A DNA stretch of 59,467 nucleotides from a virus. Of the stretch, positions 1 through 59,467 are shown one piece after another. The stretch lies in IMG/VR virus record IMGVR_UViG_3300040770_000066, positions 1-59,467 of that record. One strand, written 5' to 3'. The notes below the pieces were generated by a model. The model made no database searches. It had not been told where the DNA came from and saw nothing but the letters and a program-made list of their open reading frames with translations. Position numbers and translations under genes: made by a program. Each line of letters begins with the position of its first letter. Within the stretch, counting starts at the first letter, position 1.

Positions 1-765
1 GCCTGTTATTGTGTAATCATTACCCGCCCCACTCTCTTGTAGTGTTCCGTTTAAAAATATACTTTCTGAACCTGTAGTAGGGGTATTGGCTAAAATAAAT
101 GTTGCATTTACTCCATTAATTGAACCAGTAGGTATCTCTTTATCTACAAAATTAGCTGCAGTTAACCCTCCTCCATTTATAGGATTTGTAAAAGTAATTG
201 GAGTTGTACCTAAAGCACCTCCTTGGTCAGCTGTAGATAACCATACAGTATCAGCATTAACTGCACCTTGTTGTACTGTTACCCAACTTCCTGGAACTTC
301 TGCCCAAACATCCATGTCTAAAGCTCTTGTTGGAGAACCTGTAGCATTAACAGTATACACACCATTTTCAGCAGGAGCAGTTTGAGCTTTTATTAAAATT
401 CTATCTCCTGTAATTAATACAACACCATCTATAGTTTGACCATTAGCAAAAGCAGTCGCTAATGCTCCATTAACTATAGTTGCAAGTCTTACAGTTCCTT
501 TTGAGGTAAACAGTGCAGACACGTTACCTACAACTGTATCTACATAACTTTTGTTAGCTGCATCTGTTGCTGCTGAAGGAGTTAATACATTGCTAATGGG
601 TTGATTACCCATATTAAGAGTTCCTGTCATTGCTACTGAACCATCCTTTTTAATGAAGTTTACTCCATCAGCTAGTTTATTGCTTTCAATAGCGGCTCCC
701 GCCTTTATCTTAGCATTTGTAATAGCTCCATCAGCTATCTGTCTTTCTACAATTTGTGTTGGCAT
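1..765 (-). CDS. Tail fibre or appendage protein, C-terminus cut by window edge
   Basis: The frame stays open from the ATG at 765 to the left edge, so only the first 255 codons are visible. The N-terminus has phrases common in phage tail fibres (ITNAKIKAGAAIESNKLADG, then a stretch with GTLNMGNQPISNV and AATDAANKSYVDT). Further in is a beta-rich module containing SINGVNATF and IFLNGTLQ, which resembles the C-terminal part of the neighbouring protein at 769-1185. The two probably build the same adhesion structure. The start lies 3 nt after the stop of that neighbour, consistent with translational coupling. Host-binding is inferred; the catalytic or receptor-binding end is outside the window. 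Confidence 0.8.
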   Translation of the reverse strand, partial: MPTQIVERQIADGAITNAKIKAGAAIESNKLADGVNFIKKDGSVAMTGTLNMGNQPISNVLTPSAATDAANKSYVDTVVGNVSALFTSKGTVRLATIVNGALATAFANGQTIDGVVLITGDRILIKAQTAPAENGVYTVNATGSPTRALDMDVWAEVPGSWVTVQQGAVNADTVWLSTADQGGALGTTPITFTNPINGGGLTAANFVDKEIPTGSINGVNATFILANTPTTGSESIFLNGTLQESGAGNDYTITG

Positions 766-768
766 CTT

Positions 769-1185
769 TTACAGTTTTATATAGTTAATTGACAAATATT
801 CTGTCACTCCCGGTGACTCTGTAAAAAATATTGTATTATTTCCTACAGTATTAAAATCAACTACAACCTTTTGGAGTATTCCATTAAGATAAACTGTAAC
901 TGATTCAGGTGTAAAATTAAATTTAGTTGTAAAAGTAACATTAATTCCATCTATGTTACCTAAAGGTATTTCATTAGTTATACGACTTTCAGGGTTAATA
1001 AGTAAAGAACCAAGCTTGTTTTCAATAAGTTCATTAATCATTTCTGTATTACCTAGTTTTCGTAGTACACCTTGACTACTAACTATATACATTTCTACAT
1101 AATCAGTACCACTGACTAAATACCACGCTCCTGGCAATAGTATTTTAGGTAAAGTCAGTACTCTATTTATATTAAGTTTTACCAT
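769..1185 (-). CDS. Small tail-associated protein with fibre-type beta module
   Basis: This 138-aa protein has a C-terminal half (about residues 75-138) with the pattern GNIDGINVTF ... VTVYLNGILQ. The same module appears in the truncated fibre protein starting at 765, so the module has been copied or shared. The gene sits in a tight co-oriented run of structural genes (3-nt gaps on both sides). I infer a role in the tail or fibre attachment site. No enzymatic motif is visible and no exact family name is recognised. Confidence 0.7.
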   Translation of the reverse strand: MVKLNINRVLTLPKILLPGAWYLVSGTDYVEMYIVSSQGVLRKLGNTEMINELIENKLGSLLINPESRITNEIPLGNIDGINVTFTTKFNFTPESVTVYLNGILQKVVVDFNTVGNNTIFFTESPGVTEYLSINYIKL

Positions 1186-1188
1186 TAA

Positions 1189-2157
1189 TTACCAGTCGTT
1201 AGTGCTTAAACTATTGTTTGAATTATCTATAAATGTTTCATTGTTAGTAACTTTGTTTACAAATGTAGTGTTATTACTTCCATAATTTTCACTACCTCCT
1301 GTATTTTTACCAAAGAATCCATAATACTTTCTGTGATTAGGAACTAAGTTAAATGCAGATTCCAATAATCTTTGATGTTGGTCTACTCCATGTGGCATCT
1401 TAGCTTTGTTTTTAAACTGCTTAATATACTTAAGCCATTTACTTTCAGCTTTTTCAGCTAATTGACAAGAGCCTTCTCTATGGTTCCAGCATTCATTTTC
1501 TTTAAACTTCCAACCTAAGTAATAAGTAATAGCTGACTTAGCTGATTCATCATCAGGAACCATTGGGTATCCAGTGTCACAATCTAACATTTGTCTTATA
1601 TAAGATACAGCTACAAAACCTGTTTTAAAACTGAATCTTAAGTTATCTTGTACAATTGTATATTCATTACCTGAAGGAGAGTGTAACCCTTCAGAACCTG
1701 GAACATTAAGAACTAAGCTATTGAAGAAACTAGAGTCAGCTAAAGTTACTGGAGTAAACTCTTTCTTAACATAAGGGCTATGATTCCAAGCTAGATATTT
1801 AAAAGGAAATATAAAATTAGGATTATAGGTATCATCTACCACTGAACCTTCTTCAACAGTACTAGTACCATCTAAATTTTGAGTCATTGTTTTAATATTG
1901 TATGAACCATCATCAATATTAGAATTATTCTTTTTAGCAATTTGTGTAATGTAATGTAATCCATTAGGTAAAGCTGCTTGGTAATTTTCAACTTGAAGAA
2001 AAGCTATAGCTTCCTCAGATGCACTAGGTATTTTCATAAAACCTAAAGCTTCTCCTATCCATTCTATTGCGTCATCTACATTAATATCTAGCCCTCTAAA
2101 ATCTCTAGAGTACTTAGCTAAAATTGTGTCAGCACTTACAAATTGAAATTTTTGCAT
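1189..2157 (-). CDS. Putative virion structural protein (crAss-like tail module)
   Basis: A 322-aa soluble protein. The N-terminus (SADTILAKYSRDFRGLDIN, then DDAIEWIGEALGFM) is of the kind found in conserved structural proteins of crAss-like phages. The last 40 residues are rich in asparagine, serine and threonine, which suggests a flexible tail. The gene lies between other tail genes with 1-3 nt gaps. A role in the tail barrel or tail-fibre junction is inferred from context only. There are no membrane segments or enzyme motifs. Confidence 0.65.
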   Translation of the reverse strand: MQKFQFVSADTILAKYSRDFRGLDINVDDAIEWIGEALGFMKIPSASEEAIAFLQVENYQAALPNGLHYITQIAKKNNSNIDDGSYNIKTMTQNLDGTSTVEEGSVVDDTYNPNFIFPFKYLAWNHSPYVKKEFTPVTLADSSFFNSLVLNVPGSEGLHSPSGNEYTIVQDNLRFSFKTGFVAVSYIRQMLDCDTGYPMVPDDESAKSAITYYLGWKFKENECWNHREGSCQLAEKAESKWLKYIKQFKNKAKMPHGVDQHQRLLESAFNLVPNHRKYYGFFGKNTGGSENYGSNNTTFVNKVTNNETFIDNSNNSLSTNDW

Positions 2158-2158
2158 C

Positions 2159-2434
2159 TTAGTCTAGTTTATCTGCCAAAGATTTCTCTTTTGGCATTGT
2201 TATTTTTATAGGGTTTTCTTTAGAAAACCATTCTTTACTAAAGTATTCATACTTAGTATCATTGGAAATTCCTTCAAGAGTGTATTGAATATCATAGGTC
2301 TTTCTTAGTACAAAACCATTTTCAATTTCCTTTACAGAAATGTTTTCACTTTGCTTTACAATAGTGGCTCCTTCTGGAAGTTTGAAAGTTTTCTTTCCTT
2401 CTAACTCTACATGACTTAATGCTTTACTGTCCAT
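2159..2434 (-). CDS. Hypothetical protein in structural operon
   Basis: A 91-aa protein of mixed charge with no membrane segment or cysteine motif. It contains alternating hydrophobic strands (ATIVKQSENISVKEIENGFV, then KTYDIQY) typical of a small beta domain. It is separated by one nucleotide from each neighbour, so it is surely part of the same transcript. I do not recognise the family. Confidence 0.65.
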   Translation of the reverse strand: MDSKALSHVELEGKKTFKLPEGATIVKQSENISVKEIENGFVLRKTYDIQYTLEGISNDTKYEYFSKEWFSKENPIKITMPKEKSLADKLD

Positions 2435-2435
2435 A

Positions 2436-2909
2436 TCAAATCTTTTTTACGTAATACTCTTTTTTATTCTTTAAAGCTCTGTTTACAGCTCTTTTATTAT
2501 CTCTGGTCATTCTTAGTGCATAAAGTGTTTTGTTTTCAATAGGGACTCTGTTTTTGGACCAGTGGTACTTGTATACTACTCCATCGGTTTCTTCATTAGT
2601 ACAGTACACCTTTTTACCTGCTTCCTTAGCTGCAGGATTATTCTCCCATAACTTTTTAGTCTTACCCCAGTCAGGAGGTAACATAGGTTTACCCTCAGCA
2701 TCAAACTTTAACTTTCTTTTATTACCTACTATACTTAGACTTCCTAATCTAGCAGGTAAAGTTACTTCATCTCCTTCTATAATTTTACCAATAATAAACT
2801 TCATGTAAGCATTTGCAATCAAGATATACTTTTTAACATCTTGTGGAGCTTTTGTCAAAGTTAAATATAACTTATAACTATCTCTAGTATTGCTTTCAGT
2901 TTTTATCAT
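2436..2909 (-). CDS. Conserved phage protein, possibly HU/IHF-like fold
   Basis: A 157-aa, strongly basic protein. The segment around residues 35-65 (GDEVTLPARLGSLSIVGN) recalls the strand pattern of HU/IHF-like proteins, where a basic arm follows a short beta sheet. The middle part (LPPDWGKTKKLWENNPAAKE) is a pattern I associate with a conserved protein of Bacteroidota phages. It overlaps the next upstream gene (2906-3604) by 4 nt. DNA binding or packaging is a guess from charge and fold pattern; a minor virion role is equally possible. Confidence 0.6.
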   Translation of the reverse strand: MIKTESNTRDSYKLYLTLTKAPQDVKKYILIANAYMKFIIGKIIEGDEVTLPARLGSLSIVGNKRKLKFDAEGKPMLPPDWGKTKKLWENNPAAKEAGKKVYCTNEETDGVVYKYHWSKNRVPIENKTLYALRMTRDNKRAVNRALKNKKEYYVKKI

Positions 2910-3604
2910 TTAGTTTGTGAATTATCTGAATCTACTGAGTTGTTAGTAATATCTTCTTGTGACTTGGAGAACATCTCTACCATTTCTAAGCGGGCCATTT
3001 CAATCAAAGTTTCTATCATGTCTCCATCTATAGGAAACTCTTTGTCAAATACACTTTCACATTCATCACAGTCTGTACATGCACACAAACTTGGGTAAGC
3101 ATAAGCATCTAAAGGGTCTTCAGGTAAAAGTTTTATTCTGATTACTCCAGGGGAATTTTTTACCGGAAAGTACATATGTCCTTTTTCTATAACATACTTA
3201 GGACTATCTTTAGTGTACTTGTTTCCTGACCTAAAAAGATGTTCTGTTCTGGAAACTTCCTCAATACGCATAGAATTTTCTACTGACATAACATATTCTA
3301 TTATATGTTTATTTAAATCAGTAAGAGTCTTTGGTAAAGGGTATTTAGTTCTAAAAACTTCACAACCAGGTTCCACTGCACAAGGACATTCATGTGTAGG
3401 AACTTTAATTAGTTCTACACAAGGTAAAACTAAATAACTCCAATCACTTACTTTTTGTTTCTTTTTAATTTGCTGAGAAATAAGCCTTTGCCTGCTAGAC
3501 ACAAGTTTACTATAGATATGCCTAGACGATAATCTAGAGCTTCTGCTTTGTACACCTTTACTATAAGCTGACTGTACTCTCTGTATTAACTCTGTTATTT
3601 TCAT
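2906..3604 (-). CDS. Conserved crAss-like structural protein, cysteine-rich
   Basis: A 232-aa protein with a basic, serine/arginine-rich N-terminus (residues 10-45) and two cysteine clusters (ECPCAVEPGC and CACTDCDEC) that could bind metal. The C-terminal part contains IDGDMIETLIEMARLEM, a helix repeated in similar phage structural proteins. It overlaps its downstream neighbour by 4 nt and the upstream nuclease gene by 44 nt in another frame. A tail or connector role is inferred from position. Confidence 0.6.
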   Translation of the reverse strand: MKITELIQRVQSAYSKGVQSRSSRLSSRHIYSKLVSSRQRLISQQIKKKQKVSDWSYLVLPCVELIKVPTHECPCAVEPGCEVFRTKYPLPKTLTDLNKHIIEYVMSVENSMRIEEVSRTEHLFRSGNKYTKDSPKYVIEKGHMYFPVKNSPGVIRIKLLPEDPLDAYAYPSLCACTDCDECESVFDKEFPIDGDMIETLIEMARLEMVEMFSKSQEDITNNSVDSDNSQTK

Positions 3605-4313
3605 GTCTAAGTAATAAGTATTTGTTTAAGTCTTCAGTTAAGTCTTGTGTGTGGTACAGTTTATAAGTACCATCTAGTTGTAGCCAAATAACAGTTCTTT
3701 GATAAACATTTATTCCTAATTGTTGAAGTAGGATTTGATAGAAAGAAAGCTGAATTTGATAATGGTTAAAAGGATTGTCTAAAAAGTTACTAAACATTCC
3801 AAGCATTTTCTTTTCCTTGAAATTCTTAAACAAGTCTTTGTTAGTTTTGTAATCAGCTATAATGTATTCTTGATTTTTAGTATTGAATAATAAAATATCT
3901 GCTGTACCTGGAAATCTAAATACTTTATGATACATCTTAATTTCTACTCCAACTGGTACTATCCATTCTGGAAGCTCTTCCCAAAACTTTACTACTGCTT
4001 CTTCTTGAGGACAAGAAGGTTTCATACCTCTGTTAAATGGGTAAAGTTCACCAAATATGTGAACTCTGTTTCCTCTGTCTATGGCTTCTTTATTGGTGGC
4101 TGCCCACTCTGCTAAAACTTCTTCTTTAGTGATACCTCTGTACTTAGCTGTTCTTTGAGCTATTTTAGGTGCATCAAATTTTTCATAAAAGGTTTCAATT
4201 AATTTGGATACTGAACCATTAAATGCTTTACCGCCTACAGAATAAATGTGCTTTTCTTCATTAAACTCTAGGTCTTTAAAACTCTCTCTAATTATGTGTC
4301 TGATTTTTTCCAT
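3561..4313 (-). CDS. PD-(D/E)XK nuclease, RecB/Cas4-like
   Basis: A 250-aa protein with the core of the RecB-like exonuclease superfamily. It has an early acidic motif, then GTADILLF (Asp of motif II), YIIADYKTNK (motif III D-x-K), and NHYQIQLSFYQILL (the Gln/Tyr motif after the core). It probably degrades or trims DNA. Its place among late structural genes suggests a link with packaging or DNA ejection rather than replication, although similar nucleases also serve recombination. A TAnnTTTG box just upstream suggests its own promoter. The 3' end overlaps the next gene by 44 nt. Confidence 0.8.
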   Translation of the reverse strand: MEKIRHIIRESFKDLEFNEEKHIYSVGGKAFNGSVSKLIETFYEKFDAPKIAQRTAKYRGITKEEVLAEWAATNKEAIDRGNRVHIFGELYPFNRGMKPSCPQEEAVVKFWEELPEWIVPVGVEIKMYHKVFRFPGTADILLFNTKNQEYIIADYKTNKDLFKNFKEKKMLGMFSNFLDNPFNHYQIQLSFYQILLQQLGINVYQRTVIWLQLDGTYKLYHTQDLTEDLNKYLLLRHENNRVNTESTVSL

Positions 4314-4317
4314 GACA

Positions 4318-4325
4318 CAAATATA
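4318..4325 (-). promoter_or_regulatory. Bacteroidota-type -7 box before the nuclease gene
   Basis: On the minus strand the sequence reads TATATTTG, matching the Bacteroidota housekeeping -7 consensus TAnnTTTG. It ends only 4 nt before the start codon at 4313, so the transcript would be leaderless or nearly so. There is no clear -33 TTTG at the usual spacing. Confidence 0.45.
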
Positions 4326-4356
4326 TAAAAAGTTTTACAATAAGTCAATTTTACTT

Positions 4357-4812
4357 TTACTTTCTAAACACTACATAGTATTCACTATCTATTTCACAAG
4401 CTGGTTCATGCAAAGATTTAGATGGGTATACAACAGTTTCCCCAACATTGTAAATACGTCTTTTGTTGAGTAATTCAATTAAATGTCCTTTTACAACAGT
4501 TGTATGTTCATCACAATCATGTGAATGGATACCATATTTGCCACCAGCTTTTAAATAGGTTTTAAAATGCATTTCTTTTTCATCTTCTAAAACTTTAACA
4601 AATGAAACTTTAGAAGTCAAGATAATTACTTCACCTATTTTCACAGCTTTAAAATCTTCTACCGTCACCATGCTGCAATTACCTTCTCTACAGTTTAAAT
4701 TATCCATAATACTAGATATGTTATCTGTTATGACTTCAAACTGCATACGTACTTCATACCTTTCTTTACGTAAGTTTTTTATTTTTTCTTCGTAATTTTT
4801 ACTTTCTAACAT
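4357..4812 (-). CDS. Cupin-domain protein with N-terminal helix
   Basis: A 151-aa protein. Residues 1-40 are a charged helix. Residues 88-150 form a small cupin with metal motif 1 intact: G90, H96, H98, E102 and G109 in the spacing G-x5-H-x-H-x3-E-x6-G. Motif 2 is GETVVYPSKSLHEP with H135. Cupins bind a metal and act as sugar isomerases, dioxygenases or sensors; the substrate cannot be told. The gene overlaps the small membrane gene upstream (4799-5062) by 14 nt, tying it to a possible lysis group. A cupin here is unusual. Confidence 0.75.
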   Translation of the reverse strand: MLESKNYEEKIKNLRKERYEVRMQFEVITDNISSIMDNLNCREGNCSMVTVEDFKAVKIGEVIILTSKVSFVKVLEDEKEMHFKTYLKAGGKYGIHSHDCDEHTTVVKGHLIELLNKRRIYNVGETVVYPSKSLHEPACEIDSEYYVVFRK

Positions 4813-5062
4813 CTAATAAATCTTTTAGGTTTTGAGTAAATTGATGATATTTTTCTACAAACACTTTCATATCATTGTTAGCCTCTTTTAAGTCATTCTG
4901 GTGATTTAAAATAACTTCCCTTATTCTATCATCTTTTTCTTTTAAAGCTAAATCTTTCGACACTACAACTTGTTTAACAACAACTGCCATACCTATAACA
5001 GCAGCTATTAGTAATGATTTTAGTCCAAGGTCTTCGTAATCTATTATTGCAGTTAGGAGCAT
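4799..5062 (-). CDS. Small membrane protein with coiled coil, possible spanin or holin partner
   Basis: 87 aa. One hydrophobic segment (SLLIAAVIGMAVVVKQVVV, about residues 15-33) is followed by a long charged helix (residues 36-85), the layout of an inner-membrane spanin subunit or tail-associated membrane protein. It lies 2 nt from the two-helix membrane gene upstream and overlaps the cupin gene downstream. A lysis role is inferred from topology and neighbours only. Confidence 0.6.
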   Translation of the reverse strand: MLLTAIIDYEDLGLKSLLIAAVIGMAVVVKQVVVSKDLALKEKDDRIREVILNHQNDLKEANNDMKVFVEKYHQFTQNLKDLLDVRK

Positions 5063-5064
5063 AA

Positions 5065-5295
5065 TTATTTTTTGTTTGGAGGATTAGCATTTTTAATTAA
5101 TGAAGTTGAAAATATTCCAACGATTAATCCTGTTAATTTTATCAAAGATACTACTTTAACTGTAAATCCAATGTCTATTAGTAAAGAAGCATTATCAGTA
5201 AGTAATGTAAAAACTGTGTCTGCAAATGCACCTACTCCTATAAGTGCACTTAATAATTGTACTTTAGTATATTTCATATTACACATGTTTTGCAT
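5065..5295 (-). CDS. Holin-like small membrane protein
   Basis: 76 aa with two hydrophobic stretches (about residues 13-33 and 46-67) and a lysine-rich end (KNANPPNKK), the usual plan of a small phage holin. Internal methionines at 5286 and 5277 are alternative starts. It lies directly before another small membrane protein gene. The lysozyme gene is 18 kb away at 23682, so holin and lysozyme would not be adjacent. This weakens but does not exclude the holin call. Confidence 0.6.
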   Translation of the reverse strand: MQNMCNMKYTKVQLLSALIGVGAFADTVFTLLTDNASLLIDIGFTVKVVSLIKLTGLIVGIFSTSLIKNANPPNKK

Positions 5296-5307
5296 ATTGC
5301 TTTAAGG

Positions 5308-5379
5308 TTAACCAACACCACCGCTAAATAATGCGGTGATGATGGCTAAGTTTTCTATTAAAAAATTAATTAGTGACAT
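5308..5379 (-). CDS. Very short hydrophobic ORF (23 aa)
   Basis: The minus strand reads MSLINFLIENLAIITALF followed by SGGVG and a stop. It is short, but its hydrophobic character and its position 12 nt before the holin-like gene make a small membrane peptide plausible. A CACCGC/GCGGTG inverted repeat (5319-5338) lies inside it, so the segment may instead be an RNA hairpin controlling the downstream genes. Confidence 0.35.
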   Translation of the reverse strand: MSLINFLIENLAIITALFSGGVG

Positions 5380-5456
5380 AAACTGATCCTTTGTAATTGT
5401 TTTTTATTGATAACACTGCCAACCCCTAATAAGGAGGTGGAAAAAAAACTATTGTT

Positions 5457-8213
5457 TTAACTTAAATAATAAGTTGATTGTTTTAATATATCTTTCGGCA
5501 ATACTGCATCAACAGTAAACCCGACAACTCCCAATTTTGCAAGCTCGAAACATTCTTCATTTGAAAAAACATCCCAAGCTATAATGCCTATATTACTATT
5601 TTTAGCAAGAATAATGTCAGCCAATGTATTTTGATTCAAGTGTACTTTCTGAACTGTTACATAGGCTTTATTAACCCCATTTTGAAATGTAGAAACTATT
5701 GATATCATGGCCTGAGTTATTGCAGTATAAGGCACATATACAACAGTTGCATTTGGCTTGAGGTTTACTATTTTCACCAAATTAGACGAATAAGAAGATA
5801 ACCACATACATTTGTCCAACATACCGTATTTACTTAGTATCGATAAAAGAGTGCTTAACTGAGTGTCTGATAAATTCGATTTTGTTTCAAAACAGGGAAT
5901 TGCGTTTTCACATAGGCACATATGTACAAACTCTTCAAAAGATGGTATTTTCACTCCAGTATATTCTGGAGATTTCCAAGAGCCGAAATCATATGTTCTT
6001 GCCGTCGCAAACGTCATTGAAGATATGTTACCCGTTCCGTTAGATGTTCTATCTATTGTATTGTCATGCAGTAATACAGGCACTCCATCAGAAGTCCATG
6101 AAATGTCAGTTTCAAAATATTTATATCCTTTTTCAACAGATAAAGCATAGGCTTCTAATGTATTCTCAGGAGCTACATTATTAAACCCTCTATGACTTAA
6201 AACCATGTAAGTGTTAAAGTTGTGGTTATCATTAACAATGCGCGCGCCAATGATTTTAGTCACAGTAGTTGAATCCAAAAAAGTCTTGTCTGACGAGTAT
6301 GTCAAACTTACGTTTGCATCTATAAAACTACTAACACTCACGCCCGCATCAGTAACCAAAGCAATTGTAAACCTCGCATAATCGTACCCAAGCGGAACCT
6401 TAAAAGAACCACCATTATACACATAGCCACTATCTAAAGAAGTAGAGTAATTTACGCCATCAGCAGAATATGAACAACCAATTTTATATAAAGGATTTAT
6501 ACTTACTTTTATATTAAAAGGGGAAATCAATATCATAGGTACTAATGTATTAATCCGTGTATTTGCGTATGGACTAAATGGCGACCCTAAAGTCCAAACT
6601 GTTTTGCTAAAGTCTAAAAATTGAGTTTCTTTAGGTATTAATTTTTCTATTTTCTGAAACGGCAATATAGCATCTCTTATGTTCGATAATGTACTTATTC
6701 TAGCAGTAGAAGTTGTTTTCAAACCTAGTACACTTATAGAAGGGATATCCGAAGGTAAAATCGAAGCTTCGTTTGTTCTCGACACAATTATTCGTAAATA
6801 ACTATATCCATCAGGAATAGAAACAATGTTCCCATTATATTTCCACCCCGTATTATAAATTGCATCGTAATCTACCCCATTCAAACTATACCACACAGCT
6901 ATTTTATACAATGGGTCAATACTCATTTGTAAAGAAAAAGGAGCACTTACATATAGATTTACTCCAGTCGAAACCCTGTTAGCATTAAGAAGAGAGGGGA
7001 AACTGCCCTGTACCCATATCGCATTTTTTAAATCATAAGTTACCGTTGGCACAACAGGTAATAATTTTTCAATAATAGGTATGTTTTTTACTATAGAAGA
7101 TGAAAATTTAATACTTAAACCATGATCATTTGTGTCTGTTAATACTGACCCATCTGTTTTTTTAATAATAAACTTTACAAATTTATCTCCTGTAGGTACT
7201 GTGTATGTTGCAGAATTAAGCAACCAAGCAGAATCCCCACCTAATGAAGTACTTATTACCCCTGAGCGTATAGCAACTTCGTAGCCGCTATTAATAGCAA
7301 TAGTTATTGTTGGATTATCAATAATTTGAAACGCCTCTGCTGTTTTTATCCTTGTATTATTTGTATCTTCAACAACTCCACTAATGCTACCTATTACGTA
7401 TTTAGTTTTATTAGATAAGTTAATATCAGACTCTACAGGAAGAACCATATTAACGGGTGATAGTTTAAGTAAATCCGTTAATTTACTTAAACTATCGCTT
7501 ATAGCTTGATAAAACAATCCCGTTGTTTGTATCGTGCCATCATAACTAACTAAACATAAAATTTGCGATTGCGTAGGTACTACATTATCCAAGAATTGGA
7601 ATAAACCTGTACTTGTTCCACCTGCATTGTCCCATAATATATCACTATTACCTGAAAGCATAGAGGAATTAATAATTAAATACATCCTAGTTCCCAAAAG
7701 AGGAAGAGTTAAATTATAATCTAAATTTCCAACTATATTATACCGAATTCCTTTAGATAAAATAGAAAATCCTGCTTTTTTTACAGTTACTTTTCTTAAT
7801 GTACTATTGTATGTGATGTTATTTATAGAGCTTGCAAAAGAAGGAATTACACTAGCTAATTCGCTGCTTTTTACATAAGTAGTCAAATCGAAAGCTGTTT
7901 GACTTATAGAAAATGCACCCGCAGCACTTCTTGAAATAATAGCAAAACTGTTAGATTCTACTATTACACCCCCGTAATTAGTGTATGTTCCTGCTTGGGT
8001 TGCTGTGAATGATGCAATACCCGTACCCGTTGGGGCTGGCGAAGTGGGTACTATTGAGATACCACTTGCACCTGTTACAGTAGCAATAATTAGATTTTCT
8101 AAATCTCTAGCTGAGCCAGTGTATCCACCTCTTAAAAGTCTGTCTGCTAAAGCAAGTGCTGTCAGATTTGAAGTATAGTCTTCAATTCTTTCTTTTCTTA
8201 TTTTAATACCCAT
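5457..8213 (-). CDS. Tail fibre with C-terminal glycerophosphodiester phosphodiesterase (GDPD) domain
   Basis: 918 aa. The N-terminal 100 residues are a short anchor followed by a glycine/threonine-rich beta region. Residues about 250-660 hold repeated modules: the pattern PLYKI..xYSxxGVxY followed by GYxYxRxxIxx occurs twice, with a weaker earlier copy. Residues about 669-918 are a GDPD domain: SHRGFNN, PENTLEAY, FETDISWTSDG, VLLHDNTIDRTSNG and a later FETKSN. The catalytic HRG, E-x-D and H-D residues are therefore present. The family hydrolyses glycerophosphodiesters, so this fibre may cleave a phosphodiester in a host surface polymer or lipid during adsorption. It follows the tailspike gene with a 93-nt gap. 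Confidence 0.85.
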   Translation of the reverse strand: MGIKIRKERIEDYTSNLTALALADRLLRGGYTGSARDLENLIIATVTGASGISIVPTSPAPTGTGIASFTATQAGTYTNYGGVIVESNSFAIISRSAAGAFSISQTAFDLTTYVKSSELASVIPSFASSINNITYNSTLRKVTVKKAGFSILSKGIRYNIVGNLDYNLTLPLLGTRMYLIINSSMLSGNSDILWDNAGGTSTGLFQFLDNVVPTQSQILCLVSYDGTIQTTGLFYQAISDSLSKLTDLLKLSPVNMVLPVESDINLSNKTKYVIGSISGVVEDTNNTRIKTAEAFQIIDNPTITIAINSGYEVAIRSGVISTSLGGDSAWLLNSATYTVPTGDKFVKFIIKKTDGSVLTDTNDHGLSIKFSSSIVKNIPIIEKLLPVVPTVTYDLKNAIWVQGSFPSLLNANRVSTGVNLYVSAPFSLQMSIDPLYKIAVWYSLNGVDYDAIYNTGWKYNGNIVSIPDGYSYLRIIVSRTNEASILPSDIPSISVLGLKTTSTARISTLSNIRDAILPFQKIEKLIPKETQFLDFSKTVWTLGSPFSPYANTRINTLVPMILISPFNIKVSINPLYKIGCSYSADGVNYSTSLDSGYVYNGGSFKVPLGYDYARFTIALVTDAGVSVSSFIDANVSLTYSSDKTFLDSTTVTKIIGARIVNDNHNFNTYMVLSHRGFNNVAPENTLEAYALSVEKGYKYFETDISWTSDGVPVLLHDNTIDRTSNGTGNISSMTFATARTYDFGSWKSPEYTGVKIPSFEEFVHMCLCENAIPCFETKSNLSDTQLSTLLSILSKYGMLDKCMWLSSYSSNLVKIVNLKPNATVVYVPYTAITQAMISIVSTFQNGVNKAYVTVQKVHLNQNTLADIILAKNSNIGIIAWDVFSNEECFELAKLGVVGFTVDAVLPKDILKQSTYYLS

Positions 8214-8306
8214 GTGTATGTATGTATTTTATATTAGTGTATAAATTTTCTATTAAAAATGACAAAGTTCATAAATTGTACCTTTGTTACTTATTTAATT
8301 TAATTA

Positions 8307-11300
8307 TTAATGACTTACCCAAGATGTGCCATTAAAAAATACAGGACATTTAACCGTTCCTCCTCCTGTTAAAGCTCCTATATAAGTTGGAGCAGTTGCA
8401 TCTGTAACAAAAGCAATGTCTCCCAAAATTCCACTAGGTAAGGTAGCTACTGTGTAACCATTATTAGGACTGTAACCTCCTATAACCTCCCATTTAGTGC
8501 CATTATCAAATAGAGAAATAGCTTGACCCTTTTGTAAAACTAAAGAGACAGAATCTACATTTGTAAATATAACATCTGTTACAGCCCTATTTATAGTTAA
8601 AGAGGATTGACTTTCATTTTTAAAGTAATAAATACCATCATTAATTAATGCCCTGTCAGGCAGTGTAAATACCCCATTAGCACCTCCATTATAAACCCAT
8701 CTGTTAGCTGTTTTGTTTATTATTGTGTTGACTGCAACTGTTTTAGAAAAATTTCTAATATCGCTAGTGTTAAAACTCCTTGACACTTCCCACCATAATG
8801 TCCCATTAGTCATTAATGTAAGTGATGCCTCTGCTTTGTTTTGAAAATCTCCTAAAAGTTCTAGCCTTTGGGATAAAGGTACGGCAGCATCAGCATCTTT
8901 TACTGTAACAGCATTACTGCTAAATCTTATTGTAGTTATTTTATTTTGCCTGCCTCCATCAATACCTTGAATGTCTAAAGTACCTGTGTAATTAAATACA
9001 TCACCTTGATACGGCAAGTATAATATATTTCTAAAAACTCCACCCCCCACATCTGTACTGATTACGTTCGAGTTTGACAAAGCACCCATAGTAGCACTTC
9101 TTGTGTCTGCATTATTTTTAATGACAGAGGCAACATCTTTCTGACTGTCTAAAACAGAGTTATTCGTAGAAGTAGGGTTAAAGAAATTATCTTGAATTGA
9201 GTAAAAAGAGTTTGAATTATTTTGTATTTCCACAATAGGGTTAGTAAAATCAACGGCTGTATTGTTGGTGACTACAGTACCTATATTGGCAGCTCCTAAG
9301 AAAATAAATCTATTAGTAGACGCTAAATTTTGCCCGTCCACTTCGTTTGAAACAATTTTCATTCTTTTAGTACTGTTGAGCCTCACGCCTTTACCGCTTG
9401 TGACTTTCTTCGCAAAATCGTAAAATTCAAAGCCTGTTATCAAGCAACCCTCGCCACCGTCAATATCAAAAACATCCTCGTCGGTGTCGTGTACACGCCC
9501 CCCAAATAGCTTGAAGTCTGACCGTGAAGCGTCTGTGTTTATATTCCACTTAAATAAATTTTCACCAGTAAAAGATACATCATAAGGGCTTCTAACAACT
9601 CCATTTAAATTGTAAATTTTTATCCCCCAATGAGAATTACCACTGAATGTAATGCCATTCTCACCAACTTTCCCCTCGAATTCCATAACTCCCTTAACCG
9701 AGTCTCCACCAATATTTTTGAAATTAGCGGTTTCAGTCCCTCCTGTTTTAGTGTTCCCCGTTAAAAAATTGGCTATCTGCTTGTAACCATAAACAATTCT
9801 TTTATAATTATATCCAAAAATATTTTCGTAATTACTCCAAGAGTTGCGACCAAGTTCTAACACAATACCGTTATCCCATACCCAATTTACAAGGCTATTA
9901 TCTTTATTAACCGTACCTGTATAAGTGTAGGCTGGATTAAAATGAACATCAGAAACTAAATCATTATCTATCATTCCACCAATTCTTATACCTCTGTACA
10001 AAGGATAACCATTAATTTTAGAAACCTTAAGTTGTCCGTGATCTCTCCTTGCATCAACCGCAATATAAGAATTGCCAAAGTTTACATCGTCAATTTTATT
10101 TTCTAATGAGTTTTGCAAAATAACAATAGATGCTGGATAACTTACAGGAGTTAAAGATTGCATTGTTTGTTCTGGATAATTGAAAGATACCCCTTTTATT
10201 CCCGCCCCTTGTTCAAATTTAAAAACAGAATTTGCAGTTGTGTTTTCCCCATCACCTTGCCCAAATTTCACAAAAATTATACTTCCTTTTAAATTTTCCC
10301 ACAAAGAAGTAGTATTATTAAATCTTGGTATATCGTGACCCCCAAAATTAAGGGTTATACCCTGTTTAACGGTTATAGCTGAAAACACAGTTATTTGGGC
10401 AACTATTTTTATTTCGCCAATTTCCCTTGTAAATGCGTAATCAATTGTTTTTTGAATAGCTATTGCATCGTCATTTATTCCATCATATTTAGCACCAAAA
10501 TATTGACAATCTAATTCTGTAAATATTCTTTTAATTCTCTTACCGTCAGCAGTAACTAAAACAGTACCCATATTATCTGGGCTTGTCGTATCTGTTGCAT
10601 CATAATACCAGTTACCCTCTTGTCCTTTGTCTGTGGTGTAAAGATTAATATTTGTTAAGTCCCCTGATAAAAGTCGTATTTCTGATATTGTTCTTTTGTA
10701 TTGTTTTGTGACTTTTTCTTCAATCTGAGCCTGAGTATAATAAGGTGCATTATTAGCACTTGCATTTGTCCCGTAAATAAATGTAATGTAATCTCCTGCA
10801 ACTAAAGCATAATTGACTGTAACTTGAGTTGTTGAAGTAAGTGTGTATTCAAAATTTGCAAAGGACAAGCCAATACCTTGAACCTGGATACCAACTATTG
10901 TAAAATAGGTATTAGGTAAAGTAAAAACTTGTGAACCTCCATTAAATGTGACTTCGTACCTAAGAAACTGTGACTGATCTGAAATGTTAACTTTCAAGTC
11001 TAGTTGACTTTTATTTACCGCTTGTCCTGCTAGTGTAGCATTAGGTACAAGTACTGACCCAGTGAAAGTAGCATTTATAAATTTAACTAGTTTTTTAAAT
11101 GGATTATAAGTAAAAAAGGTATCTTTAAATATAAAGTCATATAGACCTGTATTACCAAAGAAAGGTACCGGAAGGTCATTATCAACATTTGATGTATCAG
11201 TAAGAATTGAAAAAGCTTTTGTAGCAGTTACTGCATTACCTTTTTCTCCTAATTCATAAGCTTGAAAAAAGTTAAAAGAAAGTAAAGAGTAGTCTTTACC

Positions 11301-11555
11301 ATTTCCTACCCATCCATCAGGGTATACAAAGTTAGTAGTAAGTAAGCCAACTTCTTCTTCTTTAGCTTCTCTCCATTCCCATCTAGTTTTTTCCTGTTGA
11401 CAGTATACTTTTAAGCCTTCAAAATAAGTATAAGCTAAATTATTTTCTACTCCTAAATCTGATAACACAGCTTGACTTAAAGCATGTTTCTTAGCATCTA
11501 ATTCAACTTGATGCGCTATTCTTAATCCTCCAGGTATATCACTAGTGTTCCCCAT
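8307..11555 (-). CDS. Tailspike with beta-helix (pectate-lyase-like) fold
   Basis: 1082 aa. Residues 1-300 form the virion-binding part, rich in short beta repeats. At about residue 355 begins the phrase FGAKYDGINDDAIAIQKTID, the classical start of phage right-handed beta-helix depolymerases and pectate-lyase-like tailspikes. The following 450 residues have many short hydrophobic turns with asparagine ladders. The C-terminus (GDIAFVTDATAPTYIG, then FFNGTSWVSH) is a common fibre tip. It probably binds or degrades host capsule. Its start shares one base with the stop of the preceding gene (TAATG), indicating coupling. Confidence 0.85.
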   Translation of the reverse strand: MGNTSDIPGGLRIAHQVELDAKKHALSQAVLSDLGVENNLAYTYFEGLKVYCQQEKTRWEWREAKEEEVGLLTTNFVYPDGWVGNGKDYSLLSFNFFQAYELGEKGNAVTATKAFSILTDTSNVDNDLPVPFFGNTGLYDFIFKDTFFTYNPFKKLVKFINATFTGSVLVPNATLAGQAVNKSQLDLKVNISDQSQFLRYEVTFNGGSQVFTLPNTYFTIVGIQVQGIGLSFANFEYTLTSTTQVTVNYALVAGDYITFIYGTNASANNAPYYTQAQIEEKVTKQYKRTISEIRLLSGDLTNINLYTTDKGQEGNWYYDATDTTSPDNMGTVLVTADGKRIKRIFTELDCQYFGAKYDGINDDAIAIQKTIDYAFTREIGEIKIVAQITVFSAITVKQGITLNFGGHDIPRFNNTTSLWENLKGSIIFVKFGQGDGENTTANSVFKFEQGAGIKGVSFNYPEQTMQSLTPVSYPASIVILQNSLENKIDDVNFGNSYIAVDARRDHGQLKVSKINGYPLYRGIRIGGMIDNDLVSDVHFNPAYTYTGTVNKDNSLVNWVWDNGIVLELGRNSWSNYENIFGYNYKRIVYGYKQIANFLTGNTKTGGTETANFKNIGGDSVKGVMEFEGKVGENGITFSGNSHWGIKIYNLNGVVRSPYDVSFTGENLFKWNINTDASRSDFKLFGGRVHDTDEDVFDIDGGEGCLITGFEFYDFAKKVTSGKGVRLNSTKRMKIVSNEVDGQNLASTNRFIFLGAANIGTVVTNNTAVDFTNPIVEIQNNSNSFYSIQDNFFNPTSTNNSVLDSQKDVASVIKNNADTRSATMGALSNSNVISTDVGGGVFRNILYLPYQGDVFNYTGTLDIQGIDGGRQNKITTIRFSSNAVTVKDADAAVPLSQRLELLGDFQNKAEASLTLMTNGTLWWEVSRSFNTSDIRNFSKTVAVNTIINKTANRWVYNGGANGVFTLPDRALINDGIYYFKNESQSSLTINRAVTDVIFTNVDSVSLVLQKGQAISLFDNGTKWEVIGGYSPNNGYTVATLPSGILGDIAFVTDATAPTYIGALTGGGTVKCPVFFNGTSWVSH

Positions 11556-12574
11556 TATATGTTAAGGTTTTTGATTTTAAAAAATATATTACTAAAACTG
11601 TAATTGGCTTTAGAAACAAATAAAATTGTTTTAGTTGTAGGGTTGTAAATTTTATCAAACTGTGCAGTCACATTGTTGTTGAGCGAGTCGTACAAAGCAA
11701 AACTATCACTTAAAGCTCCTTTAATAACAAAAGCAGCTTTAGCTATATTAGAGTAATTGATAGTTTTTCCTATGCTAAAATTCTTTAAAGTATCTTTATC
11801 TTTAGAAGCTAAGTAAATATCTGTAAGAGGTGCTAAAACATTATTAATAGTTTCAGTTGAAGTAAGTAGCTGCCAGTAGTAAATATCAATACCTGTAGTA
11901 GTAACTGTTTCAGTGTTAGGTACAATTATACCTATACTGTTAAGACAAGTTATAACATCAGCAGCATTATATTTAGCTTTAACATAAGACACCTCTTCTG
12001 GGTCTTTTGCTGCTACTAAATCTGTGTAATAAAAAGATAAATAGTGAGCACCTACAGTTTGTATAACTAAAGGAGATACATTACCTTGTCCGTACACTAA
12101 GTTTTCACTAAGGTATTTAGTTGTTTTATTAATGATTACATCATTTAAATTAAGGTTTAGACTTTCAAAATATTCATTATAAATAGGACTTTGTAAGTAT
12201 GCATAATTTAAGACAGCTATTAATAAAGATAATTGAAGTTTAGGGTCTTCACATTTATCACAACTTCCACATTCTTTACAAGTGATTTCTTTTATTTTGC
12301 TAATAATAGTTTGTAGTAAAGTAGGAAAGTATTTAATTTTAATAGGTTCCGCAGTATTATTAACAGCAGTTATATCTAATTGATAAGTACCATCAAAGTT
12401 ACCTAAAGATAAAGTTGAGGTAGCACTTGGTAAAATAACACCTGAAGTTATTACACTAGGCACACTGTTCACTACTCTAGAAATAGAGTAATTAATAGAT
12501 ATACTTCCAATGTTTTTTAAGGTATACACATCTTTATACTTTAAGAAAATGTAATCTACTGTAGATATAAGCAT
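11555..12574 (-). CDS. Putative tail protein with cysteine knuckle
   Basis: 339 aa. The N-terminal 90 residues are beta-rich. A cysteine cluster CKECGSCDKC at about residues 97-106 could bind zinc or iron. The remainder is mixed alpha/beta with no enzyme motif. It is the first gene of a run leading into the tailspike and fibre genes, has its own TAnnTTTG box upstream, and ends with a one-base overlap with the tailspike. It may be the adaptor on which the tailspike assembles. This is inference from gene order. Confidence 0.6.
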   Translation of the reverse strand: MLISTVDYIFLKYKDVYTLKNIGSISINYSISRVVNSVPSVITSGVILPSATSTLSLGNFDGTYQLDITAVNNTAEPIKIKYFPTLLQTIISKIKEITCKECGSCDKCEDPKLQLSLLIAVLNYAYLQSPIYNEYFESLNLNLNDVIINKTTKYLSENLVYGQGNVSPLVIQTVGAHYLSFYYTDLVAAKDPEEVSYVKAKYNAADVITCLNSIGIIVPNTETVTTTGIDIYYWQLLTSTETINNVLAPLTDIYLASKDKDTLKNFSIGKTINYSNIAKAAFVIKGALSDSFALYDSLNNNVTAQFDKIYNPTTKTILFVSKANYSFSNIFFKIKNLNI

Positions 12575-12594
12575 AGCAAAGCATTTATTTCAGC

Positions 12595-12602
12595 CAAATG
12601 TA
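12595..12602 (-). promoter_or_regulatory. TAnnTTTG promoter box for the tail gene run
   Basis: The minus strand reads TACATTTG 20 nt before the start codon at 12574. It follows directly after a terminator hairpin (12609-12645), the expected layout of a new transcription unit. Confidence 0.5.
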
Positions 12603-12608
12603 CAAAAT

Positions 12609-12645
12609 AAAAAAACACCTTTATATAAAATAAAGATGTTTTTTA
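12609..12645 (-). terminator. Intrinsic terminator after the gene at 12665-13867
   Basis: The stem AAAAACACCTTTAT pairs with ATAAAGATGTTTTT (one internal mismatch), with runs of T/A on both sides. On the minus strand it lies 20 nt after the stop at 12665, ending the transcript of the abundant-type structural gene before the next promoter. Confidence 0.75.
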
Positions 12646-12664
12646 ATATATAATTATTTAAGTA

Positions 12665-13867
12665 TTATGCAATACCATCAACTGCAGCAGAAGTTGGGTT
12701 AGCTTCTACTACTGTAGGACCTACATTAGCAGCAGCAGCATCATCAGCCAAAGGCTCAAAAGCACCACCAGCAACTATAGCATCTAACAAAGTAGCTACA
12801 CTACCTCTAGTTACAGTTTCTGTTGAAGGGATAGCAAAGAAAGTACTTAAAGTATTCTCATATTCTAACCATCCACTAGCAGACTTAACGAAATACTCTA
12901 AAGCAAATTGGTCATACTTAATGGCATCAATTGCTAAATAAAGAATATCTCCTTTTGCAGTACCTGTAGTTTCAGATAACACATATGGTCCACTCCCATT
13001 GTAAGAAGAAGAATGATATTCTTTCTGCTTAACATTTGTTCCAGAACCTTCTTCATAAGCTAATTCTTGTGTAGTAGAAATCACTACTGCAGAATTAAAT
13101 CCTTCAACTGCAGATACTGTAATATTAGTCTCTACAAATTTATGGAAGCCTAAGTTGATTTGGAAATTAGCTCCTACTTTAACTGGTGCACTTTGTAAAG
13201 TAAAGTCTGAGTAGACTTTAGCTGAAGCTGCAGCAGTCAAGTTAAATACAATTAATCTATCTACATCAGCTAAAGTCATAGTAGCTCCTGTAGCATAATC
13301 TGCTGAAGTTCCATGAGTAATAATAGTTAATGGTTGTCTTGCTACAAACTTAGCTGAAAGCATACCTGTTTCATCTAAAGATACTTCAGCTACTAAAAGC
13401 TTAGTTAGTACATTAGCATCAACTGCTCCTTCAGGAGTTCTCACTACGAAAGATTTAGTAAAAGTATTTTGACCTTGGATATTAGAAATCTTAGAGTTTC
13501 TGAACTCTACTTTAATTCCGTAATCTGTATCTCCTACAATTCCATAAGCACCTACTTTTACAATCTTAGGTCTTCCCGCAGAATGAGCTCTAAAAGTGTA
13601 AGCAGTAATACCTGCTTTTTGAATATTTTGTCCTGCTGAAGTTCTAATGTCTCCTAAAGCACCTGTTCCCATAGTGTCAATTCCTACTGCAAAGTAGAAG
13701 TCTCTAGACATAGGAGAAGTAGCAGGCCCAATAGATAAACCAGTGTTTACATCAAAAGCCCCTATTTGACCTACGGCCAAAGAAGAGATGTCTGCGCCAG
13801 CACCTAGAACAGCTTGGTTTCCTTTAGTTACAAGAACTTGGAACACGTCATTGTTTCTATTACTCAT
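12665..13867 (-). CDS. Virion structural protein (possible head accessory or tail protein)
   Basis: 400 aa, acidic and alanine/valine-rich, beta-strand rich, with no membrane segment. The N-terminus (VLVTKGNQAVLGAGADISSL, then VGQIGAFD) is a typical start of phage virion proteins. It has a dedicated terminator directly downstream and lies just after connector-type genes. These features fit an abundant virion component such as a head decoration or tail-tube protein. I cannot separate these options from sequence alone. Confidence 0.65.
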   Translation of the reverse strand: MSNRNNDVFQVLVTKGNQAVLGAGADISSLAVGQIGAFDVNTGLSIGPATSPMSRDFYFAVGIDTMGTGALGDIRTSAGQNIQKAGITAYTFRAHSAGRPKIVKVGAYGIVGDTDYGIKVEFRNSKISNIQGQNTFTKSFVVRTPEGAVDANVLTKLLVAEVSLDETGMLSAKFVARQPLTIITHGTSADYATGATMTLADVDRLIVFNLTAAASAKVYSDFTLQSAPVKVGANFQINLGFHKFVETNITVSAVEGFNSAVVISTTQELAYEEGSGTNVKQKEYHSSSYNGSGPYVLSETTGTAKGDILYLAIDAIKYDQFALEYFVKSASGWLEYENTLSTFFAIPSTETVTRGSVATLLDAIVAGGAFEPLADDAAAANVGPTVVEANPTSAAVDGIA

Positions 13868-13883
13868 AATAATACGTTTTTAA

Positions 13884-14588
13884 TTAGATAATTTGATTAA
13901 AATTCAATTTGTTCAGTTTTACCTGATAATCAGAAGTTTGAATTTCCGAAGATGCAAGCATTACAGCAATATCAACAATTTCCCTGTGAGTATGGTCTGG
14001 AAGTTCACAATTTACAGAGCCAATTAAGGCTACTCCAGGAGACAACTCATATCCACCGACTCTGAAATCTTCAGCATTGTGCATATAACTAGTCTTGCGT
14101 ATATAGGTAATACTAACATTATTAACAGTAAATGTACCATCAGTAAACACCTTCAATCCATCAGAATTAAATACAGCATTAACTTCTCTCCATTCAAAGG
14201 AAGACTTATCGAAGACACTGTCTTCAGCTTCATCATCATGTTGAATAATAACTAATTTAGCTTTATTATTCAAACATTTTCCTTTACTTATAGTAGCCTT
14301 ACCTGCTACATAATATCTATATGTAGTAGGTAAAACCCCTGTTCCAGTCATAGAATTTGGGACTATTAAAGAGGTTACAACAATAGACCTAATGTCTTCT
14401 GTACTTCTTTGACTAGTTTCAAAACCTAAACTACCTTTTTTCCTAGGTTCTGCAATTAATTTTACAAAGATTTCTTCAGCTTCATTTAAGTATAGGTCAA
14501 TCTCAGGCACAAGAATATTTCTATTCTTTTGACTATCAACCTTGTTGAATTTTCTTTTAAAATCATAATGCATCTCCTTGATTGTCAT
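13884..14588 (-). CDS. Head-tail connector or ring protein (crAss-like)
   Basis: 234 aa. The N-terminus (MTIKEMHYDFKRKFNKVDSQ, then a helix with LYLNEAEEIFVKLI) is a recognisable start of a conserved crAss-like structural protein located after the capsid gene. Position two genes after the capsid gene fits a ring or adaptor below the portal. The protein is mixed helix and strand and lacks enzyme motifs. It lies 5 nt from the upstream gene. Confidence 0.65.
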   Translation of the reverse strand: MTIKEMHYDFKRKFNKVDSQKNRNILVPEIDLYLNEAEEIFVKLIAEPRKKGSLGFETSQRSTEDIRSIVVTSLIVPNSMTGTGVLPTTYRYYVAGKATISKGKCLNNKAKLVIIQHDDEAEDSVFDKSSFEWREVNAVFNSDGLKVFTDGTFTVNNVSITYIRKTSYMHNAEDFRVGGYELSPGVALIGSVNCELPDHTHREIVDIAVMLASSEIQTSDYQVKLNKLNFNQII

Positions 14589-14593
14589 ATCTC

Positions 14594-15394
14594 TTAGTTA
14601 TTAGCTTGTGATAAAAGAACTAATTTTAAGTCTTGATTTTCATCTTCAGAAAGATACTTAGCCACTTCTAACTCATCTATTCCTAGTAAGGAATCCATGT
14701 GCATGATTTTGTGACCTTCTTTTCTTAAGATACTTTTCTGTAAACATTCTAGAACTAAAGCATAGTTAGTAACTTCTTTTTTATCCATATTTAAATGTCT
14801 TAAGAAAGAATCTGCATCTTTAGTAATAATCTTGTCTAGAGCCACTTCAACAAAAGATGAGCTTTGACCTTTTAGGTTTTTACCATCTATAATCATAATT
14901 AGCTCAATTTTCTTATCAACAGATAATTTAGATGCTTCAACAATAGCCTTAGTTTTTGTGGCAACTTTACTTGCTACAATATCAGCTTCTTCTGACTCAT
15001 CAAAAAGTACGTGTGTTGCTTCAGGATAAAGACCTTCATTATAGTCTGACATTGAGTTAGCAATGTATTTACTTGCTCTCATAATCTTAACCTTAATAAA
15101 GTTTAAAGGTAAACTTACATCAAAAAACATAGTGTTGTTTTCTAATTTAAACATACTCATGTTTGAATCCCAAAAAGGATGTGGAACTTCAGAGTCAAAG
15201 TTATCTGACAAATCATACTTAATTCCTTTAGCTTTTAAATCTTTTATGTCTGCAACGGATAGACCTGTAGAGTACTTCATTGTCTCTGTGTCCACTAATG
15301 CTTGCATTTTCTTTGGCCTTGTGAAAGACTCACTGCCTACTTTTCCGTGCCATTTTTTGACTTCGATAGGTCTTACTTCTACTAATGTGCTCAT
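14594..15394 (-). CDS. Conserved structural protein following the capsid gene
   Basis: 266 aa. Contains PHPFWDSNMSMFKLENNTMF and a C-terminal helical half (residues 140-260) with many lysines and glutamates. In crAss-like genomes a conserved structural protein of this size follows the capsid gene, which supports a head or head-completion role. A TAnnTTTG box 26 nt upstream and a terminator beyond it make this the first gene of a new unit with 13884-14588 and 12665-13867. Confidence 0.6.
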   Translation of the reverse strand: MSTLVEVRPIEVKKWHGKVGSESFTRPKKMQALVDTETMKYSTGLSVADIKDLKAKGIKYDLSDNFDSEVPHPFWDSNMSMFKLENNTMFFDVSLPLNFIKVKIMRASKYIANSMSDYNEGLYPEATHVLFDESEEADIVASKVATKTKAIVEASKLSVDKKIELIMIIDGKNLKGQSSSFVEVALDKIITKDADSFLRHLNMDKKEVTNYALVLECLQKSILRKEGHKIMHMDSLLGIDELEVAKYLSEDENQDLKLVLLSQANN

Positions 15395-15419
15395 AATTTT
15401 TCTTTTTAATTATTTTAAG

Positions 15420-15427
15420 CAAATATA
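15420..15427 (-). promoter_or_regulatory. TAnnTTTG promoter box downstream of the capsid gene
   Basis: The minus strand reads TATATTTG, ending 26 nt before the start codon at 15394 and just after the capsid terminator. It fits the Bacteroidota -7 consensus. Confidence 0.5.
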
Positions 15428-15445
15428 AATGTTTTAATTAAATAA

Positions 15446-15473
15446 AACTACCTTAAAATTAATTAAGGTAGTT
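15446..15473 (-). terminator. Intrinsic terminator after the major capsid gene
   Basis: Perfect 11-bp stem AACTACCTTAA / TTAAGGTAGTT with a 6-nt loop, followed on the minus strand by a T-rich stretch. It lies 17 nt after the capsid stop at 15490. A dedicated terminator fits a highly expressed gene. Confidence 0.85.
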
Positions 15474-15489
15474 CTTTATTTATCTACTA

Positions 15490-16947
15490 TTAGTTTCTTG
15501 ATAAAATCAATTCACCACATTTAGTTACATCTTCAATATGGATTCCTCCAGATTTTCCAACGTGCATTTCATAGTAATCTCCAGCATGTGCAGAAGAACC
15601 ACCATTTTTAGGACCATAAGGACCATACATACCTTCAACATAAGTGAAGCTGAAACCATCTTTCTTGTTCATAATTTTCAAGTTAGATTTTTTACCTTCT
15701 CCTGAGAAGTCTAAGAATGTAATTCTTTGAGACTCAATTGGGAATCCAGTTACTTCATCAATCTCAAAGTTGATTTCTCTATCATCATAAAGAGGATTGT
15801 GGATCAATTCCAAAGATGCTCCATTTGCCATGTTGTATCTTACAAATTGGTACCCAGCTTCTAATGCATTTGTATGCACATCAGACTGTACTTTGTTTGT
15901 ATAAACTTCAACATTTTTAATGAAAGAAGATTTAGCTTGCCAGTCTTGGATAGCTCTGTGGAATTGTAACATTCCGTATTCTCCTGTGTATCCTTTGATT
16001 TGTCTTCCTTTTCCAGGTTTAACTCTAGAATAGAAAATATCTTGCAAGTACTCTTCAATTAACTTAGCAGTCAATATAGAATATCTGTGTTGATGAGAAT
16101 CTTCCAATTGTTCTTGGATTCCAGGACCCATTCTTACAGGTCTACCATTTGCACCAAGTACAGTTTCAGCAGATCTAGAATACCAGTAACCTCTTTCAAT
16201 TTCTCTGTACCATTGAATCCAGTATTCAACTTCAGCATAACGCATCCAGCTGTTGTGATATGTACCTTTTGAATCAGGAATAGCTACAGCTAAAACTTCA
16301 GTAGAAGCATAGTCAGTAATTCTGTATTCTTTTCTGTACTTAGACATTTTGTTTCTGAAAGCAATTGGCATACTAAATACAGTAGAACCTGATTGCTCAG
16401 CAGCTTCCTCGTATTGAGAGAATAATTTACCCCATTGTTGTCCAGGTTTCAAGTACTTAATAGGCATAAATGCTTGTGGATCATCAGAGTTCATTCTTAC
16501 AGTATAAACTGTACCATCCCCTGATTTTTGACCTTGATTTTGAATCCTTACTTGGTATTTCTTGTTAGAAGTACCTGGGAAAATAACATCCCCTGGAAGA
16601 TACCAGTTTTCATCCAATTTAATTTTGAATGTTTTTCTAAATTTTCCTGGAGTTACATTTGTAGTTGGTTCTACATTTGAAATAACAACTAGAGGTCTAG
16701 TGTTAGCTCCTTTCAATTCCCATTCCCATTCTGTAGCAGCAATAGTTTCCTCTGTTCTTGGACTACCCATTAAGGTAGAACTGATAGGATTATCAGAGTA
16801 ATAGTTTTGTGCTGAAAACAATTTGTCCATTTCTCCTATCAATCTGTGTGGTTTTGCAAGTAAAGCTTTCCCTAAGTGAGACTGCTCAGTCATATTTGCA
16901 TTCCACTCCATCTCTTTGATAATGAGTTTATTTCCTAATGTAGCCAT
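15490..16947 (-). CDS. Major capsid protein (crAss-like, HK97 fold expected)
   Basis: 485 aa, the usual length for crAss-like capsid proteins. Recognisable segments are KEMEWNANMTEQSHLGKALL at the N-terminus, REIERGYWYSRSAETVLG in the middle and GYTGEYGMLQFHRAIQDWQ about two thirds along, all close to what I know of Crassvirales capsid proteins. It sits between the acidic 391-aa protein and head-completion genes. It begins 27 nt after the upstream stop without its own visible promoter and has a strong terminator downstream. Assembly of the icosahedral shell is known for the family; the fold here is inferred. Confidence 0.85.
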   Translation of the reverse strand: MATLGNKLIIKEMEWNANMTEQSHLGKALLAKPHRLIGEMDKLFSAQNYYSDNPISSTLMGSPRTEETIAATEWEWELKGANTRPLVVISNVEPTTNVTPGKFRKTFKIKLDENWYLPGDVIFPGTSNKKYQVRIQNQGQKSGDGTVYTVRMNSDDPQAFMPIKYLKPGQQWGKLFSQYEEAAEQSGSTVFSMPIAFRNKMSKYRKEYRITDYASTEVLAVAIPDSKGTYHNSWMRYAEVEYWIQWYREIERGYWYSRSAETVLGANGRPVRMGPGIQEQLEDSHQHRYSILTAKLIEEYLQDIFYSRVKPGKGRQIKGYTGEYGMLQFHRAIQDWQAKSSFIKNVEVYTNKVQSDVHTNALEAGYQFVRYNMANGASLELIHNPLYDDREINFEIDEVTGFPIESQRITFLDFSGEGKKSNLKIMNKKDGFSFTYVEGMYGPYGPKNGGSSAHAGDYYEMHVGKSGGIHIEDVTKCGELILSRN

Positions 16948-16974
16948 AGTTATTTACATTTTTAATTAGTAATA

Positions 16975-18150
16975 TTAGTCTAGTAAATCTGCTAGAGATT
17001 TCTTTTGTTTTTGTGAACTTGCCGAAGACCCTTTTAAATTTATTTTATCTGAGTTCTCTATACTAGCTTGAGTTTTCTTAGAGAAGTCTGTTATTGTTTT
17101 ATTGCTTATAGAACTGAAATCAAAATCACTATTAATAATTTTAGCTAATCCTATTAATTTTGCTTCATCTCCTAGTATTGCAAATAAGTCAGCTTGGAAC
17201 TTACTTACTGTAGTACCATTTTGAAGAGGAACTTTTAAATCTGCAATATAACTAGGAAGACTTTCTTTATCTTTCTTGTTAATTACAATGCCTTTAAAGT
17301 TCTCTACTGAACTAAGATGGCTAGATAGTTTCTCTTTGTATTCTTTGGCTACTCTTTTATTCTTTACTTTATTAGCTTCGTTTTCAGCTATACCTGCTTT
17401 TCTTTCTGTTTCCTGCTTAGCTAATAATTTCTTATAAGCCTTAGTAGAATAGTTTTCTAATTTACCACTGTCTCTTAAAAAATCTATTTGTGCAGCAATA
17501 TCTTCTTCATCATATTCTTGAGACTGTAGGTCTAAAGTAACAGCTATAATTTGGTTAGCTTCTTCAGACATATCACTATCTTTATCTAAACCTGTTCTTG
17601 CATGAGAAGACATTTTAGAAAGCAATTCTGTAACATTTCCTCCTTGAGAAGCAAACTTTACTAAATCTTTAACTGCATCAGGAAGGTCTTTAATTATATC
17701 TGCAACTCCATCTTGAATAGAATCTTCCCAGCTACCCTCCAATATTTCCTGTGCTAAATCCTCAGTCATTTCAGCACCTTCTTCTAATTCGTAAGATACT
17801 AAACCTTTTTCTTTTAAGAACTCTATAGTACTCATACTACTCACTTTTGCAGCAGGCTCTTTCTTTTCTTCTTTATCTTTCTTCTTATCTTTTATAGGTA
17901 AGTCATCTACATCATCATCATCATCATCGTCTTCATTACTAGAAACATCAAATTCTTTAAACTGGTCATCAGTTGCTTTATCTTCAGCTTTTTCTGCTTT
18001 GATAGTTTCTTCTTTATCTTCAGTAACTTTATCTTCAGTTACTTTTTCTACTATTTCTTCAGCGGTAAGCACTTCAACTTCTTGTTTTTCTCCAAAAAAG
18101 TCATGTGAATTACTATCAAATCCTCCGAAGTTGTCTAATGTTTTACTCAT
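16975..18150 (-). CDS. Acidic protein upstream of capsid gene, probable scaffold or head-assembly protein
   Basis: 391 aa. Residues 25-105 are extremely acidic and low-complexity (a run of EDDDDDDDVDDLP, preceded by repeated TEDK). The rest is helical and charged with coiled-coil potential. Position between portal and capsid genes plus this composition is the usual signature of a scaffolding protein, but no protease gene is seen nearby. The C-terminus (SLADLLD) is a short amphipathic helix that may contact the capsid protein. A TAnnTTTG box lies only 7 nt before the start. Confidence 0.6.
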   Translation of the reverse strand: MSKTLDNFGGFDSNSHDFFGEKQEVEVLTAEEIVEKVTEDKVTEDKEETIKAEKAEDKATDDQFKEFDVSSNEDDDDDDDVDDLPIKDKKKDKEEKKEPAAKVSSMSTIEFLKEKGLVSYELEEGAEMTEDLAQEILEGSWEDSIQDGVADIIKDLPDAVKDLVKFASQGGNVTELLSKMSSHARTGLDKDSDMSEEANQIIAVTLDLQSQEYDEEDIAAQIDFLRDSGKLENYSTKAYKKLLAKQETERKAGIAENEANKVKNKRVAKEYKEKLSSHLSSVENFKGIVINKKDKESLPSYIADLKVPLQNGTTVSKFQADLFAILGDEAKLIGLAKIINSDFDFSSISNKTITDFSKKTQASIENSDKINLKGSSASSQKQKKSLADLLD

Positions 18151-18157
18151 AATGGTA

Positions 18158-18165
18158 CAAATTTA
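18158..18165 (-). promoter_or_regulatory. TAnnTTTG promoter box before the scaffold-like and capsid genes
   Basis: The minus strand reads TAAATTTG. The start codon at 18150 begins 7 nt after its last base, so transcription would begin at or next to the ATG. A TTG about 21 nt upstream could be the -33 element. This unit would drive the scaffold-like and capsid genes. Confidence 0.5.
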
Positions 18166-18233
18166 AGTTTAATTATTTATAAATTGCAAGTTTAATTCTT
18201 TACTTGACTTAATTAAAGAGTAATAGCTATTTC

Positions 18234-20627
18234 TTATTTTTTATTAATTTTAGCTCTATCAATCTTGTTCTTTTCTTTATCATTTTCAATTTGATGGTCT
18301 AAAGCTCTGCTCTCCCTAGCTTCTTTCTTCATCTGTATGTCAGCATTAACCCCATCTCTAGCAACTTCCAATGCATCAGGTATGCCATCATTGTCCTGAT
18401 CTTTATTAGGGTCAAACCCAACAGTAAGTATAAGTTGTTTCTGAATGTCAGTTTTTCTTTTCTCTTCTTCTTTAAGAATGATATTATTTTTTTCATTTTC
18501 CCATTTTTCCTTTTCGTAAGCTCTAGCTTTTTCAGCTTCTTCAGATTTAAACTTTCTATCTGCTTCAGAGTTGGCTTGTTCTCTCTCAATTCTAGTTCCT
18601 TCAGCAACCTCAAGTATTTCACTAGCTTCTTGTATAGAATCTTGTCTAATAATTTTAAGTACATCAGAAAGTTCAATTTTTTGATTCTGCATTGCAGCAT
18701 GAGCCAAGTTTTGAATAGTTTCTCTAATACCTTCTGAGATAGAACTGTCTTCTACAAATAAACCTAAAGTACTTCCGGCTAATAAGTTTAAATCCAGGTT
18801 TAATATTTCTACAGACATATCATCTAACACATTAGTAAGTACCTGTAAGTCAGAGTTTACATAAGCTATCTTAGCTGTATCAAGTAAACCTTGAAGTACA
18901 TTCTTCTTTACACAATTATGTAATTCAAAGTAAGGTTCAAGTATATAAGAAGTTTGTACAAGATTTTGTTGGTTGTTACTTACTCTTTCAGACACTGCAG
19001 TTTCACCTAATACAGGGTCTGTAACCCCTACAGATTTACCACACTTTTGTTCTAAGTATTCAGCCAGTTCAATATACTTGTTAATATCAGAAGCTAAAGA
19101 TAAATCTAAAGTTTTAGCTACAGTATTAATATCACTTTGGTTCATACCTTCTTCATCAGGATTAAACCACATAAAAGGAGAACTCTTAAAAAAGTATTGC
19201 CACTTTTCAATATCAATTCCTGCACTTTCTGGTATAGCATTAATGTTCATTAAGATTTTCTTACCATCATCAGATGCCATAAGAAGTTCTACTCTGTACA
19301 TTACAATATTGTAGTAGTACTGATAAACCTTCATTCTATCCATTATAGAAGTAGGGTCAGAGTTCATATTATCATATACAGCTCCATAGTACGAAAGTTT
19401 GGATTGATATATGTTGTCCATATCCTTTAACTGACCCTCTACGAGCTGCATATCTTTATAAATATCCGCACCTATTTTATATCCTTCATAAGTTTGCACT
19501 ATCCATTCCCTTGAAATAGCTACATCACCAATTTCTTTATTTAACCTGTAGCTTTCATCTACTAAATACTTTTTCTGTAAAACACCATCTTGGTCAATGT
19601 AGTCTAGCCAAGCAACTTGTCTTAAACTTTTAAATTGACAATGTATTACTTTTATTCCTATCTTAGAATCAGAAGCTACCTCATCTCCAAACTGAAACAA
19701 ATTATGCTGAGCATGCATACCTGTATTCTGCAAATAGTTACTATAGACCTTATCAATTTCTACTTCTGTTAAATCAAACATAGTAACAATCTCAGCTGGA
19801 TGCATTCTAAATTCAGCTACAGCCCAATTAGCATCTTCAATAAATTCTACTTCATCAGATTTTTGAAAACTAAATCTAAGTGGATTTACTACTTTAAGAG
19901 TAGGTTTACCATTAACGATTCCTATCCAATACACTTCGTAAGCAGAAAGTAAAGCATGTTTCCAACCTGCATTTAATTTTCTTTTTACATCTTGTGCCTT
20001 AGTAACATAGTTTAGAATTTGTTGACCTTGTATTTCAGAAGGGTCTTGGTGTTCCCTTCTCATGTACTTTTTAACTTGCTCAGGAGTTTGAGCCACAGTT
20101 TCTTCTTGTATTTTCTGAAGTATTTCTTGTTTCTGTTGAGGGGTAAGTTTCCCATTAAGTTCCTCTTGGTACTGAAGTTCAATTTGTTGTTGAATAGGTT
20201 TCATTATACCTTCAATAACATATTGTCTAAGTCTAGAGGTTTCTTCTGTTTTCTTTCTATTAGTAGCTTCAGGATTAGTTGCAAGTAGCTTATAATTAAA
20301 AGGCTTCTTCATCTCCATACCTTGAAGAGCTTTTATCCTGTTAGATGAAATATCTCTATTAACCATCTTAGCTGGAAGCTCCCCTACATTGGCTCCAAAG
20401 GGACTACATACATATTCAAAATCTTTTAGGTCAAGAATATTATTATTAAGATTGTAATTTACTTGCATTCTTTTGTGCTCAGAAATACCAGCACTATTAG
20501 TATTGTGGTTTCCATTAGCCTGTACATCAAAAGAATCTATTTTTTCTCTATACCACTGAAAGTTGTTTTCTTCTCTCTGTGCCTTAGTAAGTCTTTCTGT
20601 ATCCTTTATAATTGCTCTAGTTCCCAT
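18234..20627 (-). CDS. Portal protein (crAss-like)
   Basis: 797 aa, the length class of crAss-like portals. It lies immediately after the terminase gene and before the scaffold and capsid genes, which is the standard packaging order. The central region is long and helical with several WNP- and PDEEG-type turns. The C-terminal 120 residues are highly charged coiled coil, a feature of long portal barrels. It includes GFDPNKDQDNDGIPDAL, which resembles a calcium-binding DxDxDG loop. The portal forms the dodecameric DNA channel at one vertex. Identification rests on position, length and general resemblance. Confidence 0.8.
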   Translation of the reverse strand: MGTRAIIKDTERLTKAQREENNFQWYREKIDSFDVQANGNHNTNSAGISEHKRMQVNYNLNNNILDLKDFEYVCSPFGANVGELPAKMVNRDISSNRIKALQGMEMKKPFNYKLLATNPEATNRKKTEETSRLRQYVIEGIMKPIQQQIELQYQEELNGKLTPQQKQEILQKIQEETVAQTPEQVKKYMRREHQDPSEIQGQQILNYVTKAQDVKRKLNAGWKHALLSAYEVYWIGIVNGKPTLKVVNPLRFSFQKSDEVEFIEDANWAVAEFRMHPAEIVTMFDLTEVEIDKVYSNYLQNTGMHAQHNLFQFGDEVASDSKIGIKVIHCQFKSLRQVAWLDYIDQDGVLQKKYLVDESYRLNKEIGDVAISREWIVQTYEGYKIGADIYKDMQLVEGQLKDMDNIYQSKLSYYGAVYDNMNSDPTSIMDRMKVYQYYYNIVMYRVELLMASDDGKKILMNINAIPESAGIDIEKWQYFFKSSPFMWFNPDEEGMNQSDINTVAKTLDLSLASDINKYIELAEYLEQKCGKSVGVTDPVLGETAVSERVSNNQQNLVQTSYILEPYFELHNCVKKNVLQGLLDTAKIAYVNSDLQVLTNVLDDMSVEILNLDLNLLAGSTLGLFVEDSSISEGIRETIQNLAHAAMQNQKIELSDVLKIIRQDSIQEASEILEVAEGTRIEREQANSEADRKFKSEEAEKARAYEKEKWENEKNNIILKEEEKRKTDIQKQLILTVGFDPNKDQDNDGIPDALEVARDGVNADIQMKKEARESRALDHQIENDKEKNKIDRAKINKK

Positions 20628-20647
20628 TTACTAATATTAAGTGTTTA

Positions 20648-20655
20648 CAAAAATA
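20648..20655 (-). promoter_or_regulatory. Possible TAnnTTTG box before the portal gene
   Basis: The minus strand reads TATTTTTG 21 nt before the portal start at 20627, in the short gap after the terminase stop at 20661. It matches the -7 consensus but lies in AT-rich sequence, so chance is possible. Confidence 0.35.
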
Positions 20656-20660
20656 GTAAT

Positions 20661-22883
20661 TTAATTTAATCTATTATTCAAATTACCACTATTATTTTTA
20701 CCATGCATTCTAGACATCATTTCAACTAACTTTTTACCTTTGTTAGAAACAGGCTTAGCTTTCTCTTCATATACTTTAGTTAAAGCATCTTCTTCTTCTT
20801 GAAACATAACTTGCATTAAAGCCATCACCCTATCAAAGTTACCTTTTCTATTATAAGCTATGAGTTCTTCTAGTAGTCCTGGAGAGTAGATTCTATCTAT
20901 AGTTCTAACAGGGTCATCATTCTCATCAAAATCAATTACTTCTAATAACCAGTCTTTAATATATTTTTCACCAGCATCTTTCAATTTATCAATCATGTGA
21001 CAGCCATACACTCTGGCTACCTTACTATTTTTTACATTTTTACTAATTACAGCATCAGGTTGATAAGCTAGAAAGTGTAACTGTTTTCTTCTTCTAAAAT
21101 AACTCTTAACATGAGTTACATCATTCTCATGCATGACTTTAGTATTATAAAGTTCAGCAAAAAGTCTTGCAATGTAGTTAACATCATCAGCTTCATTAGG
21201 TCTTCCCGTGTATTCAGCTACTATAATTCTTTTAGTTCTATGCCCTATGATTACACTTTTGTACACAATAATAGCTGCAAGAGATGTACCTCTGTCTTGT
21301 CTATATGGGTCATACCCTATTTTATAGGCTCCAGGTGCAGGTGTATCTGCAGGATATTCATAAATTATTGGACAACCTGCTAATGAAGTATTTTCAGGCA
21401 TTCTTCTATGGATAGCGTTATCAGTTCCATCTAAGATAGGGTCTGCTTTAACTTTCTTAGTCTCATAGTCATAATAAAGTTTTACAGGTGTACCTTTAGT
21501 TAAATGTAGGCCTTTAGATAAAGTGATATCTAATTGCCTTTTTAATTCTAGTACAGGAAAGTTATTAGTGGACACCATTCCAAATGCTTCAAAAGGACCA
21601 AAAGGTTTTTCCTGCATTCTACTTTGCATGTCAGAACTAGTGGCACCATTATCCTTTCTAGTTTTTCTAACTTTTAACTCCGCTTCTTTAGCGGATACAA
21701 TACCAGAGTTTCCTTGGTTATCATAGTGGCCGGGCATGTTCCAAGTAATAGGATGAAAGAATCCACACTTAGTATCTTCACTATCTTCATCCCATACATT
21801 CTGAAATGGCATTAATCCAAATCTTAATGGACTACCATGCATCTCTGCATAATCAGCAGTACCACCACCCATATCTCCAGATGTACCAAATATTGTAATA
21901 AGACCTGTCTTAACATCTCCATCCATTACACAATCCTCAGAAGCTTTATAACTATCCTTGAGCAAACCTGGAGGTCCAAATGAACCAGCTTCTTCAAAAA
22001 TTAAATCATAAGCATCCTTACCCCTTGCAGCATCAGGATTATCTGAGAATGTAAGTGACATAATCTCTGACATAAATCCTACCTCTACAGGGACTCCGTT
22101 TCGAGTCTCTAATGTTGATGCTCTAAAGTGCCCTTTGGAAGCTTGGTTTATAACATCTCTAGGATATACCCACGGAGTATGCTGAGTTATAAAGTTTAAG
22201 TAATTGTTTGCCATAGTAAAGATACCTTTTGGATATAGGTACTTCTTATCTTCTGCAGCAAATATGGAAAGCTTATCAGGTCTAGTTAAATAATTATTAA
22301 CTCCAATAGATGCATTCTTAAAAGAGTATCCCTTTCTTCTTGCTTTACCTACAATTAAATTATACCCACCATAAAGGTAATCTACTTCAATTCTTACTTC
22401 TAAATGAAGAGAATCAAATACCTTTTTCATTTCTAGAGCTTGCTCTAAATCAGGAAGATTATAAATCTCATCAGCTTCTTCAGCTGTAATAAGACCTGAA
22501 TCTAATATACCATTTCTAGCTATTTCCCTTGACCAATAATAATTGTAATCTCCATCCCAAAAATCAGGGAATTCTTTTTTCTTACTACCCTTAAGTACTC
22601 TTTTTCTTTTGATAGCATTAGTACCTGTTTCATCTTCTTCTGTCTTCATTATGGGACAAAAGTTTAGATAAAAATAATGGTCCCCGGTTATTCTAGAACC
22701 ACCTACAGTATAACCATACCTACATCTTCTACGTTGTTCCTGCCAATAGTTAAACCAATCAGGACTTCCTTCAGGGTCTGCACAATAGTAGCCATACTTC
22801 TTAAAATTCAAAGCTTCTTCTCTAAAAGCTTGTGAATTTATCCATATACCATCAGGATTCCTTATTGAATTTACTACACTCAT
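20661..22883 (-). CDS. terL: Terminase large subunit
   Basis: 740 aa. The ATPase domain has a P-loop-like VGKARRKGYSFK near residue 181 and the Walker B/catalytic glutamate DLIFEEAG near residue 293. The C-terminal nuclease half includes IGYDPYRQDRGTSLAAI, which supplies an active-site aspartate, and further acidic residues near VAEYTGRPNEADD. The arginine-rich P-loop variant and the long N-terminal extension (WFNYWQEQRRRCRYGYTVGG) are typical of crAss-like terminases. The motor pumps DNA into the prohead through the portal encoded next to it. No small terminase subunit is identified; a neighbour such as 23108-23677 could serve. Confidence 0.88.
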   Translation of the reverse strand: MSVVNSIRNPDGIWINSQAFREEALNFKKYGYYCADPEGSPDWFNYWQEQRRRCRYGYTVGGSRITGDHYFYLNFCPIMKTEEDETGTNAIKRKRVLKGSKKKEFPDFWDGDYNYYWSREIARNGILDSGLITAEEADEIYNLPDLEQALEMKKVFDSLHLEVRIEVDYLYGGYNLIVGKARRKGYSFKNASIGVNNYLTRPDKLSIFAAEDKKYLYPKGIFTMANNYLNFITQHTPWVYPRDVINQASKGHFRASTLETRNGVPVEVGFMSEIMSLTFSDNPDAARGKDAYDLIFEEAGSFGPPGLLKDSYKASEDCVMDGDVKTGLITIFGTSGDMGGGTADYAEMHGSPLRFGLMPFQNVWDEDSEDTKCGFFHPITWNMPGHYDNQGNSGIVSAKEAELKVRKTRKDNGATSSDMQSRMQEKPFGPFEAFGMVSTNNFPVLELKRQLDITLSKGLHLTKGTPVKLYYDYETKKVKADPILDGTDNAIHRRMPENTSLAGCPIIYEYPADTPAPGAYKIGYDPYRQDRGTSLAAIIVYKSVIIGHRTKRIIVAEYTGRPNEADDVNYIARLFAELYNTKVMHENDVTHVKSYFRRRKQLHFLAYQPDAVISKNVKNSKVARVYGCHMIDKLKDAGEKYIKDWLLEVIDFDENDDPVRTIDRIYSPGLLEELIAYNRKGNFDRVMALMQVMFQEEEDALTKVYEEKAKPVSNKGKKLVEMMSRMHGKNNSGNLNNRLN

Positions 22884-22886
22884 ATT

Positions 22887-23105
22887 TTATAATATATACA
22901 TTTGTCCTGCAACACTATGTTTTACTTCTTCCCATTCCCACTCTTCTAATTTTCTAGGTACAAATAAAATATCTATGCTCATTCCTCTAACTCTTTCTAA
23001 GTTTTCTAAATCATCCATAGTAAGAATAACTATAGTATGAAATTCTCCTCTTAAGTGTTTACTAGTAACTTTAGTTGTTCTTGGATTATGTTCTATTAGT
23101 GTCAT
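22887..23105 (-). CDS. Hypothetical protein
   Basis: 72 aa, placed 3 nt before terL on the same transcript. It has a small alternating strand/helix pattern (EFHTIVILTMDDLENLERVR) and a tryptophan-rich end (LEEWEWEEV). No family recognised. The tight spacing to terL suggests a packaging-time role but nothing in the sequence proves it. Confidence 0.6.
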   Translation of the reverse strand: MTLIEHNPRTTKVTSKHLRGEFHTIVILTMDDLENLERVRGMSIDILFVPRKLEEWEWEEVKHSVAGQMYIL

Positions 23106-23107
23106 AT

Positions 23108-23677
23108 TTACAATGTATCAGGATTAGCAAAAACACTTACAGTTTTTTGTCCTTTAACTTTTACACTCTCAAATATCTCATTGTTTACTTTCTCTTCAAG
23201 TAAAGTAAGATTTTGTAGTACTCTCTCAGTATCATTCAAAGCAGATGTAATATCTTTAGGTTTAAGTAAAGGATTACCTGTCTTGATATTTACTGCATCT
23301 AAGTCAAATGTATTAAAGAAATTCTGCAGCCTAAGAGCTGCTTTTTTAACTGACATATAGTAGTTATAAGTAGCAGAAGCATTGGCTTGAAAATCTTGAA
23401 GCACAGCAATTCCTTTAAGTACCAACTCGTCAGGCACATAGTTATCATGTTTCATAATGTCCACATTAAGCCTTTGTCTTCTTTCATCTTCAGGGTATCC
23501 TTTATAAGGATTTGTCTTATTAACAGATACCATAAACTCAATATAAGTAAACTCCTCCATAGCAACGAATTTACCTGGATTGACATCTCTTTCCCATATT
23601 TCAGTAAAAGGAGACATGAGAAGAGTTTCTATATTAGGTTTAACTATTTTGTTTTCTAATGTGAATAATAGACTCAT
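23108..23677 (-). CDS. Hypothetical helical protein upstream of terL
   Basis: 189 aa, mainly helical and charged, with a segment KDITSALNDTERVLQNLTLL, then EEKVNNEIFESVKVKG, of coiled-coil type. It is two genes before terL, 2 nt from its downstream neighbour, so a small terminase role is conceivable. There is no clear helix-turn-helix. I treat the function as unknown. Confidence 0.6.
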   Translation of the reverse strand: MSLLFTLENKIVKPNIETLLMSPFTEIWERDVNPGKFVAMEEFTYIEFMVSVNKTNPYKGYPEDERRQRLNVDIMKHDNYVPDELVLKGIAVLQDFQANASATYNYYMSVKKAALRLQNFFNTFDLDAVNIKTGNPLLKPKDITSALNDTERVLQNLTLLEEKVNNEIFESVKVKGQKTVSVFANPDTL

Positions 23678-23681
23678 AAAT

Positions 23682-24257
23682 TTAAGCTTTAAAGATTGCT
23701 ACACTTCTATTTAACCAACCTTTAATGAATTTCTTCATCTTAATGTTAGCTCTTACTATGTTGTTATAAGTAGTGTTTCTAGCATTGTACAAACACTCTT
23801 CAGTAACAAACTTCATCTTTTCCCTAGTCATAGGTCCAATTAATCCATCTTGAGGTACTCCGGCACAACCTTGCATAAGCTTTATTGCCCTCATATTCCC
23901 CATATTGTAAGCAATATCAAAATACATAAGACGAGATTCAACAGGCAGTATAAAAGCATTAATAGCCCTGTAGTACTTTGTGTAAGCAAGAGCTGCAGCT
24001 TCTTCATAAGTTGTATCTTTAAAGTCATCAAAGTTTTTAAACATTCCACTATTATGATTATAAGCTATACCCCATAAAGTCCAGCCACCAGTGTCTCCAG
24101 CTACATTATGTAATTGACCACCTTTACTAATATCTCTTACACCTTCCCATACTAAGGTCTTGTTAAAGATTTCTTTTTTAAATAATTCAAATTCCTTTGC
24201 TACTGTAGAATTAACTTTTGCCAATCTTACATAGTCTTCTATCATTACTTTTCCCAT
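23682..24257 (-). CDS. Endolysin, GH108-type lysozyme with peptidoglycan-binding end
   Basis: 191 aa. The N-terminal half shows VWEGVRD with catalytic-type E38, then AGDTGGWTLWGIAYN, the signature of glycosyl hydrolase family 108 lysozymes (zliS-like). MYFDIAYNMG follows in the helical core, and the C-terminal part contains the short peptidoglycan-binding pattern DGLIGPMTREKM. It cleaves the glycan strand of peptidoglycan at lysis. No signal peptide is seen, so export would need a holin or other route. Candidate holin-like genes lie at 5065-5295 and 4799-5062, well downstream. Confidence 0.85.
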   Translation of the reverse strand: MGKVMIEDYVRLAKVNSTVAKEFELFKKEIFNKTLVWEGVRDISKGGQLHNVAGDTGGWTLWGIAYNHNSGMFKNFDDFKDTTYEEAAALAYTKYYRAINAFILPVESRLMYFDIAYNMGNMRAIKLMQGCAGVPQDGLIGPMTREKMKFVTEECLYNARNTTYNNIVRANIKMKKFIKGWLNRSVAIFKA

Positions 24258-24260
24258 AAT

Positions 24261-24482
24261 TTAAAAATTTTTAATTCTTTCTTTTAGTATTTTAAAATAA
24301 CTAATCATAATGTACCTCTGATGTCTAAGTCTTTCACTTTCATTTATTTCTAGCCCTTTAAAAATAGGACTTGAATTTATAAAAGTATTTAAAGCATCAA
24401 CTTTAATACCTAACTCATTTGCTTCCTCAATAACTCTTTGTTGGTGAGGTAACTCACTTGTAATTTCAATTTTATATTCCAT
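24261..24482 (-). CDS. Small conserved phage protein
   Basis: 73 aa, two helices. The C-terminal half (ESERLRHQRYIMISYFKILK) follows the pattern of a small helical protein common in Bacteroidota and other phages, in which a short acidic loop precedes a long helix ending in an arginine. It lies 3 nt from the lysozyme gene. Function unknown. Confidence 0.65.
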   Translation of the reverse strand: MEYKIEITSELPHQQRVIEEANELGIKVDALNTFINSSPIFKGLEINESERLRHQRYIMISYFKILKERIKNF

Positions 24483-24483
24483 A

Positions 24484-24696
24484 CTACTTTCTTTTATTTT
24501 TCTTAGGTATTAAATGTGACATAGGATTTCTATGTTTCTTTTTATCTGTATCTTGTTTCTTATCTGGACCCTCAACATAAGATTGTTCATCTTCTTCAAC
24601 TTTACCGAAAAAAGCTTGTCTCTCTAACTCTCTCATAAAATTTCTTTCTTCTCCATCAAGAAAAGATTGGTCAGCAAGTATATTATTCTTTTGCAT
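24484..24696 (-). CDS. Hypothetical charged protein
   Basis: 70 aa, very hydrophilic, with a lysine-rich C-terminus (KKQDTDKKKHRNPMSHLIPK). It is probably disordered. It is spaced by 1 nt from each neighbour, so it is part of the late left operon. No family recognised. Confidence 0.6.
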   Translation of the reverse strand: MQKNNILADQSFLDGEERNFMRELERQAFFGKVEEDEQSYVEGPDKKQDTDKKKHRNPMSHLIPKKNKRK

Positions 24697-24697
24697 A

Positions 24698-25000
24698 CTA
24701 TCTAGTTTTAATTCCTTCTATTGTTAATATATCTTTACTACCATCTTTGTAAGTAATATCAATAGTTTTAAAAACTCTTTGGTTACCTTGAATGTGATTA
24801 GGAATTTCTCCTGCATCAAACCTTACTTTAAGTAGTCTAGTATTAGGGTCATACTTTACTTTAGTACATCCACAACTGGCTCTTACCTCTGTTACTTCAG
24901 GTATTCTAATTGTACCTTGAAATTCAAAATCCCTAGAACCATTTCTTTTAATTGTCCCAAAGTCTACTTTTTTACTCTGCCAATAGTCTGTCATAATCAT
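24698..25000 (-). CDS. DUF1573-like beta protein
   Basis: 100 aa. The pattern VDFGTIKRNG, then FEFQGT, then VTEVRASCGCTKVKYDP is the hallmark of DUF1573 domains (Ig-like fold, SCGCT motif) usually found in secreted Bacteroidota proteins. Here there is no signal peptide. Starts at 25000 and 24994 are both possible; the gene overlaps the previous one by 29 nt. Role unknown. An Ig-like virion decoration is one possibility. Confidence 0.7.
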   Translation of the reverse strand: MIMTDYWQSKKVDFGTIKRNGSRDFEFQGTIRIPEVTEVRASCGCTKVKYDPNTRLLKVRFDAGEIPNHIQGNQRVFKTIDITYKDGSKDILTIEGIKTR

Positions 25001-25292
25001 TAATTTTTAAATTGATTTGAAATATTTTCCACTCTTTTTTATTCATCATTTTAGGGTAACACTCCCCAACACAAGCTTTATTTGCCATTTGTAATGCAGT
25101 AGTATCACAACCACATTTGATACAACTTCCTTCAAGATAACAATCTAAGTTCATTACAGAGATTCTCCATTGTATCTGTTCAAAGATATGGTTTCTTATT
25201 AAGAACTGAAGCTTTACGTTATAAAAAAGTTTATACCTGTATTTCCCTATTATGTAAGCAAGCACATCATTGGGAGTTCTTTTGTGTTTCAT
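24972..25292 (-). CDS. Hypothetical zinc-ribbon-like protein
   Basis: 106 aa. A central cysteine cluster (CYLEGSCIKCGCDTTALQM, then ACVGECYP) could bind one or two metal ions. The N-terminal half is basic and helical (KYRYKLFYNVKLQF). It overlaps both neighbours (4 nt with the gene before, 29 nt with the gene after). I have seen this general cysteine pattern in Bacteroidota phage proteins but know no function. Confidence 0.6.
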   Translation of the reverse strand: MKHKRTPNDVLAYIIGKYRYKLFYNVKLQFLIRNHIFEQIQWRISVMNLDCYLEGSCIKCGCDTTALQMANKACVGECYPKMMNKKEWKIFQINLKINDYDRLLAE

Positions 25293-25579
25293 CTTTCTTT
25301 AGGTTTTACTGTATATGTTTTACCCCCCATAGTATTGTCCACAGCTTCCCATTCAGGGTTTACCTCAACTTGACGGCCTGAGTACTCTACAGAGAATTGT
25401 TCTTCTATAAAACCTATATCTTTATAGTAGTATTTGAGAAAATCTTTATTAGTAAGGTATTGCCCTTCTTTAAATACCGGCATGTCAACATAACCATTGT
25501 TACAACAAGTTTGGATGTGCATTACCATTCCATTAGAATTATGACAACTACAAGTACATCTAATTTTATATGTCTCCAT
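25289..25579 (-). CDS. Hypothetical cysteine-rich protein
   Basis: 96 aa. The N-terminus has CTCSCH followed 14 residues later by CC, resembling a compact zinc finger (residues 8-27). The rest is acidic and strand-rich with a tryptophan (VNPEWEAVD). Start overlaps the upstream stop by 14 nt and its end overlaps the next start by 4 nt, indicating coupled translation. Confidence 0.6.
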   Translation of the reverse strand: METYKIRCTCSCHNSNGMVMHIQTCCNNGYVDMPVFKEGQYLTNKDFLKYYYKDIGFIEEQFSVEYSGRQVEVNPEWEAVDNTMGGKTYTVKPKER

Positions 25580-25880
25580 GTTTTTTTAAGTATTTATCAA
25601 TTATTGCTTTCTTTTCAAAGTAAGTTTTAGCGGACAGAGTTAAACTCTTGAATTGTTCTTCCATTCTAATAAGCACAAACTTTATCCTATTAGGATAAGT
25701 AAGAAATGTACCAAAAAACTTAAGCCTTATAGTCTTTAATTCCCCACTTTCCATTTCTTTTCTTACAAATAAGAAAGGAGTATTACAACATAGTTTCATA
25801 TCCTCTAAACTAATACCAGGATATAAATGCTTGTTAAGTTCATAAAACTCTTCTACTAATTCTTGATTACTTATTATCAT
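25566..25880 (-). CDS. Hypothetical protein
   Basis: 104 aa, basic, helical ends with a central strand pair (TIRLKFFGTFLTYPNRIKFV). It overlaps both neighbours by 14 nt. No motif recognised. Position in the first-transcribed part of the left operon suggests a regulatory or late-onset function rather than a virion part; this is a guess. Confidence 0.6.
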   Translation of the reverse strand: MIISNQELVEEFYELNKHLYPGISLEDMKLCCNTPFLFVRKEMESGELKTIRLKFFGTFLTYPNRIKFVLIRMEEQFKSLTLSAKTYFEKKAIIDKYLKKHGDI

Positions 25881-26079
25881 TTATAAATTGTTTTATATCT
25901 AATTTATTTGCATCTACTATCTTTATATCTTGTTTAGTTTCCCCTAATAAATAAGGCTTATCCCCATTTTTACTAGAGTCATAAAGGAGTATTCCTTTTT
26001 CTACAGCAAAAGTAATAAGATTTTCTAAAGTTGTATCACTACCAAAATCAGGTGTAGATGTTATGTCGTATATTATCAT
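25867..26079 (-). CDS. Hypothetical protein
   Basis: 70 aa, small alpha/beta protein (MIIYDITSTPDF at the start, ILLYDSSKNGDKPYLLG in the middle). It is embedded between two genes with 14-nt and 4-nt overlaps. Nothing identifies its function. Confidence 0.6.
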   Translation of the reverse strand: MIIYDITSTPDFGSDTTLENLITFAVEKGILLYDSSKNGDKPYLLGETKQDIKIVDANKLDIKQFINDNK

Positions 26080-26426
26080 TTCTTTATGATTTTAAATTGA
26101 TAAAATTGTTGATTTTCTTCAGGAAATAGATAAGTGAGTATACTAAGATTACCATCTAGGTTTTCTTTAATGGCCCCCTTATTCTTAAGGTTAGTCAAGT
26201 GATTAGATAAGCCACCATCAGACATCTTAAGACCTGTCTTAACTTCTTTTCTAAAGGTAGTTCCGAATCTATCTTTCTGTGCTAACTCACCCTTTAAAGC
26301 CATAAAAGCAGCCAATACTTCAACTTCTTTAGGAGTTAAATTTACTGGTAAAAAGGGATTAATAATATTTAAATGTGATATGTTATAATCAATTTCACTC
26401 AAATCTTCTATAGCTCTTTGTATCAT
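26076..26426 (-). CDS. Winged helix-turn-helix protein, probable transcription regulator
   Basis: 116 aa. Residues 32-90 read LTPKEVEVLAAFMALKG, then a recognition-helix segment GGLSNHLTNLKNKGAIKEN, the typical marR/wHTH spacing of helix, turn and wing. The C-terminal YLFPEENQQFYQFKI resembles the dimerisation end of small phage regulators. It probably binds DNA to switch late transcription, as it lies near the promoter-proximal end of the minus operon. The target site is not known. Confidence 0.65.
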   Translation of the reverse strand: MIQRAIEDLSEIDYNISHLNIINPFLPVNLTPKEVEVLAAFMALKGELAQKDRFGTTFRKEVKTGLKMSDGGLSNHLTNLKNKGAIKENLDGNLSILTYLFPEENQQFYQFKIIKK

Positions 26427-26689
26427 TATATCTTTTTTAAAGGTTGAACATTACCTAGAGCATCTATAACGTATCTTCCCTCAAAAGGATACTTTAGTTT
26501 AGCTACTTCTATATCAGCTTGCTTATCATCTTCAGTGTAGTCTCTACCTTCTGCCCTAGCTTGCTTTTTCATTTCACACCAATAGTCAGTAAGTAACTCT
26601 CTCCTACCCTTATAAGTATTCCCAGAAGGTTCTGCAAAATTATCACTAGTGTTTACTGGCATTACTATTTTTTCATTACTCTCTTCCAT
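26426..26689 (-). CDS. Hypothetical protein
   Basis: 87 aa, hydrophilic, helix-rich in the middle (DYWCEMKKQARAEGRDYTED) with a small strand end (GRYVIDALGNVQPLKKI). Shares one base with the wHTH gene that follows and overlaps the 58-aa gene before it by 14 nt. Function unknown. Confidence 0.6.
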   Translation of the reverse strand: MEESNEKIVMPVNTSDNFAEPSGNTYKGRRELLTDYWCEMKKQARAEGRDYTEDDKQADIEVAKLKYPFEGRYVIDALGNVQPLKKI

Positions 26690-26852
26690 TTTTTAATTTT
26701 TTAACAATTACTATTTCTTTTTCTTTAACTTGACCAAGTATACCTTTACCTGGATTCTCTTTAATCTCAACAGCTTTTACGGCTTCAATAAACTCTTCCA
26801 TACTAGAGAACCTTGCACTATGTTTTTTATTACTATGGTGGAAATTTTTCAT
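26676..26852 (-). CDS. Small basic protein (58 aa)
   Basis: Reading from the ATG at 26852 gives MKNFHHSNKKHSARFSSMEE and ends VKKLKNGRE. The frame is uninterrupted and its end overlaps the next start by 14 nt, the same overlap style as other genes here. A TAnnTTTG box lies 23 nt upstream, so it appears to lead a transcript. Basic and short; may bind nucleic acid. No family known. Confidence 0.6.
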   Translation of the reverse strand: MKNFHHSNKKHSARFSSMEEFIEAVKAVEIKENPGKGILGQVKEKEIVIVKKLKNGRE

Positions 26853-26875
26853 ATACCTTAAAGATTAATCTGAAG

Positions 26876-26883
26876 CAAAGTTA
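26876..26883 (-). promoter_or_regulatory. TAnnTTTG promoter box
   Basis: The minus strand reads TAACTTTG 23 nt before the start at 26852 and would drive the small-gene and lysozyme/terminase run. Confidence 0.5.
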
Positions 26884-26939
26884 AGAATAATATTTAAAGA
26901 AAAGCTATTATGAAAAATAAAATTTTATCTACAAAAGAA

Positions 26940-26971
26940 AACCCTAGACTACTGGCGAGATAGCTAGGGTT
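26940..26971 (-). terminator. Hairpin between first and second minus-strand genes
   Basis: AACCCTAG at 26940 pairs perfectly with CTAGGGTT at 26964, with a 16-nt loop. It lies 37 nt after the stop of the gene at 27008-27370, so it may end that transcript. No strong T tract follows, so attenuation or processing is also possible. Confidence 0.45.
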
Positions 26972-27007
26972 ATACAATAAGACATTTTGTATGTGAGAAC
27001 TACAAAG

Positions 27008-27370
27008 TTACTCTTTTTTATTTACATCATCCTTTTTAGGAAAACCTTTTTTAGATGTTTTAACTTCCACAGGTTCTACTACATTAATATTATCTGTTGC
27101 TATCTTATCTTTAGGTTCATCTTTTACAATAACCTCATCAAAATCTTTTTCAAACTTTTCCTTCTTATACACAAAATTTTCACCATTTTCTACAGTTACG
27201 TAGTCAGTTTCTTTTAATCTCCAGTACCCTTTCTCAGAAGAACCTGGGAACTTAGCTAAGTAAACATTGCCTTCTTCTTGAAGTAAATCCTTCTTTGCTA
27301 CTAAACCTTTCAATACATTAATATCTCCTAGATACTGTACTGCTTGCACAATCTTTACATAATTCTTCAT
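27008..27370 (-). CDS. Hypothetical protein, first gene of the minus strand
   Basis: 120 aa. The N-terminal 60 residues look like a small globular domain (IVQAVQYLGDINVLKGL, later KGYWRLKETDYVTVENGENF). The last 50 are charged, with many lysine and aspartate residues, and probably disordered. It is isolated by a hairpin downstream and a well-formed promoter box upstream, so it can be expressed separately. No family recognised. Confidence 0.65.
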   Translation of the reverse strand: MKNYVKIVQAVQYLGDINVLKGLVAKKDLLQEEGNVYLAKFPGSSEKGYWRLKETDYVTVENGENFVYKKEKFEKDFDEVIVKDEPKDKIATDNINVVEPVEVKTSKKGFPKKDDVNKKE

Positions 27371-27403
27371 AGCTTATCTTTTTAAATTTAACATGTTAGG
27401 TAA

Positions 27404-27411
27404 CAAAGATA
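27404..27411 (-). promoter_or_regulatory. TAnnTTTG promoter box at the divergent region
   Basis: The minus strand reads TATCTTTG, 33 nt before the start codon at 27370, giving a leader of about 25 nt. It marks the leftward edge of the divergent control region. Confidence 0.55.
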
Positions 27412-27490
27412 TAGTAATGAAGTTTAGTGTAAAAATTATTTTGGAAAAATTTTTTGGTAGAAATTTATTGAGAGTGTAGACTACCTTGAG

Positions 27491-27522
27491 ACAAAACCCT
27501 CACCTATTCTGAGCAAGTATAA
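27491..27522 (+). repeat. CAAAACCCTCAC element, copy 1
   Basis: Reads ACAAAACCCTCACCTATT, followed by CTGAGCAAGTATAA. First of seven copies spread over 27.5-34.3 kb, all on the plus strand and all in intergenic sequence. Confidence 0.7.
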
Positions 27523-27689
27523 GTCCCCTCCCATGCTTACATGGAAAGCTTATTTCTTGGCGTAATATATATTATGTATATCTTACTTGATGTTACAACT
27601 AGTACTTGTTACAGTTGACCTGTTGATACTTAGGACACTTGATTGTTGTACCTATCATCTTCATGTTCAACTGTACTGCTTGTTGTACT

Positions 27690-27709
27690 CAGAACCTTCA
27701 CTCATTGTT
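27690..27709 (+). repeat. CAAAACCCTCAC element, diverged copy 2
   Basis: Reads CAGAACCTTCACTCATT, two or three changes from the consensus. It is followed at once by the palindrome at 27710. Confidence 0.5.
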
Positions 27710-27728
27710 ACATATCATAATGATATGT
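27710..27728. promoter_or_regulatory. Perfect 19-bp palindrome, candidate operator or origin element
   Basis: ACATATCAT, a single central A, then ATGATATGT: nine-base arms with perfect symmetry. Such a site is typical for a dimeric repressor or initiator. It lies in the divergent control region directly after element copy 2. The ligand could be the wHTH protein (26076-26426) or the XRE-type protein (57481-57804); this is a guess. Confidence 0.5.
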
Positions 27729-27854
27729 ACTACTAACTAATTTAATACCTATTGTTATGTTCACACTTATCACATTCGTTGGTCAAAAGCATAAAAGACC
27801 ATTGCTTATTGCATGCCTTACAGTATACATGGATTTTGTATTCGCTGCCCTTGT

Positions 27855-27877
27855 GTTAGTGGTTATACGCCACTAAC
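27855..27877 (+). terminator. Hairpin before element copy 3
   Basis: GTTAGTGG / CCACTAAC, 8 bp with a 7-nt loop, immediately before a CAAAACCTTCAC element. A similar order (hairpin, then element) occurs at 28153-28206 and 34241-34299. It may terminate upstream transcription. Confidence 0.45.
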
Positions 27878-27896
27878 AAAACCTTCACTCATTAAT
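27876..27896 (+). repeat. CAAAACCCTCAC element, copy 3
   Basis: Reads ACAAAACCTTCACTCATT, one change from the consensus, 25 nt before the start codon at 27919. Confidence 0.6.
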
Positions 27897-27918
27897 ACTA
27901 ACCTTAATACCTATTATC

Positions 27919-28149
27919 ATGTTAAAGAACATCATTATCATCTTGTCTGTTATCCTAAACCTTGTGTTTATACCTGCATTCATTGTAGACTATACTGCAC
28001 AAGAAGAAGAAGAAAATCCTATTCAATACTCATTCGTATGGAATGATGATGAAGAGTCAATACCTCAAGAAGGTAGCTCTGTCATCATTGAAGAGATTAG
28101 TAGTGACACTATATGGTTAACTACCGTAGAAGCTTCACGTACACAATAA
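27919..28149 (+). CDS. Small membrane or secreted protein, first rightward gene
   Basis: 76 aa. Residues 2-24 are a strongly hydrophobic N-terminal segment (LKNIIIILSVILNLVFIPAF) preceding an acidic, probably periplasmic or cytoplasmic tail rich in Glu and Asp. As the first gene after the divergent region, and preceded by an element copy, it is probably expressed early. Such proteins often act on the host envelope, for example in superinfection exclusion. That role is a guess. Confidence 0.65.
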   Translation: MLKNIIIILSVILNLVFIPAFIVDYTAQEEEENPIQYSFVWNDDEESIPQEGSSVIIEEISSDTIWLTTVEASRTQ

Positions 28150-28152
28150 CCT

Positions 28153-28205
28153 AATACCTAATGCAACTAACGTTGTATTGGGTATTATAACGCTGAGCTA
28201 TCAGC
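28153..28205 (+). terminator. Double hairpin after the first rightward gene
   Basis: A 15-bp stem (AATACCTAATGCAAC with GTTGTATTGGGTATT, two wobble pairs, 4-nt loop) is followed by GCTGA-GCTA-TCAGC. It starts 4 nt after the stop at 28149 and runs straight into element copy 4. There is no T tract, so it may be a processing site or factor-dependent terminator rather than a classical intrinsic one. Confidence 0.55.
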
Positions 28206-28238
28206 ACAAAACCCTCACCTATTTATAGCAATGAATAA
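28206..28238 (+). repeat. CAAAACCCTCAC element, copy 4
   Basis: Reads ACAAAACCCTCACCTATT, about 80 nt before the start at 28289 and directly after a hairpin. Confidence 0.7.
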
Positions 28239-28246
28239 TCATTGTC

Positions 28247-28288
28247 AACAAAAGCCCAGCTCGGGATTACAATAGAGCTCAACATATT
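28247..28288 (+). promoter_or_regulatory. Conserved leader hairpin before duplicated gene, copy A
   Basis: AAGCCCAGCTCGGG is followed by a downstream GAGCT, able to pair AGCTC with GAGCT, just before the start codon. The same layout (AAGCCTAGCTCGGG ... GAGCC ... TATTATG) precedes the second paralogue. Conservation in the leader suggests control of translation. Confidence 0.5.
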
Positions 28289-28555
28289 ATGTCTACTCCA
28301 AGAAACACTAACGTTACATTTCTTACGGTTACTGAATTTAAAGCTCAAATGGGTTTAGACAATGTCAAATTAGACGTTGTACGTTCTCCCTTGACAAACA
28401 AACTGTTTGTTGCTATCGGAAATTCAAACTTCAAATGCCAGCAGGACATAGATGGTGGAAAAGAAATGAAATTCCTCATCGAAAATGCAGATTACGGTAA
28501 CGCATGTCTTACCAACGTGAAGGAAACTGCAAACAACGTGTTATTCTCTTTGTAG
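28289..28555 (+). CDS. Duplicated early protein, copy A
   Basis: 88 aa, about two thirds identical to the protein at 28785-29057. Shared parts include FLTVTEFKA, DVVRSPLTNKLF, NFKCQQDID and NACLTNVKET ending in NNVLFSL. Two conserved cysteines are present. No membrane segment or known enzyme motif; I do not recognise the family. A tandem pair, each with its own element and leader hairpin, is typical of early phage proteins that are made in high amount or that face host counter-adaptation. Confidence 0.75.
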   Translation: MSTPRNTNVTFLTVTEFKAQMGLDNVKLDVVRSPLTNKLFVAIGNSNFKCQQDIDGGKEMKFLIENADYGNACLTNVKETANNVLFSL

Positions 28556-28704
28556 AATAGCATTGTAAAGATACACTGTAGAAATACAGTGTGTCAATAC
28601 ATCATAGAATATTATACCTGTTCACATTGTAGAGATACATTGTGGATAGGTATACTTTTTTAAAGGCTTATTACCGTATAATGTGTAAAAGTTTAAAATT
28701 TAGA

Positions 28705-28734
28705 CTCAAAACCCTCACTTATTAGGAGTATAAT
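28705..28734 (+). repeat. CAAAACCCTCAC element, copy 5
   Basis: Reads CTCAAAACCCTCACTTATT, followed by AGGAGTATAATTA, about 80 nt before the start at 28785. Preceded by a segment (GGCTTATTA..G.ATAATG..TAAAAGTTTA) that recurs before copy 6. Confidence 0.75.
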
Positions 28735-28784
28735 TAAATACTTAAAAAAGCCTAGCTCGGGCATATAGCAGAGCCACCTATATT

Positions 28785-29057
28785 ATGACAACTTCAACTC
28801 CCAAATCAGCGAATGTAAGTTTCTTGACTATCAATGAGTTCAAAGCTAAGCTTAACTTGGACAATGTTAAAGCAGACGTGGTAAGAAGTCCGCTTACAAA
28901 CAAGTTATTCCTAGCAATAGGAACCAGTAACTTCAAATGCCAACAAGACATTGACTCCACTAAGGAGATGAAAATGCTGATAGAGAATGGCGACTATGAT
29001 AATGCCTGCTTAACCAATGTTAAGGAGACTAGTAACAATGTGTTATTTAGTCTGTAA
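28785..29057 (+). CDS. Duplicated early protein, copy B
   Basis: 90 aa, paralogue of 28289-28555 with the same core (FLTINEFKA, DVVRSPLTNKLF, NFKCQQDID, NACLTNVKET). Differences are spread evenly, many of them conservative, and codons for identical residues often differ. This points to an old duplication under protein-level selection. The upstream leader and downstream intergenic segment were duplicated with the gene. Function unknown. Confidence 0.75.
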   Translation: MTTSTPKSANVSFLTINEFKAKLNLDNVKADVVRSPLTNKLFLAIGTSNFKCQQDIDSTKEMKMLIENGDYDNACLTNVKETSNNVLFSL

Positions 29058-29187
29058 CACATTACCCAGGAATAACGTATACATTATGTGCAAACATAGT
29101 GTATACGTATTCTTTTTAATGGCTTATTAACGGATAATGCATAAAAGTTTAATTAGGTTTATAGTTATTTTTATTGTAAGGCTTCCT

Positions 29188-29220
29188 CTCAAAACCCTCA
29201 CTCATTTGGAGTATTATTAT
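29188..29220 (+). repeat. CAAAACCCTCAC element, copy 6
   Basis: Reads CTCAAAACCCTCACTCATT, followed by TGGAGTATTATTA. It lies in the 342-bp gap (29058-29399) between copy B and the macrodomain-like gene. The rest of the gap is unremarkable apart from the duplicated GGCTTATTA segment at 29122. Confidence 0.75.
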
Positions 29221-29399
29221 CTTGGAATATATGTCATAAAGTCAATGAGAGTCACGGTTACAGCGTGTTCTACAACACAACACCCACTATTCAGCACATA
29301 TTCCATATTACCTATTTAATAAACATTATCATAATAGCTTAAATCTAAATACCACAATAGACTACAAACTATTTACTAACCCTTAATACCTAAATACGC

Positions 29400-29816
29400 A
29401 TGAAAACATATAAAGGGTTAATTACCCAATTAGATGACAATTCCATATTTGTCTTTGGTTCTAATACTCAAGGTAGACATGGTAAAGGTGCAGCATTAAT
29501 AGCTAGACAAAAGTTTGGAGCTATTTATGGACAATCTGTAGGAATACAGGGTAACTCCTATGCAATATGCACTAAAGATTTAACTAAGTCAGTTCATCCT
29601 TCTGTGTCTACTAGAGACATTATAGGACAGATAACACTGTTATACTCTTTTGCTAAGGCAATGCCAAGATTAACATTCTACGTTGCATACAGTGGACAAG
29701 GTGTAAACTTAAATGGTTACACTCCGTTAGAAATGGCTAATATGTTTGGACATAAAGATATACCAGACAATGTAATATTTGAAGAATACTTCAGTAAGAT
29801 AATACCAATAATATAA
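29400..29816 (+). CDS. A1S_2505-type phage protein, macrodomain-like
   Basis: 138 aa. The signature FVFGSNTQGRHGKGAALIAR, then KFGAIYGQSVGIQGNSYAIC and TKDL, belongs to a phage non-structural family (A1S_2505 type) whose loop pattern resembles the ADP-ribose-binding loops of macrodomains. If the ligand is ADP-ribose or a related NAD product, it could remove or sense a host modification or defence signal. Chemistry has not been shown by anything here. It starts the block of small early genes and is preceded by element copy 6. Confidence 0.75.
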   Translation: MKTYKGLITQLDDNSIFVFGSNTQGRHGKGAALIARQKFGAIYGQSVGIQGNSYAICTKDLTKSVHPSVSTRDIIGQITLLYSFAKAMPRLTFYVAYSGQGVNLNGYTPLEMANMFGHKDIPDNVIFEEYFSKIIPII

Positions 29817-29834
29817 ATCAAAATTTAGATAACC

Positions 29835-30041
29835 ATGAATATTCCAATATCACACTATGCTCCTTATGTAGTATTCGCAATATTACTTTATGCTTTTATG
29901 TACTATGCAGTTTTTACTACAAAGTCTACCAGATGGCGTAATAATTATGACGATACAGTGTTATTTAAGTTCTTAGCATTTTTTGTCTCTATGACATGTA
30001 CTGCAATACTTTACGTAAATGACATTACTATTACATGGTAA
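29835..30041 (+). CDS. Small membrane protein, two transmembrane helices
   Basis: 68 aa with hydrophobic segments at about residues 8-28 (YAPYVVFAILLYAFMYYAVF) and 45-66 (FKFLAFFVSMTCTAILYV) joined by a short charged loop. Probably inserted in the host inner membrane early in infection. No family recognised. Confidence 0.65.
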   Translation: MNIPISHYAPYVVFAILLYAFMYYAVFTTKSTRWRNNYDDTVLFKFLAFFVSMTCTAILYVNDITITW

Positions 30042-30325
30042 AATAATTAAAAACAATTTATATTACAAATGCAATGTTATTATCTACACTCCATAGTAGT
30101 TTATAGTCCAATAACAACAAGATAGCATAAGGATGTAAATTGTTTTATCTTTACAATATAGCTTAACTAGTAATATAATCTGCATCATAGTGTGCAGGAC
30201 AAACAAGTAGTCATAATTCCGTCTGGGTACGGTCAGGGATAACATTTTGTATTATTAGGGAAGTTATATTATTACATTTACAATTAAAACAAACAATTAA
30301 AACCAACCCACTAAAACATATTACC
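30042..30325 (+). other. Intergenic segment with RNA-like pairing
   Basis: 284 bp without a gene. AAAACAATTTA at 30050 pairs perfectly with TAAATTGTTTT at 30136, a CCGT/ACGG hairpin lies near 30221, and TAATATAA near 30172 can pair with TTATATTA near 30265. This could be a leader or a small RNA. In AT-rich DNA some of it may be chance. Confidence 0.35.
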
Positions 30326-30415
30326 ATGAAAACATACATCAAATATTGGTTCTCAATTTTTATGAAAGAACTACGTGAAACAGGTGCTAATGCTTCTTAT
30401 GCTATCCATAGATAA
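30326..30415 (+). CDS. Very small ORF (29 aa)
   Basis: MKTYIKYWFSIFMKELRE followed by TGANASYAIHR and a stop. It has a clear ATG in an AACATATTACC context like its neighbours, and the next ORF starts 2 nt after its stop. Amphipathic, possibly membrane-associated. Short length makes this tentative. Confidence 0.4.
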   Translation: MKTYIKYWFSIFMKELRETGANASYAIHR

Positions 30416-30417
30416 AT

Positions 30418-30501
30418 ATGAAAGCTAAAACACACTACAGAATAGGCTTGTTTATAATAAGCTTATTCTTTATTTCTACAGTACTATTAATCAACCTTTA
30501 A
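30418..30501 (+). CDS. Tiny single-span membrane peptide (27 aa)
   Basis: MKAKTHYRIGLFIISLFFIS continues TVLLINL: a basic start followed by one hydrophobic span. It is packed between two other small genes, which supports expression. Function unknown. Confidence 0.45.
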   Translation: MKAKTHYRIGLFIISLFFISTVLLINL

Positions 30502-30513
30502 TTCATCTTTGTT

Positions 30514-30723
30514 ATGAGTAAAAAACCTAAAACCTATTCAGATTCTAAGCAAACTATGTGGGAAACATGGTTTGTTATATCCATTGTTATTGTATTTGCT
30601 TACTTATGTGTAGGTGTTATGACAGGTTCAGCAGAACAATTCCCTAATTGGGATATCTTTGCTATACTTGCAATAGTTAATTTACTAGTATGTCTTTATA
30701 AAGGTAGTACAATAAAACATTAA
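30514..30723 (+). CDS. Small membrane protein, two transmembrane helices
   Basis: 69 aa, basic N-terminus, hydrophobic segments at about residues 18-36 (WFVISIVIVFAYLCVGVM) and 47-62 (DIFAILAIVNLLVCLY). It is one of four membrane proteins in this early block (27919, 29835, 30418, 30514), suggesting a cluster that remodels or guards the host envelope. That role is inferred. Confidence 0.65.
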   Translation: MSKKPKTYSDSKQTMWETWFVISIVIVFAYLCVGVMTGSAEQFPNWDIFAILAIVNLLVCLYKGSTIKH

Positions 30724-30725
30724 TT

Positions 30726-30875
30726 ATGAAGAAAGCAACTTATGATGTAACTCTTAATGGAATTACAGTTGTAGTCAAAGCAAGAGATAGATTTGAAGCT
30801 TTACTTAAAGCTGAAATTAAAGTAGCTATAATATTAAACAACAACAAAGTAAAAAGCTCTACACCTGACTCTTAA
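30726..30875 (+). CDS. Small hypothetical protein (49 aa)
   Basis: Starts MKKATYDVTLNGITVVVKAR, 2 nt after the preceding stop, and ends with KSSTPDS. A beta-hairpin followed by a helix is likely. The pattern of substituted peptide plus RxRFEALLKAE resembles small Bacteroidota proteins of unknown role. Ends where a large non-coding segment begins. Confidence 0.5.
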   Translation: MKKATYDVTLNGITVVVKARDRFEALLKAEIKVAIILNNNKVKSSTPDS

Positions 30876-30889
30876 CTGAGAGGGTAAAT

Positions 30890-31390
30890 AGTATATATAG
30901 AATGCTAGTGAAGTCTAGAAGTTGTTGTTTATAAAGTGGACTAAACATTGAAAACCACTATAAAAATTGGATACTATCAGTAATGGTAGATGTGTAGCGT
31001 CCTTGAGAAAGATGTGGTACATCTCAGTAAGAAACACTGACTACACAAATGAGCCAATATCCGTGAGGACTTGGGTTATTTATACTTAATGAAGTGGCTC
31101 AATAAAACCGAGAGCCTTGAAAACTGTTAGTCATACAGGATGTAGGATAGATTCCTTTAAATAACTTGAATAAGAGCATTAAGCAACCGGACTTAAGTAT
31201 AAATAATTTCTCAGCAAAAGAAGTAAACTGTTTGAAGCCTGCTAATCAGAAAGGAATGGACAGGCAAATAGTCAAAACTCAAACCCGTTAACCGTTTACT
31301 GACCCTACTCTTATACATGACAGATGAAAATCGTTGTCTTAGGGCATAGTGTATAAGAAAGAGGGTGCTAATATATTTTTGCGAGTAAAT
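30890..31390 (+). ncRNA. Candidate large structured RNA of about 500 nt
   Basis: No reading frame of note, but dense pairing. AGTGG/CCACT forms a hairpin at 30935-30959. GTGTAG/CTACAC encloses GATGT-GGT-ACATC near 31010-31046. GAGCCA (31051) pairs with TGGCTC (31095). A perfect 14-bp pairing joins TTATTTATACTTAA (31076) with TTAAGTATAAATAA (31193) and would form a pseudoknot with the previous stem. AGTAAAC/GTTTACT encloses GCCTG/CAGGC near 31222-31300. A long 3' hairpin spans 31302-31366 (ACCCT, CTTATACA, GACA with their complements). Large phage RNAs such as GOLLD or ROOL have this general character, but I cannot match it to one. Confidence 0.55.
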
Positions 31391-31448
31391 ATAATGATAA
31401 GTGCCACTACAAAGTGGATTTTTATTAACAATCTTAAAAACAAATGTT

Positions 31449-32132
31449 ATGAAAGAGCAGTTTAAAAGAGTACAGGTAATTATGTTACCAATGATAAATA
31501 GTATTGGTAAAGTAGGTATTTACTTATATGAAGGACATTTAGGGTATAATGATAGAAAGGTGGTTAGTACAGATGCTCTTACACAACATCTTTACATTAT
31601 TTCGGATGAAGAAATTAAGGAAAGTGATTGGTATTATGATTTATATTTTAAAGAAGTGTTTCAATGTAGAAATTTGAAATATACTGAAGAACATAAAAGA
31701 ATACATAAAAAGATTATAGCTACAACAGATAGTTCTCTGCTCTACACTGAACAAAGGACTGAAAGAGGAAATTTTGAAAACTTACCTTTTGAAGAAGGTA
31801 TACATAAAGCTAATTTTAAGCCTACTTATATCTCTAGACCATCACAACAGTTTATTGAAAAGTACATTGAGGCCTATAATAAGGGAGAGATTATCACGGA
31901 TGTGTTAGTGGAGTATCATTCTATCATAAATACTAGAAATCACACTGAAAGGTATCAAGTTCAAACTTTAAAGATGAACCCTAGAGACAACACTATTACA
32001 ATTAAGAAATTAAAAGATAGTTGGAGTAGAGAAGAGGTTTTTGACTTAATGAAAAAGTCCCTTCAAAAAGGTTTTAATAGAGACATTTTAGCATGGGACC
32101 AATTAGAAATTTGGATTAAAGAGAAATTATAA
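31449..32132 (+). CDS. Conserved Bacteroidota phage protein of unknown function
   Basis: 227 aa from the ATG at 31449; an in-frame ATG at 31401 lies within the non-coding run-up and is less likely. The protein has a beta-rich N-terminal half and a helical C-terminal half. The phrase DNTITIKKLKDSWSREEVFD and the preceding FIEKYIEAYNKGEIITDVLV recur in hypothetical proteins of Bacteroidota phages. No catalytic motif is evident. Confidence 0.7.
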   Translation: MKEQFKRVQVIMLPMINSIGKVGIYLYEGHLGYNDRKVVSTDALTQHLYIISDEEIKESDWYYDLYFKEVFQCRNLKYTEEHKRIHKKIIATTDSSLLYTEQRTERGNFENLPFEEGIHKANFKPTYISRPSQQFIEKYIEAYNKGEIITDVLVEYHSIINTRNHTERYQVQTLKMNPRDNTITIKKLKDSWSREEVFDLMKKSLQKGFNRDILAWDQLEIWIKEKL

Positions 32133-32153
32133 ACAAGTATACCCCAAATAAAA

Positions 32154-32666
32154 ATGAAAAAAGACCATTTAATATCAATTGAAAAAGAGTTAGCTTTAAT
32201 AGAAAGCATATCTAATACTGTTTTAAGTTATGGACTTAATGCAAGTAATACCACAGTAGTCACAGTATCTGCAGACTATTCTAGTATTGTTGGTCAAATT
32301 ATTAGGCACAATTTATCCTTTGAGGGTGAAGTTGCAGATGGTTTTTCAGTAGACGTGCCATACCCTGACCAAGTTTGGGACGAAAACTTTGTGTACGACT
32401 TAAGTTATATTTTGTCATTACAGTACAACAGGTTTAAAGGTAGTACTTTGCTTTTAGTGGAAGCTGGAGTTATACGTGGAGGTAATTATAAATTCCTTAC
32501 GGAGTGGATTGCTGAACATTACCCTGATGTAAAAGTTAAAACTCTAACTTTATTTGAAAATGTTCACAGTGCTTTTAAGAGTGACTTTGTAGGAGAGTTT
32601 TATGATGACAAGACACAAGACTTAACATTTAGCTGGGAGAAATTTAATAATCATTGGAATAAATAA
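32154..32666 (+). CDS. Possible phosphoribosyltransferase-fold protein
   Basis: 170 aa. The middle strand-loop STLLLVEAGVIRGGNYKFL has the position and shape of the PRPP-binding loop of type I phosphoribosyltransferases, but the usual acidic pair of that motif is replaced (VEAGVIRGG). Other parts (TTVVTVSADYSSIVGQIIRH) fit a Rossmann-like N-terminal strand and helix. A degenerate or re-purposed member is likely; the identification is weak. It lies 21 nt downstream of the previous gene. Confidence 0.4.
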   Translation: MKKDHLISIEKELALIESISNTVLSYGLNASNTTVVTVSADYSSIVGQIIRHNLSFEGEVADGFSVDVPYPDQVWDENFVYDLSYILSLQYNRFKGSTLLLVEAGVIRGGNYKFLTEWIAEHYPDVKVKTLTLFENVHSAFKSDFVGEFYDDKTQDLTFSWEKFNNHWNK

Positions 32667-32679
32667 TTGCTTTTAGTTT

Positions 32680-32931
32680 ATGAACCTAAAAATAGATACA
32701 GCAGTAATCTACAGCAATGATGAAATCCTTGATGTAGTACATGGTAAAGCAGAAGGTTTATTTAGAACTTTAACAGACCATTATAGTTGGGAAACTATAC
32801 TGGAAAGTTTATATGAATCTGAAACTGTACTAAAGAACTTAGAAGAGTTAGAAGACGCACAGTCCAGTGGTAAGCTGGACTCTTGCTCATACATTGTTAA
32901 AATATTTAGAGGAAAGACCTATAAATACTAA
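32680..32931 (+). CDS. Hypothetical protein
   Basis: 83 aa, acidic, helical, with a terminal strand (CSYIVKIFRGKTYKY). Part of the co-directional early block with a 13-nt gap. No family recognised. Confidence 0.6.
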   Translation: MNLKIDTAVIYSNDEILDVVHGKAEGLFRTLTDHYSWETILESLYESETVLKNLEELEDAQSSGKLDSCSYIVKIFRGKTYKY

Positions 32932-32948
32932 TTAAATGCAAAATTAAG

Positions 32949-33014
32949 ATGAAAAATCAAAATCAAATTCAGTTGGGAATTTTACAATTCCTACAGGGTA
33001 TTTTCTTATTCTAA
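32949..33014 (+). CDS. Very short ORF (21 aa), possible leader peptide
   Basis: MKNQNQIQLGILQFLQGIFL plus F, ending 6 nt before the next start. The closeness suggests translational coupling to 33021-33353 or a leader peptide. Weak evidence because of length. Confidence 0.3.
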   Translation: MKNQNQIQLGILQFLQGIFLF

Positions 33015-33020
33015 GAACCT

Positions 33021-33353
33021 ATGGAAACAAACTTAGATGAGATACCTGAAGTGCCTCAAAATGAACAAACTTCTCAAGAACAAAATGACTCAGATGGTAC
33101 AAGCCATAGAAAGACATTAAGAGAAGCGAGGTTAGAAAAGTTTGAAGAAGGAGATTACATACTAAAATTAGAAGAAATGAACTATTTAGTCATTCCTTTT
33201 GATGGGAGTAAACTTGTAATTGACACTCAAACAGAAGAATATGGTGTTATTGACTACTTTCCTAAAGCTAATAAAGTACTTATTAGAAAGGAAAACAGTT
33301 GGAAACCTCATGGACTTAAATGGATGTTGGATAACTTATTTAAAACAGAATAA
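33021..33353 (+). CDS. Hypothetical protein
   Basis: 110 aa. The first 30 residues are Gln/Glu/Asp-rich and likely disordered. The rest looks like a small beta-rich domain (EGDYILKLEEMNYLVIPFDG, then YGVIDYFPKANKVLIRK) ending in the amphipathic LKWMLDNLFKT. Its last base is the first base of the next gene's start codon (TAATG). Function unknown. Confidence 0.65.
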   Translation: METNLDEIPEVPQNEQTSQEQNDSDGTSHRKTLREARLEKFEEGDYILKLEEMNYLVIPFDGSKLVIDTQTEEYGVIDYFPKANKVLIRKENSWKPHGLKWMLDNLFKTE

Positions 33354-33574
33354 TGGGTAGACATTATGTAACATTTGGACAGTCACACACTCACAGGGCA
33401 AATGGTAAAACATTTGACTGTGATTGCGTAGCTGTAATAGAAGCAGAGACATTTGAAGAGGGTAGAGAAAAAGCTTTTGAAGCTTTTGGATCTGTATTTG
33501 CAACAAGTTATCAAGATTCCCAATGGGATGAAAAAGATATGAAATATTTCCCTAGAGGATATTTAGAATTATAA
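33353..33574 (+). CDS. Hypothetical protein
   Basis: 73 aa, coupled by a one-base overlap to the preceding gene. It has three histidines near the N-terminus (HYVTFGQSHTHRANG) and a compact strand-helix-strand layout (DCDCVAVIEAETFEEGREKA). Metal binding is possible. No family recognised. Confidence 0.65.
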   Translation: MGRHYVTFGQSHTHRANGKTFDCDCVAVIEAETFEEGREKAFEAFGSVFATSYQDSQWDEKDMKYFPRGYLEL

Positions 33575-33600
33575 ACAAATTTAATACCAAAAATAATCTT

Positions 33601-34104
33601 ATGAAAGCATTTAAAATCAACTCTAAAGCAGCTTTAGCTGTAATTACTACAGCATTATCTCTTACTTTAAGTCCTAGTGCAAAACCTAAGAAAAGGGTTA
33701 AAATAATAAAACAGCTTCAACTATTAATGTTTCTTAATAATAAGAAATATAATGTACATGTTTTGGAATCAGATAGCTTTGTGTATAGAGGTATAGCACA
33801 TATTAAATCTATTGAAGTAGAAGGAGATGTACAGTTCATAGAAGAGCTTGAAGTTGAAGTAAAAGAAGAATCACATGAAGTTTCTCAACATTTTTCAGCA
33901 TTTGTAAAAGAGATTCTTAAAACAAAAGGAGGGTTACGCCAAGGGGAAACAGCTCAAGAACTCTTAAATAGGGTATTAGTTGAAAATAGAAGAGGTTCTT
34001 CAGATAGTGATAAACCTGAATCATCTAAAAGTCCTTGTGATTGTCAAGCTTGTACTTCTATTAGAAAGATGAAGAAGGCAAATAAACTACAAAAGAAAAA
34101 GTAA
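33601..34104 (+). CDS. Hypothetical protein with hydrophobic N-terminus and CxCxxC end
   Basis: 167 aa. Residues 10-27 (AALAVITTALSLTLSPSA) form a short hydrophobic segment, possibly a weak membrane anchor. Residues 80-130 are charged helix. Near the C-terminus CDCQAC is followed by a lysine-rich tail. The end lies just before an RNA-structured segment with two hairpins. Function unknown. Confidence 0.6.
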   Translation: MKAFKINSKAALAVITTALSLTLSPSAKPKKRVKIIKQLQLLMFLNNKKYNVHVLESDSFVYRGIAHIKSIEVEGDVQFIEELEVEVKEESHEVSQHFSAFVKEILKTKGGLRQGETAQELLNRVLVENRRGSSDSDKPESSKSPCDCQACTSIRKMKKANKLQKKK

Positions 34105-34118
34105 CCAAAAAGAAAACT

Positions 34119-34206
34119 CTATAGTTATCCTCTTTCCTTTAAGGGAGGAGGTTATCCTGAATACCGATGGTATGCGAGGGCAAACTCTTTGCACAAAGTT
34201 ATAGAG
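34119..34206 (+). ncRNA. Folded RNA segment downstream of 33601 gene
   Basis: CTCTATA at 34119 pairs with TATAGAG at 34200 and encloses CCTC/GAGG and GCAAA/TTTGC hairpins. The stem is followed by AATTTTTG. It may be a small RNA or a complex 3' end. Part of the 316-bp gap 34105-34420. Confidence 0.4.
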
Positions 34207-34240
34207 AATTTTTGAGAGTTGCAATTAAATACATGTTAGA

Positions 34241-34277
34241 AAAGAAAAACTTATAAACAAAAAATAAGTTTTTCTTT
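34241..34277 (+). terminator. Strong intrinsic terminator
   Basis: Perfect 14-bp stem AAAGAAAAACTTAT / ATAAGTTTTTCTTT with a 9-nt loop and T-rich sequence after it (and A-rich before it, so it could work in both directions). It separates the 31.4-34.1 kb genes from the next unit. Confidence 0.8.
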
Positions 34278-34298
34278 TTCTTTGTTATAAAACCTCAT

Positions 34299-34330
34299 CT
34301 CAAAACCCTCACTTATTTGGAGCTAGTATT
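34299..34330 (+). repeat. CAAAACCCTCAC element, copy 7
   Basis: Reads CTCAAAACCCTCACTTATT, followed by TGGAGCTAGTATTA, right after a terminator and 90 nt before the next gene. This copy, far from the others but in the same setting, argues that the element starts transcription units. Confidence 0.75.
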
Positions 34331-34420
34331 AGTGTGGTTTATTTGCTACATAAGCACTAATGCGTATAATACAATTACATTTCGATAATTAACTTAATCC
34401 AATCTTAAATTTATCTAACC

Positions 34421-34621
34421 ATGTTAAACAACACAACCAAATCAAAAAGAACAAGAATTATTACTGGCAAATTTGTAGCATCTTCTAACCATTTAAAGAA
34501 CATAATGGGAAAAAGATTAGATGTATCTGTAAAATATGTCCAGTCAGGCTTTAGTAATAGAATTATTTCTATAAACGCTATAGGAATAAGAGAGTATAAT
34601 TATCCAGCTTACTTAAATTAA
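34421..34621 (+). CDS. Small basic hypothetical protein
   Basis: 66 aa, basic, with a strand-helix-strand pattern (RIITGKFVASSNHLKNIMGK, then LDVSVKYVQSGFSN). First gene after element copy 7. No recognised family; nucleic acid binding is possible from its charge. Confidence 0.6.
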   Translation: MLNNTTKSKRTRIITGKFVASSNHLKNIMGKRLDVSVKYVQSGFSNRIISINAIGIREYNYPAYLN

Positions 34622-34626
34622 AGATT

Positions 34627-34872
34627 ATGTGGAAAAATTTTAGAGTGTGGCTATTTAACTTAGTCAACCCACCTGTAGAAGAATACCAAATAGATGAAGC
34701 AAAGAAATTGCTTACTACAATAACATCTAGGTATTCTATTGAAGAACAAAGTGATATAGTTCACAAATTAAAACAAGAACTTGTTGCTTTTAGAGAGCAA
34801 GAAGTAGATGCAACTATAAAGCATCTTGTTAGATTAGAAGCTAACCTTTCTGAATTGAAAAAACAAATTTAG
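34627..34872 (+). CDS. Small coiled-coil protein
   Basis: 81 aa; a short aromatic N-terminus (MWKNFRVWLFNLVNPP) that may associate with membrane, followed by an almost continuous charged helix (residues 20-81). It lies 5 nt after the previous gene and before a strong terminator. Function unknown. Confidence 0.6.
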   Translation: MWKNFRVWLFNLVNPPVEEYQIDEAKKLLTTITSRYSIEEQSDIVHKLKQELVAFREQEVDATIKHLVRLEANLSELKKQI

Positions 34873-34910
34873 ATTGGACTAGGTTTAACGGGGGGAGTAT
34901 AGAGGAAAAG

Positions 34911-34945
34911 TCAGTCTCATGGAGCATTTTCCTCTTCTCTTTTCT
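34911..34945 (+). terminator. Intrinsic terminator
   Basis: AGAGGAAAA / TTTTCCTCT, 9 bp perfect, followed by TCTCTTTTCTTT. It closes the two-gene unit 34421-34872. Confidence 0.8.
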
Positions 34946-35004
34946 TTAAATGTACAATTTAAATAAAATTACTAGGGCTCAATATTGAACTGTAAAAACA
35001 GATG

Positions 35005-35034
35005 TTTGGCAGGTCCTATTTTTTACTATATTTG
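35005..35034 (+). promoter_or_regulatory. Complete Bacteroidota promoter (TTTG and TATATTTG)
   Basis: TTTG at 35005-35008 and TATATTTG at 35027-35034 are separated by 18 nt, matching the -33/-7 arrangement of Bacteroidota housekeeping promoters. It lies 25 nt before the ATG at 35059. This is the best match in the window to a host-polymerase promoter. Confidence 0.7.
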
Positions 35035-35058
35035 TAAAACCATTAAAACCAAAATAAT

Positions 35059-35368
35059 ATGAAAAAGATTTTATTTGTATTTGTATTGGCTTTCAGTTTG
35101 TTTTCCTTTGTTGGAAATAGAGACTATGTGAAGCCTATTGTTGCTCAAGAAACTGTATTTGTAATTTCTACTAACTTTCCCTAAAACTACTGTAAAAAGT
35201 AAAAGAAAGAGAAGAAGAGTACAACAGATTAACATTACTGCTTTTATTAAGTGTTTAGACTATCAAGGAATTATAATATCTTGCGGCAGAGTAGACTTAA
35301 AATCTATATTCACTTTAAGAAATTATAAAACACCGTTTAGGATAATACATAAAAACAAAAACCTCTAA
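35059..35368 (+). CDS. Signal-peptide protein spanning two frames, possible +1 frameshift
   Basis: Frame 1 from the ATG at 35059 codes MKKILFVFVLAFSLFSFVG and ends at a TAA (35182-35184), 41 aa in total. The frame one base further on continues without a stop from 35165 to a TAA at 35366-35368 and codes a basic, protein-like stretch (KSKRKRRRVQQINI, then IIISCGRVDLKSIF) with no start codon of its own. The join would be at TTT CCC TAA, where a +1 slip on CCC-U would make a 102-aa secreted basic protein. Alternatives are a broken gene or a sequencing error. Promoter and terminator flank it closely, so it is a single transcription unit. Confidence 0.5.
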
Positions 35369-35393
35369 CTTACAATTATGTTAGAGGTTTTTA
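35359..35393 (+). terminator. Intrinsic terminator overlapping the end of the frameshift gene
   Basis: AAACCTCTAAC / GTTAGAGGTTT, 11 bp perfect, 10-nt loop, then TTTATA. The second-frame stop codon (35366-35368) sits inside the left arm, supporting that this frame is the true end of the gene. Confidence 0.85.
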
Positions 35394-35400
35394 TATTACT

Positions 35401-35819
35401 GGGGATGACTGGTATTGATTGCTCATACAATGTTACATAATTCAGCACAGAGAGATAACTGTTTAAAACTAAGGTGAACTCAAGTAATTGACAAACAAAA
35501 CAATAATGCCCAAGTACAAGCTAATATGAATGTAGTTCATAACATCTTAAATGGTGGAATATCTGTATCTGTTGATACAGAAGAACTAGCTGTGGCTGCC
35601 TAACCAAAGAATAGGTGATTACCTCAAATTTAGTATTGAGCTTAAATTTTACTATTACACAGTTTGCTAGTATGACAAACTAGATGGTGGAAGTTAACTA
35701 GATCAGGAAATTCCTGGCAGTTGGCCCTTGTCTAACTTAAAGACTTTAAATAAAAGTAAGCTGTAAAAAATTGTGTAATAAAAATGAGTAAGACCCGGGT
35801 TCGACTCCCGGCATCTCCA
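35401..35819 (+). ncRNA. ssrA: Transfer-messenger RNA (tmRNA)
   Basis: The 5' end GGGGATG pairs with the 3' CATCTCC (7 bp, one G-U) and a discriminator A. The T arm is perfect (CCGGG-TTCGACT-CCCGG). The 5' D-like region reads ACTGGTATTGATT, the tmRNA rather than tRNA pattern. A long P2 helix joins GCTCAT..TTACATAATTCAGC near 35421 with GCTGTAAAAAATTGTGTAAT..ATGAGT near 35769. The tag frame ends GAA GAA CTA GCT GTG GCT GCC TAA at 35603, giving ...TEELAVAA, and is followed by an AGGT-GATT-ACCT hairpin. tmRNA frees stalled ribosomes and tags the product for proteolysis. CCA is not encoded. The resume codon is unsure; GGT at 35553 would give a 16-residue tag. Confidence 0.88.
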
Positions 35820-36190
35820 CAATATGATTACCCAGCACTTAAATAAAGAATGCAGGCACAATTTGCTAACCTGTAGTGAATAAACAGTGTCTTTAACAGG
35901 CTACCGGATAGCAAGAAATCCAAAGGGCAAAGAAGGTACTCAAGACATGTGAGCATTGCAAGGCAATATCATTGAGGGTACTGGTCAAAGTGGGGTTACT
36001 ATTAAGAAAAATGGAAATGTTCTTATTTTTAACGTAAATATAGAGTTGGCACTCTAGTAAATTATCATGTATAACTAAAACTTTTACATTGTAAATTCAG
36101 AAGTTTATTTAAAGTGCTCTTTTGTTTATGTTATTATACTTGTTGCAAAGTAAAAGAATGTACAGGTTTGACCATTATCCTGTACAAATT
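35820..36190 (+). other. Non-coding segment between tmRNA and tRNA
   Basis: 371 bp without a gene. A TAAGAA/TTCTTA hairpin followed by TTTTTAA (36003-36030) looks like a weak terminator, and TTGC-AAG-GCAA and several GGTACT repeats lie before it (35934-36000). Part of it may be a further small RNA. The final 70 nt probably contain the promoter of the tRNA gene. Confidence 0.35.
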
Positions 36191-36265
36191 GGAGAAGTAG
36201 CTCAGTTGGTTAGAGCGTGGGTATGGATATGCCTGAAGTCATAGGTTCAAATCCTATCTTCTCCA
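36191..36265 (+). tRNA. tRNA-like gene with irregular anticodon arm
   Basis: 75 nt. Perfect acceptor stem GGAGAAG/CTTCTCC, canonical TA then D arm (GCTC-AGTTGGTTA-GAGC), T arm ATAGG-TTCAAAT-CCTAT and discriminator A; CCA not encoded. The anticodon arm is odd: the region between GAGC and the T stem is 24 nt, one more than normal. The best 5-bp stem (TGGGT/GCCTG, with three G-U pairs) leaves an 8-base loop ATGGATAT. A GGA at the usual place would read UCC, but the short variable loop does not fit tRNA-Ser. Identity is left open. It could be an expanded-loop suppressor, a modified-anticodon tRNA or a decaying gene. Confidence 0.65.
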
Positions 36266-36600
36266 CACAAATTGCGAACTAAACAAGAACAGTCAACCCT
36301 CAAGTACTTAAAAACATAGTTATTAACTTTGTAACAGTCAATAGGTAATGCTAAGGTACGTTTATGCAGCTTTGGGGGCAGTAAATAGCAGTAAAATTCA
36401 GTAGCTATTTAATTATACTGATTAGTTTACATACTCCTAGGAGTTACTGTAATCAAAAAAGCTGTCTTTTTGAAATAAGTTACTCGGTAACTTTAAGTTA
36501 ATAAAAAGCATAGAATGACTAAATCAAAGGAGAAATAGTAAGCAGGTTTTTATGCTTTCTTGTATTACTATTATCTAAAAATCATTTAAATTAAATCATT
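36266..36600 (+). other. Non-coding leader of the replication operon
   Basis: 335 bp without a gene. Features seen: GTTAC-TCG-GTAAC hairpin near 36479, AAAGCATA/TATGCTTT and AATAGTAA/TTACTATT pairings between 36504 and 36572, and T-rich stretches. It separates the tRNA from the first replication gene and probably holds its promoter or an untranslated regulatory RNA. No TAnnTTTG box of good quality was found. Confidence 0.35.
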
Positions 36601-37263
36601 ATGGAATCAAATGCAAAAGTTGCTGTTGCAACTCAAGAAGGGGTAAGAAAAGAAGAAACTTTTCACCCAATTGTAATTAGTAGGCTTTATGTTTCTCCTT
36701 ATCAAAAAGAAGGAACAAGAACTGTTGAGTTAAAACAGACTGTAGGAACTAAAACTTTCTATCCTTCAAAGACTGTAACCAGCAACCTTCAAGATAATCC
36801 TTTTAATACAGAGGAATTTGGCTTTGAAGAGACAGAGTACGAAACAGACTCAGTAAGAGTTGCTTGGGTAGATGTACCTGTTAAGTTATCTGATGCAGTT
36901 GTTATTGCTAAATTAAAAAGCATTACTTCTGCTAGACTTTACAGAATTTTATCTAACCACCCTATTCTTTCTGACAGACAGGAGTATACTATTGAAAACC
37001 CTATTCCAGGAGCAGATATTACTCTTACTTTAGAGAGTATTGCGGACAGACAAGCTATTAGATACCCTAAGAACCATGCTACTGATGCAGGGTTATTAAT
37101 TATGGATGGTAATGGTAAACCACAGTACAAAGCTATTTTCTTTAGTAAAACTGCTAAAGAAGACATTGACAGAAGAAATGAAGTATCTGATGATTTTTAT
37201 TCTACGTCAGCTATGAGAGAAGAAATGACAGGAGTTATTTCTCAATCAATTACTTCTTTGTAA
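36601..37263 (+). CDS. Conserved crAss-like early protein of unknown function
   Basis: 220 aa, beta-rich in the first half (PIVISRLYVSPYQKEGTRTV, then VGTKTFYPSKTVT) and mixed after. The C-terminal MREEMTGVISQSITSL is a polar helix. It is the first gene of the replication operon, 77 nt before the Dda/RecD-like helicase gene, so a single-strand DNA-related or accessory role is conceivable. No motif confirms this. Confidence 0.6.
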   Translation: MESNAKVAVATQEGVRKEETFHPIVISRLYVSPYQKEGTRTVELKQTVGTKTFYPSKTVTSNLQDNPFNTEEFGFEETEYETDSVRVAWVDVPVKLSDAVVIAKLKSITSARLYRILSNHPILSDRQEYTIENPIPGADITLTLESIADRQAIRYPKNHATDAGLLIMDGNGKPQYKAIFFSKTAKEDIDRRNEVSDDFYSTSAMREEMTGVISQSITSL

Positions 37264-37340
37264 CATTAAGATTGAGAGTAGGGATTTTTCCTTACTCTCT
37301 ATCTTTTTTGATTTAGAAATATTGTAAATAAATTATAAAC

Positions 37341-38732
37341 ATGGAATTAAAACAAGGGCAAGCAAGAGGTCTTGAAGAAAGTCTTGAGATTTTAGAAACT
37401 GAGAAAAGACTAGTTGTTAGAGGTAGTGCAGGTACAGGTAAAACATCTATGGTTGATGCTTTAATTGATGCTGCTATAATTAAGTTTGGCATCAGAGGGA
37501 CAATTGTATGTTCAGCTCCTACTCATAAAGCTTTAGCTATACTGTCAGGTAAAATACACAATAAAAAAGTAGTTTTTTCTACCATTCATTCTGTATTAAA
37601 GTACCAGAAAAAGACTGATAGACTTACTGGAGATGAGTCTTTTGCTCCTTCTTTTAGTCCTAAGTATCCTCCAATGCAAGGTTTTGGTCTACTACTAATT
37701 GATGAAGCATCTATGATAGGTCTGGAAATGCAAAGTTTTATTGAAATGTATGCTGGTATTAGATGTATTGTTATTTTTGTAGGAGATGATAAACAATTAA
37801 ATCCTGTAGGAGAAGAGGACAGTCCTGTATTTATAGGTAAACCTACTTTGTATGACAAATTAGAGCAAATTTCTGATGAAACAGTTAAGCCTTACTTCTA
37901 TGAGAAACTAGGTAAGTGGGTAACTTTCAAACCTTACCCTCAAGTTGAATTAACTGAGATTATCAGGCAAGGGGAAGGTAATCCAATTATTACTTTAAGT
38001 AGAAATATTAGTCTAATTAAAGAAGGTATTAAAGATGTTAATCAAGAGGGTCAAGGATTTTTGTATACAGAAAACTATGCTAAAATCATTGAAGAACTTG
38101 CTGCTGTTAATGGTACAGATGAGTGGAAATATTTAGCTTGGACCAACTCTGAGATAGATAGAGTAAACCTGGAAGTTAGAAGGAGAATATACGGAGCCGA
38201 GCCAGCCAAAGTTGAATTAGGTGAGAGTATTATTTTTGATGCACCTTGTGGAAACTTTACAACTAATCAAGAATTAAAAATTGAAAAATTAGACATAGAT
38301 TATGTTGATTTTGACCAAGTTGTAGAAAATACAGGAAGGCAAACTGTTAAAAAGAAGATTAAATTAAAGTGTTATATCATTAATGGTAGAAAGACTGATG
38401 ACTGGGGAGATGGTATAATGAGATGGAAAGGAACTTTTATAATACATGAAAGTGCTGAGAACAATTTAAAACATTTTGTATATTTGCTATCCAATAATTG
38501 TAGAAATAGATTATTGGACTATGTAACTAAAAATGAATTTGTAAATAGTTTTGCAAAATTTAAATACAATCACGCTATTACAGTACATAAAAGCCAGGGT
38601 TCCACTTATAAAAATACTATTATTAATGTTAAGAATATTGGACTTAACTCTAATTTACAAGAGAAAGAAAGATTATTTTATACAGGAATAACTAGGGCGA
38701 GTGATTTATTAATAATATATAACCTAAATTAA
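37341..38732 (+). CDS. SF1 helicase, RecD/Dda-like
   Basis: 463 aa. Walker A GSAGTGKTS (G28-K34-T35), motif II LLIDEASMIG (about residues 121-130), motif III-type VIFVGDDKQLNPVG, and the C-terminal UvrD-type motif HAITVHKSQGSTYKNTIIN with later YTGITRASDLLIIY. This is the order of phage Dda-like 5'-3' helicases, which help replication start and clear proteins from DNA. A 36-aa insertion between the motifs is usual. The gene ends 1 nt before the next start, so it is operonic with the OB-fold gene. Confidence 0.88.
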   Translation: MELKQGQARGLEESLEILETEKRLVVRGSAGTGKTSMVDALIDAAIIKFGIRGTIVCSAPTHKALAILSGKIHNKKVVFSTIHSVLKYQKKTDRLTGDESFAPSFSPKYPPMQGFGLLLIDEASMIGLEMQSFIEMYAGIRCIVIFVGDDKQLNPVGEEDSPVFIGKPTLYDKLEQISDETVKPYFYEKLGKWVTFKPYPQVELTEIIRQGEGNPIITLSRNISLIKEGIKDVNQEGQGFLYTENYAKIIEELAAVNGTDEWKYLAWTNSEIDRVNLEVRRRIYGAEPAKVELGESIIFDAPCGNFTTNQELKIEKLDIDYVDFDQVVENTGRQTVKKKIKLKCYIINGRKTDDWGDGIMRWKGTFIIHESAENNLKHFVYLLSNNCRNRLLDYVTKNEFVNSFAKFKYNHAITVHKSQGSTYKNTIINVKNIGLNSNLQEKERLFYTGITRASDLLIIYNLN

Positions 38733-38733
38733 A

Positions 38734-39030
38734 ATGGCAGGACACAAACAAATGACTCTTTTAAGAGGAGTTTTGACAGCAATGACTACTCCTTTAGAGA
38801 TCACTAAGGAGAATGGGTCTAAGATGACCAGAAGTGTATTAACTATTGAAACTGTAGATGGGCAAAAAGGTTTCTTTGAAGCTAGAGCTCAAACTATAGA
38901 GAGAATTGACAAACTTTCAATTGAAGTAGGGAATAATGTACTAGTTGGGTATGTGTTTATTGGTTCTGAGAAGAATGATAAACTCTACAATAACTTGTTT
39001 ATTAATTCTATTTCACATGATGAAAGGTAA
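38734..39030 (+). CDS. Small OB-fold-like protein, possible single-strand DNA-binding protein
   Basis: 98 aa. The strand pattern (TLLRGVLTAMTTP, then SVLTIETVDGQKGFFEARAQ, then NVLVGYVFIGSE, then NNLFINSISH) fits the five-strand barrel of small SSB-like proteins; LYNNLFINSI resembles the last strand in OB-fold SSBs. No acidic C-terminal tail is seen. Position between helicase and polymerase genes supports a replication role. Fold call is tentative. Confidence 0.5.
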   Translation: MAGHKQMTLLRGVLTAMTTPLEITKENGSKMTRSVLTIETVDGQKGFFEARAQTIERIDKLSIEVGNNVLVGYVFIGSEKNDKLYNNLFINSISHDER

Positions 39031-39427
39031 ATTAACTTCACAAGAACTTAGTGATGTGATGATGCAAAGTGTTGCTCTTAGTACTATTTTAGCTGAAAAG
39101 TTTGAAATTATGACAGAGAACAATCTTGTTATTCATAAAGCTAAGCAAAGTTTAAAGACTACTACAGGTTTTCTCAATAATTATGTAGACAAAGTTTTCC
39201 AAGTTGATGATGCAGAATCTGAAGAGGGCCAGCACATGAAAACAGGAGCTAGTCACATAGCAGAACTTACTAATAGAATAGAAACTTCTTTAACTACAGA
39301 GAATCTTTTATCTATTAGTGATAGAAAAACTTTGTTACTAAAGATTGTAGATAATACATTATTAGAAGCTACAGATAAACACTTGTTGTATGAGCAAATT
39401 AGAGATTCAGGAATTATAGACTACTAA
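39020..39427 (+). CDS. Hypothetical helical protein
   Basis: 135 aa from the ATG at 39020 (adjacent ATG at 39017 also possible), overlapping the OB-fold gene by 11 nt. Almost entirely helical with heptad spacing (LSTILAEKFEIMTENNLVIH and later helices). A structural accessory of the replication complex is possible. The ORF extends upstream to 38945 in frame but that part overlaps the preceding gene and is not used. Confidence 0.55.
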   Translation: MKGKLTSQELSDVMMQSVALSTILAEKFEIMTENNLVIHKAKQSLKTTTGFLNNYVDKVFQVDDAESEEGQHMKTGASHIAELTNRIETSLTTENLLSISDRKTLLLKIVDNTLLEATDKHLLYEQIRDSGIIDY

Positions 39428-39431
39428 AATT

Positions 39432-39653
39432 ATGGCACAACTAGAAATTTTCATTGGCTACATGGGGTTAATTCCTCAGTATCATATAATTAACTACCCT
39501 GAATTTAAAATTCCAAGAGACATAAAGGCTAAAACCCATTTTGTAGAATCTGATAATAAACCTGCTAGACTTAGAAGTAACTTACTTAAGCACCATAATA
39601 AATCTAACAAGACGTCTACTAATTATGAAGGTACAGGTTTAAACAAAAGATAA
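39432..39653 (+). CDS. Hypothetical protein
   Basis: 73 aa, basic, with an aromatic start (LEIFIGYMGLIPQYHIINYP) and a low-complexity Asn/Lys/Thr end. It lies 4 nt from the previous gene and 2 nt from the polymerase gene. No family recognised. Confidence 0.6.
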   Translation: MAQLEIFIGYMGLIPQYHIINYPEFKIPRDIKAKTHFVESDNKPARLRSNLLKHHNKSNKTSTNYEGTGLNKR

Positions 39654-39655
39654 TT

Positions 39656-41599
39656 ATGGAATATACAGTATTTGATTTAGAATCAAATGGATTACTAGAT
39701 GAAGTAACTGTAATCCATTGTCTTTCTTGGTATAAGTCAGATGGTACCAGTGGTACTATTGTTGATTACCCTAGTATAGTTGTTTTTATGGGAGAACAAA
39801 AAGTCTTGGTTGGTCACAACATAATTCTTTATGATATTCCTGTGATAAGAAAAGTGTTAGGAGTTTCTCTTGATTGTATAATGATAGATACTTTGGCTTT
39901 ATCTTGGTATTTATATCCTACACTTAAAATTCATGGTTTAGAAGCTTGGGGAGAAAAATTGGGTGTTAAAAAACCTCATATTGTAGATTGGGAAAACCAA
40001 TCTTTAGCTGACTATATACATAGGTGCGCGACAGATGTTGTTATCAACACAAAACTATTTAAAAAGCAAATCCAGTACCTAGTTCAAATTTATGAAGGAA
40101 TAAACATCAACGAATTACTAGAATACTTGACTTTTAAACTTAAGTGCGCGGAAGAACAAGAAAGAGTTAAGGTTAAAGTTGATGTAAATCATTGTAATAA
40201 AGTTTTATTAGAATTAGACCCTGTAATCTCAGAAAGAGTATATGCATTAGAGTATGCTATGCCTGAAATTATTAAGTATAGAATAGTGATGAAACCTAAT
40301 AAAATGTACAAAAAGGATGAATCTTTATCTGCTGCTGGAGTCAAATGGTTAGAACTATTGTTTGAACATGAGTTAGATGCCAACCATGAAGAACCTATTA
40401 AAGTAGTAAAGACAAAAGAAAAGCCTAAAGCTTCTTCTGTCCCTCAACTTAAGAAATGGTTGTTTACTTTAGGATGGGAACCTACTATATTCAAGTATGT
40501 TAAAGGTAAAACTTATAATGACCCTGTTAGAAAAGTTCCTCAAATCAGTGATAAAGATGGTAAAATTTGCAGAGATATAAAAAGATTGTACATAGGACAT
40601 CCATATTTGGAAAACCTGGAAAGTCTTTTTATGCTTAAGCACCGACAAACTACCTTAAAAGGTTTTATAGAATGTGCAAACTCCAATGGCTATATGAAAG
40701 CTCAAGTTGGAGGTCTTACTAATACTTTAAGATTTAAGCATAAGAAACCTATAGCTAACCTACCTTCAGTTTTTAAACCTTATGGTAAAGAAATTAGAGG
40801 AGCTATTGTTATTCCTGATAATAGATTTTTGTTTGCTGGTAGTGATATGGAAGCATTAGAGGATACTACTAAGCAACATTATATGTATTTCTATGACCCT
40901 GAATATGTTACACAGATGAGAGTTCCAGGATTTGACCCTCATCTCGATATTGCCTTGCAAGGTAAGATGCTTACATTAGAACAGGTTGAAGCTCACAAAG
41001 CTGGAACTGAAGATCATTCTAATGTAAGAAAAGATGCCAAGCAAGTTAATTTTGGTGCAGTCTATGGAGTTGGCCCGCCCAAATTATCTATGACTACAGG
41101 GTGGGAATTAGAGAAATCTACAGCTATGTTAGCAGCTTATTGGGAAAGAAATAAAGCAGTAAAACAAGTTGCTGCAGACATTACAGTAAAAATATTTCAC
41201 AAAGATGGTACTATCTTTAACTATGTTGCAAAGAACATAACTGCACTTGCTAGAAAAGATATGAATGCCTTTGAAGAAACTATTAAAACTATGTGGTTAT
41301 ATAATCCTGTTTCTAAATTTTGGTACTCTCTAAGGTATATAAAAGACATATTTTCTACCTTAAATCAAGGTACAGGTGTGTACTGTTTTGATACTTGGGT
41401 AGGCTTTGTCAGAGAAAAAGGAATTAAAATCTGTCTACAATACCATGATGAAATCTTGTTACCATTTCTTAAACAATACTCTGAAAGAGTTAAAGAAGCT
41501 TTACAGTTATCTATTACTCAAACTAATGAGAAGTTACAACTCAATGTACCTTTGGCAATATCTGTAGACTTAGGTGTCACTTATGCAGCTTGCCATTAG
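39656..41599 (+). CDS. DNA polymerase, family A, with 3'-5' exonuclease
   Basis: 647 aa. The exonuclease domain has ExoI FDLESNG (D7, E9), ExoII VGHNIILYDIPV and ExoIII IHRCATDVVINT (residues about 120-130). The polymerase domain has motif A FAGSDMEALEDT near residue 394, motif B KDAKQVNFGAVYGVGPPKLS near 458 (finger helix with Lys and the NFG..YG pattern) and motif C YHDEILL near 596. All catalytic residues are present, so proofreading and synthesis are both expected. Size is close to T7-type polymerases. It replicates the phage genome together with the SF4 helicase and primase encoded nearby. Confidence 0.92.
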   Translation: MEYTVFDLESNGLLDEVTVIHCLSWYKSDGTSGTIVDYPSIVVFMGEQKVLVGHNIILYDIPVIRKVLGVSLDCIMIDTLALSWYLYPTLKIHGLEAWGEKLGVKKPHIVDWENQSLADYIHRCATDVVINTKLFKKQIQYLVQIYEGININELLEYLTFKLKCAEEQERVKVKVDVNHCNKVLLELDPVISERVYALEYAMPEIIKYRIVMKPNKMYKKDESLSAAGVKWLELLFEHELDANHEEPIKVVKTKEKPKASSVPQLKKWLFTLGWEPTIFKYVKGKTYNDPVRKVPQISDKDGKICRDIKRLYIGHPYLENLESLFMLKHRQTTLKGFIECANSNGYMKAQVGGLTNTLRFKHKKPIANLPSVFKPYGKEIRGAIVIPDNRFLFAGSDMEALEDTTKQHYMYFYDPEYVTQMRVPGFDPHLDIALQGKMLTLEQVEAHKAGTEDHSNVRKDAKQVNFGAVYGVGPPKLSMTTGWELEKSTAMLAAYWERNKAVKQVAADITVKIFHKDGTIFNYVAKNITALARKDMNAFEETIKTMWLYNPVSKFWYSLRYIKDIFSTLNQGTGVYCFDTWVGFVREKGIKICLQYHDEILLPFLKQYSERVKEALQLSITQTNEKLQLNVPLAISVDLGVTYAACH

Positions 41600-41621
41600 G
41601 ATTAATATGAACCTTTCCAAT

Positions 41622-41666
41622 GTATGTTTATACATTGTTGCTTACAGTAAACTACTGTAAACATAC
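41622..41666 (+). promoter_or_regulatory. Long stem-loop before the SF2 helicase gene
   Basis: GTATGTTTA at 41622 pairs with TAAACATAC at 41658 (9 bp, perfect). Inside lies a second perfect hairpin, CAGTA-AAC-TACTG. It sits between the polymerase stop (41599) and the helicase start (41692). No T tract follows, so RNA-level regulation or an operator is more likely than termination. Confidence 0.5.
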
Positions 41667-41691
41667 CAACACGTTACTTAAAAATTTTGTT

Positions 41692-42969
41692 ATGAAAAAG
41701 ATATTTAAACAATTAGACGTTTTTATTAAGAAAACTAGCTCTATTATTGATGTTGCAGATGAAGTAGAAATACTTAGGAAGCAATTAAAGAAGGAAGAAG
41801 ACATTGTATTATTTGTAAATGCAGTTAGAGAAAGAGTTCAATTTGAAGCTTTCAATGCTGTAGTTAATAATAATGGTAGAGGATTAATAGCTATGGCTAC
41901 TGGTGCAGGTAAATCTAGAGTAGGTGTAATGCTTGCTAGATGGTATGCTCCTAATGATTTAGGGACTAACCTTGGACTTGTAGTCCCTACTGAAAAACTT
42001 AGAGATGAAAATTGGAAAGAAGAATTTGACAAATGGGGTGCCACTGAATTGTGGAGTAAAACACTAAGACTATGTTATGCTTCAGCTTCTAAAATAGACT
42101 CTTATTACATTGACTTATTGATTCTTGATGAAGGGCATAATATTACTGCTTTATCATCTGAAATCTTTAAGAATAATAAAGTAAAGAATGTAGTACTACT
42201 TACCGCTACTCCACCTACAAGTGTAGATAAGCTTGAAATATTACAAGAGTTAGACATACCTTTGGTGTACCATCTTACTTTAGATGTTGCAGTTAAACTA
42301 GGATTTGTAGCTCCGTATAGGATTACTGTAGTTTACACTGAATTAGATGCTGTTGAGAAATATGTAGTAGCCGGTAACAAACTTAAACCTTTTTATCAAA
42401 CTGAAAAGGCTAATTATGATTATCTTACTCTTGTTATTGACACATATAAAGAAAAAGTGTCTCCTACTTTTCAAGAAAGAGAAAGAAACAAGTTTGCTAT
42501 TCTTAAAAGGATGCATTCTATCTATAGTTACAAAAGTAAAACTTTAGCTGCTAAGTTTATCCTAGATAACCTTATACCTAAAGATGATAGAACTCTTATC
42601 TTTTGTGGAGGTATACCTCAAGCTGAAGCTCTTTCTGACCATTTTTACCATTCTAAGACCAATAGTAAATCTTACGATTTGTTTAAATCAGAGAAAGTAA
42701 ACAGGTTGTCTTGTGTAAAAGCTATTAATGAAGGACATAATTTTCCTGGTATTGATAGTGGTGTAATAGTTCAGATAAATTCTAAAGAAAAAGACTTAAT
42801 TCAAAGACTTGGTAGACTTCTTAGATTTAGACCTGGACATGAAGGACATCTTTACATTGTAGTAATTAAAGGGACTCAAGATGAAGTGTGGTTAAATAAT
42901 GCATTATTAAACTTTGACAGTACTAGAATAGAATACACTGACTTTAAAACCTTAAAAGATAACCAATGA
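41692..42969 (+). CDS. SF2 helicase (UvsW-like or DEAD/DEAH)
   Basis: 425 aa from the ATG at 41692 (an in-frame ATG at 41620 lies within the stem-loop and is less likely). Motifs: Q/I region VQFEAFNAVV, Walker A ATGAGKSRVG (G71-K74-S75), motif II LLILDEGHNI, motif III VVLLTATPP, motif V GVIVQINSKEKDLIQ, motif VI QRLGRLLRFRPGH. It is an ATP-dependent DNA translocase. Phage members act in recombination, fork remodelling or origin activation. It follows the polymerase gene. Confidence 0.85.
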   Translation: MKKIFKQLDVFIKKTSSIIDVADEVEILRKQLKKEEDIVLFVNAVRERVQFEAFNAVVNNNGRGLIAMATGAGKSRVGVMLARWYAPNDLGTNLGLVVPTEKLRDENWKEEFDKWGATELWSKTLRLCYASASKIDSYYIDLLILDEGHNITALSSEIFKNNKVKNVVLLTATPPTSVDKLEILQELDIPLVYHLTLDVAVKLGFVAPYRITVVYTELDAVEKYVVAGNKLKPFYQTEKANYDYLTLVIDTYKEKVSPTFQERERNKFAILKRMHSIYSYKSKTLAAKFILDNLIPKDDRTLIFCGGIPQAEALSDHFYHSKTNSKSYDLFKSEKVNRLSCVKAINEGHNFPGIDSGVIVQINSKEKDLIQRLGRLLRFRPGHEGHLYIVVIKGTQDEVWLNNALLNFDSTRIEYTDFKTLKDNQ

Positions 42970-43178
42970 TTACAAAATTTTTACAATTTACAAATAGTAA
43001 ATTAAAAGCAGTGGATAAGCAAATTCTTCTTACAATTGATAACCCAGGTTCTATTGTTAGTCATAAAAAAACAATGGTAATCCACCCTGAGAATAAGACT
43101 TTCACTCAAGAAGAAACACAAAAAATAACTGAATTATTAACTAAAACTAAAGAAAATGGAAATAAATCCAATGATTAG
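42966..43178 (+). CDS. Small hypothetical protein
   Basis: 70 aa; mixed helix and strand. It overlaps the helicase stop by 4 nt (ATGA) and the next start by 23 nt. It contains a helix FTQEETQKITELLTKTKENG. Likely an accessory of the replication operon. Function unknown. Confidence 0.6.
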   Translation: MITKFLQFTNSKLKAVDKQILLTIDNPGSIVSHKKTMVIHPENKTFTQEETQKITELLTKTKENGNKSND

Positions 43179-43704
43179 AGAAACTTTAAGAAGTTTTAGT
43201 ATTACTGAGGAAGATGGTATAGCATATTTGCTTTCTATTTACTTTGATTGTAGACCTTCTTATGTACCTACTATTTTAGTTCAAAAGATGAATGTTACTA
43301 ATATTCTTGGTTTAGATGATGATAGACTTTTGAAATGGAATATCCCATTGTTTGACACAACTGTAGAAGGTATAGGTAAATGGGACTGGGTACATCTTTG
43401 GATGGAAGGTTTTGCTAGAATTAATAAGTCTAGAAAAGGTACTAAATCTACTTGTGTATCAAGAATGAAGATATTTTTCTCTCAAAATCCTGATGTAAGA
43501 AAAGAAGAAGTACTTGGTGCCACTGAATTATACTTTAGAAGTGTAAGTGATCCAGAATATATTTTTACTTCACACTATTTCATATTTAAAGACAAAGGTG
43601 CAAACAGAACTTCTGCACTAGAACAATGGATAGAGACTTACAGGGAGTCTGTACAAGAAACACCTACTAGTAATAGAGTACACATTTCAAATCAAATGCA
43701 ATAA
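43156..43704 (+). CDS. Conserved replication-operon protein, possible helicase loader
   Basis: 182 aa; start at 43156 or at the in-frame ATG 43171. Mostly helical with several Trp residues (GKWDWVHLWMEGFARIN). Directly upstream of the SF4 helicase with a one-base overlap, the place where helicase loaders are often encoded. No AAA or other motif is visible, so the loader idea rests only on position. Confidence 0.5.
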   Translation: MEINPMIRETLRSFSITEEDGIAYLLSIYFDCRPSYVPTILVQKMNVTNILGLDDDRLLKWNIPLFDTTVEGIGKWDWVHLWMEGFARINKSRKGTKSTCVSRMKIFFSQNPDVRKEEVLGATELYFRSVSDPEYIFTSHYFIFKDKGANRTSALEQWIETYRESVQETPTSNRVHISNQMQ

Positions 43705-44840
43705 TGAATGTAATAGAGAAGTTCAACGAAGGACAGAGGGGAACCAATAAAGGTTTGTCTATGGGAGAAGGATTAAAAGCTATCTCTCTTGCTATTAATG
43801 GTATTCAAAAAGCAAGGGTATATACTGTAGCCGCAGGACCTAAAGTTGGTAAATCTACTTTAGTTGATGTTGGCTTTGCTATAGAACCTTGTTTGGATGC
43901 TATGGAAAACAATATTCCTTTTGAGTTGATTTACTTTTCTTATGAAATTGATAGAGTAAGTAAGGAGTTTGATTTTATTGCTCACTTCATTGCTAGAGAT
44001 TATGGAATTACAGACATATCTTTAGCAGAAGGAGTTACTTATAAAGGTGAGAAAACTGTTCCTTTGGAAGCGGGCTATCTTATGGGTCAAGTACAAGACG
44101 ACAATGGAAAAATTATAAAAGTTAGTCCTGAAGTCTTTACTATGATAAAAGCAGTTTACATGAACAGAATTATACCTTTATTTGGTGAATTTGGAGAAGA
44201 TGGTACTCAGATTAAACCTGGAATCATTACCTTTATAGACAATAGAGAGAACCCTACAGGAATTAGAAATAAGCTCATTACTCATGCTAAAACTGAAGGA
44301 AAGTTTGTCTATGAAAATAGTGTAGGTTCAGGTGGAAAGCAGTTCCAAAGAATGGTAGGTTACAAGCCAAACAATCCTGCAAAAATGACTCTTATTATTA
44401 CTGACCACTTAAGAAAACTTATTCTAGAAAGAGGTTTTACCCTCAAGCAAACAATTGATAAGTTTGCAGAATATTCTACTGAATTAAGAAATAGTTGTGG
44501 TTATTCATTTGTCCATATTATCCATTTAAATAGAAATATGGCAGATATTAAGAGAATGCAGTATTCTGATGATAGACTTTTTCCAACTGCAGATGATATT
44601 AAGGAAACAGGTAACTTAAGTGAAGAAAGTAACTACATATTCACTATGTTTAACCCTAATGATGATAAGTACAATCTTAAGAAACATTTTGGTCTAATGC
44701 TTAAAGATGTAAAGAATAACTTATTACACCCTAATATCAGAACTATTCATTTAGTAGAAAGTAGGCATTGTGCTTACCCTCAACATTTTAGAGTTAACAT
44801 GTTAGGTGCCACAAAACAATTTAAACAATTAACAATTTAA
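43704..44840 (+). CDS. Replicative DNA helicase, DnaB-type SF4 (RecA fold)
   Basis: 378 aa. Walker A GPKVGKSTL (G45-K50-S51-T52), then IYFSYEIDRVSKEFDFIAHF, the H1a-like region, Walker B LIITDHLRKL and the later GYSFVHIIHLNRNMADIKRM with the arginine-finger region. There is no N-terminal DnaB domain, as in compact phage SF4 helicases. It unwinds DNA as a ring at the fork and partners the TOPRIM primase at 47118. It overlaps the previous gene by one base. Confidence 0.82.
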   Translation: MNVIEKFNEGQRGTNKGLSMGEGLKAISLAINGIQKARVYTVAAGPKVGKSTLVDVGFAIEPCLDAMENNIPFELIYFSYEIDRVSKEFDFIAHFIARDYGITDISLAEGVTYKGEKTVPLEAGYLMGQVQDDNGKIIKVSPEVFTMIKAVYMNRIIPLFGEFGEDGTQIKPGIITFIDNRENPTGIRNKLITHAKTEGKFVYENSVGSGGKQFQRMVGYKPNNPAKMTLIITDHLRKLILERGFTLKQTIDKFAEYSTELRNSCGYSFVHIIHLNRNMADIKRMQYSDDRLFPTADDIKETGNLSEESNYIFTMFNPNDDKYNLKKHFGLMLKDVKNNLLHPNIRTIHLVESRHCAYPQHFRVNMLGATKQFKQLTI

Positions 44841-44845
44841 TTTTT

Positions 44846-45565
44846 ATGTCAGAAGTTCAAGAAGCAGTAACACCTGCAGCAGTTTCAGTAGCACCTTCAA
44901 AGGTGAGGTCCATTTGTATAGACACTCTCACAGCTATACAGAATGAAGAATACATGAGAGACAAAAAGAAAGCAGGACATGATAAGTGGAAGGATTACGG
45001 TCAAGACATTTACAGTTTTAATGCTGACTTACAAGCTTTGGGGTTTGAGTTAATCTTAGTTTTGGGAGAGCCTGGTACAGGTAAATCTTCAGGAATGAGA
45101 ACTTTACACCACAATAGTAATATCTGGTACAATACAGATAACAAGAATCCTACTTGGCAAGGTGGTAGAGAAGAATATGGTAGAAAAGTTGCACCGAGAG
45201 CACCTTTCCATATTATTCCTAGTACTTATTCTGAGATTATCCAGCACATTCAAATGGGTCTTGAAAGAGGTATGTTTGAACAGGATAGGTTTGCTTTTAT
45301 TAGTGGTCATACTGAAACTTACAAAGTAGGTAATGATACCAAAGAAAGATTAAAAATTCTTGGTACTATGGGTACTAAAATGCAATTAGAGGGTAAAATG
45401 GAATCTGTTTTCTATAGTAGAGTAGAGAAAGTGGGTTCTGATGTAAGCTTCTTTTTAGAAACTCAGAATAGTGGTTTTAATACTGCTAGAAGTCCTCAAG
45501 GTTTATTTGAAGGAAAGATAGAAAATGACTATCAAATGATTTTAGATAAACTACTAACTTACTAA
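44846..45565 (+). CDS. P-loop ATPase, Sak4/RecA-like phage AAA family
   Basis: 239 aa. Walker A GEPGTGKSS (G74-K80-S81). The later parts (KERLKILGTMGTKMQLEGKM, then FFLETQNSGFNTARSPQGLF) are the characteristic C-terminal motif of a P-loop family common in phages. Sak4-type members promote annealing and replication with SSB. It sits between the SF4 helicase and an SSB-like gene, which fits. The N-terminal 40 residues are alanine/serine-rich and flexible. Confidence 0.7.
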   Translation: MSEVQEAVTPAAVSVAPSKVRSICIDTLTAIQNEEYMRDKKKAGHDKWKDYGQDIYSFNADLQALGFELILVLGEPGTGKSSGMRTLHHNSNIWYNTDNKNPTWQGGREEYGRKVAPRAPFHIIPSTYSEIIQHIQMGLERGMFEQDRFAFISGHTETYKVGNDTKERLKILGTMGTKMQLEGKMESVFYSRVEKVGSDVSFFLETQNSGFNTARSPQGLFEGKIENDYQMILDKLLTY

Positions 45566-45568
45566 AAC

Positions 45569-45775
45569 ATGAGTACTCAAACACAAGAATTAATGCCACT
45601 TATAATTGCTATTGCAATATTATTAGGTGTAATTATTGGAGCAACATTTGTTGTTTTAAATACCAAAAGAATCTCTAAACAAGATGAAGAAGAATTTGCA
45701 GAGTTTCTTTATAAGAAAGAACTTAGAGCAAGAGATTTGCAAAAACAAGCTAAGGATTTAGCAAACAACTATTAA
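45569..45775 (+). CDS. Single-span membrane protein
   Basis: 68 aa. Residues 9-31 (MPLIIAIAILLGVIIGATF, VVL) are hydrophobic, then a charged cytoplasmic helix (residues 36-66). A membrane protein inside a replication operon is unusual. It could anchor the replication complex to the membrane, as in some phages; this is speculative. Confidence 0.65.
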   Translation: MSTQTQELMPLIIAIAILLGVIIGATFVVLNTKRISKQDEEEFAEFLYKKELRARDLQKQAKDLANNY

Positions 45776-45800
45776 TTTAAACAATTTTTATACATATATT

Positions 45801-46193
45801 ATGTCAGAATTACAAGAAGGTACTCAACAAGTACAAAGTGAAGCTATTGCTCCAAGACCACAAGTTAGAATTTCAGATTGTAAGCGTATGCTTAAAGAAG
45901 GTATGGACAGAAAGGCTATTGCAGCTCATTATGGTATTCCTGCTTCAGCTATGGCTGAGAAAGTTTGGTCACACCCTGAACTAAAGGGATTGAAAACTAA
46001 GAAAATCTATGAGATAGATTTGATTGATGACACTCTAGTTGAAGAAGTTGCAGAAGTTGCGGAACTTGCGGAACTTGCGGAAGTGGTAGATGAAGAGTTA
46101 GTTACTACTGAAGCTAATGTTGCTTTTAGTGATATGCAAGCTGAAGTAGGTGAGACTGAAGTTGCAACTACTGTTAATGATTGGGGAAATTAA
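45801..46193 (+). CDS. Helix-turn-helix protein with acidic tail
   Basis: 130 aa. Residues 25-60 (RISDCKRMLKEGMDRKAIAA, then HYGIPASAMAEKVW) form a helix-turn-helix of the type that reads DNA in many phage proteins. Residues 78-97 are an acidic heptad-like repeat (VEEVAEVAELAELAEVV), and the C-terminus ends NDWGN. The repeat may come from slippage of a GAAGTTGCGGAACTTGCG-type sequence at 46030-46090. Probably a regulator or replication adaptor. Confidence 0.6.
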   Translation: MSELQEGTQQVQSEAIAPRPQVRISDCKRMLKEGMDRKAIAAHYGIPASAMAEKVWSHPELKGLKTKKIYEIDLIDDTLVEEVAEVAELAELAEVVDEELVTTEANVAFSDMQAEVGETEVATTVNDWGN

Positions 46194-46259
46194 TCATAGA
46201 TTAAAGATTACGCATACAAAAACTAAATTTCAATATTAACAATAATAAATTTAAAAATT

Positions 46260-47063
46260 ATGTCAGAAACGACAAGTCCTCAAATTCAAGGTTACGGGTA
46301 TACTTCAGATAATGATGAAGCTTTAAAAACTAAATCAGGTGGTAGATTTGGGTTAAATGCAGGTACTGCAGTATTGGCTAAATTTGCTTACAATCCTAAT
46401 ACAGCAAAAGAAGGTCAAGAAATAAGAGAAGCTATTGAGATTACAGTAAAAGTTGGTGATAGAGATTATCCTATGTGGATTTCTCCTGTTACTAGAGTTT
46501 ATGTTAAGAATCAAGAGTACACTGAGTTTACTACTCCAGAAACTATTGCTGCAGTAAATGCAGAAATGAAGCAACAACAAGCAGTAATTACTCATATTGT
46601 GAAGTCTCAAGGTGTTACTGATGCACAGTTACAAGCTGCATTATCTTCATCTCCTATTACATCTTTTGCTGACTATGCTAACAGATTATGTTCAGTGTTA
46701 CCAGCAGGTTTTGAAACTAGGGCATTAGATGTATTCTTAGAGTATCAATGGGATTTTGGTAAAAAAGCTGATGGTACTTTGAATGACAAAACTTATGCTC
46801 AATTGCCAAAGAACATGAAAGGTGGTTACTTTATTGTACCAGCTCAATCTGGTGTATGGGTTGCATCTCTTGCTGCTGATGGTGCTTTGTCTTATAAAAA
46901 TGCAAATGGTGTAACACACCCTATTGAAAAAGATGCAGCTTTTATGGAAGGTAAGAAAGGTACTCAGCAAGTTGTAGGACAAGCAGTTAAACCTGTAGGT
47001 ACTGCAGCCATTACTCCTATTGCTCCGGGTGCAGCAACATCTTCTACTTGGGATAATGTATAA
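46260..47063 (+). CDS. Putative single-stranded DNA-binding protein
   Basis: 267 aa. The beta-rich N-terminal half contains GRFGLNAGTAVLAKFAYNP, then IEITVKVGDRDYPMWISPVT, a pattern I associate with crAss-like phage SSB proteins. The middle (residues 100-170) is helical; the C-terminal 40 residues are Thr/Ala/Gly-rich and end TWDNV, similar to tails that bind partner proteins in SSBs. It is located between the Sak4-like ATPase and primase genes. Fold is not certain. Confidence 0.6.
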   Translation: MSETTSPQIQGYGYTSDNDEALKTKSGGRFGLNAGTAVLAKFAYNPNTAKEGQEIREAIEITVKVGDRDYPMWISPVTRVYVKNQEYTEFTTPETIAAVNAEMKQQQAVITHIVKSQGVTDAQLQAALSSSPITSFADYANRLCSVLPAGFETRALDVFLEYQWDFGKKADGTLNDKTYAQLPKNMKGGYFIVPAQSGVWVASLAADGALSYKNANGVTHPIEKDAAFMEGKKGTQQVVGQAVKPVGTAAITPIAPGAATSSTWDNV

Positions 47064-47117
47064 TTAATTATTTTCTTAATCTCTTTTGTTCTAAGTTTGT
47101 CTTCCTAAATAATATTT

Positions 47118-48164
47118 ATGAAACAATATGGATTTATCTCCGACAAGTTAAGTAGAAGAGGTTTTATTAAAAAGGAAGATATTCTTGCTGTTATAACCCA
47201 AGAGGAGATTTTCAAGTTAGTTTTTAAAGAACTTCCTATAGAATTTAAATATGTAAAGTCCCCTTTTCGAGAAGACACTAATCCTGGATGTTGGTTTCAT
47301 TATAATATTGATGGTAAATTAAGATTTACAGATTTTGGTAATCCTGCCGTAATCAATGGCATATCTATGGGTAACATAGATTGCTTTGATTGCGTACAGG
47401 TTTACTTTAAACTTGCAAACTTTTATCTTACACTAGAGTTTATCTTTAATCACTTAATCAAAGGAAAAAATGTTGACACTGACAATAGAATAGAAATTCA
47501 GGTTCAAAAGAATGAAAAGAAGGCTGTAAAAATATTAATTGAACCTAGACTATTTAATTCAAAAGATGCTGCCTATTGGACTTCTTATGGAGTTAGTAAA
47601 GCACAATTAATAGAGGATAAGGTTTTCCCAATTTCAAGGTACCATGCTTTAAATACTAAATTTGGTAACTTTAGTTCTAGTTGTCCTGATATATCCTATG
47701 CCTACACAGAGTTCAAAGAAGGGAGGAAAAAACTATACTTCCCCCAGAAGGAAGGCAATAAAAGATTTCTTACTACCTGCAGTAAAGAAGATGTAGGTGG
47801 TACTACTTCCTTATCTTATGGTAAACAATTAATCATTTCTAAAGCCTATAAAGATTATAGAGTACTGAAGAATGAAGGTAAAAATGTCAAGTGGCTCCAA
47901 AATGAAGGCATGGTTCCTAGCTTAGATAACTTAACTGAGTTGGTTAAAGATTTCAAGAACGTTATTGTTTTCTTTGACAATGATGAGACAGGTATTAAAG
48001 CTTCCAAGGACATTACAGACATTATTAACTCAATTTCTAGAGGTAAGGCTAAATCTTTACATCTTCCTGAAAGATTGCTTAGTGAAAAGATTTCTGACCC
48101 TTCAGATTTATTCTTAAGGAGAGGTAAAGCATCATTAACTAACTTTTTAAATACTTTTACATAA
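47118..48164 (+). CDS. DNA primase with TOPRIM domain (DnaG-like)
   Basis: 348 aa. The N-terminal half has PFREDTNPGCWFHYNIDGKL, then FTDFGNPA, the DnaG RNA-polymerase-core pattern; zinc-finger cysteines are few. The TOPRIM part has LIISKAYKDYRVLKNEGKN, then KNVIVFFDNDETGIKASK, with the acidic D-x-D pair near residues 285-287. It makes RNA primers for lagging-strand synthesis with the SF4 helicase. It is followed without a gap by the uracil-DNA glycosylase gene. Confidence 0.82.
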   Translation: MKQYGFISDKLSRRGFIKKEDILAVITQEEIFKLVFKELPIEFKYVKSPFREDTNPGCWFHYNIDGKLRFTDFGNPAVINGISMGNIDCFDCVQVYFKLANFYLTLEFIFNHLIKGKNVDTDNRIEIQVQKNEKKAVKILIEPRLFNSKDAAYWTSYGVSKAQLIEDKVFPISRYHALNTKFGNFSSSCPDISYAYTEFKEGRKKLYFPQKEGNKRFLTTCSKEDVGGTTSLSYGKQLIISKAYKDYRVLKNEGKNVKWLQNEGMVPSLDNLTELVKDFKNVIVFFDNDETGIKASKDITDIINSISRGKAKSLHLPERLLSEKISDPSDLFLRRGKASLTNFLNTFT

Positions 48165-48893
48165 ATGAACCCCTTTGAACAATTTCATCCTTCTTGGAAA
48201 CCTATTATTGGGTTACTACATCAAGGACTTTTAGCAGAGCTTAGTGCAGACATTCTGCCTAACTGCGTGTATTACCCACAAAAGGAAAACATCTTTAGAG
48301 TTTTCAGAATGCCTTTAGATAAGATTAAGGTAGTTATATTAGGTCAAGACCCTTATCACGGACCCGGCCAAGCAAATGGTTTATGTTTTGCAGTAGATGG
48401 ACTTAGCAGAGTTCCTCCTAGTTTAGAGATAATATCTAAAGAACTGACTAATCAAGGATTGAAAGAAAGTCATAATTATGACACTCCTTGGAAGACTTTA
48501 GCACATTGGGAAAAACAAGGTGTATTCTTGCTAAACACTGCATTAACAGTTGAATCAACTAAACCTGGAAGTCATATAAAGTACTGGGAAGAGTTTATTA
48601 GTAAAGTAATTACCTTTATTGCTCATAACCAACCCTGTATGTGGTTACTTTGGGGTAAGAAAGCTCAATCTTACACTACTCAAATACCACATAAGACTAT
48701 CTTTGACGTGAAGAACTATAGTAAAGAAACTATAGAAGGAATACCTACTAGCCCTTATTTTAACTATATTTTGAAAGCAGCTCATCCTGCTGCAGAATGC
48801 TATCAAAGCAATGCAGGATTTTTAGGATGCAATCACTTTTATTATGTTAACAAAATCTTGACGAAAAACAATCAAGTAAAAATCAATTGGTAA
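48165..48893 (+). CDS. ung: Uracil-DNA glycosylase, family 1
   Basis: 242 aa, usual length. Motif A VVILGQDPYHGPGQANGLCF (residues about 57-76, catalytic Asp in GQDPYHG). Motif with the uracil-binding residues: FLLNTALTVE. C-terminal DNA-intercalation loop: AAHPAAECYQSNAGFLGCNH, where the usual HPSPLS is changed to HPAAEC. It removes uracil from DNA, either to protect the phage genome or to act on host DNA. Shares its boundary with the primase gene (start directly after the stop). Confidence 0.9.
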   Translation: MNPFEQFHPSWKPIIGLLHQGLLAELSADILPNCVYYPQKENIFRVFRMPLDKIKVVILGQDPYHGPGQANGLCFAVDGLSRVPPSLEIISKELTNQGLKESHNYDTPWKTLAHWEKQGVFLLNTALTVESTKPGSHIKYWEEFISKVITFIAHNQPCMWLLWGKKAQSYTTQIPHKTIFDVKNYSKETIEGIPTSPYFNYILKAAHPAAECYQSNAGFLGCNHFYYVNKILTKNNQVKINW

Positions 48894-48912
48894 AAAATAA
48901 AAAACAATTAAA

Positions 48913-49779
48913 ATGTCAGAATCAAATACAAATGCTGTAGAGAATACTCCAGTTTCAAGAACTATTACTATTTATGCAACAAGAGGTAACTCAGAGCCTG
49001 TTGACATTATTTCATCTGCAGTTACTTGGGGAGATTTTATTCCTGAAGTAAAGAAAGCAGGTTACTCTGTAGATAAAGTGTTATGTACAGAAAGCCATAC
49101 AAGAATGGATTTAGTTAACAAATTAGCTATCTTACCTCTTGTAGACTTTACAATCTTTATTAGAAATAAAGAAACTAAGTCAGGTGCAACAGAACTAAGC
49201 TACAAACAACTTAGAGCTGCTATTGCTGGATTTATGTCTGAAGATTTTAACAGAGCAAAAGCTCACTTTGGTAACTACACTACTAAAACTACAGTTCTCT
49301 TAAGAGAATTGCATGCTTCTTATTCTCCTGCTGTTGTAGAAGAAGAGCAAGTGGAAATGAATGAAGTAGAAACTAATGTTGCTGATGTAGTTGAATCTGT
49401 TAAAGATTCTAAAGTAATCTACATTACTAACTCTGGTAGAATTGAAAAGATTTCAGCTTTACTTGCAGGTGTTACAGCTTGTACTACAAATGAAGAAGTT
49501 CTTGAAAGAATTGAAATCATTGAAGGAGAGATTGAAGGTCTTAGAGAAGCTGTTAATTCAGATGATACAGAAATTCTTATGGAAGCTGAAACAGCTCCTG
49601 TAGCAGAGGTTCCTGTCTTTGATGCTGAAGCTGAAGGGAGAGCTCAAGCAGTTGCAGAAGCTAAAGCTAAAGAAGAAGCTAAGATGGCTGAAGAAGCTGA
49701 ATTAGCTAGACTTGCAGCAGTAGCTAAGCAAATCAGAAAAGATGCTTTGGCTTCTCAAGCTAGAGAGTTAGGTTTATAG
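48913..49779 (+). CDS. Ubiquitin-like protein precursor with long C-terminal extension
   Basis: 288 aa. Residues 15-91 look like a ubiquitin-like domain: strand SRTITIYATRGN, helix TWGDFIPEVKKAGYSV, strand and loop VDKVLCTESHT, and the final strand VDFTIFIRNKETKSG. A KSG at residues 89-91 closes the domain, as in other phage/PRTRC-type UBLs. The extension (92-288) has a helical, glutamate-rich region and an alanine-rich end. Cleavage by the JAMM peptidase at 50947 after G91 would expose a C-terminal glycine for transfer. It is the first gene of the cassette and has its own terminator downstream. The function of the extension is unknown. Confidence 0.6.
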   Translation: MSESNTNAVENTPVSRTITIYATRGNSEPVDIISSAVTWGDFIPEVKKAGYSVDKVLCTESHTRMDLVNKLAILPLVDFTIFIRNKETKSGATELSYKQLRAAIAGFMSEDFNRAKAHFGNYTTKTTVLLRELHASYSPAVVEEEQVEMNEVETNVADVVESVKDSKVIYITNSGRIEKISALLAGVTACTTNEEVLERIEIIEGEIEGLREAVNSDDTEILMEAETAPVAEVPVFDAEAEGRAQAVAEAKAKEEAKMAEEAELARLAAVAKQIRKDALASQARELGL

Positions 49780-49804
49780 TAATTTGCAATTTATTTATAT
49801 AATC

Positions 49805-49838
49805 AAAAGTGAGAGCAGAAATGTTCTCACTTTTTTAT
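49805..49838 (+). terminator. Intrinsic terminator between UBL and E2-like genes
   Basis: AAAAGTGAGA / TCTCACTTTT, 10 bp perfect, 10-nt loop, then TTTTTTATTTTTT. It splits the cassette so that the UBL precursor gene, but not the enzymes, gets most transcripts, as expected for a consumed substrate protein. A partial read-through terminator is possible. Confidence 0.85.
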
Positions 49839-49847
49839 TTTTTAACT

Positions 49848-51068
49848 ATGAATATAACATCAAATTTTAATTACAATGAAAGAAGGCTAGGTCTTCCTTT
49901 AGATAGAATAGTACATTCTGCTAGACTTTTGTCCTTAACTAAGGATAAGAAATGGTTACATAAAATTATAGATAGAGGTTTAATACGAACTTGGGATGAA
50001 GGTATTATTGTAGAAAGTGATTCACAAAAAGATAGACTTAAAGCTTTTATTGACATAATGATAGAAGGTTTTTCTAGAAGATATGGAAACAATTGGGATG
50101 TACACTTATCAAAAGTAAACAATAGACAGTATACCATAAATTTCTTTACCATATTTCCTAGTACTACTATCACTAATAGAGATGGAAACAGTCATGTTAT
50201 TAAGGATTTAATAGTTCTTTTTCCTATTGCTTGCTCAACGGATGATAACTTTTATATCACTAGAATACAAGGTGGTAGAGCTACTTATTATCAGAAAGAG
50301 CTAGATAATCAATATTCTCACAGCCATTTAAGAAGTAGTGTTTCTGGGATTTCAGTAGATGAGCCTTTCTATACAAATGACTTTTGTATTGGAGCAGGTG
50401 ATTTATCTTTTCTAGAAGGTGTATTACGTAATAATTTTAATGTCAGAGACTTAGAAGCTTATCTTTATGAAATAGATGCTACAATTCAATGGGAAAGTAT
50501 TGAAGGTACTCCTTATAAACATATTAGAGACCTTACTTCTACTAGAAGTAGTATTGTAAGAGAAGGTTCTTATAGTGTTTCAGGTTTTACTAGCAATTTC
50601 TCTAATGATTTAGATGTAGACTTCTATATTAGTAACAATACCTATAAGATAAAGTTCAATAGTACTTTTAAAAGTTTTATAAGAAGTATTTTAGACCAAA
50701 ATCTTAGTGAATATGGTTCATTACGACATGACATACTATGTGTTTATAATCCTGTAACTAGAAGGTATTACAGAGCAGAAAGTTCACAAACACAAGAAGG
50801 CTACATTCCAGACATTCGTACCTATGGAGGAGAAAATGCTTACACTATTTACAATGGTCAGAAAAAGTATTTTTCTATCAAAGCTACCCCAATAAGAGCA
50901 AATGCTCCACAAGAAGTTTATATTATTTACCCTAAATTCTTAAAAGATGTCCACACCCAATTTGAAAAATTACTCCACGAAAAAACCGTTAGACAAAGTG
51001 CAATTAGCAAATATCATTCCGCTGAATATCAGTCTTCCTATTCTACACAAAATTCAGTTTCTTTGTAA
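49848..51068 (+). CDS. E2-like conjugating enzyme (prokaryotic type)
   Basis: 406 aa from the ATG at 49848; an in-frame upstream start at 49809 lies in the terminator and is not used. Residues about 115-190 resemble prokaryotic E2-like domains: strand KDLIVLFPIACS, then QYSHSHL (H158, H160), then FYTNDFCIGAGDL with C180 as the candidate catalytic cysteine. The histidine and cysteine spacing follows the YxHxHL ... CxG pattern described for bacterial E2-like proteins linked to JAB and E1 genes. The C-terminal 200 residues are beta-rich and unassigned. The last 122 nt overlap the JAMM gene in another frame. Confidence 0.5.
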   Translation: MNITSNFNYNERRLGLPLDRIVHSARLLSLTKDKKWLHKIIDRGLIRTWDEGIIVESDSQKDRLKAFIDIMIEGFSRRYGNNWDVHLSKVNNRQYTINFFTIFPSTTITNRDGNSHVIKDLIVLFPIACSTDDNFYITRIQGGRATYYQKELDNQYSHSHLRSSVSGISVDEPFYTNDFCIGAGDLSFLEGVLRNNFNVRDLEAYLYEIDATIQWESIEGTPYKHIRDLTSTRSSIVREGSYSVSGFTSNFSNDLDVDFYISNNTYKIKFNSTFKSFIRSILDQNLSEYGSLRHDILCVYNPVTRRYYRAESSQTQEGYIPDIRTYGGENAYTIYNGQKKYFSIKATPIRANAPQEVYIIYPKFLKDVHTQFEKLLHEKTVRQSAISKYHSAEYQSSYSTQNSVSL

Positions 51069-52128
51069 AAGTATACCAAAAGTAGAATGGTCAGGTGTAT
51101 TATTTTACTCTGTAACAGGAAGTATTAAAGACCCGACTAACTTTAAAATTGAAATTGAAGATATATTACCTTTAGATGTAGGTACTTCAGTTTTTACTTC
51201 CTATGATTTAGATAATAGATTTATTGATTATCTTATGGAAGACCCTAAAAGAATGAAATTTAAAGTAGGTCACATTCATTCTCATAACATTATGAGTGTA
51301 TTCTTTTCAGGTACAGACATGGAAGAACTAAATGACAGTGCTTCTGCTTACAATTACTATCTTTCTTTGATTGTAAATAACTATATGGACATGACAGCTA
51401 AAGTAGCTTTTGTTGCTAATGCTACTGCTACTATACAGAAAGTAGACTATGTTTCATTAGATGAAAATGGTAAGCCTTTTAGCATGTCACAAAAGGACTT
51501 TACTTTTGAGAAAGAAATTCTTTATATGTATGATTGTGGTATTACAGTACCTAGTATAGATATTGTAGTAGAAGATAGTTTTGCTAAAAAAGTGGCAGTT
51601 TTATTGGTACCAAAACCTGTAGTTAAACATGTTCCAATAAAACCTTTAATTCCTGTAGTAAATAGAATTCTTCCTGTGCATACTCCAAAAGGAGCTCCTC
51701 AATCAAGTTTAAACAAGTATAAAGATTTCTTTAGTGGTTCTGAGTTTAGTTCTTTAGCTGATTTAATAGATGATGAAGATGATGAAGACTATGAAGAATC
51801 TGCTGAGAAACTACTTAGTTTTGCTACTTCTCTTTTTAGTAACTCTACTCAATTACTTTCAGATGAAACATTAGATGAAGTTCTATTGTCTTTACTTGAT
51901 ATGGAAGTAGACCCTACAGACATTGCTAAAAAAGTTCTAGATGTGTATGCTACTAATTACAGCAATCAGTTCCCTGAAAAAGATGATGTAGATTTTATTG
52001 CAGACACTTATGAAGTCTTAGATATTCTATATGATGTGCCAAGTGCACTTACAACACTTACTAACCCAACTATCAGAGTTATAGAAATGATGGTTAAAGC
52101 TTTTCAATCAGATGCAAGAACAGTTTAA
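50947..52128 (+). CDS. JAMM/JAB1-type metallopeptidase
   Basis: 393 aa. The JAMM zinc site is complete: E47 in VEWSG, H111 and H113 in GHIHSHN, S121 and D124 in SGTDMEEL, with the exact spacing H-x-H-x7-S-x2-D. The catalytic domain is residues 30-185. The rest is Val/Pro-rich linker (residues 205-245) and an acidic helical C-terminus (LADLIDDEDDEDYEE). JAMM enzymes cleave isopeptide or peptide bonds after ubiquitin-like proteins. Here the likely substrate is the UBL precursor. The first 122 nt overlap the E2-like gene, and the end overlaps the E1 gene by 17 nt. Confidence 0.8.
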   Translation: MSTPNLKNYSTKKPLDKVQLANIIPLNISLPILHKIQFLCKSIPKVEWSGVLFYSVTGSIKDPTNFKIEIEDILPLDVGTSVFTSYDLDNRFIDYLMEDPKRMKFKVGHIHSHNIMSVFFSGTDMEELNDSASAYNYYLSLIVNNYMDMTAKVAFVANATATIQKVDYVSLDENGKPFSMSQKDFTFEKEILYMYDCGITVPSIDIVVEDSFAKKVAVLLVPKPVVKHVPIKPLIPVVNRILPVHTPKGAPQSSLNKYKDFFSGSEFSSLADLIDDEDDEDYEESAEKLLSFATSLFSNSTQLLSDETLDEVLLSLLDMEVDPTDIAKKVLDVYATNYSNQFPEKDDVDFIADTYEVLDILYDVPSALTTLTNPTIRVIEMMVKAFQSDARTV

Positions 52129-52789
52129 TAGATTTAAAGACGCACCTTGGTTCCCTAAAGATAGGGAATCTGTATTAATTGGTGGCGCAGGTGGTATAGG
52201 AAGTTGGTTAACTTTCTTTCTAGCCAGAATAGGTTTTAGTCCTATTGTTTATGATTTTGATACCATTGAAGAACACAATCTTGGAGGTCAACTTTTTAGA
52301 AAAGAAGATGTTAACAAGCTTAAAGTATTGGCATTAGCTGATATTACTAGAAGTTTTTGTAATACAGAGATAACTACTTTTACTGAAAAGATAGACTTAG
52401 ACTCTCCTACTCATTACTTTATGTTCTCAGCTTTTGACAACATGAAAGCCAGAAAAGATGCTTTTGAAGTATGGAAAAGAAGTATTCCAAATTGTCCTGT
52501 AACTCCTATCTTTATTGATGGTAGATTAGAATTAGAGCAGTTACAAATATTTGCAGTAACCCCTAATAGAATTGCAGAGTATGAAGCTCATTTATTTGAT
52601 GACAGTCAAGTAGAAGACTTACCTTGTACGCTAAAGCAATCCTCTCATACTGCAGCTATGATTGCTTCTCACATGGTTGGTACATTTACTAATCATATTA
52701 CTAACTTGTATACAAGAAGAAATATTAGAAGTGTTCCTTTTTATTATGAGTTCTATACTCCTATGGCATTAACAACTTTAAATGATTAA
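52112..52789 (+). CDS. ThiF/E1-like UBL-activating enzyme
   Basis: 225 aa. Rossmann nucleotide loop GGAGGIGSW (residues 24-32), then YDFDTIEEHNLGGQLFRKED with D48, N56 and Q60, and K69 further on: the adenylation motif of ThiF/MoeB/E1 enzymes. LPCTLKQSSHTAAMIAS gives the candidate catalytic C172, as in PRTRC-type ThiF proteins. It would adenylate the glycine end of the UBL and transfer it to itself and then to an E2. Small size fits a minimal, single-domain E1. It starts inside the end of the JAMM gene. Confidence 0.8.
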   Translation: MQEQFNRFKDAPWFPKDRESVLIGGAGGIGSWLTFFLARIGFSPIVYDFDTIEEHNLGGQLFRKEDVNKLKVLALADITRSFCNTEITTFTEKIDLDSPTHYFMFSAFDNMKARKDAFEVWKRSIPNCPVTPIFIDGRLELEQLQIFAVTPNRIAEYEAHLFDDSQVEDLPCTLKQSSHTAAMIASHMVGTFTNHITNLYTRRNIRSVPFYYEFYTPMALTTLND

Positions 52790-52792
52790 ATT

Positions 52793-53800
52793 ATGTTAGA
52801 AATACATACTGAGACATATGGAAGTTTTGATAGGGATAACAGTAAGCCTGCTAATCTTGTTAGTAATAACTTCTTTCCTCTTATATCTATTAATTGCTTA
52901 AGAATGGAAGGTAATCAAGAAGAAAATTTTACGCAGACTTATTACAAACCTAGCATAACATCTTCAGTTAGAACTAAGGCTTCTTCTAGTAAAAACATTT
53001 TACATAGTTTAAATGACGAAGCTCAAGTCACAAAGTATCTTTTTGGAGATAAAGTGTATTATATTAACAAAGGATTGGTAACAGACTCATTGGGTAAAAT
53101 TTTACTTATACTTACTATTAAAAAAGAAGTTTTAGTAGAGTACGATTACTTAAAAAGAAATACTTTTCATCACACTCATGCTAGATTTAGCTATGATAAC
53201 TTTGTTTTGTTTATTTCTAGTGAGATGTCCTGTAACCCTTTACATTCAGTATTTTACAGAAGAATACAAAAAAATTACTTGAGTTTTTGCTACGAAAAAG
53301 GAATGGAGGTACGTACAGTACCTTCTTCTGTAATAGAAAAGAATACCTTTGCAAATTCACTTAACCTAAGATTTAACTCTATTACAGAGTTAGACTACCA
53401 CCTTAGAAATGAAGTAAAGTATTTCTTAAATGCTGATGAAGGAGAATCTGTAACGCGTGCTCTACAAATTAATATACCACCTGTAGACATGGAAGAAGAT
53501 GTGGAAGTACTGAATGAAGCATCTAATGTGTCTAATGTAGAAGCTGTACAAGAAAGAATATTAGAGTTACAAGATTTAGCTACTGCTTCAGTTGGAGTAC
53601 CTGCTTCATATCTTAATGACAGTACTGATAGTGTAACTTCTGGCTATATTTCAGGAATTGATTATTACAATAATCAAGTAACTACTTCTTCTTCAATAAG
53701 TACAGATAGTATAATGGCTATGTCAATGGCTATGAATACTGCAGTTAGAACACCTACAGTTGAGCCTGTAGTTGTGGATGATGATATTATAGAATTTTAA
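52793..53800 (+). CDS. Unknown protein linked to the UBL cassette
   Basis: 335 aa, 3 nt after the E1-like gene. The first 220 residues are a mixed alpha/beta domain with HHTHARFSYDNFVLFISSEM (two close histidines and cysteine-containing segments). Residues 235-335 are acidic and low-complexity (VEVLNEASNVSNVEAVQE, serine/threonine-rich end). Possible adaptor, substrate or ligase-like component of the conjugation pathway, but no RING, HECT or other ligase signature is seen. Function unknown. Confidence 0.6.
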   Translation: MLEIHTETYGSFDRDNSKPANLVSNNFFPLISINCLRMEGNQEENFTQTYYKPSITSSVRTKASSSKNILHSLNDEAQVTKYLFGDKVYYINKGLVTDSLGKILLILTIKKEVLVEYDYLKRNTFHHTHARFSYDNFVLFISSEMSCNPLHSVFYRRIQKNYLSFCYEKGMEVRTVPSSVIEKNTFANSLNLRFNSITELDYHLRNEVKYFLNADEGESVTRALQINIPPVDMEEDVEVLNEASNVSNVEAVQERILELQDLATASVGVPASYLNDSTDSVTSGYISGIDYYNNQVTTSSSISTDSIMAMSMAMNTAVRTPTVEPVVVDDDIIEF

Positions 53801-53841
53801 GAATAAAGGTATTGTAAGTTTATAATTTGTTAATAAGTAGA

Positions 53842-54369
53842 ATGACTTACATGGGAATAGGAAAAATAAATAAGATGATGGGGAGTGAAGCAGAAATTAT
53901 GTACTCTTTATTCTTTAAGGATTTAGGCTTCAGAAACTGTATACCTTCTCGTCATGTTAGTGCTAAGCATGATAATGCTAAAATAGATTTAATGAATATA
54001 CCTTTTAATGTACAAGTTAAAGCAGGTAAACAAACAAACATGAATCCTGGGAAGGAGTTGTTGTCAATGCAACATTGTATTGACCTCATGTTTGATGATG
54101 ACGATGCTATAACATTAAAACCTAACATACTGATTCATTACATTACAGTAGAAAAGGACAAAGAAAGGTTGCCTGAACATGAGATAGTTTATATGTCATT
54201 ACAGCAATATGATTACTGGAGAAGTATGGGTTCAAAACTAGAATATCTTGGAATGAGAGAATTTAGGTTTGAACTAAACTCTGAATTTAAGACCATTGTG
54301 TGTGTGACTTTAGAAGTTTTTAAAAAAGAAATCATAATAAAACATTATCAGAATGGTAATAATAACTAA
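53842..54369 (+). CDS. PD-(D/E)XK endonuclease, Holliday-junction-resolvase-like
   Basis: 175 aa from the ATG at 53842 (a TTG at 53827 gives a longer form). The motif KIDLMNIPFNVQVKAGKQ at about residues 45-62 supplies the D ... Q-x-K catalytic set of restriction-endonuclease-fold and resolvase-like nucleases. FRNCIPSRHVSAKHDNAK before it is the usual lead-in. It probably resolves recombination or replication intermediates. It overlaps the RecB-like gene by 17 nt. Confidence 0.65.
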   Translation: MTYMGIGKINKMMGSEAEIMYSLFFKDLGFRNCIPSRHVSAKHDNAKIDLMNIPFNVQVKAGKQTNMNPGKELLSMQHCIDLMFDDDDAITLKPNILIHYITVEKDKERLPEHEIVYMSLQQYDYWRSMGSKLEYLGMREFRFELNSEFKTIVCVTLEVFKKEIIIKHYQNGNNN

Positions 54370-55624
54370 TCAAGAGTTAATACAAGAATATTTTGCATCT
54401 CCAGCTATAGGACAATCTACATTAAAGAAACTTCTAGGAGGTCTTCCAGGCTTTCATAAAGAAGTAGACTCTTCAGCATCACATTTTGTGCTAGGTTCTG
54501 CTGTAGATTGCATATTAACAGCAGAAGAAGGAGAATTTGAGAGACAATATTATGTTTCTAATGTTGAAAAGAAGCCATCAGATGCTATTGTAGCTATACT
54601 AAGTGTAGTTCATGCCAGATTGTTGGAAGATTATCAAGAGTATTTATCTGTAACTATTCCAGACACATCAGGTAAAGAAGCAGATTGGGGTTGGGAAAAC
54701 CTAGAATCTAATGAAGTTACCGGCTTAATTAAAGAGGTTATAGCAATTTCATCATTTGTAGAATTTGTAGACACTTTATCTAATTGGGAAACTTATTTAC
54801 TAGATGCTGCTTCAGAAATGGATTGGCAAAGAACTTGGGGAGATGCTGCTAAAATTAAGAATTTAGTAAATGAAAGAAATGAAGAATACTTTCTTGACCT
54901 TTGTCAAGCTTATGGTAAAAGTATACTAGACAATAGACAAAATGAAACTGTTTGGAATATTGTTAGGTCCCTTCAAAATAATCCAAGAACTGCTAGGTTC
55001 TTTAATAGAGCAGGAATAAGTGAAAACCCTTTAGTAGAAGTTTACTATCAATTTCCTATTTATTTTGAACACAAAGGAACATCTTGTAAAGGTCTTTTAG
55101 ACATGGTAGTTGTAGAGAAGTCTATAGACACGGCTATTGAAGGAGTAGAAACTGACCCTTATATCACATCTATTATTCCTATAGATTTCAAGACTATGTT
55201 TGATGACACATATAACTTTATGGCTTCACTGAAGCTTAGAAGATATGATATTCAAGCCGCTTGGTATACTTTAGGACTTCATAAATGTTTTAACATAAGT
55301 GAAGATTCAAACATAGTAAAACCTTTTATCTTTGTAGTAGAAAGTACCACTTTTCAAGGAAAACCTCTAGCTTATGAGCTTACAGATGAGGTACTTAAAA
55401 TTGGGAGGTATGGTAGAGCAGCTGTAAAAATAGTAGAATCAGCTTTTACATTTTCTGAACAGCCTACACAATTCACTATACAGAAAAAGGTTCTAGGTTT
55501 TGAAGACCTTATAGATGATTACATTTTCTATGAAAATAATGGATGGCATGAAGAAAAACTAATTCAAGCTTCAGGTACTAACCCTATCTTACTATCTTGG
55601 GATGGTATAGTTGACATGTCATAA
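54353..55624 (+). CDS. PD-(D/E)XK exonuclease, RecE/lambda-exonuclease-like
   Basis: 423 aa. N-terminal SPAIGQSTLKKLLGG, then HFVLGSAVDCILTAEEGEFE (motif I and II of this family), CKGLLDMVVV, IPIDFKTMFDDTYN (D-x-K motif), and RRYDIQAAWYTLGLHK (motif IV Gln/Tyr). This is the layout of phage exonucleases such as RecE. It chews 5' strands to create 3' tails for recombination with an annealase. Here the Sak4-like ATPase and SSB are the likely partners. It lies downstream of another nuclease gene with a 17-nt overlap. Confidence 0.8.
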   Translation: MVIITNQELIQEYFASPAIGQSTLKKLLGGLPGFHKEVDSSASHFVLGSAVDCILTAEEGEFERQYYVSNVEKKPSDAIVAILSVVHARLLEDYQEYLSVTIPDTSGKEADWGWENLESNEVTGLIKEVIAISSFVEFVDTLSNWETYLLDAASEMDWQRTWGDAAKIKNLVNERNEEYFLDLCQAYGKSILDNRQNETVWNIVRSLQNNPRTARFFNRAGISENPLVEVYYQFPIYFEHKGTSCKGLLDMVVVEKSIDTAIEGVETDPYITSIIPIDFKTMFDDTYNFMASLKLRRYDIQAAWYTLGLHKCFNISEDSNIVKPFIFVVESTTFQGKPLAYELTDEVLKIGRYGRAAVKIVESAFTFSEQPTQFTIQKKVLGFEDLIDDYIFYENNGWHEEKLIQASGTNPILLSWDGIVDMS

Positions 55625-55627
55625 ATT

Positions 55628-56212
55628 ATGAAAATAGAAATAGGAAAAGTTTTCCCTAACAAAACTGTTAAGTATTTGTTACCTAGTCTTAAACTTCTAG
55701 GAGATGATTTTAAAGCTAAATTTAATCTAGTACATGTACTAGCATCAGGAGTACATGATACTCTTATGGATGGTACTCCTTATGAAGGGCAAAGACTAGT
55801 TTATCTTTTACTGGATAAGTTAGTAAAACCTACTTTATTTAAAGGTTTTCTTTCTTGGGTAAAACTTCAACCTTATTATGCTCTTGATTATTCATTTGAT
55901 AATTTTGAAACAGGAAGAATGCACATGATTGCATTAAGCTATCCTGAAAAATATGCAGATGCTTATGATAAGTTTATATTAGGTAAATATAGTAAAATGT
56001 ACACCAAAGATGAAGTAGTAGAGTTTTTTGGTGCAAATAGAGAAGATGCTAAAAGTGTTATTAATAAGTCAGCTAAATCAGGTGAAAAACATGTGATTAA
56101 TTTGAATCTTACTTATAACTCTAGCATAACTTTAACAGATTTGTTACATGAAGGAGGAGAGCATGATTTCCCACCTCAAGAAGAACAAGAAGTATTTAAT
56201 TTTAAAAAATAA
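55628..56212 (+). CDS. Hypothetical protein of the recombination block
   Basis: 194 aa, helical, with a DWYALDYS-type aromatic middle (LQPYYALDYSFDNFETGRMH) and an acidic end (HEGGEHDFPPQEEQEVF). It lies 3 nt after the exonuclease gene, so it may be an accessory or inhibitor of it. No recognised motif. Confidence 0.55.
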   Translation: MKIEIGKVFPNKTVKYLLPSLKLLGDDFKAKFNLVHVLASGVHDTLMDGTPYEGQRLVYLLLDKLVKPTLFKGFLSWVKLQPYYALDYSFDNFETGRMHMIALSYPEKYADAYDKFILGKYSKMYTKDEVVEFFGANREDAKSVINKSAKSGEKHVINLNLTYNSSITLTDLLHEGGEHDFPPQEEQEVFNFKK

Positions 56213-56246
56213 ACCTCGCTTGCATAGGTCAAAGCTAATCTACATT

Positions 56247-56501
56247 ATGAATAACAACCAAAAACTAACTGCTGCTGTACAAAAAGTTACAGGGCAAACT
56301 AAAGTACAGGCAGAAGAAAGCATTCAAGCAGTTCTAACATCAGTAAAGAATTTAGCTATTGAAGATGGTAAAGTAACTATACAAGGTTATGGTACATTTT
56401 CTAATAAGTTAAGAGCTGAAAGAGAAGGTAGAAATCCTATGACAGGAGCTACAATTACTATTGAAGCAAAAGAAGTTTTTAGCTTTAAAGCTTCTAAATA
56501 A
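56247..56501 (+). CDS. HU/IHF-like DNA-binding protein
   Basis: 84 aa from the ATG at 56247; the reading frame extends upstream to 56148 but that part overlaps the preceding gene. LTAAVQKVTGQTKVQAEESI forms the N-terminal helices, then VTIQGYGTFSNKLRAEREGR with the HU/IHF beta-arm signature GYGTF, NPMTGATITI and EVFSFKASK at the end. HU/IHF proteins bend and compact DNA. crAss-like phages often encode such a subunit. A strong terminator follows 11 nt after the stop. Confidence 0.85.
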   Translation: MNNNQKLTAAVQKVTGQTKVQAEESIQAVLTSVKNLAIEDGKVTIQGYGTFSNKLRAEREGRNPMTGATITIEAKEVFSFKASK

Positions 56502-56511
56502 TTAACTAAAA

Positions 56512-56550
56512 AAAACAGAGTGAGAGTGTGCGTAACCTCACTCTGTTTTA
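56512..56550 (+). terminator. Intrinsic terminator after the HU-like gene
   Basis: AAAACAGAGTGAG / CTCACTCTGTTTT, 13 bp perfect, 12-nt loop, followed by ATTTTA. It ends the 36.6-56.5 kb replication/recombination region before the nucleotide-metabolism genes. Confidence 0.85.
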
Positions 56551-56569
56551 TTTTAAAATCTAAATTAAA

Positions 56570-56704
56570 ATGGCTAAATTTTATTACGAATGTAAGAGTT
56601 GTGGGGAAGATTTTGATTCTTCATCAGCAGAAGTAGTGTGTACAGAGTGTTTAAGTAGTAACATTGTAGGAGGAGAAATAAGGGAGGAAGAAGATGATAA
56701 TTAG
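56570..56704 (+). CDS. Small zinc-ribbon protein (44 aa)
   Basis: MAKFYYECKSCGEDF, then CTECLSSNIVGGEI: two CxxC knuckles 17 residues apart, typical of rubredoxin-like zinc ribbons. The end is acidic. Its last codons overlap the start of the dNMP kinase gene by 11 nt. Probably a metal-bound DNA or protein-binding accessory; function unknown. Confidence 0.7.
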   Translation: MAKFYYECKSCGEDFDSSSAEVVCTECLSSNIVGGEIREEEDDN

Positions 56705-57479
56705 TATATCTGGAAAAATAGGTTCTGGAAAGGATACAGTAGGTAGGATTATACAATACCTTGAGAATCCTATAATTACTACAGCAGATATAGTTAAAGC
56801 TCTAAAAGATAAAAATAGAAGTTATAAAAGTACTTCTTTTGAAATCAAGAAATGGGCAGGTAAACTTAAAGATATTACTTGTATTTTACTTAACTGTACT
56901 AGAGAGGACCTTGAAGATTCTGATTTTAAGAATAAAGAATTAGAAGAAGAGTGGTGGTATTACACTAATAGTATAGAAATGTTTTCTTTTTTAAATAATC
57001 AAAAAGAACTAGACCATGAATATTATTTAGTTAAACTTACACCTAGATTACTTCTTCAACTACTTGGTACTGATTGTGGTAGAAATATTATACATCCTAA
57101 CATATGGGTAAATGCTTTAATGAGTGAGTATAAAGGTTGGTTTGATGAACAAGGGGTTGTAATAGACAATAATACAGGTAGAAAAATGAAATATCCTAAT
57201 TGGATTATTACTGACACTAGATTTCCTAATGAATTAAAAGCAGTGCAATCTAAAGGAGGTTTGAATATTAGAGTTAAAAGACCTAAACCTCTTATAAAAA
57301 CAGGGAATAAAACAACAGATGATGTACTTAATCATACTAAAAATTATGGTATAGTAGAACATGAATCAGAAACAGCATTAGATCAAGCTGAATTTGATTA
57401 TGTTATTTACAATACTGGTACTATTCAAGATTTACTTAAAGAGATAAAAGAAATATTAACACAAGAAAAAATTATTTAA
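56694..57479 (+). CDS. Deoxynucleoside monophosphate kinase
   Basis: 261 aa. Walker A GKIGSGKDTV (residues 7-16) and a LID/NMP region with SYKSTSFEIKKWAGKLKDI, RLLLQLLGTDCGRN, and YPNWIITDTRFPNELKAV, the pattern of phage T4 gp1-like dNMP kinases (ITD-x-RFPNE is characteristic). It phosphorylates dNMPs to dNDPs, feeding DNA synthesis. It overlaps the zinc-ribbon gene and is followed by an XRE-type regulator 1 nt later. Confidence 0.85.
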   Translation: MIISISGKIGSGKDTVGRIIQYLENPIITTADIVKALKDKNRSYKSTSFEIKKWAGKLKDITCILLNCTREDLEDSDFKNKELEEEWWYYTNSIEMFSFLNNQKELDHEYYLVKLTPRLLLQLLGTDCGRNIIHPNIWVNALMSEYKGWFDEQGVVIDNNTGRKMKYPNWIITDTRFPNELKAVQSKGGLNIRVKRPKPLIKTGNKTTDDVLNHTKNYGIVEHESETALDQAEFDYVIYNTGTIQDLLKEIKEILTQEKII

Positions 57480-57480
57480 G

Positions 57481-57804
57481 ATGTCATACAAAATTATAAC
57501 TACAGTATCTAAAGTAGTAGAAACAACAACAGAAGTAGAAGTTACTTTAGTGGGTTATGTTGGGTCAAGAATCAAAATGTACAGAGAGCAACTAGGTTTG
57601 AAGCAAATAGATGTTTCTCGTAAAACTATACAACCAGATGGTTCATGTGCAATTTCAGCTGGAACTGTTTCTTACCTAGAGAGTGGTATAGGAAATCCAG
57701 GTATTAACAATTTAGAAGAAATAGCTAGAGTTTTAGGAGTTCATATCTCTGATTTATTTCCTAAAAAAGAAGGAGAAGTTGAATCTGATTTAACAACTAT
57801 CTAA
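57481..57804 (+). CDS. XRE-family helix-turn-helix protein
   Basis: 107 aa. Residues 29-90 read VGSRIKMYREQLGLKQIDVS, then GTVSYLESGIGNPGINNLEEIARVLGV, the HTH_3 fold with recognition helix and the stabilising IxxLEEIA helix. It could act as a phage repressor or anti-repressor. A dimer site such as the 27710 palindrome is a possible operator; this is a guess. There is a 13-residue insertion before the recognition helix (KTIQPDGSCAISAGT). Confidence 0.75.
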   Translation: MSYKIITTVSKVVETTTEVEVTLVGYVGSRIKMYREQLGLKQIDVSRKTIQPDGSCAISAGTVSYLESGIGNPGINNLEEIARVLGVHISDLFPKKEGEVESDLTTI

Positions 57805-57805
57805 G

Positions 57806-58051
57806 ATGACTATAAAAACTAAATTTAACATAGGAGATGTTGTATGGGTTATACATGGAACTGTAGTTCAATCAGCTTTTGTAAGAGAAATTGATATAAG
57901 AGTTACAGGTACCTATGGACATTTAAGGTATAACCTTGGTAACACTGCTACAACTAGTTCAAGACTTCAAGATGCTTCTATACATGGGACAAAAAACTTC
58001 TTAGAAGAGAATTTGTTTAAGTCAAAAGTTCTACTTGTAAAATCTTTATAA
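57806..58051 (+). CDS. Small beta-barrel-like hypothetical protein
   Basis: 81 aa; repeating strand pattern (FNIGDVVWVIHGTVVQSAFV, then YGHLRYNLGNTATTSS) of a KOW/SH3-like fold, which is common in Bacteroidota phage and plasmid proteins. It lies 1 nt after the XRE gene. Function unknown. Confidence 0.55.
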   Translation: MTIKTKFNIGDVVWVIHGTVVQSAFVREIDIRVTGTYGHLRYNLGNTATTSSRLQDASIHGTKNFLEENLFKSKVLLVKSL

Positions 58052-58052
58052 T

Positions 58053-58259
58053 ATGAGTGAATTAACTGAAGGACAAAAGAAAGGATATTTAAGAGACCCT
58101 AATGAATGTCCTTATTGCATATCTGAAAATATTGAAGTAATAAGTGACTTTGATTATGAAACATTAAGCACAACTGTAGCATGTCGTGATTGTAGTAAGA
58201 CATGGAGTGATTGTTATACCTTAACAGATGTAGAAGGGAGTGTGACAAATGACACCTAG
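58053..58259 (+). CDS. Small zinc-ribbon-like protein
   Basis: 68 aa. CPYCISENIEVISDFDYETL, then CRDCSKTW gives a CxxC-x(n)-CxxC set that fits a zinc ribbon. Its end overlaps the helicase start by 11 nt. Function unknown. Confidence 0.6.
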   Translation: MSELTEGQKKGYLRDPNECPYCISENIEVISDFDYETLSTTVACRDCSKTWSDCYTLTDVEGSVTNDT

Positions 58260-59467
58260 TATAAGACAACAAGCTGTTTATGACACTTGGCAGAACACAG
58301 ATGCAAATATCTTAGTACAAGCTGTCGCAGGTGGTGCAAAAACTACTACATTAATGGGAGTATTGGCTTTGTGTGAATTTAGAACTTTGTTTTTAGCTTT
58401 CAATAAATCTATCCAAGAAGAAATTGGTGGTAGAATTGAAGCTAATCCAGCTCTAAAGCACGCGAAGTCTATGACTCTGCATTCATTAGGTTTATCTGCT
58501 ATAAAATATAAGTATGGAAGGTTTACTCTAAACAAGAGTAAAAACTACCTGATAATTAAACATTTACAAACTTATAATAGAGCTTTATTTAATGGTATGT
58601 CTTGGGAAGAAAAGACTAAAACTACACTTACTTTAATGGAGATGAATGATGTTAGTAGATTGTTTCTAACTGAAGACATTACTATAATTACAGGTTTCAT
58701 GTCAACTATGGATAAGTTTTTCTACATTCATCCTAACATGGATGATTTATGGAAAGAGTTCTTATTTATTAGAGAACAGTTCACTGCAGACCTAATGATA
58801 GATTATATTGATATGATTTACATTCCGGTAAGCCAGAATTTGTTTATCCCCATTCAGCCTTATTATCTAATGATTGATGAAGCTCAAGACTTAAACTTGG
58901 TTCAACATAAGATGATTAACAATCTTATAGACCAGGGAGACATTAAAAAGTGGATAGCAGTAGGGGATAGAAGACAATCTATCTATGGTTTTAGTGGTAG
59001 TTATGCATCTTCCTTTGATTTGTTTAAACAGAAAGAAAATGTATATGAATTACCTCTTGATGTTTGTTATAGATGCCCTGTGGACATCATAGCAGAAGCT
59101 AATATGATTTATGATGTCATAGAACCTTTTAAAACTTATGAGGGCATAGTGAAGACTATTACAGATTATAAACTAATCCAAGATTCTTCTATGGTTATCT
59201 GTAGAAATTCAGGACCCTTGTTAGACCTGTATTTCCAATTACTTAGCCAAAACAAGAAAGTATTCATAAAAGGAGAAGATATTTTAAATGGAGTAATTAG
59301 ATTTTTAAGACCTTACCAATATAAAACTGTAAGAGAAGCTCATAAAAAGATTAACTTTGAGATACTGGAAATCCAGGAATTAGAGGTTAAGACAGATGAG
59401 TTAAGATTTAAGTTGTATAAACTAAAGGATAATCTTAAAAATTTTATACTTTTGTCTAAGCATTATT
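58249..59467 (+). CDS. UvrD/Rep-like SF1 helicase, C-terminus cut by window edge
   Basis: 406 codons visible from the ATG at 58249 to the right edge without a stop. The Q motif IRQQAVYD is followed by a Walker-A-like QAVAGGAKTTTLM (K31-T32), where the residue before Lys is Ala rather than the usual Gly. Motif II YYLMIDEAQDLNLVQ and motif III WIAVGDRRQSIYGFSGS are intact, and CYRCP is motif IV-like. Such helicases unwind 3'-5' in repair and recombination. The C-terminal motifs V and VI lie outside the window. Altered Walker A may reduce ATP binding but similar variants exist. Confidence 0.82.
   Translation, partial: MTPSIRQQAVYDTWQNTDANILVQAVAGGAKTTTLMGVLALCEFRTLFLAFNKSIQEEIGGRIEANPALKHAKSMTLHSLGLSAIKYKYGRFTLNKSKNYLIIKHLQTYNRALFNGMSWEEKTKTTLTLMEMNDVSRLFLTEDITIITGFMSTMDKFFYIHPNMDDLWKEFLFIREQFTADLMIDYIDMIYIPVSQNLFIPIQPYYLMIDEAQDLNLVQHKMINNLIDQGDIKKWIAVGDRRQSIYGFSGSYASSFDLFKQKENVYELPLDVCYRCPVDIIAEANMIYDVIEPFKTYEGIVKTITDYKLIQDSSMVICRNSGPLLDLYFQLLSQNKKVFIKGEDILNGVIRFLRPYQYKTVREAHKKINFEILEIQELEVKTDELRFKLYKLKDNLKNFILLSKHY

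What the first reader, a model, noticed from the sequence alone, without database searches (positions are those of the whole stretch)
48913..53800. Complete ubiquitin-like conjugation cassette encoded by a phage
Five consecutive plus-strand genes hold a UBL-domain precursor, an E2-like protein (H158/H160/C180 pattern), a JAMM peptidase with a perfect H-x-H-x7-S-x2-D site, and a ThiF/E1-like enzyme with Rossmann loop and candidate C172, followed by an unknown protein. Bacterial versions of this set occur in PRTRC and Bil (ISG15-like) systems, the latter acting against phages. Finding it inside the replication and recombination region of a crAss-like phage suggests that the phage modifies its own virion or replication proteins, or host defence proteins. 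The adjacency and coupling (terminator after the UBL gene, overlaps between E2, JAMM and E1) argue for one system.
Basis: partly seen in the sequence, partly recalled or inferred. Interest (0 to 1): 0.92.

Follow-up and report, generated by a model that had tools for sequence, protein, structure and literature searches.

The report
Phage-encoded ubiquitin-like conjugation cassette
This crAss-like phage and dozens of relatives carry a complete, strictly ordered set of genes for a ubiquitin-like tag, the enzymes that would activate and attach it, and the protease that would cut it, and related phages fill the same genome slot with the classic T4 rIIA/rIIB counter-defence genes instead, which points to what the tag may be for.

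Summary
Window 48913-53800 encodes UBL, E2-like, JAMM, E1 and an unknown protein. Starting from E1, all 79 phage loci long enough keep the order UBL-E2-JAMM-E1. Starting from the upstream primase, loci have the cassette (33) or none of it (19). Key residues are invariant: UBL Gly91 64/64, E2-like His160/Cys180 64/64, E1 Cys172 66/66, and the JAMM motif. The UBL fold is supported by AlphaFold/Foldseek (hits include archaeal ubiquitin). E1 and JAMM are closest to plasmid PRTRC systems. The E2 fold is plausible but not proven.

New here:
(1) The UBL always carries a tail after ...KSG: 1-5 residues, or a domain that in other phages is a separate gene. This marks the predicted JAMM cut.
(2) A terminator-like hairpin follows the UBL gene in 54/70 loci, against 31/268 other gaps, so the tag is probably made in excess.
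(3) The cassette occupies the slot after the primase that holds rIIA-rIIB in related phages. The two never co-occur, and two swaps nest inside cassette clades.

Best reading: a reversible phage UBL-conjugation system that substitutes for rIIAB-type counter-exclusion. Targets and activity are untested.

The parts
48913..49779 (+). UBL precursor gene (288 aa): ubiquitin-fold domain plus C-terminal tail
   Evidence: AF2 pLDDT 84.5; Foldseek PDB hits ubiquitin-fold proteins at prob 1.00; phrog_15560 8.4e-38
48955..49185 (+). beta-grasp UBL domain, residues 15-91, ending ...KETKSG; Gly91 codon 49183-49185 is the predicted mature C-terminus and JAMM cut
   Evidence: Gly91 64/64, S90 57/64, K89 57/64; no UBL of 64 ends at the Gly itself, 11 have a 1-5 aa tail
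49186..49776 (+). tail of the precursor (helical, SAP-like in some relatives); homologous in a subset to a stand-alone gene next to rIIA in other phages
49805..49834 (+). intrinsic terminator-like hairpin between UBL and E2
   Evidence: found in 54/70 UBL-E2 gaps against 31/268 other gaps
49848..51068 (+). E2-like protein (406 aa); Cys180 codon 50385-50387, His160 upstream, C-x-G signature
   Evidence: S159/H160/C180/G182 64/64; AF2 pLDDT 85.9 with helix, four strands, Cys loop, two helices; fold not confirmed by Foldseek
50947..52128 (+). JAMM/JAB metalloprotease (393 aa), E47, H111, H113, S121, D124; FFSxTD signature shared with PRTRC_A
52112..52789 (+). E1/ThiF-type activating enzyme (225 aa), GxGGIGS loop, Arg7, D48/D50, Cys172 codon 52625-52627
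52793..53800 (+). fifth gene X, fast-evolving, always follows E1; function unknown
   Evidence: ORF of 160-460 aa directly after E1 in 74/75 loci; phrog_15446 1.7e-16
47118..48164 (+). flanking DNA primase, constant left border of the slot (not part of the cassette)
   Evidence: phrog_12622 4.1e-90; upstream on the same strand in 77/79
53842..54369 (+). flanking gene of unknown function (nuclease-like by eye), right border of the slot in the window's clade (not part of the cassette)
   Evidence: follows rIIB directly in L124/L135/L141

Best explanation
This is a phage-encoded, reversible ubiquitin-like conjugation system. The UBL is made in excess (terminator after its gene) as a precursor. 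The JAMM protease cuts after Gly91 (KETKSG|A), freeing the tail and the UBL C-terminus. The E1 adenylates Gly91 and takes it on Cys172, passes it to Cys180 of the E2-like protein, and the E2 attaches it to a target, from which the JAMM can remove it again. The cassette is an accessory module in a fixed slot behind the primase. Related phages fill the same slot with rIIA-rIIB, and no phage examined has both, so the most likely job is the one rIIAB does: keeping infection going in cells that would otherwise exclude the phage (prophage or abortive-infection systems), here by tagging a host or phage protein. Shown by computation: genes, order, invariant residues, UBL fold, E1/JAMM homology, conserved terminator, slot sharing and mutual exclusion. 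Inferred: cleavage, thioesters, conjugation, targets, and functional equivalence to rIIAB.
For: Fixed order in 79/79 loci. From JAMM: E1 next in 69/70, E2 before in 76/77, UBL in 76/76. From primase: 33 loci with the cassette (one cut by a contig end), 19 without. Invariant Gly91, C180, C172 and JAMM residues. UBL fold: Caldiarchaeum ubiquitin TMt 0.66, rmsd 2.3, prob 1.00. E1 vs PRTRC ThiF 99.2%, 1e-19, best PDB match UBA5 3.7e-13. JAMM vs PRTRC_A 1.3e-6. UBLs never end at Gly; 11 end 1-5 aa later. Tail homologous to a stand-alone gene. Terminator 54/70 vs 31/268, p=3e-26. rIIAB in the same slot; 45 rIIAB slot loci, none with E1/E2/JAMM; 29 cassette records searched over their whole length, none with rIIB. 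Primase tree nests two rIIAB groups inside cassette clades. RIIAB counter RexAB in diverse phages and are dispensable without it (PMC11879866).
Against: The E2 fold is not confirmed: no significant Foldseek hit, best E2-fold match TSG101 UEV at prob 0.54, E 0.097, and no significant profile match to PRTRC_B. UBL vs PRTRC_C is not detectable by sequence. A shared slot may only mean an accessory slot, not shared function. Pairwise distances of the cassette proteins track those of the primase (r 0.60-0.79), more like a core module than arms-race genes. No biochemical data exist. X is unexplained.
Confidence: 0.6

Rival explanations
1. UBL conjugation acts on the phage's own replication or virion proteins, a core morphogenesis or replisome function unrelated to rIIAB.
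For: Position in the replication module directly after primase in 77/79; cassette-protein distances track primase distances; SAP-like tails in some UBLs.
Against: The whole block is absent from close relatives with about 50%-identical primase and the same flanks, and replaced by rIIAB, so it is not essential for replication or assembly in this lineage.
Confidence: 0.2
2. A sulfur-carrier or small-molecule system (ThiS/MoaD or peptide-modifying type): the UBL is a thiocarboxylate or peptide carrier, the JAMM is its processing enzyme, and the E2-like protein is a different cysteine enzyme, for example for nucleotide or tRNA thiolation.
For: E1 is ThiF-like and matches ThiF and MccB; a JAMM trimming a carrier tail has precedent in bacterial cysteine synthesis (own knowledge); E2 fold unproven; single C-terminal Gly.
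Against: The UBL model's best matches are eukaryotic-type and archaeal ubiquitin folds; PRTRC and E1-E2 models are among E1's significant matches; the E2-like protein has an invariant upstream His plus a C-x-G motif shared with PRTRC_B; no sulfurtransferase gene was recognised beside it.
Confidence: 0.15
3. Positional coincidence: the region behind the primase is just a permissive accessory slot, and cassette and rIIAB share location without sharing function.
For: More distant relatives carry yet other genes there (DUF2201 metallopeptidase plus an AAA-like protein, L166).
Against: No case with both modules among 29 cassette records and 45 rIIAB slot loci, and independent swaps in two lineages; the rest of a 90-100 kb genome could hold the second module.
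Confidence: 0.35

Closest known systems
PRTRC system (NCBIfam TIGR03735/03736 etc.; type 6d of Iyer 2006, PMC1779556) on plasmids
   Same: Gene order C(UBL)-[F]-B(E2)-A(JAB)-ThiF(E1) matches UBL-E2-JAMM-E1; E1 and JAMM homologous; FFSxTD and C-x-G signatures; UBL with a conserved C-terminal Gly.
   Different: No ParB, E or F; E2 has His upstream of Cys rather than downstream; UBL carries a tail in all 64 while 5 of 9 PRTRC_C end at the Gly; extra gene X; no sequence-level match for UBL or E2.
Bil (BilABCD) ISG15-like anti-phage system
   Same: Component types UBL, E2, JAMM, E1 and, from own knowledge, the same gene order.
   Different: BilD scores only 0.046 and no BilA/B/C hit; a phage-borne module in the replication region, not a bacterial defence locus.
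CBASS type II Cap2/Cap3
   Same: E1 Rossmann region similar to E1-E2 models, 1.4e-7.
   Different: E1 and E2 are separate genes and a dedicated UBL is present; presence of a CD-NTase in the phage was not tested.
T4 rIIA-rIIB (counter to RexAB)
   Same: Occupies the same genomic slot behind the primase in related phages; mutually exclusive.
   Different: Unrelated proteins (GHKL ATPase plus RIIB); no ubiquitin-like chemistry.
Ubiquitin-ribosomal protein fusions, UFM1 (comparison from own knowledge)
   Same: Modifier encoded as the N-terminal part of a fusion cut at its Gly (fusions); single-Gly UBL with short tail, and UBA5 as best E1 match (UFM1).
   Different: Phage-encoded; the cleaving enzyme would be a JAMM in the same operon.

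Membership tests
Ubiquitin-like conjugation system (general) | Beta-grasp UBL with conserved C-terminal Gly | tested here: met
Ubiquitin-like conjugation system (general) | E1 with ATP-binding Rossmann loop and catalytic Cys | tested here: met
Ubiquitin-like conjugation system (general) | E2 with UBC fold and catalytic Cys | tested here: inconclusive
   Invariant Cys180/His160 and helix-4 strands-Cys-2 helices topology, but no significant fold or profile match
Ubiquitin-like conjugation system (general) | JAMM/JAB protease with intact E...HxHx7SxxD | tested here: met
Ubiquitin-like conjugation system (general) | Covalent UBL-target conjugates | not testable with these tools
   needs expression and mass spectrometry
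PRTRC system | PRTRC-type ThiF and JAB (protein A) | tested here: inconclusive
   homologous by hhalign, 1e-19 and 1.3e-6, but below NCBI's curated cut-offs for membership
PRTRC system | PRTRC proteins B and C homologous by sequence | tested here: not met
PRTRC system | ParB-related protein, E and F in the cassette | tested here: not met
   no hit in any window ORF
Bil system | BilA-D homologues | tested here: not met
   PADLOC: BilD only at 0.046
CBASS type II | Fused E1-E2 Cap2 | tested here: not met
   E1 and E2 are separate genes
CBASS type II | CD-NTase in the operon | not tested
   no CD-NTase search was run on the other window genes
rIIAB-type counter-exclusion module (works like) | Protects against RexAB-type exclusion | not testable with these tools
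   only slot sharing and mutual exclusion shown

The most novel reading that the evidence does not exclude
Phages of the crAss-like lineage evolved a full ubiquitin-like conjugation pathway whose tag is made as a cleavable fusion to a phage protein, and this pathway is a functional replacement for rIIA-rIIB: viruses using ubiquitin-type chemistry as counter-defence against bacterial exclusion systems.
Probability: 0.4. Interest if true: 0.95.

Novelty: new variant of a known kind. Interest (0 to 1): 0.87.

Why it matters
Bacterial ubiquitin-like systems have so far been discussed mainly as host defences or plasmid cassettes. A complete, vertically kept version inside a major group of gut and aquatic phages, including the cultured crAss001 and Flavobacterium psychrophilum phages, would turn that picture round. 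The slot shared with rIIA-rIIB links it to one of the oldest unsolved questions of phage genetics (what rII does) and makes it testable in cultured phage-host pairs. The records annotate the E1 mostly as 'thiamine biosynthesis protein' (one as 'E1 enzyme family protein') and the JAMM as 'metalloprotease' or hypothetical; no description of the whole system was found in the searchable literature.

Tried and rejected
Bil membership rejected. PRTRC as full member rejected: no ParB/E/F, and B/C not homologous by profile. The GTG start of E2 at 49809 was rejected because the terminator lies there; ATG 49848 used. UDG as part of the unit rejected: before UBL in 27, after E1 in 23, absent in 28. Whole-alignment scans with A8 and A6 failed for lack of conserved stretches; 7-row alignments were used instead. 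A genome-contig scan for cellular homologues gave only two MAG contigs, one carrying primase plus full cassette, so probably phage sequence. PDB profile searches for E2, UBL and JAMM gave nothing useful. An apparent UBL in 14 rIIAB loci was not the UBL domain but the stand-alone tail protein. Literature searches for a description of phage-encoded conjugation in crAss-like phages found none.
Full report
OBSERVATION. The window is a 59,467-base IMG/VR virus record. The phage has a major head protein, portal and large terminase matching PHROG families at E-values of 1e-200 or lower. Its primase is close to that of Flavobacterium phage FpV4 and related to those of Crassvirales (Steigviridae). FpV4's genus is not placed in Crassvirales by NCBI, so 'crAss-related' is the safe wording.

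INDIVIDUAL PROTEINS: E1 AND JAMM. E1: Pfam ThiF 7.7e-16; among NCBI models the top ones are ThiF types and PRTRC_ThiF (9.9e-8); the 66-row profile best matches UBA5, the UFM1 E1, in the PDB (3.7e-13); against PRTRC ThiF it gives 99.2%, 1e-19. In a full-length alignment the phage Cys172 falls on the invariant PRTRC cysteine, although that C-terminal part is not significant alone. JAMM: single sequences score weakly, but 52 of 63 relatives match Prok-JAB (best 1.1e-6), 30 match PRTRC_A (best 3.2e-4), and profile-profile to PRTRC_A gives 1.3e-6 over HSH-x5-FFSxTD.

INDIVIDUAL PROTEINS: UBL AND E2-LIKE. The UBL AF2 model (pLDDT above 90 over most of the domain) retrieves mainly ubiquitin-fold domains from the PDB: FAF1 and UBXD7 UBX, Caldiarchaeum ubiquitin (TM 0.66 on the target, 2.3 A), ISG15, SUMO2. 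E-values are 2e-3 to 3e-2, probabilities mostly about 1. E2-like: AF2 pLDDT 85.9, with helix 58-79, strands 84-89, 95-109, 115-129, 141-148, then H160 and C180, then helices 185-195 and 199-213, which is the order of elements of a UBC domain. But Foldseek finds no significant match. The only E2-fold hits among the top 50 are TSG101 UEV chains, the best at prob 0.54, and the match to PRTRC_B is confined to the C-x-G motif (0.026 when trimmed, better than its off-target comparisons but not significant). The E2 role remains an inference.

ONE SYSTEM. Of the loci found with the E1 profile, 79 contain UBL, E2-like, JAMM and E1, all in that order (the window and its near-identical L009 are both counted). 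Starting independently from the JAMM: E1 next in 69/70, E2 before in 76/77, UBL in 76/76; the two exceptions have the gene within about 1.3 kb. Starting from the primase: 32 loci with all four, one with three at a contig end, 19 with none. Pairwise distances of the four proteins correlate with each other and with the primase (r 0.56-0.79). An ORF of 160-460 aa follows E1 in 74/75, so X probably belongs to the unit though it diverges fast. Residues: Gly91 64/64; E2 S159, H160, C180, G182 64/64, H158 54/64; JAMM E47/H111/H113 in all rows not gapped, S121/D124 63/63; E1 C172 66/66.

PRECURSOR AND CLEAVAGE SITE. No UBL of 64 ends at the conserved Gly: 11 end 1-5 residues later (KSGK, KSGF, KSGE, KSGI...), 53 carry more than 30 further residues. 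By contrast 5 of 9 PRTRC_C end exactly at the Gly. The tail is not filler: in 14 rIIAB-bearing contigs, and in cr116_1, a stand-alone gene between primase and rIIA (78-160 aa) matches the UBL model from position 83 on, i.e. just after KSG (1e-9 to 8e-5). A model built from these finds the same domain inside 21 UBL genes, mostly starting at the junction, e.g. crAss001 KKIKSGA-MSRAEAY. In L086 an HNH-type ORF separates a short UBL (...KSGKF) from a tail-like ORF, and six phages with short UBLs have a small ORF right behind. So the UBL is a module placed in front of another protein, with the cut expected at Gly91. Cleavage by this JAMM is inferred.

EXPRESSION. A strong hairpin with T-run sits between UBL and E2 in the window. 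The same kind of element, of different sequence, is in 54/70 UBL-E2 gaps against 31/268 other same-strand gaps (p=3e-26; gaps are ORF-based and related loci are not independent). The likely effect is more UBL than enzymes.

THE SLOT. In L124, L134, L135, L141 and L159 the genes on both sides are the same (primase, UDG; then 53842-like gene and exonuclease), but UBL-E2-JAMM-E1-X is replaced by two genes: a GHKL-ATPase protein (HATPase_c_3 7.6e-9) and a second protein; their tblastn hits are annotated RIIA and RIIB lysis inhibitors. In Steigviridae, cr116_1 has rIIA-rIIB between primase and UDG exactly where crAss001 has gp79-gp75. A scan from rIIB gave 52 loci analysed, 45 with the primase just upstream and none with E1, E2 or JAMM. 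Records searched over their whole length: 29 with the cassette have no rIIB (some are fragments), and nine without it have no E1. On a primase tree the rIIAB label needs three changes, with two groups nested in cassette clades on starred branches (98 and 96; quick tree, SH-aLRT only). RIIAB suppress RexAB exclusion in diverse phages and are dispensable otherwise (PMC11879866; also PMC8594841). Mutual exclusion plus repeated exchange is the usual sign of non-orthologous displacement, hence the proposal that the cassette serves the same need. The weaker reading, a shared accessory slot, is not excluded; distant relatives have yet another module there (DUF2201 metallopeptidase and an AAA-like protein).

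COMPARISON. It works like a PRTRC- or Bil-type conjugation set and is nearest to PRTRC, but fails PRTRC's defining ParB/E/F and B/C homology and is not Bil. Iyer et al. 2006 (PMC1779556) describe type 6d with a UBL ending in Gly, E2 with a downstream His, and JAB; here the His is upstream. A text search of Yutin et al. 2021 on crAss-like genomes (PMC7886860) found none of the words ubiquitin, JAB, PRTRC or metalloprotease. Supplements and preprints could not be searched, so earlier notice cannot be ruled out.

VERDICT. Real, conserved, one system; conjugation chemistry likely (about 0.8 by my estimate); rIIAB-like role a strong but untested lead (about 0.4).

Noticed in passing
L166:8458-12144 (and similar loci L167, L169): The primase slot of more distant relatives holds a DUF2201 metallopeptidase/VWA protein (1.5e-18) and an AAA-like protein, a third alternative module.
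   Followed up: partly
L086:3020-3943: An HNH/NUMOD4-like ORF lies between a short UBL (...KSGKF) and a separate tail-like ORF; intron or gene fission not decided.
   Followed up: partly
L008:7947-8630: Xanthomonas jumbo phage PhiXhv-12 encodes a related E1 (30% identity) without recognisable UBL, E2 or JAMM by these models, next to topoisomerase genes.
   Followed up: no
window 53842-54369: Gene after X looks nuclease-like by eye (possible PD-(D/E)XK resolvase) and is the constant right flank of the slot; only unknown-function PHROG hits.
   Followed up: no
L100 (MAG: Clostridium sp.) and L101 (MAG: Spirochaetia): Two MAG contigs carry the phage-type E1; L100 has primase and full cassette, so probably mis-binned phage DNA.
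   Followed up: partly
UBL tails, e.g. window 49201-49320: Three of 64 UBL precursors hit the Pfam SAP domain (best 3e-4), probably in the tail, hinting at DNA binding of the released tail.
   Followed up: partly
L262 (cr116_1) 832-4466: Primase and rIIA genes of this gut phage are both split by endonuclease genes.
   Followed up: no
L070, L063, L062, L042, L075, L053, between UBL and E2: Small ORFs of 41-56 aa right after the stand-alone UBL gene, possibly the tail as a separate gene.
   Followed up: partly
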